Source of the DNA: Candidatus Gaiellasilicea maunaloa
Lineage (GTDB): Bacteria > Actinomycetota > Thermoleophilia > Gaiellales > Gaiellaceae
Reading direction: 5' to 3'
Assembly (NCBI GenBank): GCA_024330215.1
Contig: JANDLU010000034.1
Location: 1 to 32,295, forward strand
Length of the DNA: 32,295 nucleotides
Shown: piece by piece, positions 1 through 32,295 of the stretch
How the letters are laid out: each line of letters opens with the position of its first letter
Position numbering within the stretch: the first letter of the stretch is position 1
Position numbers and translations under genes: made by a program
Notes under the pieces: model-generated
Database searches by the model: none
The model's input: only the letters and a program-made list of their open reading frames with translations
What the model was told of the DNA's origin: nothing

Positions 1-131
1 TTAAGAGCCTGTCCGAAAAGTTGGTCGCGGTGGATGGCACGCGACACGTGCCGCGAGGCAAGGACGCAGGGAGCGCCCAGATACGGGCATCTGGGCGCGA
101 CTGAGGACGCCGCCTCGTGGTGCGTGGCGCC
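1..131. repeat. Possible insertion-sequence end with hairpin
   Basis: The first bases, GAGCCTGTCCGAAAAG at 5-20, have the look of insertion-sequence termini seen in many bacteria. A perfect 10-bp inverted repeat follows: GCGCCCAGAT at 73-82 and ATCTGGGCGC at 89-98, with a 6-base loop. It is nested in a longer imperfect dyad (CGAGGC at 54-59 pairs with GCCTCG at 112-117). No transposase can be recognised, and the element would continue beyond the window edge. The family cannot be named from this. Confidence 0.35.
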
Positions 132-466
132 TGGCCGCGGTAGTCGCCGAGACAAGGAGGACCTCGCCTTGGCCATGCTCGAGTGGGTCGTTGAGACGTG
201 GAGGCTCGAGGTCGGCCGGCTCGTCGGACAGGAGCCGGATCCGGTCCTCGCACCGATCGCCCTGGCGCGCGGTCATGCCGTCTACTGCCGGCGCGACGTC
301 GCCCGCGTGGCGATGGCACTGAGGCAGGCGGGGCATGATGAGCTGCTCGCGGCGCGCGCGGCCGTGGGCGTGCTCGGGCTCCATCGTCTGCCAGACGGAC
401 TTGCCTGAACGCCGTCGCGGGCGCCCGCGAGACGAGCACCCACCACCGCGTGGCATCATCGGGCCG
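1..466. other. Left-end stretch with no convincing gene
   Basis: Open frames exist here on both strands (for example 34-408 on the plus strand), but none reads like a known protein, and long chance frames are expected at this GC content. The first 130 bases look like the end of a mobile element (see the repeat entry). The double VOC gene to the right begins at 467. I see no RNA gene or clear promoter in this stretch. Confidence 0.5.
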
Positions 467-1195
467 GTGTTCGACCACGTCACGATTCGCGTCTCCGATC
501 GGGCCGCCTCGGAGCGCTTCTACGAGACCGTGCTCGCCGAGCTCGGGATCGAGCGGACGCATTCCGGCGAGCGGTTCGCCGAGTGGGACGACTTCTCGCT
601 CATGCAGGCCGAGAGCGAGGAGGGGGTGACGCGACGGCTGCACGTCGGCTTCGCCGCCCCGTCGCGCGAGCACGTCGACCGGTTCTGGCGCGCCGGCACG
701 GAGGCCGGCTATCGAGACGACGGGGCGCCCGGCCTGCGGCCGCGGTACCACGAGGACTATTACGGCGCCTTCCTCCTCGATCCGGACGGATCGAGCGCCG
801 AGGCTGTCAACCACGGCTCGACGCACGAGCGCCGCGGGATCGACCATCTCTGGATCCGGGTGGCCGACCTCGAGGCGTCGACCCGGTTCTACGAGACGGT
901 CGCTCCCGCGACGGGCTTCCGGAGCGGCCGCGACCTCCCAGGCCGGATGCAGTTCTCGTGCGTGAGCGGGTCCTTCTCGATCGTCGCCAACGGCGGGGCG
1001 ACGGCCAATGTCCATCTCGCCTTTCCGGCCGCCGACAACGAGGCCGTCGACCTCTTCCACCGCGAAGCCCTCGCCGCCGGCTACCGCGACCATGGCCCGC
1101 CCGGCGAGCGATCGAACTACCACGAGGGCTACTACGGCGCCTACGTGCTCGACCCCGACGGCAACAACGTCGAGGTCGTGAGCCACAACCGCTGA
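467..1195 (+). CDS. Two-domain VOC (glyoxalase/dioxygenase-fold) protein
   Basis: This 242-residue protein is made of two tandem vicinal-oxygen-chelate modules. The first half opens with FDHVTIRVSD and contains RFYETVL and FLLDPDG; the second opens with IDHLWIRVADLEAS and contains RFYETVAP and YVLDPDGNNVEVV. Each half ends with a YHEDYYGAF or YHEGYYGAY motif, so it looks like an internal duplication. Family members include glyoxalases, extradiol dioxygenases and antibiotic-binding proteins; the substrate here cannot be read. The GTG at 467 is chosen because the fold begins immediately after it and the upstream in-frame sequence is low-complexity arginine-rich. There is no strong ribosome site. 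It stands alone, converging on the CBS gene. Confidence 0.8.
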   Translation: MFDHVTIRVSDRAASERFYETVLAELGIERTHSGERFAEWDDFSLMQAESEEGVTRRLHVGFAAPSREHVDRFWRAGTEAGYRDDGAPGLRPRYHEDYYGAFLLDPDGSSAEAVNHGSTHERRGIDHLWIRVADLEASTRFYETVAPATGFRSGRDLPGRMQFSCVSGSFSIVANGGATANVHLAFPAADNEAVDLFHREALAAGYRDHGPPGERSNYHEGYYGAYVLDPDGNNVEVVSHNR

Positions 1196-1231
1196 GAGCG
1201 CGATCAGCCGGCGGCCGGCTCGCGGCGCACG

Positions 1232-1663
1232 CTAGCGCGCTGAGATGTACTCCGTCAGGTACTGGATCTGGTAGCTCTGCTTCTGCGAGGTGAACTTGAC
1301 GAGATCGCCGATCGAGATCATCCCGACGAGCGCGCCCTCCTCGACGACCGGCGCGTGCCGGATCCGGCGGTCGGTCATCAGCGCCATCGCCTCCTCGACG
1401 GTCGTCTCCTGCGTGACGACGAGAACGGGCGACGACATCACCTCGCTCACGCTCGTGTCGCGCGAGCGCCGGCCCTCGACGGCGATCCGGCGCAGGTAGT
1501 CGCGCTCGGTGAAGATGCCCGTGATCCTGTCGCCGTCGGTGATCAGGAGCGCGCCGACGTTCGCCTCGACCATCGCCTTGACCGCGTCGAAGACGGTGGC
1601 GCCGCCGTCGATCCGGATCACCTCGCCGGTCTTCTCCTCTAGGATCTCCGCGATCGTGCTCAT
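1232..1663 (-). CDS. CBS-domain pair protein
   Basis: This 143-residue protein is almost entirely a Bateman module, two CBS domains of about 55 residues each. The first contains GALLITDGDRITGIFTERD and the second HAPVVEEGALVGMISIGDL, both ending in the usual strand-turn G(I/M)xxxxD pattern. Such stand-alone proteins bind adenosine ligands (AMP, ATP, SAM) and modulate partners, but no partner is encoded beside it. The tail (KQSYQIQYLTEYIS) is typical of the short bacterial forms. The 34-residue lysine-rich gene lies just upstream on the same strand (12-bp gap), so the two may be co-transcribed. Confidence 0.85.
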   Translation of the reverse strand: MSTIAEILEEKTGEVIRIDGGATVFDAVKAMVEANVGALLITDGDRITGIFTERDYLRRIAVEGRRSRDTSVSEVMSSPVLVVTQETTVEEAMALMTDRRIRHAPVVEEGALVGMISIGDLVKFTSQKQSYQIQYLTEYISAR

Positions 1664-1674
1664 GCGGCGAGCAC

Positions 1675-1779
1675 CTAGATCCCCTTCTTGGCGGCGGCGC
1701 GCTTCTCGTTCCGCTTCTCCTTCAGCGTCTTCTGCGGCGCCTTCTTCGCGAGCTTCTTCGGCTTCTCGGATCCCTTCAT
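1675..1779 (-). CDS. Tiny lysine-rich protein (34 aa)
   Basis: A 34-residue frame starts at the ATG at 1777-1779 (complement) and ends in TAG. Its translation is highly basic and lysine-rich, with stretches such as EKPKKLAKKAPQKTLKEKR. The ribosome site GGAGGA lies four bases before the ATG, much better than chance. No domain is visible. It may be a nucleic-acid-associated peptide, but that is only a composition argument. It precedes the CBS gene on the same strand. Confidence 0.6.
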   Translation of the reverse strand: MKGSEKPKKLAKKAPQKTLKEKRNEKRAAAKKGI

Positions 1780-1973
1780 CGCGTCCTCCTTTCGGTGAGA
1801 CTCCGGGGAAAGCCTAAACGCCCCGGATGATTGATGCCACGCTCTCGCGCGATACGGCGGTCAAGCTCCCGCGAACGATCAGCGCGACCTACGTTCAAGC
1901 TCGTACTCGGCGTCCAGGATCATTGCGACGTCGAACGAGCGGGCGGCCTGCTGGCGGCGCGCTCGGCCCCGAG

Positions 1974-2828
1974 CTACATGCGCTTCCGGGCCACCACAAG
2001 CAAGTACTCGTAGTGGTACTCCACAGGCCCCTCGGGCTCGCCGAGGTTCGCGCGCGTGGCGAACTCGAGGAACTCCCGATCGAGCGCGCCCAGCCGACCC
2101 GGCTCGTCGGCGAGGAGACCGTAGAGGGCGACAACCGGCCCGAAGGTCGCCTTGTAGAACGCGCAGTAGTCGCTGGGGCCGCCGCCGAGCTTCTCCACGG
2201 CCTGCTTGCGGGTCAGCTCGAGCGAGGCCACCCGATCGCCGAGAAGCTCGCGCACGTGGCTCTCACTTCCCCACAGGACCGGCGGCAGCGCTCCCGGCGG
2301 AGGCGGCGGCGCGTAGCGCCCGAAGAGGTCGAAGAACTCGGCCGCCAGGCCCTCGGGCGTGAAGTTGATCATCCCAATGGTGCCTCCGGGCCGACAGACG
2401 CGCAGCAGCTCGTCGGCCACCGCCTGGTGATCCGGGGCGAAGATCACGCCGGCCGCGGAGGTGACGACGTCGAACTCGGCGTCGCCGAAGGGGAGCGCCT
2501 CCGCGTCGGCCTCCACCCACTCGAGCTCGATGCCCCGGGCGCAAGCTTCGCGGGCGCCCGCCTCGAGGTTCGCGGGCGTCAGATCCGACGCCACGACCTC
2601 CGCCCCGGCCTCCGCCGCGCGGATCGCCACGTTTCCGGTTCCCGCGGCCACGTCGAGCACGCGCTGGCCGGCAGAGATCCCGCACGCCGCGACAAGCTCC
2701 GGTCCGAATCCCCAGACGAGCTCGGTCGCGAACCGGTGGTAGTCGCCGAGCCCCCACATCGTCCTCGCCGCGGCCTTGGCCTCTCGCCGCGCCTCGTCGG
2801 TCAGCCACGCAGACTCCTGGGTCATCAT
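1974..2828 (-). CDS. Class I SAM-dependent methyltransferase
   Basis: This 284-residue methyltransferase is of the UbiE/Methyltransf_11 type. The SAM-binding motif I is VLDVAAGTGNVAIRA at residues 58-72. The acidic motif II (VVASDLTPANLEAG) and post-motif segments EADAEALPFGDAEFDVVTS and LRVCRPGGTIGMINFTPEG follow in the usual order. The acceptor is unknown; small metabolites are common for this group. The ATG at 2826-2828 is chosen because GGAGAGG lies just upstream, although the frame stays open to 2924. It lies 178 bp downstream of the LuxR gene on the same strand, so its own promoter is likely. I see nothing else recognisable in that gap. Confidence 0.85.
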   Translation of the reverse strand: MMTQESAWLTDEARREAKAAARTMWGLGDYHRFATELVWGFGPELVAACGISAGQRVLDVAAGTGNVAIRAAEAGAEVVASDLTPANLEAGAREACARGIELEWVEADAEALPFGDAEFDVVTSAAGVIFAPDHQAVADELLRVCRPGGTIGMINFTPEGLAAEFFDLFGRYAPPPPPGALPPVLWGSESHVRELLGDRVASLELTRKQAVEKLGGGPSDYCAFYKATFGPVVALYGLLADEPGRLGALDREFLEFATRANLGEPEGPVEYHYEYLLVVARKRM

Positions 2829-3006
2829 GGTGCCTCTCCTTTCGCGTTCGCGGTGGATCTCTCGGATCAGGGAACGCGCAGCGAGCAGTGGCAGGAATCC
2901 GCCCGACCCGACCCCACGTTCCATCCCACTAAGCTAGTCCTCGGAGCCGGGCGCGACTTCGCCCGAAGCGGCCATCTTCGAGGCGGAAACGACTAGCCGG
3001 TTCTGG

Positions 3007-4671
3007 CTATCGATCAACCAAGCCGGCCCTCACCGCGTGCGCCGCCGCAGCCGTCCGCGAGGGGAGCCCGAGCTTGCGCAGGATGTTCGTGACGTGCCGG
3101 TGCACGGTGTGCTCGCTGACGACGAGCCGCTCGGCGATCTGCCTGTTCGTCAGCCCGTCGGCGAGCAGTCGTAGCACCTCGTGCTCCCGCGGCGTCACGT
3201 CAGCGAGCGGCGAGGTGGCGCCAACGGCATCGACGAGCAGGCGTGCCCGCGTGGCCTCGGCTGCCGCTCCCAGCTCGAGTAGGCACGAGAGGGCGCTGGA
3301 CGCCTCCTCGCCGGCCACGTCGAGGCGGCCCAATACGAGGAGGCTCGTGGCGAGCTCGATCCTGGTCAGGGCGGTCTCGAAGGGAGCGCAGCAGACCTCG
3401 AAGCCGTCGACGGCATCCTCGAGCAGCGGCCGGGCCTGCTCGTGGTCTCCACGCGCAGCTGCGTGCATTCCCTCGGCCCTGTCCGCGCACGCTCGCAGCG
3501 CCGCGCTCCGGGCCAGCAGCTCGACCTCCCGAAGCGCGCCCAGGGCCACCCACGCCTCGTCGAGGTCGCCGCGCGCGATGCGGGACCGGACGAGGATCTC
3601 GAGGGCGGGGGCGCGGTCGATCTTCCGGTGCGTCGGGATCTGCCGCAGTAGCCGCTCCAGGAGCTCGATCGCCCGGAGCGCCTCGCCGCGGTCGAGCGCC
3701 AGACGGGCGCGACAGAGCTGACCTGCAGATGAAGCGCCTGCGCGGTCGAGCAACTCCACGACATCCGCCGGTCTGCCCTGACGCCGACGCACCTCCGCCA
3801 GCGTCACGAGCGGGCCGCCGGCCCAGGCCGGGCGCGAGCGGGCGAAGTCGTCGACGGCCGCAACGAGGTCCGCCTCGGCATCCGCCCACCGGCCGCGCCA
3901 GAGGTGCACCGCGCCGTACTCGGCCCGGCAGAAGGCGAGCATGTACCGACTTCCGTAGCGCTGCGCGAACGCGGCGATCCGATCGCACCACTCGAAGGCG
4001 CGTTCGTAGTCGAGCACGGCCGTGCAAGCGGAGACGAGGAAGCAGCAGACCCAGGCTCCCGAGATCGGGATCGTGGCCTCTTGCTCGAGCGCGGCTGCGG
4101 TCGCCTCGTCGAGACAGCGCATGCCGTCGTCCACCTGCGCGCACGCCACGAGCGTCGCGCCCTCGAGCGCGAGGCCGAGCATCTCCAGGTCGGGCACTTC
4201 AAACCGCCGTCCCAGCTCCGCAGCGCGCTCGCCGAGCTCGCGGGCGTTGTCCGAGTCGCCCTGCGCGTGGGCGAGGTAGCCCTCGTGGAAGGCAAGCCAG
4301 CCGTGATCCGGGCCCGGCTCCAACGCGTCGAGGAGTCTGCGCGCGCGCCGGAGCCAGCCGCCCGCCACTCGCCAGGCGCCGTGGAAGTCGAGCTCGTCGA
4401 CGGCAAGCCACGTGGCCATCCGGGCGGCGGCTGCGGCGTGTCCGCCGCCCTTGTACAGGCTGTACGCGCGCTCGCGGGCGTGGAAGACCACGTCCGCGTC
4501 GTCGAGCCACCACGCCGCCCAGCTCAACCCATCCAGTGCCTCGGCTGTCTCGACCTCGCCGAGCGCCTTCTCGAACATTGCGGCGGCGTCTTCCCAGCGC
4601 CCCTCCGCGAGCGCGGCCCACCCGGCATCGACCGGGCGCGAGACCGGTGCTCTCGAAGGCTTCGACGCCAC
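3007..4671 (-). CDS. LuxR-family regulator with long TPR-like region
   Basis: This 554-residue regulator has roughly 480 residues of helical, alanine-rich TPR-like repeats (for example GRWEDAAAMFEKAL near the start) and a C-terminal LuxR/GerE helix-turn-helix. The HTH contains LTNRQIAERLVVSEHTVHRHV and NILRKLGLPSRTAAAAHAV. No P-loop is seen, so this is not a full MalT/LAL ATPase; it resembles the ATPase-less LuxR-TPR proteins common in soil actinobacteria. The GTG at 4671 follows the VOC stop by 32 bp and has only a weak ribosome site, so the start could lie slightly further in. Gene order MFS exporter, VOC, regulator suggests one operon and control of the exporter, which is inference. Confidence 0.85.
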   Translation of the reverse strand: MASKPSRAPVSRPVDAGWAALAEGRWEDAAAMFEKALGEVETAEALDGLSWAAWWLDDADVVFHARERAYSLYKGGGHAAAAARMATWLAVDELDFHGAWRVAGGWLRRARRLLDALEPGPDHGWLAFHEGYLAHAQGDSDNARELGERAAELGRRFEVPDLEMLGLALEGATLVACAQVDDGMRCLDEATAAALEQEATIPISGAWVCCFLVSACTAVLDYERAFEWCDRIAAFAQRYGSRYMLAFCRAEYGAVHLWRGRWADAEADLVAAVDDFARSRPAWAGGPLVTLAEVRRRQGRPADVVELLDRAGASSAGQLCRARLALDRGEALRAIELLERLLRQIPTHRKIDRAPALEILVRSRIARGDLDEAWVALGALREVELLARSAALRACADRAEGMHAAARGDHEQARPLLEDAVDGFEVCCAPFETALTRIELATSLLVLGRLDVAGEEASSALSCLLELGAAAEATRARLLVDAVGATSPLADVTPREHEVLRLLADGLTNRQIAERLVVSEHTVHRHVTNILRKLGLPSRTAAAAHAVRAGLVDR

Positions 4672-4703
4672 CGACTCATTGTGCGCCGTGGCCGGCGGCC
4701 TCG

Positions 4704-5075
4704 CTACTCCAGCTCGAGCACGGAGAGGATGTTCCCGGCCGGGTCCTTGAACCACGCGATCGTCGGTCCTTCGCCGCGATTGATCCCCTTCTCGTCGAGC
4801 TCCATGCCCTCGTAGCGCTCGAACTCGACCCCGGCCTCCGTGAGCTTGTCGACGGCCTCGTCGATGTCCTCCACCGGAAAGTTGAGGACGGTGAAGCTCG
4901 CCGGAGCGTGATCGTCCTTGGGGTAGACGAACACCTCGCCCCCACCTGCGAGGTGGAGTGCGAGCCCATCCATCTCGTCGGCGACGTCGAGGCCGAGAGT
5001 CTCGCCGTAGAACTGCTTCGCGCGCGGGATGTCGTCCGCCGAGAAGGTGGAAAAGGCCTTGCTGTCCTTGAACAT
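4704..5075 (-). CDS. Single-domain VOC protein
   Basis: This 123-residue VOC-fold protein (glyoxalase/bleomycin-resistance superfamily) starts [15 protein letters not shown] and carries [13 protein letters not shown] and the C-terminal [16 protein letters not shown] signature. AGGAG sits nine bases before the ATG. It lies between an MFS exporter (33 bp upstream) and a LuxR regulator (32 bp downstream). A role in binding or modifying a toxic small molecule together with the exporter is plausible but inferred. The fold assignment is firm; the substrate is unknown. Confidence 0.85.
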
Positions 5076-5108
5076 TGATCGTGCTCCTCTCGTTGTGTTG
5101 GTCGATCT

Positions 5109-6563
5109 CTAGTCGGCACCCGCGAGGGCACCGCTCGCCTCCGGGCTCTCCTCTGCGGGTGTTTCCTGCGGCGAGCGCAGCAGCAGCGCGCCGAGCGCGG
5201 CGGCCGCGGCCGCGAACAGGGCGCCCACGAGGAATGCCGCGTGATAGCCGCCGTTCAGGGCGCCGACCGAGTCGCCGCCGGCGGCGACGAGGGTGTCCGT
5301 CCGAGAGGCGGCCAGACTGGCGAGGACCGCGAGCCCGAGCGCACCGCCCATCATGAACGAGGTGTTGACGACGCCCGACGCGAGGCCGGCGTCGCTCGGC
5401 TCCACGTCGCTCATGGCGGCGAGCATGAGCGGGTTGAAGGCCATGCCGGCGCCGAGACCGAGCAGGATCATGCTCGGGAAGATGTCGACGACGAAGCTCC
5501 CGTCGACCGGAGCCCGCGCGAAGAGCACGAGCCCGGCTGCCGCCAGCAGCAGCCCGGTCGCAAGCGGCAGCCGGAAGCCGTAGCGAAGGACGAGCTTGGC
5601 CGAGAGGCCGACCGAGAGCGCACCCATGATCAGGTTGCCAGGCAGGAAGGCGAGACCGACCTGCAGCGGGCTGTAACCGAGCACGAGCTGGAGGTACAGC
5701 GCCGAGATGAAGAACCACGCGAACATCGCTCCGGCCCAGAGGATGCCGACGACGTTCGCGACCGAGACGTTGCGCAGCCGGAAGAGTCCGAGCGGCATGA
5801 GCGGCGATCGAACCCGCGCTTCGATCCCCAGGAAGACCGCCAGCAGCGCCGCCCCGGCGCCGAGCAAGCCGAGCGTCTGGACGCTCGTCCAGCCTTCCCG
5901 GTTGCCGTTGACGATCGCGTAGACGGCCAGCATCAGCGCCGCCGTGACGGTGACCGCACCGGCGACGTCGAGCCGTCCCGGCGCAGCCTCGCCGCGGGAC
6001 GACGGCACCAGTCGGAGGGTGAGCACGACGACGAGGACGCCGACCGGGACGTTGACGAGGAAGATCCAATGCCAGTTGAGCACGTCGGTCAGGATCCCGC
6101 CGAGCAGGACGCCGATCGAGCCGCCGCCCGAGGCGACGAAGCCGAAGATGCCCATCGCCTTGGCGCGGTCCATGGGTTCCGTGAACAGCGTCATCATCAG
6201 CGAGAGCGCGACTGCGGAGACGACCGCCGCGCCGATGCCCTGCAGAGCCCGCGCTCCCACGAGGAGCTCCTGCGAGCTCGCGAGACCGCAGGCGAGCGAT
6301 GCCAGCGTGAAGAGCGTGATCCCGCCGAGGAACAGACGGCGGTGTCCGAAGAGGTCGCCCAGCTTGCCGCCGAGCAGAAGGAAGCCGCCGAAGGTGAGCA
6401 GATAGGCGTTCACGACCCAGGCGAGCGACGTCTCCGAGAATCCGAGGTCCTCCCTGATCGACGGCAGCGCAACGCCGACGATCGTGACGTCGAGGACGAT
6501 CATCAAGTCCCCGAGGCAGAGGACGTACAGCGCGAGCCAGCGGGTGCGGCTGTCCATGGTCAT
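5109..6563 (-). CDS. MFS drug-resistance transporter (EmrB/QacA type)
   Basis: This 484-residue integral membrane protein has the 14-helix DHA2 layout. Near the N-terminus are LVLDVTIVGVALPSI-like residues (MIVLDVTIVGVALPSIRED) and WVVNAYLLTFGGFLLLGGKL. The motif-A loop GDLFGHRRLF and motif C-like GGSIGVLLGGILTDVLNWHWIF follow, as in QacA and EmrB relatives. These proteins export cationic drugs and other toxic compounds using proton motive force. The ATG at 6561-6563 is preferred over an upstream in-frame start because GGAGGA lies six bases before it. It appears to be the first gene of an operon with the VOC and LuxR genes. It is divergent from the STAS gene, with a 108-bp gap that should hold both promoters. 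Confidence 0.9.
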   Translation of the reverse strand: MTMDSRTRWLALYVLCLGDLMIVLDVTIVGVALPSIREDLGFSETSLAWVVNAYLLTFGGFLLLGGKLGDLFGHRRLFLGGITLFTLASLACGLASSQELLVGARALQGIGAAVVSAVALSLMMTLFTEPMDRAKAMGIFGFVASGGGSIGVLLGGILTDVLNWHWIFLVNVPVGVLVVVLTLRLVPSSRGEAAPGRLDVAGAVTVTAALMLAVYAIVNGNREGWTSVQTLGLLGAGAALLAVFLGIEARVRSPLMPLGLFRLRNVSVANVVGILWAGAMFAWFFISALYLQLVLGYSPLQVGLAFLPGNLIMGALSVGLSAKLVLRYGFRLPLATGLLLAAAGLVLFARAPVDGSFVVDIFPSMILLGLGAGMAFNPLMLAAMSDVEPSDAGLASGVVNTSFMMGGALGLAVLASLAASRTDTLVAAGGDSVGALNGGYHAAFLVGALFAAAAAALGALLLRSPQETPAEESPEASGALAGAD

Positions 6564-6671
6564 CTCATTTCCTCCCCAGTCGCATGTTCGAGGAGTCAGA
6601 CCGGGCCGCGCAGCAGAACTCATCGGTCGAGCGCCGATGAGTCTCGCCCGGCCGGGCAGTCTCTATCCGCG

Positions 6672-6962
6672 ATGGCGACCAGCGCGCCGGAAACGATCCA
6701 CATCGCGATCCGCGGTCCGATCGCCCGCGCCGACCTGCCCGGCTTGTGCGATCGGCTGTGCACGTTGCTGGAGCACAACGGTGCAGCCGTGGCGCTGTGC
6801 GACGTAGCCGGCGTGGCGCCGGACGCGGTCACCGTCGATGCCCTCGCACGGCTTCAGCTCGCCGCTCGGCGGCACGGCTGCCAGGTTCGCCTGCGCCAGA
6901 CGTCGTCCGGGCTGCGCGAGCTGCTGGTCTTCATGGGTCTGCGCGATGTCCTACCGGATTAG
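6672..6962 (+). CDS. Small stand-alone STAS-domain protein
   Basis: This 96-residue protein is a single STAS domain, the fold of anti-sigma-factor antagonists (SpoIIAA, RsbV). It shows the expected order: an initial strand (IHIAIRGPI), the ALCDVAGV segment at about 42-48, then VTVDALARLQLAARRHGCQVRLRQ and a C-terminal LVFMGLRDVLP. In classical antagonists the central motif carries a phosphorylatable serine (DxSG); here position 46 is alanine (DVAG), so partner-switching by phosphorylation looks unlikely at that site. No kinase or phosphatase gene is adjacent. The gene ends exactly where an SDR pseudogene begins on the opposite strand. Confidence 0.75.
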   Translation: MATSAPETIHIAIRGPIARADLPGLCDRLCTLLEHNGAAVALCDVAGVAPDAVTVDALARLQLAARRHGCQVRLRQTSSGLRELLVFMGLRDVLPD

Positions 6963-7193
6963 TCCACGAGCGCTGGGCCTCGATCGCCGCGCACGCCAGG
7001 TTGAACCCTCCCATCCGATGCCGCGCCTCGTCGGCCGCCGAAGACGACAGCATCACGATCACGCCGGAGCCCTGTGCGCTCATCCGTCGCACGGCCGCCG
7101 TCGCGGTGATGAAGTGGGTTACGCACGCGCGACCGCGCCACCCATCGACCCTCCCGCTCCGTAGACCACCGCGTACTTGCCCTCGAGCAGCAT
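6963..7193 (-). pseudogene. Short-chain dehydrogenase (SDR) remnant with internal deletion
   Basis: On the minus strand from the ATG at 7191-7193, with a good AGGAGG ribosome site, the frame reads MLLEGKYAVVYGAGGSMGG. This is the glycine-rich NAD(P)-binding start of an SDR, and it stops at TAA (7119-7121) after 24 residues. From 7116 onward a different frame reads HFITATAAVRRM, GSGVIVMLSSSAADEA and GGFNLACAAIE. That matches the middle of the same fold around the catalytic-serine strand. The roughly 90 residues normally between are missing, and the gene runs out into the STAS gene without its C-terminal half. It is a decayed gene. Confidence 0.7.
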
Positions 7194-7276
7194 TCCGATC
7201 CTCCTGACGATCGCGACCGATGAATTGTCGAATCGACGCCAGTCTTACCGACCGACACCGCTACCAAGGAGGAACG

Positions 7277-7693
7277 ATGGCAACCGGAACGTCCCGCATG
7301 ATCTTCATCAACCTCGCAGTCGAGGATCTCGGCCGATCGGTCGACTTCTTCACGAAGCTCGGCTTCTCGTTCAACCCGCAGTTCACCGATGAGCACGCCA
7401 CCTGCATGATCGTCAGCGATCAAGCGTTCGTGATGCTGCTCGTCAAGAGTCGCTTTCAGGACTTCACGAAGAAGGAGCTCGTCGACTCGACCGCTCAGAC
7501 GGAGGCGATCCTCGCACTCTCGGCCGAGAGTCGGGAGCAGGTCGACGAGCTCGCCGACAAGGCGCTCGAGGCGGGCGGTACGGCCGCGAACGAGCCGATG
7601 GAGATGGACTTCATGTACAGCCGGAGCTTCAACGATCCCGACGGCCACCTCTGGGAGCTGGTCTGGATGGACCCGAGCGCGCTCCAGCAGTAG
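7277..7693 (+). CDS. VOC-family protein (glyoxalase-like)
   Basis: This 138-residue VOC protein is of the type with MIFINLAVEDLGRSVDFFTKLGF at the start and a C-terminal FNDPDGHLWELVWMDPSAL. The long family members of this shape are annotated as glyoxalase/extradiol dioxygenase-like without known substrate. The ATG at 7277 is supported by AAGGAGG six bases upstream. A perfect 12-bp stem terminator follows the stop, separating it from the convergent broken VOC gene. The lane of VOC genes here is striking but each appears to be a separate subfamily. Confidence 0.9.
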   Translation: MATGTSRMIFINLAVEDLGRSVDFFTKLGFSFNPQFTDEHATCMIVSDQAFVMLLVKSRFQDFTKKELVDSTAQTEAILALSAESREQVDELADKALEAGGTAANEPMEMDFMYSRSFNDPDGHLWELVWMDPSALQQ

Positions 7694-7708
7694 CAAGGCG
7701 GCCCTCGA

Positions 7709-7738
7709 GCGCCTGACCGCGTGTCTGCGGTCAGGCGC
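7709..7738. terminator. Bidirectional hairpin between convergent genes
   Basis: GCGCCTGACCGC at 7709-7720 and GCGGTCAGGCGC at 7727-7738 form a perfect 12-bp stem with the loop GTGTCT. It lies 15 bases after the VOC stop at 7693. It also overlaps the final codon and TGA of the convergent VOC pseudogene. There is no long T-run on either side. Confidence 0.7.
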
Positions 7739-8145
7739 CCAGCGCGCCCGACGTGCCACCCCAATCCTCGGGAGCGACGTCGGCGATCGACTGCGAGAAC
7801 GTCCAGCGGTGGCCGCCGAGGTCCTCGGCGGTGTACTACCTCTCTCCGTAGGGGTAGTCGGCAGGCGGTTGCAGGATCCGTGCGCCGTGCGTGCGCGTCC
7901 GCTCATGGTGGCTGTCGACGTCTTCGACACGCACCAGCACGGCGGAGAGTCCTTCCGCCGCGTATCGCTGCTCGGTCACAACGACGGCCCCGGCGCCGAC
8001 AGCGAGCTGGGCGCGGTGGGTTTTCGGCGCGCCATCGTTCCGTCAAGCCGAACGCATCACGGAGCCACTCGATCGCGTCATCGACATCCTCGTAGCCGAG
8101 CTCGGGGATGACCGTGCACGCCGGCATCGAGCGGTTCGCGAGCAT
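7731..8145 (-). pseudogene. VOC-family gene broken by a frameshift and a stop
   Basis: The minus-strand frame begins MLANRSMPACTVIPELGY and reads VDDAIEWLRDAFGLTERWR, the start of a VOC protein. Near 8030 the frame is lost, and the neighbouring frame carries on with THRAQLAVGAGAVVVTEQR, LVRVEDVDSHHERTRTHGA and YTAEDLGGHRWTFSQSIADV down to a TGA at 7731. A TAG also interrupts this second frame between GER and YTAEDL, where related proteins have a glutamine codon (CAG to TAG). The two independent lesions argue for true decay. It lies 10 bp downstream of the ECF sigma gene and was probably co-transcribed with it. Confidence 0.8.
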
Positions 8146-8155
8146 GGCTTAGCCC

Positions 8156-9160
8156 CTAAGACTCAAGGCGCGCAGGCAGTCCGAAGAGCGGGAAGACGCG
8201 CTCGGTGTCGAGGAAGAACGTGAAGCCCACGATCTTGTCGCCGTCGAGCTCCAGCACCTGTAGCGCCCACGGGTCGTAGCCGTCCCCGGTCTCGCTCGGC
8301 TTGTACTGCCCGAACGCAGGTGCGCCGTTCGCCGCCGTCGTCGGGATCATCCTCGAGCCGCGGCAGGCGCCGCCGGGCCCGACCCACCAGGCGAGGATGT
8401 CTTCGCGCCCACGCAGCCAGAGGTCATAGGGCGGCATCGACTGGGTCGCGTCTTCCTGGATCAGCGAGGTGAGTGCATCCATGTCGTAGCGCTCGAACGC
8501 CTCGACGTACCGGGCCAGAAGGTCGGCGTCGGCCTCGTCGACGGACGAGCCCGTCTCCAGGGCGCTCGGGTCGCTGGCCTCCAGCGTCGCCCGCGCCCGC
8601 TGAAGTGCGCTCGTCACCGATGCCACGCTCGTCTCGAGGAGCTCCGCCACCTCGGTGGCCTTCCAGCGCAGCACCTCGCAGAGGATGAGCACGGCGCGCT
8701 GTCGCGGCGGCAGGTATTGCAGGGCGGCGACGAAGGCAAGCCTGATCGTCTCGCGTGCGACAGCGACCTCGGCCGGATCCCCGTCGGACACGACCCGGCC
8801 GTCGGGGATCGGCTCGATCCACGTGACCTCCGGCAGGGTGTTCAGGTTGGACGCGAGCGGCTCGCGCGCCGGGCCGAGATCCATCGGCAGGGCACGACGT
8901 TTCCTCCCGTCCAGGAGATCGAGGCAGACGTTCGTGGCGATCCGATAGAGCCACGAGCGCACCGCCGCCCGTCCCTCGAAGCGGTCGTACGCACGCCACG
9001 CCCGGATGAAGGTCTCCTGGACGGCGTCCTCGGCCTCGAACGGCGAGCCCACCATCCGGTAGCAGTAGGCCGTCAGCTCCCTCCGGTGCTGCTCGAGCTG
9101 ACGCTCGAGCTCGGCGGACGCGGGGGCGGCGGTGGGCGACGAGTTCTGCACTCGGGACAT
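8156..9160 (-). CDS. ECF-type RNA polymerase sigma factor with SnoaL-like C-terminus
   Basis: This protein of about 334 residues has sigma region 2 near its start (YCYRMVGSPFEAEDAVQETF and AAVRSWLYRIATNVCLDLL). Sigma region 4 follows (LQYLPPRQRAVLILCEVL and VAELLETSVASVTSALQRAR). A C-terminal SnoaL/NTF2-like domain comes last (LLARYVEAFERYDMDALTSL to the end). This architecture is that of extended ECF sigma factors such as the SigG/SigJ-like groups, in which the extra domain replaces a separate anti-sigma factor. No anti-sigma gene is nearby, which fits. The start is uncertain: an ATG at 9158-9160 is used, and a GTG at 9199 is in frame; neither has a good ribosome site. Promoter targets are unknown; the adjacent broken VOC gene is a likely former co-operon member. 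Confidence 0.9.
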   Translation of the reverse strand: MSRVQNSSPTAAPASAELERQLEQHRRELTAYCYRMVGSPFEAEDAVQETFIRAWRAYDRFEGRAAVRSWLYRIATNVCLDLLDGRKRRALPMDLGPAREPLASNLNTLPEVTWIEPIPDGRVVSDGDPAEVAVARETIRLAFVAALQYLPPRQRAVLILCEVLRWKATEVAELLETSVASVTSALQRARATLEASDPSALETGSSVDEADADLLARYVEAFERYDMDALTSLIQEDATQSMPPYDLWLRGREDILAWWVGPGGACRGSRMIPTTAANGAPAFGQYKPSETGDGYDPWALQVLELDGDKIVGFTFFLDTERVFPLFGLPARLES

Positions 9161-9239
9161 CGTAAGCGCTCGCGCTGCGCCTGAGGTACGGCTAGCCACA
9201 CACTTGCGGTCTCCCTCGACTCGGAGACCCGGCCCGGGA

Positions 9240-9695
9240 TCACGCGCGCAAGGCAGGAGCCGGAAGCTGCCGGACCAGGTTGTCGAGCGTCCGGCGCAGC
9301 GCGCGTGCGGTCGCGTACCGGAGCAGCGTGCGATCGAAGAGCCCGGCGAGCCCGGAACGTGGCATGAAGGAGACGACCAGCCGGTACTCGAATCCGGTGG
9401 CCGCGGGTTCGAAGTACCGCTCGTGCGCCGTGTCGGGCATGCCCTGCTGGGCAGTTCGGTAGCGCACGAGCGCCGGGCGGCGGAGCTCCTCGAGGGTCAT
9501 GTCCAGGTCGATTGCTCGTCCGGCGAGACGCATGCGCAGCCGCATCGTGTCTCCCGGCTCCTGCCAGCTCAACCGGCCCAAGCCCGGGATGTCGACGAGG
9601 TCGGGCCAGAAGTGAGGCCAGTTCTTGGGATCCGTGATGTAGTCGAAACCGACCTCCCGGTCGACCGGGAGCGTGCGCGACGCTTCGATCCTCAC
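9240..9695 (-). CDS. SRPBCC-family protein (polyketide cyclase/START-like)
   Basis: This 151-residue protein reads MRIEASRTLPVDREVGFDYI, then ITDPKNWPHFWPDL. The WPHFWPD segment and the later FEYRLVVSFMPR strand match the SRPBCC/polyketide-cyclase-like fold, which forms a hydrophobic ligand pocket. The start is a GTG at 9693-9695 with GGGAGGA five bases upstream. It is the last gene of a likely operon: flavin monooxygenase, FAD oxidoreductase, SRPBCC, 27 bp after the FAD gene stop. The ligand is unknown; it could bind the product of the two flavoenzymes. Confidence 0.8.
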   Translation of the reverse strand: MRIEASRTLPVDREVGFDYITDPKNWPHFWPDLVDIPGLGRLSWQEPGDTMRLRMRLAGRAIDLDMTLEELRRPALVRYRTAQQGMPDTAHERYFEPAATGFEYRLVVSFMPRSGLAGLFDRTLLRYATARALRRTLDNLVRQLPAPALRA

Positions 9696-9722
9696 GATCG
9701 TCCTCCCTGCCGTCCAGCGCTC

Positions 9723-11138
9723 TTACGCCGGCGGCTGGATGTTCCGGTTTGCCCGGAACAGGTTGTCGGGATCGTACGTCTTCTTGATCCGGACGAGCCG
9801 GTCCCAGTTGGCGCCGTACGTCGCCCGGACGCGCTCCTCGCCCTCGTCGGCGGTCTGGAAGTTGATGTAGGTACGGCCGGTCGAGAATGGTCGGACACGC
9901 GCCCAGCCGTCACGGACCCATTGCCGGAAGGCGTCGGCGTTCGGCTCGTCCGCCTCCCACATCCCGTTCACGCCCAGCGCGTAGCGTGCGTCGCGGTTCC
10001 CGACGGCCCCGTCGTCCTCGGCGTGCTGGTTGAGGACGCCGCCGAGCTGAAGGAAGCCGACCTGGGCTTCGGGAATCTGGCACTCGGCGAATACGTCCCT
10101 TACCGCCGCGAGCAGCCCGTCGCTCAACTCGGAGACGTACTCCGTCTTCCAGTAGTAGTGGGCGCCCTTGGGCTCGCTCTCGTCGAGGAACGACTGCTGC
10201 TGCGTGTAGGGCCACTCCTGGAGCACCTCGACGACGGGAGCGCCGAGCGCCCTGATCGGTGCCAGCGCCTCGTCCATCTTGTCGGGATCGCCGGAGTAGC
10301 AGACGACCATCGCGCAGATCTTGCGCCCGTGCCACTCCTCCGGGACGAAGGGCAGCGGCGGTGCGTGGAGGAGAACCATCCACACGGTCAGCTCCGCCGG
10401 CGACTCGGTCGTGATCGTCCGATAGGCCCGGAGAATCTCGTCCACCCGCTCGAAAGGCCACGCAATCAGGCCGCCGTAGACGATCGGGCCGACCTCGTGA
10501 AGGCGGAACGTGAACCGGGTGACGACGCCGAAGTTGCCGCCGCCGCCGCGGACCGCCCAGAACAGGTCGGCGTGCTGCTCGCGGTTGGCGACGCGGATCT
10601 CGCCGTCTGCGGTCACGATCTCGACCTCCTCGAGGTTGTCGACCGTCCAACCGAAGCGGCGCGACAGGTAGCCGAGGCCGCCGCCGAGCGTGAGACCGGC
10701 GACTCCGACCTCGGAGATGAAGCCGAGCACGGTCGCAAGCCCGTGCTCCTGCGTCGCCCTGTCGACGTCCTTGAGCAGGCAGCCGGGCCCGACCTGCGCG
10801 AGCCTGGCCTCGGGGTCGACCGTGAGCTCGCGCATCCGGGACATGTCGAGCGTCAGGCCGCGCTCGGCGATCGAAGTGCCGGCGATGTTGTGGCCCCCGC
10901 CCTTGATCCCGAGCAGCACGCCGTGCTCGCGGGCGAACCCGACGGCCGCGGCGACATCGTCGGCCGACGTCGGCTGGAGGACGAGCGCAGGGAACCGAGC
11001 AACGATGCCGTTCCAGATCAGAACGGCATCGTCCCAGCCTTCGTCGCCGGCGCGCAGCAGCGGCCCGTCGACCCGTGCGTCGAGCTCTTCGAGTTGCTCC
11101 GCCGTGAGGTTGGCGATGTCGTTGGTGATTGCCGTCAT
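9723..11138 (-). CDS. FAD-linked oxidoreductase (berberine-bridge-like)
   Basis: This 471-residue enzyme has an N-terminal FAD_binding_4 (PCMH) domain and a C-terminal BBE segment ending YINFQ and YDPDNLFRANRNIQPP. The motif GGGHNIAG places a histidine at about residue 83 where this family attaches FAD covalently. GLTLGGGLGYLSRRFG and VRGGGGNFGVVTRF are the standard flavin-contact loops. Relatives oxidise sugars, alcohols or alkaloid-like and polyketide substrates. The cysteine that bicovalent members use is not apparent in the GLTLGGGLGYLS region, so single His attachment is likely. The ATG at 11136-11138 overlaps the TGA of the monooxygenase gene (ATGA), indicating translational coupling. 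Confidence 0.9.
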   Translation of the reverse strand: MTAITNDIANLTAEQLEELDARVDGPLLRAGDEGWDDAVLIWNGIVARFPALVLQPTSADDVAAAVGFAREHGVLLGIKGGGHNIAGTSIAERGLTLDMSRMRELTVDPEARLAQVGPGCLLKDVDRATQEHGLATVLGFISEVGVAGLTLGGGLGYLSRRFGWTVDNLEEVEIVTADGEIRVANREQHADLFWAVRGGGGNFGVVTRFTFRLHEVGPIVYGGLIAWPFERVDEILRAYRTITTESPAELTVWMVLLHAPPLPFVPEEWHGRKICAMVVCYSGDPDKMDEALAPIRALGAPVVEVLQEWPYTQQQSFLDESEPKGAHYYWKTEYVSELSDGLLAAVRDVFAECQIPEAQVGFLQLGGVLNQHAEDDGAVGNRDARYALGVNGMWEADEPNADAFRQWVRDGWARVRPFSTGRTYINFQTADEGEERVRATYGANWDRLVRIKKTYDPDNLFRANRNIQPPA

Positions 11139-12277
11139 GTCCGGTGTACCTCCCCCTTCAGGGTTCGAGTCGAGTGCAGCTCTTGTGCAGCAGGCCGGCC
11201 ATTCGACCTGGACGAGATGTGCTTCGCAACGCGCTCGGCGTCCCTTCCTGCGCCGAGGATGAGCATGGAGCTGAAGGAGTGCAGGAAGAGCAAACCGAGG
11301 AAATAGAGGCCCGGCGACGCAGCGACGACGCCGCGATCCTGCTCGGGATATCCGTCCTCGCCCACGACCGGGAGCTGGATCCAGCTGAAGTCGTTCCGAA
11401 ACCCGGTGCACCAGATCACGTTCGCGACCTCCGCCACCTGGCCGTCGTCGAACATGGGCATTCCGTCCTGGACCCCGACCGTCTTCGCGACGACACGCTC
11501 GACGCCGACGGCAGCCAAGTCAGCGGCCTTGATCCGGAGGAGAGGCCCGCCGTGAGCCCGGATCTTGGCACGAGCCTTGCGGCCGATGGGTGTGCCGACC
11601 GTCAAGACGCGAGTGGCGACGAACCGCATCACGGGCCAGATGACGGGCGCCAAGCGGCCGTCGACCCGGAACGGGATCTGGCCGGTATCGGTCCCCGATA
11701 GGAGCGTCCGGTGCTCGCCGGCCACCTCGAACGCGATGTCCGCACCCGAGTGGGCGGCACCCACGACGAGGACCGGACCCTCCTGCAGCTGGGCGGGGCT
11801 TCGGTAGTCGTTGGAATGGAGCTGCCTGACGCTCGGGTCGAGCTCGGTGGCGAAGGACGGGATCACGGGACTGCGGAACACGCCCGTAGCCACGACCACG
11901 TGGTCGGCCTCGAACCGACGCTCGCCGGCGGTGACGAGGTACCGCTCGCCTTCCTTGGAAAGCCCGTCGACGGCGACGCCTGCCCGGACGGGAAGCTCGA
12001 ACCGTAGCGCGTAGGACTCGAGGTAGTCGGCCATCTCGTTGCCGGTCGGGAAAGCGTGACGCCGAGCGGGAAACGGCATCCCCGGCAGCCCGTCGTAGCG
12101 CGCAGGCGAGTAGAGCCTGAGGGAGGACCAGCGCTTTCGCCAGGAGTCGCCGATCCGCTCGTTCGCGTCCAGGATCACGCAGGGCCGGCCTCGCCTCTTC
12201 AGGTGATACGCCGCCGAGAGCCCGGCCTGACCACCGCCGACGATCACCGTCTCGAACTGCTCTGCCTGCTCCGTCAC
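11135..12277 (-). CDS. Flavin-containing monooxygenase-like NAD(P)/FAD oxidoreductase
   Basis: This 380-residue flavoprotein has an FAD-binding Rossmann motif at its start (TVIVGGGQAGLSAAYHL) and a second dinucleotide motif (VLVVGAAHSGADIAFEV). The segment RIGDSWRKRWSSLRLYSP is characteristic of the FMO/Baeyer-Villiger-like and CzcO-like families. WCTGFRNDFSWI near the C-terminus is the usual ATGF-type motif variant. The GTG at 12277 is chosen because GGAGGAGGA lies just upstream. It overlaps the FAD oxidoreductase by four bases. The TPR-LuxR gene lies 126 bp upstream on the same strand and may control it. The substrate is unknown. Confidence 0.88.
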   Translation of the reverse strand: MTEQAEQFETVIVGGGQAGLSAAYHLKRRGRPCVILDANERIGDSWRKRWSSLRLYSPARYDGLPGMPFPARRHAFPTGNEMADYLESYALRFELPVRAGVAVDGLSKEGERYLVTAGERRFEADHVVVATGVFRSPVIPSFATELDPSVRQLHSNDYRSPAQLQEGPVLVVGAAHSGADIAFEVAGEHRTLLSGTDTGQIPFRVDGRLAPVIWPVMRFVATRVLTVGTPIGRKARAKIRAHGGPLLRIKAADLAAVGVERVVAKTVGVQDGMPMFDDGQVAEVANVIWCTGFRNDFSWIQLPVVGEDGYPEQDRGVVAASPGLYFLGLLFLHSFSSMLILGAGRDAERVAKHISSRSNGRPAAQELHSTRTLKGEVHRT

Positions 12278-12403
12278 TTCGTCTTCCTCCTCCTGCGTGG
12301 CACGACAACGAACGACGGTACGGCCGGAGACGGCGGCGCACATCGCCCGGAACCACCAACTGCGGAGGAGGAAACCCGTGGTCATTTCTGACCACTCGCG
12401 GCG

Positions 12404-14083
12404 TCAGACCAGGTCGTGCTCGAACGCGAACGCGCCGGCCGCGGTTCGCGACGAGACGCGGAGCTTCGCGAAGATGTTCTGGACGTGCCGGGCCACGGTG
12501 TGCTCGCTGATGACGAGCGCCGAGGCGATCGCCCGATTGCTCTTCCCGGCCGCGACGAGGCGCAAGACCTCGAGCTCGCGCGGCGTCAGGCCATGGGCAG
12601 CGCCGGACACGTCAGCCCGGCTGAACGAGTCGAGGCGGGCGAGGTCCGGCGCTGCTCCCAGTCGCGCGAAGGCTCCGCGGGCTGCGTCCAACTCCATCGC
12701 GGCGGCGTCGTCGTCGCCGAGAGCCCGGCAGGCCAGGCCGACGAGCACCCGCACCCGGGCGGCCTCATAGGGTGCCTCGAGGTCGTGCCACAGCTGCCAC
12801 GCGTGCCGCAGCGAAACCAAGGCGGAGCGTGCCTCCCCGCGATCCAGGTCGACCGCCCCCCGGGCCTGGGCGGCCATTGCCGCCAGCATGATGCTCTTGT
12901 GGCTCTCGGCGATCTCTCCGAGCTCGCGACACGCGGCGTACGCTTCCGCCGCGTCGCCGACGGCGAGCATGATCTCGACGTACGCCGCCAGCAGGCCGGC
13001 GCGCTTCAGCCGCTCGGAGACCTCGCCGGCCGCCCTGCGGATCGCCGCGGCGGCCACGTCGGCTCGCCCCTGTGCCAACCGCAGCTGAGCCAGCCCCGGC
13101 TGGGGCTCCCAGCCGTTCCGGCTCGCCTCCCGGTACGCCTCCTCGGCGGCTCCGAACTCGCCCTGCAGGCGAAGGAGCTCTCCCTGGCGGTAGTGAGCCA
13201 GGCCGCAGGCCGAGTTCGATGTCGCCACGAAACGGAGGCTGGCGCGTCGTGCCTCTTCCAGCGCGTCCGGCCACGCACCATCGAGCTGCATGATCTCGGC
13301 GCGATGCACGAGGCAGCGGCCGGTGAAGGCCACCAGGTCGGGCTGGTCCGCGCACCAGCGCGTCAGCGCTGCCGTCCACTCACGAGCTCGACCCAGCTCG
13401 TACACCTCCTGACAAGCCAGGATCACGCCGCAGTAGACCAACCCGGTCGGGATCGGCGACAGCTCCCCTGTCGTGACCGCGACCATCGCCTCGTCGAGCA
13501 GTCCGAGACCTTCCTTGACCTGCCCGTTCTTGATCAACATGCAGCCCTGCCCGTGAACGGCGAGCGCGAACAGGTCCGCGTCGCCGAAGCGCTGGCCGAT
13601 CTCTGCTGCGGCGGCGACCGCCTCGGCCGCGGCCGCGAAGTCGCCCGCCGCCTCGTGCTGGAACATGACGGGCAGCAACATGTAGCCACGTTCCGCGCAG
13701 TCGCGACCGTCGCGCTCGAGCAACCGCTGCGCCCGGCCAAGCCAGCCAGACGCGCCGCCCGCTTCACCCCGAAGCGCCAGGTTCATGCCGACCCAGAACG
13801 CGCAGCGCACGGCGGGCAGAGCCTCTCCCGCGTCGGCGTAGAGTTGATGGGCACGCTCGTGGAAGCTCATCCACTCGTCATCGCGGCCGAGCATGTAGGC
13901 CGCCGTCGCGAGCAGCTCGAGGTCCTCCGCTCCTAGCAGGCCCGCCTCGTCGGCGCGTCTGAACGTCTCGTAGGCGTCGAGCCACACCCGCGCCGCATAG
14001 GACCGACGACCGCGCTCGAGTTGGCCCGACCTCTGCGCCGCTCGCGCAGGCTCGGAATCGCCCCTGACCCGGACTGGGGACAT
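12404..14083 (-). CDS. Second LuxR-family regulator with TPR-like region
   Basis: This 559-residue regulator has the same plan as the LuxR gene at 3007-4671. Alanine-rich helical repeats make up the first 480 residues ([16 protein letters not shown]-like starts such as [20 protein letters not shown]). A C-terminal GerE HTH follows ([20 protein letters not shown], then [20 protein letters not shown]). It lacks a P-loop. The ATG at 14081-14083 has no obvious ribosome site, so the start is provisional. The flavin monooxygenase gene lies 126 bp downstream on the same strand. It may control that cassette (inferred). It is the last clear gene before the mobile-gene graveyard on its right. Confidence 0.85.
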
Positions 14084-14226
14084 GAGCGCACTCTAGATGC
14101 TCGCTGAGGTGGCTATCGCGTCTCGTCCGCGGCCCATGCTCCTCGAACTGATCGAAGAGCGGCTGATCGGCGTCGCCGAGCTCCAGCCCGACGCGCCAGC
14201 AGTCAGCCCCGCCCGCAACGACTCGA

Positions 14227-14313
14227 CTACGCGGGTTCGCCGCGGGCGTCCCGAATCGCGTCGATCAACTGCCCGGTCGTGCAGAGGATGAGGCTGCGCT
14301 TGTCTCCGATGCC
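14227..14313 (-). pseudogene. PIN-toxin C-terminal fragment
   Basis: The minus frame over these bases reads DKRSLILCTTGQLIDAIRD followed by ARGEPA and a TAG, nearly the same as the C-terminus of the PIN protein at 20746-21180. The DNA at 14231-14292 matches 20750-20811 at 55 of 62 positions. A TGA lies immediately upstream in frame, so no start and no catalytic residues remain. It is a broken copy left by recombination or decay. Confidence 0.75.
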
Positions 14314-14565
14314 GATTCAGCGGCTCGAACGCGAGCAGGAACACATTCGGCGCGCGCTCCATCGGCAGACGCTTCGCCTGGAGGAGCACGACGACCCCAA
14401 CCATCCCGTCGTCGCCGCAGCCAAGCAGCGGATCGAGGCGCTGACCAGCCGCCAGGCAGCGACCGAGCACGCCATCGGAGACATCGAGGCACGCGTGCGG
14501 CCCCGGCGAGATCGAGGCCATTCTCGACGCCGTGCCTGACGTCCATAGCGAGCTGCGCAAGGCAT
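14309..14565 (+). pseudogene. Serine-recombinase C-terminal fragment
   Basis: The plus frame reads MPIQRLEREQEHIRRALHRQ, then DPNHPVVAAAKQRIEALTSR. After a one-base frameshift near 14505 it continues GEIEAILDAVPDVHSELRKA. This is the coiled-coil segment found behind the zinc ribbon of large serine recombinases in actinobacteria. The catalytic domain and the rest of the C-terminus are absent. It is a mobile-element relic; assignment rests on my recall of the family pattern. Confidence 0.55.
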
Positions 14566-14857
14566 CGCATAAAATGGGTAGAAGGTTCGTTGTCAAACTG
14601 AGCAACGTGCGCCGCGCTGCGAGAGTCGGGAATCGGGCGCAACCGTCAGCGTGTACTCGGTGGATCAGCGTTACCTCGCGATTGCCCGACCAAACGCCTC
14701 CACGAACTCGCGCTGGCGGCCGCTTCCTGGGAAGGGAACCCTCACATCGCTCACAGGCAACCCCGCGCTCTTCAAGGCTTGTAGCGAGCGGCCGCTTCGC
14801 GCCGACGCCGAAGACTGTCGTCGTGAGGAACGTTCATCTCCGCATGTTCTGCATTTT
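14566..14857. other. Unassigned stretch between relics
   Basis: No convincing complete gene is visible. On the minus strand a frame ends ALKSAGLPVSDVRVPFPG, then GRQREFVEAFGRAIAR and a stop at 14671. It reads like the C-terminus of a real protein, but I do not recognise it and no start is evident, so it may be another truncated gene. I find no clear RNA gene or terminator. Confidence 0.35.
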
Positions 14858-15454
14858 TCAGCTTCGTGCAAATGCGAGGAGCGACGCAATTTCCCCGCCG
14901 TCGGCGGCCTGCAGGGCTTCGATGTACATCCGCCGGGCTGCGGTGGCGTCTTTGGCGGCGAGCGACACACCCCACGTGAATCGCTCGCCGCCCAGCACCT
15001 CGACCAGCAGATCGGCACCGGTGCGCGCGAGGCGACCGTTGCCATTGGGGAATGGATGAATCGCGACGAGGCGATGATGGAACCGGACGGCGAGCTCGTC
15101 GGGTTCGTAGACCTCGTTCTCGACCCAGTAGAGAGTGTTTCCAAGCAGCTGCCCGATCTCCTCGGCGATCCGCCAGTAGTCGACGCCGATGTTCTTGTTG
15201 CTCGTTCGATAGCTTCCCGCCCATCGCCAGACCTCGCCGAACATCCGGCGGTGCAAATGCCTGATGAAGCTCTCGGCTATGAGTTCTGGAAGGCGGACCC
15301 TCCGCCCCCGCGTCCAGGACTCGGCACGAAGGATGTTCTCCTGTTCGGCGCGATCGAGGTCACCGCGGGTCGACAGCCAGGACGGGATGAGCCCCTCTGC
15401 CTCGTCGGGATCGAGCGGGGTTTGGCCCGCGCCGCCGCCGACCAGGAAGTGCAT
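14858..15454 (-). CDS. Fic-domain protein of the 'mobile mystery protein B' type
   Basis: This 198-residue protein carries the complete Fic catalytic motif HPFPNGNGRLAR (about residues 133-144), with the histidine required for AMP transfer. Upstream family segments are AEQENILRAESW, LHRRMFGEVWRWAG and TSNKNIGVDYW. This combination matches the family annotated as mobile mystery protein B, which travels with a helix-turn-helix partner on mobile elements. Fic proteins usually transfer AMP to a target protein; many are toxins. The typical inhibitory [ST]xxxE[GN] helix is not evident, so control may come from the partner. The partner's stop precedes this start by 3 bases. The gene appears intact. 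Confidence 0.9.
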   Translation of the reverse strand: MHFLVGGGAGQTPLDPDEAEGLIPSWLSTRGDLDRAEQENILRAESWTRGRRVRLPELIAESFIRHLHRRMFGEVWRWAGSYRTSNKNIGVDYWRIAEEIGQLLGNTLYWVENEVYEPDELAVRFHHRLVAIHPFPNGNGRLARTGADLLVEVLGGERFTWGVSLAAKDATAARRMYIEALQAADGGEIASLLAFARS

Positions 15455-15457
15455 TGC

Positions 15458-15907
15458 CTAGGCGCGCCAGAGGCGGCGGGAGTTCTTCAACTCTTCCGCG
15501 AGTTCGTCGACGAGACGCTCCTTGTCGAGGGAGTCGTCGACGAGTTGATCCTCGAGTAGCATCGTGTGCCGCACTCTCTCTGTCTCCTTCAAGGCGACGT
15601 CATGTGCGCGACGGTCGACGATCTCCTCCAATGAGTCGTTCGGCACCAGGGCATAGGCGAGGGTGCAATCGAGGGCCTCGGCAGCGCGACGCAGGCTCTC
15701 GAGCCGAATCGATCCGTCGGCTTCGGACCTCTCCAGTTGCGCGACCGCTTGGCGCGTCGTGCCAAGCCGGCCAGCCAGATCAGCCGATGACATGCCGAGC
15801 GACTCACGGATCGCCCGGATCCACCCGCGCACCGGCGCTGGCGCGAAAGAGCGCCAGCCGGCCAACCGTTCATCGAGGGCCTGGCGGGCTAGGGTCGTAG
15901 TCTTCAT
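15458..15907 (-). CDS. Xre-type HTH regulator of the 'mobile mystery protein A' type
   Basis: This 149-residue protein opens MKTTTLARQALDERL, followed by the HTH core IRESLGMSSADLAGRLGTTR and AVAQLERSEADGSIRLESLR. The middle LEALDCTLAYALVPNDSLEE-type segment (here AEALDCTLAYALVPNDSLEE) and the end ELAEELKNSRRLWRA fit the mobile mystery A family. Family A is the DNA-binding partner of the Fic-type B protein; autorepression is the natural role but is inferred. The ATG at 15907 is used; an in-frame GTG lies at 15919. Directly upstream are four evenly spaced palindromes, likely its own operators. Its stop and the Fic start are 3 bases apart. Confidence 0.88.
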   Translation of the reverse strand: MKTTTLARQALDERLAGWRSFAPAPVRGWIRAIRESLGMSSADLAGRLGTTRQAVAQLERSEADGSIRLESLRRAAEALDCTLAYALVPNDSLEEIVDRRAHDVALKETERVRHTMLLEDQLVDDSLDKERLVDELAEELKNSRRLWRA

Positions 15908-15939
15908 AGTCTTGAGCACGTTGGCAACAGTAGCAAAAT

Positions 15940-16058
15940 TGACAAGCTAGAGCTTGTCATCGATGCGGCGACCGACAACTTGTATCTTGCCACCTCTCGA
16001 GTAAGTGACAAGTTATAGATTGTCATAGTTTATTGATTTGTCAACGTATAGCTTGACC
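15940..16058. promoter_or_regulatory. Array of four 20-bp palindromes at 33-bp spacing
   Basis: The four 20-mers are TGACAAGCTAGAGCTTGTCA (15940), CGACAACTTGTATCTTGCCA (15973), TGACAAGTTATAGATTGTCA (16006) and TGTCAACGTATAGCTTGACC (16039). Each starts 33 bp after the last, separated by 13-bp spacers unlike each other. Ten positions are identical in all four (2, 4, 5, 6, 9, 12, 15, 16, 17, 19). Every one pairs with its dyad partner (2/19, 4/17, 5/16, 6/15, 9/12). They lie directly upstream of the Xre/Fic operon, so they are likely operators, and TTGACA- and TTGTCA-like -35 hexamers fall inside half-sites. A spacing near three helical turns would put all sites on about the same DNA face. I could not place a -10 box with confidence. 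Confidence 0.85.
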
Positions 16059-16079
16059 ACGGGAGGGGTTTGGTTCTAA

Positions 16080-16520
16080 CGGGTCCGGCGCGGCCTCTAC
16101 CGTCCACGCCACTTCCCTTCGACTCCACACGAGCACGTCGTTGCGACCTGGCTGGCGCTGGCGAACGTGCCGGCGGTCGTCTCGCACGAGAGCGCGCTCG
16201 AACTCTACGACCTCTCTGACGTGATCCCGAACGCGGTTCACGTCACGCTCCCGCGCGACAAGCGCGGCCAACGCCCCCGCTCCGGTGTTCGGTTCCATAC
16301 GCTCCAGCACCCTCCCCGCGCGACCGAGATCCGCCGCGTCGCCGGCGTGCTCGCGACAAGCCCCGAGCGCACCATCGTCGACTCCCTCGAAGCCGGCACC
16401 CAGCCGGAGCAGATCGAGCTCGCCGTCCAGCAGGCGCTCGAGCGAGGCCTCACGACACCCCGCCGCCTTCGCACTGCTGCGGCCGGTCGTCCTGAGCGCG
16501 TCCGAACCTTTATCGATTGA
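16080..16520 (+). pseudogene. AbiEi-type antitoxin, 5' truncated
   Basis: The plus frame reads RGLYRPRHFPSTPHEHVV, VPAVVSHESALELYDLSDVI, then PERTIVDSLEAGTQPEQIEL and ends PERVRTFID at TGA 16518-16520. This matches the C-terminal part of AbiEi antitoxins (type IV toxin-antitoxin). The frame runs into a TAA at 16077-16079, so the N-terminal winged-helix domain of roughly 60-70 residues is missing. A GTG at 16167 could allow a 117-residue product, but without the DNA-binding domain. The break lies about 20 bp from the last palindrome of the adjacent array. It is followed without a gap by the AbiEii-like frame. Confidence 0.75.
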
Positions 16521-16897
16521 CTCCTCCGGCAAAGCGCGGCATGAGATACCGCGACGCTGCTGCCTTCCGCCAAGCGCTCGAGCAGCGACTCAAGGCCCGC
16601 GCAGCGGGAGACGGCGCACGCATCGCTCGCGACCGTAAGCGGGTCGCGTACGACCGACTCCTTGCCCGCTTGAACGCCGCCGCGCCCGACCGCTGGCTGC
16701 TCAAAGGCGGCTTTGCCCTCGACCTCAGACTCCACGAGAGAGCTCGCGCGACGCGGGACGTCGACGTCGAGTGGCAGGCAGCCGAGGAAGAACTGCTCGA
16801 CGTTCTCATCGACGCAACGTCCATAGACGTCGGCGACTACTTCGCGATCCAGGTCGAGCGCACGACTGTTCCACCTGATCGGGGTCGCCGCGTCTGA
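16517..16897 (+). pseudogene. AbiEii-type nucleotidyltransferase toxin, 3' truncated
   Basis: This frame of 126 residues (TTG at 16517 overlapping the AbiEi TGA, or ATG at 16541) shows the AbiEii/AbiGii nucleotidyltransferase core: LLKGGFALDLRL at about 61-72 and RATRDVDVEW at 78-86, supplying the paired catalytic aspartates. Family members are usually close to 300 residues. Here the frame ends after DYFAIQVERT at a TGA and runs straight into a terminator-like hairpin, so more than half of the protein is lost. Together with the truncated AbiEi gene this is a dead AbiE module, most likely inactive. Confidence 0.75.
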
Positions 16898-16907
16898 CTA
16901 GAAACAA

Positions 16908-16929
16908 AAGGCCCGCGTTTGCGGGCCTT
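16908..16929 (-). terminator. Terminator of the tRNA-like fragment
   Basis: AAGGCCCGC at 16908-16916 and GCGGGCCTT at 16921-16929 form a perfect 9-bp stem with the 4-base loop GTTT. On the minus strand the stem is followed by TTGTTT, the pattern of a rho-independent terminator. It sits directly downstream of the tRNA 3'-like fragment read on the minus strand, so it looks like the original terminator of a tRNA transcript. On the plus strand the U-tract is poor. Confidence 0.75.
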
Positions 16930-16932
16930 GCT

Positions 16933-16957
16933 CGGTGGTGGGGGCGGGTTTTGAACC
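16933..16957 (-). pseudogene. tRNA 3'-end fragment
   Basis: Read on the minus strand this stretch gives GAGGGTTCAAAACCCGC followed by CCCCACCACC, resembling the T-arm (stem, TTCAAAA loop) and 3' acceptor strand of a tRNA. One T-stem pair is mismatched. No matching D-arm, anticodon arm or 5' acceptor is visible upstream, so only a 3' fragment is left. It is directly followed by a terminator hairpin. It has the same orientation as tRNA-fMet at 21527-21600. Confidence 0.5.
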
Positions 16958-17107
16958 CTCTACCCTGACGCTTCGGGCGAGCAGCTATCGCATCGGGGAG
17001 ACGCGGGATCTCGCTTGAGACATCGTCTGGATGGCTATCGGCCTTGACACCATGCCCGCCGTTACGGTCCGCGATGATTTTCGGCCCCAAGGGCGGTCTC
17101 TAAAGAC

Positions 17108-17707
17108 ATGAGCGCAAACGAAAAATCCAAGTCAGTCCTCTACATGTCGATGTCGCTCGACGGGTTCATCGCGGGCCCGGACGACGACGCAGACCATGGC
17201 CTCGGTGTCGACGGCGAATGCCTTCACGACTGGCTGGGGCCGTGGACCGGCAAGTCGGCTGGGTTCGACCCGCCGGGCGCGAGCGCGAAGGTGTTCGAGG
17301 AGTCGATGGCGACCGGTGCCGTGGTCGTCGGCAGGCGCACGTTCGACCTCGCCGGCCGCTGGGGAGGCGATCACCACGGGGTCCCAATCTTCATTCCAAC
17401 GACCGGGACGCCACCTCCCCCAGAGTCGGACTGGGTCAACTACGTGACCGACGGCGTCGAGAGCGCGATGCGCCAGGCCAAGGACGCGGCGGGTGAGTCG
17501 AACGTGATGGTGCATGGCGCCAGCCTCGCGCAATCACTGCTGCGTGCCGGCGTGCTCGACGAGCTGGAGATCCACCTCGTCCCGGTCCTGCTGGGCGAGG
17601 GGCGTCGCCTCTTCGAGCACCTCGGCGCGGACCACACCGACCTCGAGCTCACCCGCGTCCTCGAGGCACCTGGCGTCGTCCACCTGCACTACCGGGTGAC
17701 GTCATGA
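17108..17707 (+). CDS. Dihydrofolate-reductase-like (RibD C-terminal) protein, copy 1
   Basis: This 199-residue protein starts MSANEKSKSVLYMSMSLDGF with IAGPDDD, the opening strand and active-site loop of the RibD-C/DHFR-like family. It continues VVVGRRTFDLAGRWGGD and ends with VPVLLGEGRRLFEHLG. Proteins of this group bind NADPH and reduce unidentified pterin- or pyrimidine-like substrates; they are not true folate reductases. The stop overlaps the start of the second copy (ATGA at 17704-17707), so both are translated together. It lies inside the candidate mobile island. Confidence 0.85.
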   Translation: MSANEKSKSVLYMSMSLDGFIAGPDDDADHGLGVDGECLHDWLGPWTGKSAGFDPPGASAKVFEESMATGAVVVGRRTFDLAGRWGGDHHGVPIFIPTTGTPPPPESDWVNYVTDGVESAMRQAKDAAGESNVMVHGASLAQSLLRAGVLDELEIHLVPVLLGEGRRLFEHLGADHTDLELTRVLEAPGVVHLHYRVTS

Positions 17708-18291
17708 GCGCTGAAAGGCAACGACGGCTGATCCTCCACATGTCGGTGTCGCTCGACGGCTTTGTCACCGGCGTCGACGGCAAGGTCGACTGGCTGGCCC
17801 CGGAGGACGCCGTCGACCACGGTGATCAACGCCACCGGCTGAACCTCGAGATGCTCAGTCAGCTCGACGTGATCCTGCTCGGGCGAGTGGCCTACGAGGA
17901 AATGGGGCCTGCCTGGGCGAGCTCCGACAGCCCAATGGCCCAGCTCATGAACGCGCTTCCCAAGGTCGTCTTCTCAGAGAGCCTCACTGAGCTCGACTGG
18001 AACAACGCGCGTCTCAACGAGCTCCCCCTGGGAGAGGAGATTGAGCAGCTCAAGCGCGAGCCCGGCCGCGACATCGTTGCCTTCGGCGGCGGCCACTTCG
18101 CGCACAGCCTGATCCGCGAGCGGCTGGTCGACGAATATCGGCTCACCGTGCACCCGGTCGCGCTCGGCTCCGGCATCTCGCTCATGCACGGGCTCCTGGA
18201 GCCGCAGCGTTTCGAGCTCGTCAGCAGCACGGCCTACACCGATGGCTGCGTGATGCAGGTACTCCGACCGGATCGTGGTGAGCCGCAATGA
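17704..18291 (+). CDS. Dihydrofolate-reductase-like (RibD C-terminal) protein, copy 2
   Basis: This 195-residue protein belongs to the same RibD-C/DHFR-like family as its upstream neighbour. It shows LILHMSVSLDGFVTGVDGKV at the start, VILLGRVAYEEMGPAW in the centre and AFGGGHFAHSLIRERLVDEY near the C-terminus. The two copies have diverged strongly, so the duplication is old or they belong to different subfamilies. Its TGA overlaps the ATG of a short SnoaL-like stub (ATGA at 18288-18291), suggesting a three-gene operon whose third gene was destroyed by the integrase insertion. The substrate is unknown. Confidence 0.85.
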   Translation: MSAERQRRLILHMSVSLDGFVTGVDGKVDWLAPEDAVDHGDQRHRLNLEMLSQLDVILLGRVAYEEMGPAWASSDSPMAQLMNALPKVVFSESLTELDWNNARLNELPLGEEIEQLKREPGRDIVAFGGGHFAHSLIRERLVDEYRLTVHPVALGSGISLMHGLLEPQRFELVSSTAYTDGCVMQVLRPDRGEPQ

Positions 18292-18361
18292 CCGATGAGG
18301 AGCTTCGCGACGCCGCTCGGAAGATCTGGAGCCAGTTCAACGCCCACGATCTCGACCTCGC
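18288..18361 (+). pseudogene. 5' stub of a SnoaL/NTF2-like gene
   Basis: The frame opens MTDEELRDAARKIWSQFNAH, then DLDLAG, after which the reading frame becomes noise. The opening resembles SnoaL/NTF2-like proteins, in which a helix with FNAHDLD precedes the pocket. The text switches to integrase sequence (RLAAVEDGYRKPARV in another frame) at about 18360. It looks like a gene cut after 25 codons by a rearrangement. It is coupled by ATGA overlap to the DHFR-like gene. Confidence 0.5.
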
Positions 18362-19383
18362 TGGCGCCTCGCCGCCGTCGAAGACGGCTACCGCAAGCCC
18401 GCGCGGGTGGCCTTCGGTGAGTTCGCCGAGCGCTTCGTGCGCGACTACCTCCCGTCGCGGAACCTCAAGCCCACGACGACCGAGAACTACCGCTACCTCC
18501 TCGGCCGCCACCTGCTCCCCTTCGCAGATGCGCCGCTGGCCGAGCTCGAGGCGCGGCCGGAACTGCTCGACGCGTACATCGCGCTCAAGTCGGATGCCGG
18601 CCTGTCGCCGAAGACGATTCAGAATCATCTGCTTCTGCTGAACGTCATGTTCCGTCGCGCGATCGTCTGGCGCCTGATCCGGACGAATCCGGTCGCGAGC
18701 ATCGATCGGCCGCGGATGGAGCAACCGGAGATGAGCGTCCTCTCCGAGGCCGAGATCGCGAGGCTGAGCGTCGCCTACGAAGAGCTGGTCGGCGAGGCCG
18801 CTGAGGGCGAGCGCGCGTGGTGGCTGCTCGCCAAAGCGATCGTCGTGACTGCCCTCGGTACGGCGCTCCGGCGCGGCGAGCTGATCGGGTTGCGCTGGCG
18901 TTCCGTCAACCTGCTCGACGGCAAGATCGAGGTTCGGGAGGCGTTCGTGCGCGGACAGTCACGACGCCGAAGAGCAGAGCGTCGCGGCGCGTCGTCGAGC
19001 TCGGCCCGCGCACGCTGGGCGTCCTCGACGAGCAGTGGCGCCGGGCCGCGTATCGGAGCGACGATGACCTCGTCTTCGGCCACCCGACGAAGGGAACGCC
19101 GGTCGACACGAGCAAGCTCGCGAAGCGCTAACTGAAGCCGGCGCTCGCACGCGCCGGGATCGAGAAGCCGTTCCGCCCCTTTCACGATCTCCGCCATACC
19201 TCGCTCACGCACGCCGCCGCGGCTGGCAACCCGCAGATCTACGTCCAAGCGCGCGCCGGCCACTCGCAGGGCTCGATCACCGAGCGGTACATCCACGCCG
19301 CCCAGGTTCTGTTTCAGGGCGCCGCCGAACGGAGTGAGGAGCGGATGTTCGGTCGGCGCGAACGCGCGGACGGCGTCGAATAG
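18359..19383 (+). pseudogene. Tyrosine recombinase/integrase, truncated and frameshifted
   Basis: The frame from 18359 reads RLAAVEDGYRKPARVAFGEF and then an N-terminal SAM-like core-binding domain (PTTTENYRYLLGRHLLPF). The catalytic domain has TALGTALRRGELIGLRW (first Arg), HDLRHTSLTHAAAAG (His-x-x-Arg-His) and AGHSQGSITERYIHA (Gly-His and Tyr). A one-base loss near 18954 shifts the frame, and an in-frame TAA interrupts it at 19129-19131 (LAKR, stop, LKPALARAG). The first residues of the protein are missing, replaced by the SnoaL-like stub. All catalytic residues survive, so the loss is recent on an evolutionary scale. It was probably the integrase of the surrounding island. Confidence 0.85.
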
Positions 19384-19471
19384 CGGCCGACCGGTTGGTT
19401 CCGACAGACTTCACGTCGGCGTGTCAGACGGGGATGTCCATCCGCTGCTCGTGGCGGCTTAGGCTTCTCCG

Positions 19472-20690
19472 GTGGAGACCGCCGAAGCCCACCCGGAACC
19501 TGTAGCACCGCCTGAGAAGCGTTGGCTGACGCCGGGCGTGCGAGCGATCGGCGGCGCAAGCCTGCTCGCCGACCTCGGGCACGAGGTGCCAACCTCGCTG
19601 TTCCGAGCTTTCTCACCTCGACGCTCGGCGCGCCGGCGGCGGCTCTTGGTTTGATCGAGGGGGTCGCTGACGGACTCGCGGGCGCTGCCCGCTTTGGCGG
19701 CGGCGCGCTTGCCGATGATCCTGAACGCCGCCGCCGCGTTGCCGTCGGCGGCTACACGGCGACGGCCGTGTTCTCGCCGCGATCGGCGCTGCGACCTCGG
19801 TGTGGCAGGTCGGCGCGCTCCGGGCGGGAGCGTGGATGGCGCGCGGGCTGAGGGTACCGGCGCGCAACGCGCTGCTCGCGGACGTCGTTCCGTCGAGCGC
19901 GTACGGGCGGGCGTACGGATTCGAGCGGGCGATGGACAACCTGGGCGCGATCGGCGGACCGCTGCTCGCACTCGCCCTGGTCGCCATCGTCGGCGTCCGC
20001 ACCGCGATCCTCCTCAGCGTCATCCCCGGCCTGCTCGCCGCGTTCGCGATCGTCTACGCGATCCGCGCTGCGCCGAAGCTCGAGCCGCGCCCGCGCCAGC
20101 CGATCCGTCTGCGCGTCCGGCCGGTGCTGCACGGCCGACTCGGACAGCTGCTCTTCGGCGTCTCCGCGTTCGAGGTCGGCAACATCGCCGCGACGCTCCT
20201 GATCCTCCGCGCAAGCGAACTCCTCACTCCCGCGCACGGCGAAGACACGGCTGCGAAGATCGCGATCGGCCTCTACGCCGGCTACAACCTCGCCGCCACG
20301 CTTGCAAGCGTCGCCGGCGGACGACTCGGAGACCGCCGCGGCGCCGTCCTTGTCCTCGCGCTCGGCGTCGCCTGCTTCGGCGTCGCCTACGCCGGCCTGG
20401 CCTTCGTCGGCGCGAGCATTCTCGCGCTCGCGTTGTTCTTCGTCGCCGCCGGAATTGCGATCGGCTTCGTCGAGACCGCCGAGCACGCGGCCGTCGCCTC
20501 GCTCGCCCCAGCAGACCTCCGCGGCTCTGCCTTCGGCCTGCTCGCAGCCGTGCAGAGCTTCGGCAACCTCGCGGCAAGCGCCGTCGCCGGCCTGCTCTGG
20601 ACGACCGTCTCCCCGCGAGCAGCGTTCCTCTACCTCGCCGGCTGGATGGCGCTCGCCCTCATCGCGCTTGCCCGCCCCGCCAGGCAGTGA
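19472..20690 (+). pseudogene. MFS transporter with two frameshifts
   Basis: The protein starts METAEAHPEPVAPPEKRW (GTG) and reads VRAIGGASLLADLGHEVPTS. At about 19601 it needs a shift to continue PSFLTSTLGAPAAALGLIEG, and again near 19772 to enter IGAATSVWQVGALRAGAW. From there it is intact to 20690. The 12-helix DHA1-type pattern is clear, including a motif-A-like ARFGGGALADD. Each break is explained by one missing base. The long intact 3' part suggests a recently lost gene, or two local sequencing errors, which cannot be separated here. Confidence 0.8.
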
Positions 20691-20745
20691 CCGCTCCTAC
20701 CGCTCGCACGTTTCGGCGACAAGCACGGCGAAGAGCGCTTGACGA

Positions 20746-21180
20746 CTAAGCTGGTTCGCCGCCGGCGTCCCGGATCGCGTCGAGCAACTGGCCGGTCGTG
20801 AAGAGGGTGAGGCCCGCTGCCTCCAGGTCCTTGTCCTGCGACCAGATCGGGAGCGCGCGGGCGAGGGCAAGGGCGACGGTCGGCCAGTCCTCGGGGTCGC
20901 GGCCGGCCATGCGGCGCTCGGACTCCCGACGCTCGGGCTCATAGACGGCCGGAGGCTGCCAGTCGACCGGCATGACGCTCAGGGCTGCGAGGAGGAGACC
21001 GGCGTCGAGGCCACGTCGCCCGGCCAGCGCGGGCAGATGCTCGGCGACCTCCTCGGCCACCGCCTGGGCGGCGAGACACGTCGGACCGGCGGGTGAGGCG
21101 AAAACGATGCGGGCGCGCCCGCCGATCAGCGCCGAGAGGATGACGTTCGCGTCAGCGACGACGGCGGGCGGCAGCGAAAT
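20746..21180 (-). CDS. PIN-domain ribonuclease toxin (VapC-like)
   Basis: This frame of 144 residues has the PIN pattern: AVVADANVILSALIGG supplies the first aspartate (about residue 10), QAVAEEVAEHL the glutamate (43/44), DPEDWPTVALAL and WSQDKDLEAAG the remaining aspartates. All four acidic positions are present, so it looks catalytically competent as an Mg-dependent RNase. No ATG, GTG or TTG lies between the upstream in-frame TGA and the domain. The best candidate start is ATT at 21178-21180, with GAGGAGG nine bases before it (an ATG changed to ATT?); CTG two codons later is another option. It overlaps the antitoxin 3' end by 29 bases. Confidence 0.75.
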   Translation of the reverse strand: MSLPPAVVADANVILSALIGGRARIVFASPAGPTCLAAQAVAEEVAEHLPALAGRRGLDAGLLLAALSVMPVDWQPPAVYEPERRESERRMAGRDPEDWPTVALALARALPIWSQDKDLEAAGLTLFTTGQLLDAIRDAGGEPA

Positions 21181-21406
21181 CGCTGAGAACCTCCTCCTCG
21201 GTCACCCCTCGAGCCTCACGCTGTGCCGCGATCTGCTCCGTGAGGCGCAGAAACACCTCGCGTCGCACATCGGCAGGGAGCTCAGGGGCGTCCCAGGGCA
21301 GGAAGAACCCAGCGGGCCGGCCCTCACGGGTCACGAGAATGACGTCGTCGGAGCGAAACATCTCGCTCGCCCGATCGCGAAAGTCCCGCACGGTCACAAC
21401 TCTCAT
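21152..21406 (-). CDS. Phd/YefM-type antitoxin
   Basis: This 84-residue protein reads MRVVTVRDFRDRASEMFRSD, the N-terminal DNA-binding and dimerisation part of Phd-type antitoxins. VILVTREGRPAGFFLPWD follows, then a charged C-terminal tail (EVLSDFAAARRRR) that would bind the toxin. It lies upstream of, and overlapping, the PIN frame, in the standard antitoxin-toxin order. The ATG at 21404-21406 is used because the family starts here; longer frames upstream are arginine-rich noise. A 20-bp imperfect palindrome sits directly upstream and may be the autoregulatory operator. Confidence 0.8.
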   Translation of the reverse strand: MRVVTVRDFRDRASEMFRSDDVILVTREGRPAGFFLPWDAPELPADVRREVFLRLTEQIAAQREARGVTEEEVLSDFAAARRRR

Positions 21407-21426
21407 GTGATCACCATGGTGGCCAC
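21407..21426. promoter_or_regulatory. Imperfect palindrome upstream of the antitoxin
   Basis: GTGATCACCATGGTGGCCAC matches its own reverse complement at 16 of 20 positions and abuts the antitoxin start codon. Phd-type proteins usually repress their own promoter by binding such dyads, so this is a candidate operator; direct evidence is lacking. Confidence 0.45.
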
Positions 21427-21526
21427 ACTCTAGCACCGCGGAGTCAAACGGTCGACGCCTGGGTCTGCGCAAGACGTTTACCACGGAGCGAACAGAGGAG
21501 AGCGAAATCGTGCGGGCCTTTTGTAG

Positions 21527-21600
21527 TAGCGGGGGCAGGATTTGAACCTGCGACCTCCGGGTTATGAGCCCGGCGAGCTACCTGACTGCTCCACCCCGCG
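21527..21600 (-). tRNA. tRNA-fMet (CAT anticodon)
   Basis: The 74-base sequence folds as a full cloverleaf with 5' acceptor CGCGGGG, 3' acceptor CCCCGCT and discriminator A, and a D-arm from GAGC to GCTC. The anticodon arm is CCGGG-CTCATAA-CCCGG and the T-arm GCAGGTTCAAATCCTGC. The first acceptor pair is C-T rather than Watson-Crick and the anticodon stem has three GC pairs next to the loop, both initiator features. CCA is not encoded. Downstream on the minus strand, AAAAGGCCCGCA resembles only the left half of the hairpin at 16908-16929. Confidence 0.95.
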
Positions 21601-21729
21601 GCGCGGCGTCAAGTGTAGCACCGGCCGGCCGCTTCGCCTCGCTTCTCGGGACGCCGCCGCCACCGCGTCGCCGGCGTGAACCAAGCGAATGACGATTGCC
21701 TCCAGCGGCAGCGACATCAGGCGGATTCG

Positions 21730-22077
21730 ATGACCATTGCTAGCATCGCCGCAATGATCCTTTTCTGGCTTGCCCTGGCGCTTTTCGTGCTCGTGAGTGT
21801 CGCGTCCATAGTCGTTGCAGCCCGCCGCGGACTCGCGCTCTTCCGCGACTTCAAGCGACTGTCGCGTGAGCTTCGCGACGGGCTGGACCGGATCGCCCGC
21901 TCAACCGACGAGCTCGAGCTTCACCTTCGGGCGGCGGCAACGAGCGGAAGCGCACTCGAGGCCTCGCTTGCGCGGCTACGGACCTCGCGCTCCGTGCTCG
22001 GCGTCCTCACGGCGGCACTCGCCGAGGTCCGCGCCTCGGCCGGCCGGATCACGGCCGTTGTGCCCCGCAGCAAGTGA
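21730..22077 (+). CDS. Small membrane protein with coiled-coil tail
   Basis: This 115-residue protein has one hydrophobic segment at about residues 5-32 (AAMILFWLALALFVLVSVAS), followed by a charged helical region (RLSRELRDGLDRIARSTDEL). The topology resembles short bacterial coiled-coil membrane proteins such as the DUF948 type, but I do not assign it to a family. The ATG at 21730 begins just before the membrane segment. Its TGA overlaps the GTG start of the Ppx/GppA gene (GTGA), so the two are coupled. Function is unknown. Confidence 0.7.
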   Translation: MTIASIAAMILFWLALALFVLVSVASIVVAARRGLALFRDFKRLSRELRDGLDRIARSTDELELHLRAAATSGSALEASLARLRTSRSVLGVLTAALAEVRASAGRITAVVPRSK

Positions 22078-22967
22078 GAGTTGCCGCCATCGACATGGGG
22101 ACGAACTCGAGTCGGCTCCTCGTCGCAGACGTGAACGGCGAGCTGACCGAAGTCGTGCGACGGCTCGCGATCACGCGGCTCGGCGAGGGGGTCGATAGCC
22201 GCGGGAAGCTGCTGCCGCTCCCCATCGCGCGGGTTCGCAACGTGCTCTCGGACTACCGGCGCGAGCTCGAGTCGCTGGGTGCGGAGCGAACGCTCGCGAT
22301 CGCGACGAGCGCCGTCCGCGACGCGGACAACGGCGCGGCCTTCCTGGGCGAAGTCGAATGGAGCTACGGCTTCACGACACGCCTCCTCTCCGGTGAGGAG
22401 GAGGCGGCGATGACCCTCCGCGGGATCGGCGACCTCTCCGACGGCACGCTCGTCGTCGACATCGGCGGCGGCTCGACCGAGCTCCAGGTCGTCGGCACGA
22501 CATCGCGCACGAGCCTCCAGATCGGCTGCGTCCGGCTGACGGAACGCTTGGGCGAGGACATCGGTGCGATCCGCGCTCATGTGCGGAGCCTGCTGCCCGA
22601 GCTCGAGGCCACGTCGGCAGTCGGCGTCGCCGGCACGGTGACCACGCTCGCCGCACTCGACCTTGGCCTCGTCGGACACGACGCCGAGCTAACCCACGGA
22701 CACGTCCTCTCCCGCGAGGCGGTCGCCGGCCAGACCGCGCGGCTCGCCTCGCTCTCGCTCGAGGAGCGTGCCCGGATCATGGAGCCGGGACGCGCACCCG
22801 TGATCGTGGCGGGCGCGGCGATCCTCTCGGAGATCGTCGAGCGCTACGGCCTGGAGGAGATCGAAACGAGCGAGCGGGACATCCTCCACGGCGCCGCCCT
22901 CGCGGCCGCCGAGCTGCCGGAGCCCGAAGAGGGCGCCGCGCCTCCGGGCGCCTACACCTGCTGCTGA
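22074..22967 (+). CDS. Ppx/GppA-family exopolyphosphatase
   Basis: This 297-residue protein belongs to the ASKHA-fold Ppx/GppA phosphatases. It begins MRVAAIDMGTNSSRLLVADV (phosphate-1 loop with Asp7) and has TLAIATSAVRDADNGAAFLG and VVDIGGGSTELQVV. GVAGTVTTLAALDL is the adenosine-side motif. Family enzymes hydrolyse polyphosphate or pppGpp. It is the short, roughly 300-residue form common in actinobacteria, without the C-terminal HD-like domain of E. coli Ppx. The GTG start overlaps the upstream stop. It tells little about specificity (polyP or pppGpp). Confidence 0.9.
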   Translation: MRVAAIDMGTNSSRLLVADVNGELTEVVRRLAITRLGEGVDSRGKLLPLPIARVRNVLSDYRRELESLGAERTLAIATSAVRDADNGAAFLGEVEWSYGFTTRLLSGEEEAAMTLRGIGDLSDGTLVVDIGGGSTELQVVGTTSRTSLQIGCVRLTERLGEDIGAIRAHVRSLLPELEATSAVGVAGTVTTLAALDLGLVGHDAELTHGHVLSREAVAGQTARLASLSLEERARIMEPGRAPVIVAGAAILSEIVERYGLEEIETSERDILHGAALAAAELPEPEEGAAPPGAYTCC

Positions 22968-23016
22968 CCGGAACGGACATCTTGCGCGGCGGCCGTGCCA
23001 TCGGCACTCTTGATCC

Positions 23017-23154
23017 ATGTCCGAGCCGGCATTCGATCAGGAAGCGGTGAATCTAGGACTCGGCCTCCTGGCGGACATCGCCGTGCACTCGGCACGGATC
23101 GTCCAGCTACTGGAGGCAAAGGACGACGATGGCAAAGAAGCGTACGAAGACTGA
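23017..23154 (+). CDS. Short unknown protein (45 aa), first of overlapping pair
   Basis: The frame from ATG 23017 encodes MSEPAFDQEAVNLGLGLLAD, then IAVHSARIVQLLEAKDD and ends EAYED. No domain is recognised; it is amphipathic and acidic, with helix potential. It overlaps the next small gene by 26 bases in another frame. It lies between Ppx/GppA (50 bp gap) and the convergent CBS gene. Coding status is supported by its position and the reading-frame overlap pattern rather than by family membership. Confidence 0.4.
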   Translation: MSEPAFDQEAVNLGLGLLADIAVHSARIVQLLEAKDDDGKEAYED

Positions 23155-23266
23155 TTTCACCGACATGAACGAGCGCGTGCGCCAGGCGCGCGAGTACATC
23201 GCCCGAACGACCGAGAAGATGCGCCAGCAACGCGCGAAGGAAGCTAGGCAGCCGAAGTCCGACTAA
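23129..23266 (+). CDS. Short basic protein (45 aa), second of overlapping pair
   Basis: From ATG 23129 (with AAAGGA just upstream) the frame reads MAKKRTKTDFTDMNERVRQA, then REYIARTTEKMRQQRAKEAR and ends QPKSD. It is lysine/arginine-rich and mostly helical in appearance, perhaps a small nucleic-acid- or ribosome-associated protein; that is a guess from composition. Its stop codon (TAA at 23264-23266) overlaps the stop of the convergent CBS gene (TAG, 23263-23265 on the minus strand). No known family recognised. Confidence 0.5.
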   Translation: MAKKRTKTDFTDMNERVRQAREYIARTTEKMRQQRAKEARQPKSD

Positions 23267-23666
23267 TCCTCGAGGTCGGCGGGCGGCTCGTCCTCGGCCA
23301 GGCGCCGCTGCAGGACGGCCCGCGAGAGGACGCCGACGAGCCTGCCGTTCTCGACGACGGGCACCCGCTCGAGATCTTGCTCCTCGAGGAAGCGGAACGC
23401 CTCGTCGAGCGGCACGTCGGAGCCGATCGTGTGGTGCGGCGGCTCGGCGATCCCGCGCAGCTCGGTCGAACGAGGGTCGAGCCCGGCTGCGACCACCTCG
23501 CGGACGAGCGTCTTCCGCGTGACGACGCCGAGCAGCCGGCCGTCGTCGCACACGAACAGCGCTCGCACCTCGGGCCGGCCGAGCGCCTCCCCCGCCTGCT
23601 GCGCGCTCGCCCCACCGTCGAGGAGCGGCGGGTCGCTGACCATCGCGTCGCGGACTCGATCCGTCA

Positions 23667-23667
<1 letters not shown>
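23263..23667 (-). CDS. CBS-domain pair protein
   Basis: This 134-residue protein contains two CBS domains: ALFVCDDGRLLGVVTRKTL in the first and LERVPVVENGRLVGVLSRAV in the second. It starts MTDRVRDAMVSDPPLLDGG, with the DAMVSDP segment typical of CBS repeats. Its ATG (23665-23667) overlaps the TGA of the dehydrogenase gene (TGATG arrangement), indicating a common transcript and coupled translation. As in the other CBS gene of this window, it may sense adenosine nucleotides. Whether it modulates the dehydrogenase is an inference from coupling only. Confidence 0.88.
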
Positions 23668-24953
<1,286 letters not shown>

Positions 24954-24979
24954 CGCCGGAGTGTATGGAAGGCGATGCC

Positions 24980-26359
24980 CTAGCTTGGCGGGATGTTCTG
25001 GTTGATCCGGAAGAAGTTGTCCGGGTCGACCTTTCGCTTCAACGCCTGCAGGCGGCCGTACTTCTCCAGTCCGTAGGAGTCGCGAACCCGATCGCGCCCC
25101 TCGTCGCCGAGGAAGTTCACGTACACGCCCTCGTGCCACGGCTCGAGGGCCGACCAGAAGCGCCGGACCCAGTCTCGCTCGCCGTCGAACCCGTCCTCGG
25201 TCTCGGTGCAGGCGCCGATGTTGTACGTGAATCCGGCAGAGCGGCCGTTGAACGCGGTCTCGTCGTCTCCCACCCGGCCGACCGCTCCGCCCATCTGCCA
25301 GATCGGGAACGAGGTGAGCGGGGAGTCGATCTGCAACGAGCGCTCGACCGTGATGTCGATGATCTCGTCGTTCAGCTCGGCGACGTCGCAGCTCTTGAAG
25401 TAGTACCACCGGCCCGGGACGAAGCTCGGGTCGAGCATCGCCTGGTGGGCGAGAAACGGCTTCGGCACGCAAACGTCCGCGACGGGCGAGCCGAACCGGC
25501 GCAGCGGACGAATGAACCTCTCCCCCTCCTCGAGGTCGCCGACCCAGCAGCAGATCACCATCACGACGGGCTTTCCGTGCAGCTCGACCGGGACGAACGG
25601 CAGCGGCGGCGCTTTCCGATGGACGACGATCGTCATCAGCTCGTCGGGCGCGTCGGCGACCCACTCGCGATAGAAGCGGAGAACGTCGCCGGACTGCTCC
25701 ATCGGCCAGAACACCGGCCCCGCCAGCACCTGCGGGCCCACCGGCACGCAGCGGAACTCGAACTCCGTCACGATCCCGAAGTTGCCGCCGCCCCCGCGCA
25801 CGCCCCAGAAGAGATCCGCGTTCTCGTCCGCGCTCGCCTGGACGAACTCTCCCTCGGCCGTGACGAGGTCGACCGAGACGAGCTGATCGATCGAGAGTCC
25901 GTGCTTCCGCATGATCCAGCCGATCCCGCCGCCGAGCGTGAGTCCTGCCACGCCGGTGTGCGTGACGATGCCGGACGGGACCGCGAGTCCGAAGGCCTGC
26001 GTCTCCTTGTCGAGCTCGCCGAGGAGGACGCCTGCCTGGACGCGCGCCGTGCGTGTCTCGGGATCGACACGGACGCCCTTCATCGGGGAGAGGTCGATCA
26101 GCAGCGCGTCGTCCGCGACCGACAGCCCGGGGAACGAGTGACCGCCGCTCCGCACCGCGACGGGAAGGCCGGTCGCCCGCGCGAGCTTCACCGCCGCGAT
26201 CACATCCGAGACGCCTGCGCAGCGGAGGATCACCGCCGGTCGCTTGTCGAACGAGCCGTTCCAGATCCTGCGTCGAAGATCGTAGTCGGGGTCCGCTGGA
26301 CCGATGATGCTGCCGCGGAAGGCGGCTTCGTCGAGCTGCTGCGTGCCCACGACGGCCAC
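24980..26359 (-). CDS. FAD-linked oxidoreductase (berberine-bridge-like), second copy
   Basis: This 459-residue flavoenzyme is a paralogue-type relative of the one at 9723-11138. The motif VRSGGHSFPG places the FAD-linking histidine at about residue 74. GLTLGGGIGWIMRKHG and VRGGGGNFGIVTEF follow, and the C-terminal BBE segment ends VDPDNFFRINQNIPP. Catalysis is oxidation with O2 or another acceptor; the substrate is unknown. The GTG at 26357-26359 is used; a second GTG three codons later is possible. It starts 55 bp downstream of tRNA-Leu on the same strand and precedes the dehydrogenase gene by 26 bp. Confidence 0.9.
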   Translation of the reverse strand: MAVVGTQQLDEAAFRGSIIGPADPDYDLRRRIWNGSFDKRPAVILRCAGVSDVIAAVKLARATGLPVAVRSGGHSFPGLSVADDALLIDLSPMKGVRVDPETRTARVQAGVLLGELDKETQAFGLAVPSGIVTHTGVAGLTLGGGIGWIMRKHGLSIDQLVSVDLVTAEGEFVQASADENADLFWGVRGGGGNFGIVTEFEFRCVPVGPQVLAGPVFWPMEQSGDVLRFYREWVADAPDELMTIVVHRKAPPLPFVPVELHGKPVVMVICCWVGDLEEGERFIRPLRRFGSPVADVCVPKPFLAHQAMLDPSFVPGRWYYFKSCDVAELNDEIIDITVERSLQIDSPLTSFPIWQMGGAVGRVGDDETAFNGRSAGFTYNIGACTETEDGFDGERDWVRRFWSALEPWHEGVYVNFLGDEGRDRVRDSYGLEKYGRLQALKRKVDPDNFFRINQNIPPS

Positions 26360-26414
26360 GAGCCGAGTATCCCACTCGAGCGGGAGGCAGGCAAGCGGGC
26401 GGGAAGCGCAGCGA

Positions 26415-26499
26415 TGCCGGGGGAGGGAGTCGAACCCTCATGGCCCGAGGGCCACCCGATTTTAAGTCGGGCGCGTCTGACCGGTTCCGCCACCCCGGC
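26415..26499 (-). tRNA. tRNA-Leu (TAA anticodon)
   Basis: The 85-base sequence pairs GCCGGGG at its 5' end with CCCCGGC and discriminator A at the 3' end. The anticodon arm is CCCGA-CTTAAAA-TCGGG, so the anticodon is TAA. The long variable arm (TGGCCCTCGGGCCA) and T-arm GAGGGTTCGACTCCCTC fit leucine tRNA. CCA is not encoded. It lies between the DUF3105 gene and the FAD oxidase, all on the minus strand. Confidence 0.95.
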
Positions 26500-26523
26500 G
26501 GTCTGCGGCCAGTCTAGAAGGCC

Positions 26524-27234
26524 CTATCCCCCACCCGGCACGAGGTCGCCGACAGGGAGCCGCTCCGGCCCCTTGCCGCGGTGCTCGTCGACGAAGGTCG
26601 AGAACGCCGACTCGTCGAACTCGGTGCACTCGGCGAGGTAGCCGCGGCCGCGGTCGGGCTCGTCGCCGGGCGACGGCTCGGGCGTCGTCCACGCCGTGAG
26701 CGCGATCTTCTCCCCGAGCCGCGGGAGCGGCGCGACGATCAAGCCGTTCGGATCGTCCTCGTAGAAGGATCGAATCGCCTCGATCTCGGCCTCGGGCACG
26801 TCCTCGCCGTAGTGGATGATCACGGCGCCGTGCTCGAGGTTGTGCGTCGACTGGACGAGCGGCACCGGCTCGTCGTAGGAGCCGAAGACGGCCGTTTGAC
26901 CGAAATGCGGGCCGCTCGTCGGGGGGAACGAGTTCCACTTCGGCTTGCTGGTGAGGCTCGGGACGTCGGAGTGATCCGATTCGTTCGCCTGGGCCGGGAA
27001 GCTCCGGAGCGTGCAGCCGGCTTCCTCGAGGACGGCCGCCTCGCTCCTGCCGCCTCCGCCGTCGAGGAGGAGGAAGCCGACGACGAGAACGAGCGCGGCG
27101 AGGGCCGAGGCCGCGATGATGGCGAGGAGGCGCTTCCGCCGCTCGGCGTCGGCCGCGGTCGTAGGGGTGCTGCGACGCTGCGGAGCCTGAACGGGACGCT
27201 TCGGCGGGTTGGGAACACGGTCTTTGCGGGCCAT
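26524..27234 (-). CDS. DUF3105 family membrane-anchored protein
   Basis: This 236-residue protein has a cytoplasmic basic start, one membrane span at about residues 36-57 (LLAIIAASALAALVLVVGFL) and an extracytoplasmic domain of about 170 residues. The signature HNLEHGAVIIHYGE at about 132-145 and SGPHFGQTA near 108-116 identify DUF3105. The conserved His and Glu residues could bind metal, but no activity is known. The ATG at 27232-27234 is used because the protein then begins with a normal basic anchor; the open frame extends further. It is divergent from RmuC, with a 65-bp gap. Confidence 0.85.
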   Translation of the reverse strand: MARKDRVPNPPKRPVQAPQRRSTPTTAADAERRKRLLAIIAASALAALVLVVGFLLLDGGGGRSEAAVLEEAGCTLRSFPAQANESDHSDVPSLTSKPKWNSFPPTSGPHFGQTAVFGSYDEPVPLVQSTHNLEHGAVIIHYGEDVPEAEIEAIRSFYEDDPNGLIVAPLPRLGEKIALTAWTTPEPSPGDEPDRGRGYLAECTEFDESAFSTFVDEHRGKGPERLPVGDLVPGGG

Positions 27235-27299
27235 TGCCGCGGCGACTCTAGCAGCGGCGGTCTGTCCGTCCGACCCGATCTCTACCGTTCGTCGGCCCA

Positions 27300-28508
27300 A
27301 TGCTCGCACTCAACCTCATCCTCGGTCTCGTACTCGGCCTGGCGCTCGGCGGGGCCTGCGCGTGGGTCGCGATGCGCAGCCGGACGACCCAGCTCGATGC
27401 GGAGCTGCGGCTCGAGCGGCGATCCGGCGCGGAGCGAGACGCGATGGTCGCGGAGGCGCGCGATGCCTTTCGATCGCTTTCCTCGGAGACGCTCCAGCAG
27501 ACGACGACCTCGTTCCTGGAGGTCGCGAAGAGCCAGATCCACGGTTACGTCGCGCCGTTGAAGGAATCGCTGGAGAGGATGGACGGCCAGATGCGAGGGA
27601 TGGAGAAGGTGCGTCAGGAGGCGTACGGCGCGGTCACCCAGCAGCTGACGACGCTCGGCGGCACCCAGGAACGGCTCCGACTCGAGACCGGCAACCTCGT
27701 CAAGGCGCTGCGCACGCCACACGTCCGCGGACGCTGGGGCGAGGTGCAACTGCGCAACGTCGTCGAGGCCGCCGGAATGCTCCCGCACTGCGACTTCGAG
27801 GAGCAGTCGTCCGTTCGCGACGGCGACGGCGCGCTCCTGCGGCCAGATCTGGTCGTGCGGCTCCCCGGCGGCAAGCAGGTCGTGATCGACGCGAAGGCAC
27901 CTCTCGCGGCGTACCTCGATGCCTGCGGCTGCGAGGACGACGTTCGCCGCGTCGAGTATCTCGTCGGTCACGCGCGTCAGGTGCGCGACCACGTCGGCAA
28001 GCTTGCTCAGAAAGCCTACTGGCGCCAGTTCTCTCCCTCGCCGGACTTCGTGATCATGTTCGTTCCCGACGAGACGTTCATCCGCGCGGCGCAGGAGCAG
28101 GACCCGGCGCTCTCCGAGGACGGCTGGCGCAGCGGCGTCATCCTCGCGTCGCCCTCGACGCTCTTCACGCTACTTCGCACCGTCGCGGCCACGTGGCAGC
28201 AGGAGACGGTCGCGCAAAGCGCCCGCGAGGTGCACGAGCTCGGGCGCGAGCTGTACGGACGGATTGCAACCATGGCGAAGCACCTCGGTGACGCGGGCAA
28301 GGCGCTCGACAGCGCCGTCGGGCACTACAACTCGGCGATCGGGTCGCTCGAGACGCGCGTGCTCGTCCAGGCGCGGCGGTTCGAGCAGCATGGGATCGAG
28401 GGGGAGCTGAAGCCGTTGCAGCCGCTCGAGCGGCAGACGCGCTCGCTGCAAGCGCCCGAGCTCGTCGGCGACGGCGAGACCGCGCTCCGCGCGATCGACG
28501 CCGCGTAG
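27300..28508 (+). CDS. rmuC: RmuC-family DNA recombination protein
   Basis: This 402-residue protein has an N-terminal membrane segment (MLALNLILGLVLGLALGGAC) and a long coiled coil. The RmuC core follows, with HVRGRWGEVQLRNVVEAAGM and RPDLVVRLPGGKQVVIDAKA. The late GVILASPSTLFTLLRTVAAT region is typical. RmuC acts in inversion recombination and resembles restriction-endonuclease-fold proteins; its biochemical role is poorly defined. The start at ATG 27300 gives the membrane anchor directly. The gene converges on the Vms1-like gene with an 18-bp gap. Confidence 0.93.
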   Translation: MLALNLILGLVLGLALGGACAWVAMRSRTTQLDAELRLERRSGAERDAMVAEARDAFRSLSSETLQQTTTSFLEVAKSQIHGYVAPLKESLERMDGQMRGMEKVRQEAYGAVTQQLTTLGGTQERLRLETGNLVKALRTPHVRGRWGEVQLRNVVEAAGMLPHCDFEEQSSVRDGDGALLRPDLVVRLPGGKQVVIDAKAPLAAYLDACGCEDDVRRVEYLVGHARQVRDHVGKLAQKAYWRQFSPSPDFVIMFVPDETFIRAAQEQDPALSEDGWRSGVILASPSTLFTLLRTVAATWQQETVAQSAREVHELGRELYGRIATMAKHLGDAGKALDSAVGHYNSAIGSLETRVLVQARRFEQHGIEGELKPLQPLERQTRSLQAPELVGDGETALRAIDAA

Positions 28509-28527
28509 CGCTCGGAGTGACGCAGGC

Positions 28528-29685
28528 CTAGTACCTCAGAATTGCACCGATACCCGCGACGGGATCGAGGTCTCGTCGGTGCTCGACCGCCCGAACCTCG
28601 CCGCCGTGGACGAGGGTCAGCCGGATGGCGAGATCGAGCCCGTCGTCGCGCGGCTCCAGCTTCGTCCCATCGAACGGGCACGCGCTTCTGTCGAGCGACG
28701 CTCGACCGCACGCAGGGCAGCGAAACGCCTCCCTGTGTGCGCCCTCCTGATAGAGCCCCTCCTGATAGAGCAAGGTCTCGACCCGGCCGTCTGAGGCTGC
28801 CTCGAACGTATCCTTCCAACCGGCGACGCCGCGCGCGTCGCGCCCGGCCTCCTCGCGCCAGCGCTCCACGAGCTCTGTCTCGCGCTCCGCCCGCCACTGC
28901 TCGAGCAACGGCAGGGCCGCCTCGTGTAGCTCCGCCGGACCGGCGTGCTGCTCCACGGCCACCCAGCCGACGACGGCCTCGGCGACCTCCGTAGCAAGCG
29001 CGTCCGCGAACTCCGGGCGGACGTCATCGGAGCACGCGACGACGATCCGCGGCCGGTCGAGTCGCCGGAACGCCCGCTCGAGCTCTTCCGCGACCGTCTT
29101 GTAGTGCTCGTGAGCGACGTTCTCGATGTGACGCTGGAAGCGGGCCTGCGACCAGCCTCCCTGGTCGTGGCGGCTCGGCGCATCCTCCGTTCGGTCGACG
29201 AGCTCGTCGAGCCGGCCGTCGCGCAGGGCGAGCAAGCGGCCCTGCTCGCGGTTGACGACGGCGACGAGCGCGCCGTTGCCGCGCCCGAGGAGCGGCACGA
29301 GCGGGGCCAGCAGGAAGTCGTCGGACACGCGGGCGGCGTCGGGTACCGAGGAGGAAAGCGCCAGCACGCGCCAGACGTTGTCGAGCCCGGCCGCATAAAC
29401 GGCGAGCCCGTGGACGCCATCGCGGTCGAGCTCCTCGGCGAAGAAACGGTGGAGCCGCTCGAAGTCGGCCTTCAGCCCCTCGCGCACCTCGTGGGCGAGG
29501 TCGCGCCGCGTCGCACCGTGCGACTTCGTCGCCCGCTCGAGCAGCGATCCCACCCGTGTCGCCGTCTCGCCTGCGGTCGGACTCACACTCGGGTGCAGAT
29601 CCAGAAACAGGCTGATCGCGCAGCCGTTCAGCGCTCGGAACGCCGCCAGGTCTCTGAGGCTCTCGAGGCTCACCGTCGTCGTCAT
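28528..29685 (-). CDS. Vms1/Ankzf1-like peptidyl-tRNA hydrolase family protein
   Basis: This 385-residue protein has an eRF1-like fold pattern with RHDQGGWSQARFQRHIENVA at about residues 172-191. That corresponds to the catalytic loop of release-factor-like Vms1 enzymes, where eukaryotic eRF1 has GGQ; here the third residue is Trp (GGW) with Gln two positions later. A short cysteine cluster FRCPACGRASLDRSACPFDG near the C-terminus suggests a zinc ribbon. Family members are proposed to release peptides from stalled tRNAs. The ATG at 29683-29685 has AAAGGT upstream. It is divergent from trxB. Confidence 0.8.
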   Translation of the reverse strand: MTTTVSLESLRDLAAFRALNGCAISLFLDLHPSVSPTAGETATRVGSLLERATKSHGATRRDLAHEVREGLKADFERLHRFFAEELDRDGVHGLAVYAAGLDNVWRVLALSSSVPDAARVSDDFLLAPLVPLLGRGNGALVAVVNREQGRLLALRDGRLDELVDRTEDAPSRHDQGGWSQARFQRHIENVAHEHYKTVAEELERAFRRLDRPRIVVACSDDVRPEFADALATEVAEAVVGWVAVEQHAGPAELHEAALPLLEQWRAERETELVERWREEAGRDARGVAGWKDTFEAASDGRVETLLYQEGLYQEGAHREAFRCPACGRASLDRSACPFDGTKLEPRDDGLDLAIRLTLVHGGEVRAVEHRRDLDPVAGIGAILRY

Positions 29686-29828
29686 CTCGACCTTTCTGCC
29701 GGGCCGGCGGGATCCTAAGCAACCGTGACGATCGCTGCCGGGCGACTGGCTCGACCGGAACACCCAGTGCCTCCGATTCGTTCTCTATGGTGAGGGTCGC
29801 AAAACGCGGCCGGAGGAGGAAGCAGCTC

Positions 29829-30812
29829 TTGAGTGAAGTACGCGACGTGATCATCGTCGGCGGTGGCCCCGCCGGCTATACGGCAGCGCTCTACGCGGCG
29901 CGCGCAAATCTGAGGCCGCTCGTGATCGAGGGGTTCCAGTGGGGCGGCCAGCTGATGATCACGAGCGAGGTCGAGAACTATCCGGGCTACCCCGACGGTG
30001 TGATGGGGCCGGCGATGATGAGTCAGTTCAGGGAGCAGGCCGAGCGCTTCGGGACCGAGTTCGTCACCGATGACGTGACGAAGGTCGACTTCTCGAAACG
30101 GCCGTTCCGCGTCTTCGTCGGCGACGAGGAATACCGGTCGGAGACGGTGATCGTCTCGACGGGAGCGACGGCGCGCCAGATCGGACTCGAGTCCGAGCGC
30201 GCCCTGCATGGGCGCGGCGTTACGTACTGCGCCACCTGCGACGGAGCGTTCTACCGCGACCGCGAGGTCGTGGTGGTCGGCGGCGGCGACTCCGCGATGG
30301 AGGAAGCCCTCTTCCTGACGAAGTTCGCCTCGAAGGTGACGATCGTCCATCGGCGCGACGACTTCCGGGCTTCGCAGATCATGGTCGACCGGGCCAAGGC
30401 GCACGAGAAGGTCGAGATCCTGACCCCGTACCTCGTCGAGGAGGTACTGGGCGTCGAGAGCGGCAAGCTCTCCGGGGTACGACTGAGCCACGTCGAGACC
30501 GGAGAGCAGCTCGACTACGCCGCGGACGGACTCTTCGTCGCGATCGGCCACGATCCGACGACCAAGCTGTTCGTCGACCAGCTCGACCACGACGACGCGG
30601 GCTATCTGCTCACGAAGGGCAAGACGACCGAGACCAACGTTCCTGGCGTCTTCGCGGCCGGCGACGTCCAGGATCGCGTCTACCGGCAGGCCGTCACAGC
30701 GGCCGGCTCCGGCTGCGCCGCCGCTCTCGACGCCGAGCGATTTCTTGCCGACGCCCATGGGCACCTGGCGGCGGCGCTGACGGCGCCACGCGAGCAGACT
30801 CAGCCGGCGTAA
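29829..30812 (+). CDS. trxB: Thioredoxin-disulfide reductase
   Basis: This 327-residue flavoenzyme reduces thioredoxin with NADPH. It has the FAD motif VIIVGGGPAGYTAALYAARA, the redox pair CATC at residues 134-137, the NADPH motif VVVGGGDSAMEEALFL and HRRDDFRA. GVFAAGDVQDRVYRQAVTAA near the C-terminus is the second FAD segment. A TTG start at 29829 is preferred: GGAGGAGGA lies eight bases before it and the protein then begins MSEVRDVIIVGGG. The upstream in-frame ATG would add a 14-residue basic extension and overlaps TATGGT, a possible -10 element. No thioredoxin gene follows. Confidence 0.95.
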   Translation: MSEVRDVIIVGGGPAGYTAALYAARANLRPLVIEGFQWGGQLMITSEVENYPGYPDGVMGPAMMSQFREQAERFGTEFVTDDVTKVDFSKRPFRVFVGDEEYRSETVIVSTGATARQIGLESERALHGRGVTYCATCDGAFYRDREVVVVGGGDSAMEEALFLTKFASKVTIVHRRDDFRASQIMVDRAKAHEKVEILTPYLVEEVLGVESGKLSGVRLSHVETGEQLDYAADGLFVAIGHDPTTKLFVDQLDHDDAGYLLTKGKTTETNVPGVFAAGDVQDRVYRQAVTAAGSGCAAALDAERFLADAHGHLAAALTAPREQTQPA

Positions 30813-30850
30813 GGATCAGACCGGCCGACTCGGTCGCTAGGCTCGGCTCC

Positions 30851-31768
30851 GTGGCCCGTGGCGTGCGTTGGATCGACCTCCTCGATGCCTCGCGGGACGA
30901 GCTCCTCGCGGAGTCGCCGGTCGATCTGCACTGGAGTGCCCTCGATCAGCTGCTCGCGCCGCCGCCGGAGCGGGCGACGGCCCGGCCGACGTTCGACGGT
31001 CACGGCGACTATGTCTTCGGCGTCCTGCTCGTCCCGGTCGCGGTGCCCGAGGAGGATCGGGTCTTCTACCAGGAGGTCGACTTCGTGCTCACCCCCGAGG
31101 TCGCGCTCACCGTCCGGAAGACACCGTCGGGCGAGGAGCCGTTCACGATCGACGAGGTCCAGGATGCCTGCGATGCGCACGGCTCTCCCTCCACAGGGCT
31201 CGTCCTCTACTACTTCGTGGACAACGTGGCCGAACGCTATCTCCGCCTGCTGGATGCGGTGAACGACGAGATCGACGAGCTCGAGGAAGGGATCGAGAGC
31301 TGGCCCAACGAGCGGATCCGGCGGCGACTCGCCGACCTCCGCGAAGACGTCCTTCAGATCCGGCGGACGCTCGGGCCGACGCGCGACGCCGTTCGCCGGA
31401 TCGTGGACGGCCGGGTCGACGTCGGCAAGGACGAGATCTTCGACCGGGCGCTGGAGCTCAGCTTCTCCGATGCCTACGACAAGCTGCTGCATGCGGTCGA
31501 GTCACTCGACGTCGCACGCGATCTGATCTCGAGTGCGCGGGACTACCACCAGTCGAAGATCGCCCAGGAGCAGAACGAGGTCGTGAAGAAGCTGGCCGTG
31601 ATTGCATCTCTGCTTCTCGTCCCAACCTTCATCGTCGGGATCTACGGCCAGAACTTCGATCACATGCCCGAGCTTCACTGGCGGCTCGGCTACGCGTTCT
31701 CGTGGGCGATCATCGTCGTGACGACGATCGGGCAGCTTGCCTTCTTCCGCCGGAAGCGCTGGATCTAG
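30851..31768 (+). CDS. corA: CorA-like divalent-cation channel
   Basis: This 305-residue protein has the CorA plan: a cytoplasmic alpha/beta domain, a long stalk helix (ISSARDYHQSKIAQEQNEVV) and two C-terminal membrane helices. The first is VIASLLLVPTFIVGIYG and the second WAIIVVTTIGQLAFF. Between them the signature loop reads YGQNFDHMPEL, so the usual GMN motif is GQN at residues 266-268. CorA channels carry Mg2+ (some Co2+, Ni2+); the GMN triad lines the entry, so the Gln variant may alter selectivity. The start is GTG at 30851. It lies 38 bp downstream of trxB and could be co-transcribed. Confidence 0.9.
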   Translation: MARGVRWIDLLDASRDELLAESPVDLHWSALDQLLAPPPERATARPTFDGHGDYVFGVLLVPVAVPEEDRVFYQEVDFVLTPEVALTVRKTPSGEEPFTIDEVQDACDAHGSPSTGLVLYYFVDNVAERYLRLLDAVNDEIDELEEGIESWPNERIRRRLADLREDVLQIRRTLGPTRDAVRRIVDGRVDVGKDEIFDRALELSFSDAYDKLLHAVESLDVARDLISSARDYHQSKIAQEQNEVVKKLAVIASLLLVPTFIVGIYGQNFDHMPELHWRLGYAFSWAIIVVTTIGQLAFFRRKRWI

Positions 31769-31805
31769 CTCCTGGGAGCTCGGACCGCGTCGCTACGCTG
31801 GACCG

Positions 31806-32273
31806 ATGCCGTTCTTCATCTGCCCGAACTGCAAGAATCGATCGCTCGACCACGACGGGAAGCAGGGACTCCTTCGCCAGGGGGTCTCCTGTGAGCGTTG
31901 CGGCTTCGGCTTTCTCTTCGAGCTGCTCGACGACTATTATCCCGGCCCGAACGCCGGCCTGATTGCGTGCGATCGAGCTGGGCGGATCCTCGCGGCCGGT
32001 CGCGGCGTCTTCGAGCTGACGGGCTTCCGGGAGCACGAGTTGATGGGCAAGGATGTCGTCGAGGCGTTCGGGCTCGCCGGGTTCGACGCCGAGCGCAACC
32101 CGATCGCGCTGGCGCTCGAATGGGGCGTTCGCCGCCTCGACGAGCCGATCGAGCTGCGGTCCCGGGCAGGGAGCGTCAAGGCGGTGACCGTCGATGTCTT
32201 TCCTGGCTACGACAGCGACGGGGGCCTACTCGTCTCGCTCTCGCCGCGTCGGGCGAACAGGTCGCGCGCCTGA
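31806..32273 (+). CDS. Zinc-ribbon plus PAS-domain protein
   Basis: This 155-residue protein starts MPFFICPNCKNRSLDHDGK, with CxxC pairs at residues 6/9 and 29/32 (CERCGF) forming a zinc ribbon. A PAS-like segment follows (GLIACDRAGRILAAGRGVFE, then LTGFREHELMGKDVVEAFG). PAS domains sense light, redox or small ligands; no output domain is attached, so it may act by protein contact. It starts 38 bp after the CorA stop and could be part of the trxB-CorA transcript. No ribosome site stands out. Confidence 0.8.
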   Translation: MPFFICPNCKNRSLDHDGKQGLLRQGVSCERCGFGFLFELLDDYYPGPNAGLIACDRAGRILAAGRGVFELTGFREHELMGKDVVEAFGLAGFDAERNPIALALEWGVRRLDEPIELRSRAGSVKAVTVDVFPGYDSDGGLLVSLSPRRANRSRA

Positions 32274-32295
32274 TCGCCAGACCAGGGTTTCCCGA

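Follow-up and report, generated by a model that had tools for sequence, protein, structure and literature searches.

Integrative and mobilizable elements (IMEs) carry a tyrosine integrase and take the 3' end of tRNA genes as their target, and they are known to form composite islands in tandem, in which an internal att site is chimeric (PMC5704250). AICEs also target tRNA genes, including tRNA-Met in Frankia, with direct repeats at the tRNA 3' end, and tandem cases with extra att sites have been described for them (PMC3218068). For attachment sites in tRNA-fMet, our literature searches gave no direct precedent. The window analysed here is a complete contig (C128) of 32,295 bp from a draft genome of 3.85 Mb, and its tRNA-fMet gene lies at one end of a region that is very probably best explained by an element that integrated into this gene and then decayed heavily. 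The original prediction, in which an old element was proposed to occupy the interval between fMet and a displaced tRNA 3' end at 16.9 kb, is supported as largely right in its interpretation. The features on which the argument depends are as follows.

14123-14196, minus strand: C-terminal relic of HsdR (type I restriction), 84% identical at the DNA level to the G135 element
14224-14294, minus strand: 3' end of a second PIN gene, 89% identical to 20743-20813
14858-15454, minus strand: mobile mystery protein B (mmpB; Fic domain)
15458-15919, minus strand: mobile mystery protein A (mmpA; HTH)
16167-16897, plus strand: truncated AbiEi (N-terminal part missing) and AbiEii (C-terminal half missing)
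16903-16964, minus strand: displaced 3' end of fMet in degenerate form (T arm, acceptor and terminator), read as a relic attachment site
17108-17707 and 17704-18291, plus strand: two RibD_C / dihydrofolate-reductase-like genes
18350-19359, plus strand: tyrosine integrase pseudogene, with 51 N-terminal codons missing, a frameshift near 18960 and a stop at 19129-19131
19469-20690, plus strand: MFS transporter pseudogene with frameshifts in its N-terminal half
20743-21435, minus strand: genes of a PIN-domain toxin and a putative antitoxin (start codon of the latter at ~21406)
21511-21522, minus strand: fMet terminator hairpin reduced to its left half (AAAAGGCCCGCA), the right half being lost
21526/21527-21600, minus strand: intact tRNA-fMet (CAT), the presumed integration target

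The tRNA gene at 21527-21600 is the only complete fMet gene that we found in its own genome. The fragment at 16.9 kb lies on the same strand and comprises a terminator with a 9-bp stem (16908-16929; AAGGCCCGC-AAAC-GCGGGCCTT, then TTGTTTCT) and a tRNA-like part (GGGTTCAAAACCCGCCCCCACCACC), whose homology to fMet begins only at the T arm; the folding z of 16898-16965 is -3.7. In local alignments, the fragment (16898-16967) scored 72 against the displaced fMet 3' half of a relative, G003 (ungapped over 62 bp), and 69 against an fMet 3' half on contig C51 of its own genome (with one gap), whereas the maximum among ~4000 random 95-mers of the contig was 30. BLAST gave E-values of 2e-8 for the G003 copy and 2e-7 (genome-wide) for the C51 copy; the match to the window's own fMet, 76% over 38 bp, is not significant alone. 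The T-arm/acceptor-like fragment with a terminator that had been noticed on the fMet strand is thus real. No tmRNA was called in the window. An intact tRNA gene and a same-strand displaced 3' copy, as expected of a tRNA-integrated island, are both present, the copy being degenerate and running from the T arm onward, and intact relatives of the integrase lie beside fMet in G003, G135, G163 and G250.

Three of these relatives (G003, G135 and G250) carry intact elements. In G003 (contig C93, JAIBJN010000047.1), fMet and a 79-bp displaced 3' half with its terminator, 92% identical, lie 12.8 kb apart, and between them is a tyrosine-type integrase of 388 aa with conserved R, HxxR, GH and Y motifs. 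The same element encodes a 966-aa MobF/TrwC relaxase, two sigma factors and a PIN/antitoxin pair, the latter close to the far fMet 3' copy. In Gaiella sp. FR_16 (G135; JAOSJZ010000001.1), the displaced copy is 48 bp long, matches exactly and lies 27.7 kb away from fMet. The FR_16 integrase shares 82% identity with the G003 integrase, and the cargo of the element includes type I restriction, AbiEi/AbiEii and transposase genes. The displaced copy in G250 is 71 bp long and 93% identical, with an integrase between it and fMet, while in G163 the integrase and fMet lie within 3 kb and the contig stops before any far copy. The displaced halves in G003, FR_16 and G250 are thus found 13-28 kb from the complete fMet. 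Paired TTTRTACCC-like repeats, resembling integrase arm sites, are located ~60-75 bp past the fMet end in G003, FR_16 and G031. The two named contigs that carry the closest integrases are those of Actinomycetota bacterium CR_Sed_300A_bin.97 and Gaiella sp. FR_16, from which the lineage of the window is presumed to be Gaiella-like. More distant members of the integrase family lie near tRNA-Asn. The G003 fMet gene beside ppx (L103 9859-9933; C93 24559-24633) reads AGCCAGG on its 5' acceptor strand in place of CGCGGGG, which could reflect damage to the gene or a misassembly.

The fragment, the integrase and the PIN pair of the window all have homologues in the G003 element, and three relatives (G003, FR_16 and G250) show the same layout, which supports the proposal that an element targeted the tRNA gene and displaced its 3' end. 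The tyrosine integrase remnant indeed lies between the fragment and fMet, and its parts share 76% and 87% protein identity with the G003 integrase. The PIN/antitoxin pair is 85% identical at the DNA level to the pair in the G003 element, the homology stopping ~30 bp before the start codon of the putative antitoxin; we use the label 'antitoxin' from the position of the gene and its likeness to the G003 gene, and it matched no Pfam or NCBIfam family. This start codon lies ~120 bp downstream of the terminator-less fMet on the same strand. Since the tRNA gene reads toward the pair with no terminator in between, there is a small chance that the pair is transcribed from the fMet promoter, in which case an essential tRNA gene would have captured a toxin-antitoxin module. 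The RibD_C / dihydrofolate-reductase-like genes (17108-18291) would be either cargo or later arrivals. The original prediction had named, as a case that would speak against it, DHFR and MFS genes conserved in place without the integrase; those of the interval were found beside fMet in none of the relatives examined (spans of 0.3-20 kb). Comparison with the intact elements revealed no relaxase relic in the window, and the unassigned spacers of the island gave no convincing match to the relatives.

How far the element extends to the left needs to be considered. One element bounded exactly at 16.9 kb, with everything further left being ordinary chromosome, would account for the relic att site at that position and for the integrase relic between the att site and fMet. 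Nevertheless, several genes and relics lie further left: the truncated AbiE genes, of which AbiEii ends 6 bp short of the relic att site, mobile mystery proteins A and B, the 3' end of a second PIN gene and a relic of HsdR. The last two match genes of the element family, and the fall in G+C content from ~0.70 to 0.64-0.66 between ~14 and 18 kb spans the fragment. We regard the single bounded element as possible but rather unlikely. The island was originally drawn to end at 16.9 kb, but the scar appears to be larger, with same-family relics and mobile genes extending to ~14.1 kb. Because relics of the same element family (HsdR and PIN) continue to that point, 16.9 kb is probably not an outer edge but an internal att scar from tandem accretion. 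The gene order and the duplicated relics suggest that two or more elements accumulated here, a number that we infer and that is plausible in the light of published tandem cases in tRNA genes (PMC3218068, PMC5704250). An outer att copy was looked for near 14.1 kb and not found, and the only sign of synteny at the left edge was an MFS homologue in G020 (69%; window 5109-6623), ~3.8 kb downstream of fMet, which is weak alone.

A second question is how the fMet terminator came to be cut. In 20 or more relatives of the family, fMet is followed directly by a recognisable terminator hairpin, many with perfect stems of 8-13 bp. In the window only, it is cut to the left half, which reads TGCGGGCCTTTT on the plus strand (21511-21522) and contains no perfect stem longer than 3 bp. 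This half hairpin had been correctly noticed and read as a product of integration; the tRNA-targeting layout stands, but that reading of the hairpin does not, since intact elements keep the full terminator at fMet. It is probably the mark of a later deletion, which would also have removed the arm sites. Alternatively, the fMet terminator might have been broken by a non-site-specific insertion that duplicated 10 bp (AAGGCCCGCA), and the fragment would resemble a tRNA only incidentally. AAGGCCCGCA is indeed present on both sides, and the left arm on the fMet side would form a 13-bp stem with the right arm on the fragment side. This is, however, highly improbable, as (i) the match between the fragment and fMet runs 25-30 bp past the hairpin into the acceptor and the T arm, and (ii) integration targeted to the tRNA gene, with a related integrase and longer direct repeats, is seen in intact relatives. 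That the fragment was displaced from some other tRNA (e.g., Gly or Ser), fMet not being the target, is barely credible: the T arm and acceptor alone match other tRNAs equally well (without the terminator, Ser and Tyr also agree at 18-19 of 24 positions) and an fMet 3'-end profile gives several other tRNA ends scores similar to that of the fragment, so that the fMet specificity comes from the terminator, but with the terminator included the 16 best scores among all tRNAs examined belong to fMet copies, and the best non-fMet tRNA of the same genome reaches 41 against 69-72. Other tRNAs were rejected as the source of the fragment on these terminator-inclusive scores, and no different, intact tRNA gene containing the fragment, the other counter-case raised in the original prediction, was found.

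We therefore return to the decayed fMet-integrated element, for which we infer the following order of events. An element carrying a tyrosine integrase, integrative and probably mobilizable, would have entered tRNA-fMet by recombination in the 3' half of the gene. The element's own copy of that half would have rebuilt the gene, and the T arm, acceptor end and terminator that originally stood there would have been carried to the far end of the element, where the sequence at 16.9 kb may be their degenerate survivor. Decay would have followed: the relaxase and the arm sites were presumably lost, the integrase was truncated, frameshifted and stopped, and the MFS gene was frameshifted. A deletion starting inside the fMet terminator may then have taken out the arm region nearest to fMet, so that the PIN/antitoxin pair came to adjoin the tRNA gene. 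Some observations run against this explanation. The fMet homology of the fragment ends at the T arm, whereas intact displaced copies start in the anticodon stem; the integrase relic is not adjacent to fMet; and the window has its PIN pair at the fMet end, whereas in G003 the pair is at the far end.

The surroundings of fMet were compared in the relatives, the nearest of which belong to other genera apart from the incomplete genome G001. On the right of fMet, ppx is conserved, with a spacing of ~300-500 bp in most relatives examined and longer in a few; on the left, the gene content differs in nearly every relative, which marks a hotspot. In G019 (L077) and G048 (L088), fMet and ppx are separated by ~5-6 kb rather than 0.3-0.5 kb, and DNA may also have entered 5' of fMet in these genomes. 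The ppx contig of G035 ends just before the tRNA gene. In several other genera, the terminator of fMet is complete and arm repeats are absent, but these genera share no left flank with the window. In the same-genus G001, we found no match to ppx or fMet and no syntenic flank.

Other tRNA 3' halves were also seen. Contig C51 of the same genome as the window (G000; L003) starts inside another fMet 3' half (1-110) with an intact terminator, followed by GTGTCCCGGATGTGTCCCG repeats that resemble arm sites belonging to a different element. In the anticodon stem of this fMet 3' half, the bases (GTCGGG...CCCGAAGG) are of a type seen in other families, and the sequence may thus represent a foreign element or contamination. 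Beside it (L003 1714-5646), genes for an AAA/Clp-like ATPase, a radical SAM activating enzyme (Fer4_12), an FHA-like protein and a PP2C-like protein lie consecutively, the ATPase giving weak-to-moderate PADLOC matches to PDC-M37B and DolB. Contig C21 of G168 (L135) carries a degenerate fMet 3' end with a terminator and TTTGCCCGAC repeats, much like the window fragment; the fMet 3' ends on this contig (5835-5884 and 7544-7596) are 1.7 kb apart in the same orientation. On contig C132 of G000, two tRNA-Asp 3' halves with terminator-like sequence (L036 850-950 and L037 840-935) lie ~21 kb apart and have the look of another tRNA-targeting element.

Compared with known systems, the window is closest to the G003 and FR_16 elements, with which it has in common the tRNA-fMet target and the integrase family. 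The PIN/antitoxin pair is common to the window and G003, and FR_16 carries AbiE and type I restriction genes as cargo. Whereas the window copy has lost the relaxase and the arm sites, the integrase is intact in the G003 and FR_16 elements, which also retain a relaxase and clear att copies. The tRNA target and the direct repeats at the tRNA 3' end resemble those of AICEs; the difference is that intact relatives of the window element carry a MobF/TrwC relaxase, which points to single-strand transfer. The tyrosine integrase and the tRNA 3' end target are also those of IMEs. As in IMEs, the relaxase of G003 occurs without a recognised conjugation apparatus among the genes scanned, which gave a relaxase, an integrase and sigma factors only. 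The combination of integrase and relaxase with no mating apparatus is found only in G003 and not in the window, and we consider the window to hold a remnant of an IME-type element, a dead copy that has no relaxase left and would no longer be functional. The tRNA-fMet gene of Gaiella-like bacteria hence joins the hotspots of mobile elements, the intact relatives carrying type I restriction, AbiE and PIN/antitoxin genes as defence cargo. The window also shows that an attachment site, though decayed, is recognisable through a T arm and its terminator. The principle being well known, the gain lies in mapping a hotspot within a lineage that has received little study and in improving the annotation of the contig. 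The event is of a known kind, with a target and a host for which the literature searched held no report; it represents ordinary tRNA-targeting mobile-element biology, at an advanced stage of decay, in a little-studied host.

Follow-up and report, generated by a model that had tools for sequence, protein, structure and literature searches.

On the minus strand of the window (the whole stretch of 32,295 nucleotides that was analyzed), a predicted toxin of the PIN_2 family is encoded at 20746..21180, comprising 144 aa when counted from an ATT codon and ending at a TAG stop (20748-20746). The protein was assigned to PIN_2 by its profile (PF10130; 79.6 bits against a cut-off of 22.4), and none of the NCBIfam profiles scored above a cut-off. 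Searching the PDB by sequence gave no match at E 0.1. An AlphaFold2 model (mean pLDDT 93.3) had mostly PIN/VapC proteins as its top structural matches in the PDB (TM-score about 0.5-0.7), with 10-22% identity to these solved structures. The acidic residues D10, E44, D95/D98 and D116, which we take to be catalytic from what is known of PIN domains, were invariant in 12/12 aligned rows including relatives, confirming the claim of the original prediction that all four acidic catalytic positions are kept. The frame is intact with every acidic residue in place, and its product appears PIN/VapC-like, with a predicted RNase activity. A search of plasmid sequences returned no match. Elsewhere in the window, positions 14230-14295 (minus strand) hold a 22-codon remnant of the C-terminus of this same PIN gene including its stop (77% identity), the trace of a second, lost copy.

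The putative antitoxin gene (21152..21406, minus strand) encodes 84 aa from an ATG and stops at a TGA (21154-21152) that overlaps GAC 21153-21151, the codon of the PIN catalytic Asp. Its N-terminus is Phd/YefM-like. Against PF02604 (Phd/YefM) it scored 13.6 bits (E 0.057), under the cut-off of 29.8 and so outside the family, and we describe the likeness as a resemblance of the N-terminus only. The two genes overlap by 29 nt, with the PIN frame at +1 relative to the antitoxin, and the same +1 relation was seen in 20/20 loci laid out for comparison (the window, Actinomycetota, Chloroflexota, Bacillota, Poribacteria, Aminicenantes and one viral contig). The antitoxin stop falls exactly at the PIN Asp codon in 15 of these 20, 6 nt later in three (L012, L013 and L037) and 15 nt before it in two (L056 and L057). 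A small antitoxin gene directly upstream is kept with PIN across these genomes, which is the architecture of a type II operon, and from this gene layout we predict a type II toxin-antitoxin pair, toxicity and neutralization being part of the prediction. VapBC and FitAB share the PIN fold (as judged from the PDB matches), and they too have a small antitoxin gene upstream; the window pair differs from them in its PIN_2 toxin (PF10130), its Phd-like antitoxin and its lack of a canonical toxin start.

The PIN frame follows an in-frame TGA (21204-21202, minus strand), with seven codons between this stop and the ATT. As originally predicted, no ATG, GTG or TTG lies between the TGA and the catalytic Asp codon, which is codon 10 of the frame; the first canonical start is an internal GTG at codon 41 (21060-21058), past the first active-site residue. 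When the same stretch was scanned for ATT, ATC, ATA, CTG, ACG and AAG, only two near-cognates were present: the ATT that we propose as start codon (21178..21180, minus strand), made of the antitoxin codons GAT TTC (Asp-Phe), and a CTG (21172..21174, minus strand), made of antitoxin GCT GCC. The strong ribosome site reported ahead of the ATT was also found, as a Shine-Dalgarno-like GAGGAGGAGG (21190..21199, minus strand) that lies inside the antitoxin Glu-Glu-Glu-Val codons and ends 9 nt before the ATT, and the 16S rRNA 3′ end of the same genome carries the matching anti-SD GGATCACCTCCTTT. At 9 nt, the spacer is close to the upper limit of the usual range. The antitoxin tail reads GAG GAG GAG GTT CTC AGC GAT TTC GCT GCC, which one base on gives the PIN codons ATT TCG CTG; the motif that it encodes, E-E-V-L-x-D-F-A-A, is conserved, and the same codons hold GAG GAG GAG G as ribosome site and gAT Ttc as putative start. 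A missing canonical start in so short an overlap is not rare per se, since random synonymous recoding of antitoxin tails yielded one in only 11-32% of draws. What stands above chance is an identical ATT held in eight loci by a gene under purifying selection.

Those eight loci came from comparing start codons with the closest homologs, the check proposed alongside the original prediction. ATT-TCG-CTG was found in eight distinct loci (the window, L005, L006, L010, L014, L022, L026 and L054) belonging to two bacterial families of one class, so that the putative ATT start is present in 8/9 loci of the class, counts which are not independent as the loci are related; the ninth, L027, has a TTG. A canonical start was absent within reach (from the upstream stop to the catalytic Asp) in 7/8 ATT loci. 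The exception was L022, where an in-frame GTG lies seven codons upstream behind AAGGGGG. In L005 and L014 a single codon separates the in-frame TGA from the ATT, leaving ATT and CTG as the near-cognates among those scanned. ATT is the commonest state of the clade at this position and does not look like a fresh mutation in the window.

Locus L027 (G279, around 1480) reads ACT TTG CTG, having lost the ATT and gained a TTG at the next codon, with both changes silent in the antitoxin. It looks like a natural start-codon swap from ATT to TTG. In the PIN phylogeny, all six complete sequences from the class fell into one clade (95/90) with L027 nested within it, making ATT the likely older state. Outside the class, distant Phd/PIN relatives have a TTG or GTG near the same place, at the corresponding Asp/Glu-Phe codons, and one relative on a viral contig (L069) has an ATT at the Asp-Phe position plus a GTG near the Asp. 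Of two Chloroflexota loci, L007 has the CTG without the ATT, with an extra CTG 6 nt after AGGAGG, and L055 has neither an ATT at this position, nor the CTG, nor a canonical start. The upstream GTG of L022 and the CTG-only state of L007 limit the claim made for ATT.

The genomes compared were draft assemblies, largely of environmental origin, and duplicates were counted once (L017, L024 and L063 as L005; L025, L040 and L049 as L006; L047 as L022; L048 as L026; L050 as L027; L020 as L014; L041 as L007; L018, L021, L066 and L068 as L010), the same-genome status of L005/L017 and of L006/L025/L040 being judged from equal matches and coordinates. Loci of another PIN_2 subfamily (DASVLVGEL-type: L023, L028, L031-L036, L051-L053 and L058-L060) were omitted; where read, the DASVLVGEL-type loci of the class and phylum had ATG, GTG or TTG starts. 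Also omitted were L008/L019/L030/L065 (a C-terminal fragment at the edge of a contig), L015 and L016, whose frames are broken, and L038, L039, L061 and L067. Three of the eight ATT loci are truncated or damaged: in L010 both frames are broken, L014 is at a contig end, and L054 has an internal PIN deletion. In L054 (G789, minus strand) an in-frame deletion joins PIN at about residue 32 to the C-terminus with the antitoxin intact, and this locus would be a disarmed module. In L055 (G828, minus strand) about 70 residues are inserted in frame within the PIN domain, the frame staying open; owing to this long insert, L055 was not counted as support despite its lack of a canonical start.

Another possible start is the CTG at 21174-21172, which follows the ATT by two codons and would make the ATT a by-product of antitoxin GAT TTC; we regard this as unlikely, if still the most plausible of the alternatives. 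All eight ATT loci and L027 keep the CTG, as does L007 at the corresponding position, and the underlying GCT, which makes up 7% of Ala codons, is nonetheless fixed in 8/8 rows; the extra CTG of L007 also sits close behind its ribosome site. However, the window CTG lies unusually far from the GAGG core (15 nt), a Leu at residue 3 accounts for its fixation just as well, and a start there leaves the conserved GAT and the TTG gained by L027 unexplained. ATT is favored over CTG for its better spacing and because it accounts for both the GAT and the L027 swap, although the two are not separable from sequence alone. A start at GTC (codon 7 or 8), or at an upstream canonical codon in some members, is improbable. 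The window does have GTC GTC at this place, sigR of Streptomyces starts at GTC (PMC5472188), and L022 has its upstream GTG; but a GTC is even farther from the Shine-Dalgarno than ATT or CTG, the other seven ATT loci lack any upstream canonical codon, and a GTC start would cut beta strand 1, which is formed by residues 6-9 in the AlphaFold2 model. With that strand where the model places it, a start at ATT or CTG would keep the domain whole.

Outside the overlap, dN/dS of PIN was 0.15-0.36 in all 21 pairs of 7 sequences (Nei-Gojobori; several dS near saturation), with 0.23 for the window against L005. The PIN protein is under purifying selection. The stretch DANV[IV]LSALIGGRAR, ahead of every internal canonical start, was the same in 9/9 class loci except at the I/V position, from which translation must be expected to start upstream of it. 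This bears on translation from the internal GTG (21060) only, which would give a shorter PIN without the first catalytic Asp. That GTG is the first canonical start in the frame (104-aa ORF) and the probable choice of a gene caller, but codons 10-24 before it are among the most conserved of PIN and the synonymous freeze described below reaches the ATT, so we consider such a start the least probable of all the readings.

Constraint on the overlap itself was assessed at fourfold, amino-acid-invariant codons of the antitoxin. From the start to codon -10, 27/29 of these varied, against 1/5 in the overlap (Fisher p = 0.0015, which is optimistic as the rows are related; 8 rows, L010 being excluded for its broken antitoxin frame). 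Val -12 still varies; the freeze sets in between it and Asp -9, approximately at the ATT. Asp -9 is GAT in 7/8 rows (8/9 class loci with L010), compared with a GAT share of 22.5% among 129 Asp codons from seven window ORFs chosen by G+C pattern; Asp -74 is also GAT in 6/8 rows, so GAT at -9 is weak evidence when taken alone. The freeze, together with the +1 offset of PIN from the antitoxin that all class loci share, would also fit a fused antitoxin-PIN product made by a +1 frameshift out of the antitoxin frame. We think this very unlikely, as no shift-prone codon was recognized by eye in GAT TTC GCT GCC or CGT CGC TGA, L027 retains the gene despite changes in two of these codons, and an overlap of this kind is also seen in distant relatives whose starts are TTG or GTG.

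The original prediction had left two outcomes, of which one was a toxin silenced by mutation of its ATG. A lost ATG with a decaying PIN frame would be in keeping with the damaged members (the broken frames of L010, the deletion of L054 and the insert of L055). The data speak against it: none of the nine class loci has an ATG in the overlap, and the finding named in advance as counting against the ATT proposal, an in-frame ATG there in homologs, was not made among the close relatives; ATT is the state that most of them share; an ATG at the ATT position would need GAT TTC to become GAT GTC (by direct reading), altering a conserved antitoxin Phe; and the window PIN is intact and, by its dN/dS against L005, constrained. 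Silencing is accordingly a very doubtful explanation. The other outcome, low toxin output from an ATT or CTG start, is supported at the level of sequence by the eight loci, the purifying selection, the freeze and the L027 swap.

Our preferred reading, to which we assign a probability of roughly 0.58, is that the locus encodes a type II Phd-like/PIN pair in which toxin translation begins at a non-canonical codon, AUU being the likeliest, within the final codons of the antitoxin gene. A conserved non-canonical toxin start inside the antitoxin gene appears to be a real feature, and by analogy with the systems discussed below it would work like a dosage brake. As the relatives share the ATT and PIN is kept by selection, the toxin is probably made sparingly from the ATT and is not dead. 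In the mechanism that we propose, AUU would be ancestral to the clade and held inside the codons for the antitoxin Asp-Phe motif, the conserved antitoxin tail supplying both the ribosome site and the toxin start. The antitoxin would begin at its ATG, while the AUU start of the toxin would yield little product per message; discrimination by IF3 against AUU would make toxin starts rare and leave the antitoxin in excess, with IF3 fidelity setting the toxin level, as suggested by sigR. Toxin translation may also be coupled to ribosomes that are translating the antitoxin and that would terminate at the TGA over the catalytic Asp codon.

The closest parallel comes from sigR-rsrA of Streptomyces. There, sigR has a GTC start, conserved across species (32/34), behind a strong ribosome site AGGAGGTG; the start is repressed by IF3, was missed by annotation tools, and when made canonical upsets the ratio of SigR to its antagonist (PMC5472188). 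Like the window pair, sigR-rsrA involves an actinobacterial effector whose dose relative to an antagonist matters (PMC5472188). It differs in having GTC and not ATT, in being a sigma/anti-sigma pair, and in the effector gene coming first. A second parallel is KacAT4 of Klebsiella pneumoniae, a type II system with the antitoxin first, a 14-bp overlap and a toxin start weaker than AUG (GUG in 369/370, CUG once), and its absent toxicity is attributed to the GUG start codon (PMC9431474). KacAT4 differs in its GNAT toxin and RHH antitoxin, and in that GUG is a standard start, which its authors treat as a point mutation (PMC9431474). IF3 repression has been demonstrated for sigR, and it is from sigR and KacAT4 that we infer weak, IF3-controlled initiation of the window toxin. 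The infC gene of E. coli resembles the proposed window toxin start in its AUU and discrimination by IF3 (PMC5472188), and differs in that IF3 there regulates its own synthesis. According to the same source, infC starts with ATT in E. coli and ATC in Streptomyces (PMC5472188); in the order of the window, a conserved TTG, sometimes GTG, start was read from the motif in 19/30 infC loci (L062 and L070-L098, with L091 and L098 from one genome), the motif not being found in 11/30. The infC loci read thus provide no native example of an AUU start in this lineage. Published examples already exist of type I and type II toxins with weak or non-AUG starts (PMC8167048, PMC6562991, PMC9431474), and literature searches found no report of an AUU-started type II toxin in the text that they covered.

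A tRNA-fMet gene with a CAT anticodon, initiator by sequence reading, lies 119 bp before the antitoxin ATG (21526..21600, minus strand), and an identical tRNA gene is upstream of the pair in L010 and L014. No initiator tRNA was found in L005, L006, L022, L026 or L027; ARAGORN detected a tRNA-Met near L054 and L055 that, by reading, is not initiator-like. The initiator tRNA was rejected as a conserved neighbor, as only the window, L010 and L014 share it. The VapC of Leptospira is reported to cut initiator tRNA (PMC4105405). As a speculation for the three members behind an initiator tRNA gene, a toxin that cleaved this tRNA would first lower its own translation, which depends on a weak start, and would thereby limit the arrest. 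That the AUU locked in the Asp-Phe codons is the selected dosage brake of the clade, with toxin, initiator tRNA and IF3 fidelity forming one loop in these three members, is a long shot.

If AUU is the start, gene callers would miss the toxin genes of this clade or truncate them, choosing the internal GTG and losing the first catalytic residue. L027 and the window offer a natural comparison of TTG with ATT in a related context. If the reading is true, a type II toxin would be added to the very short list of bacterial genes in which a start of the AUU type is conserved, and toxin dosage would depend on the fidelity of initiation.
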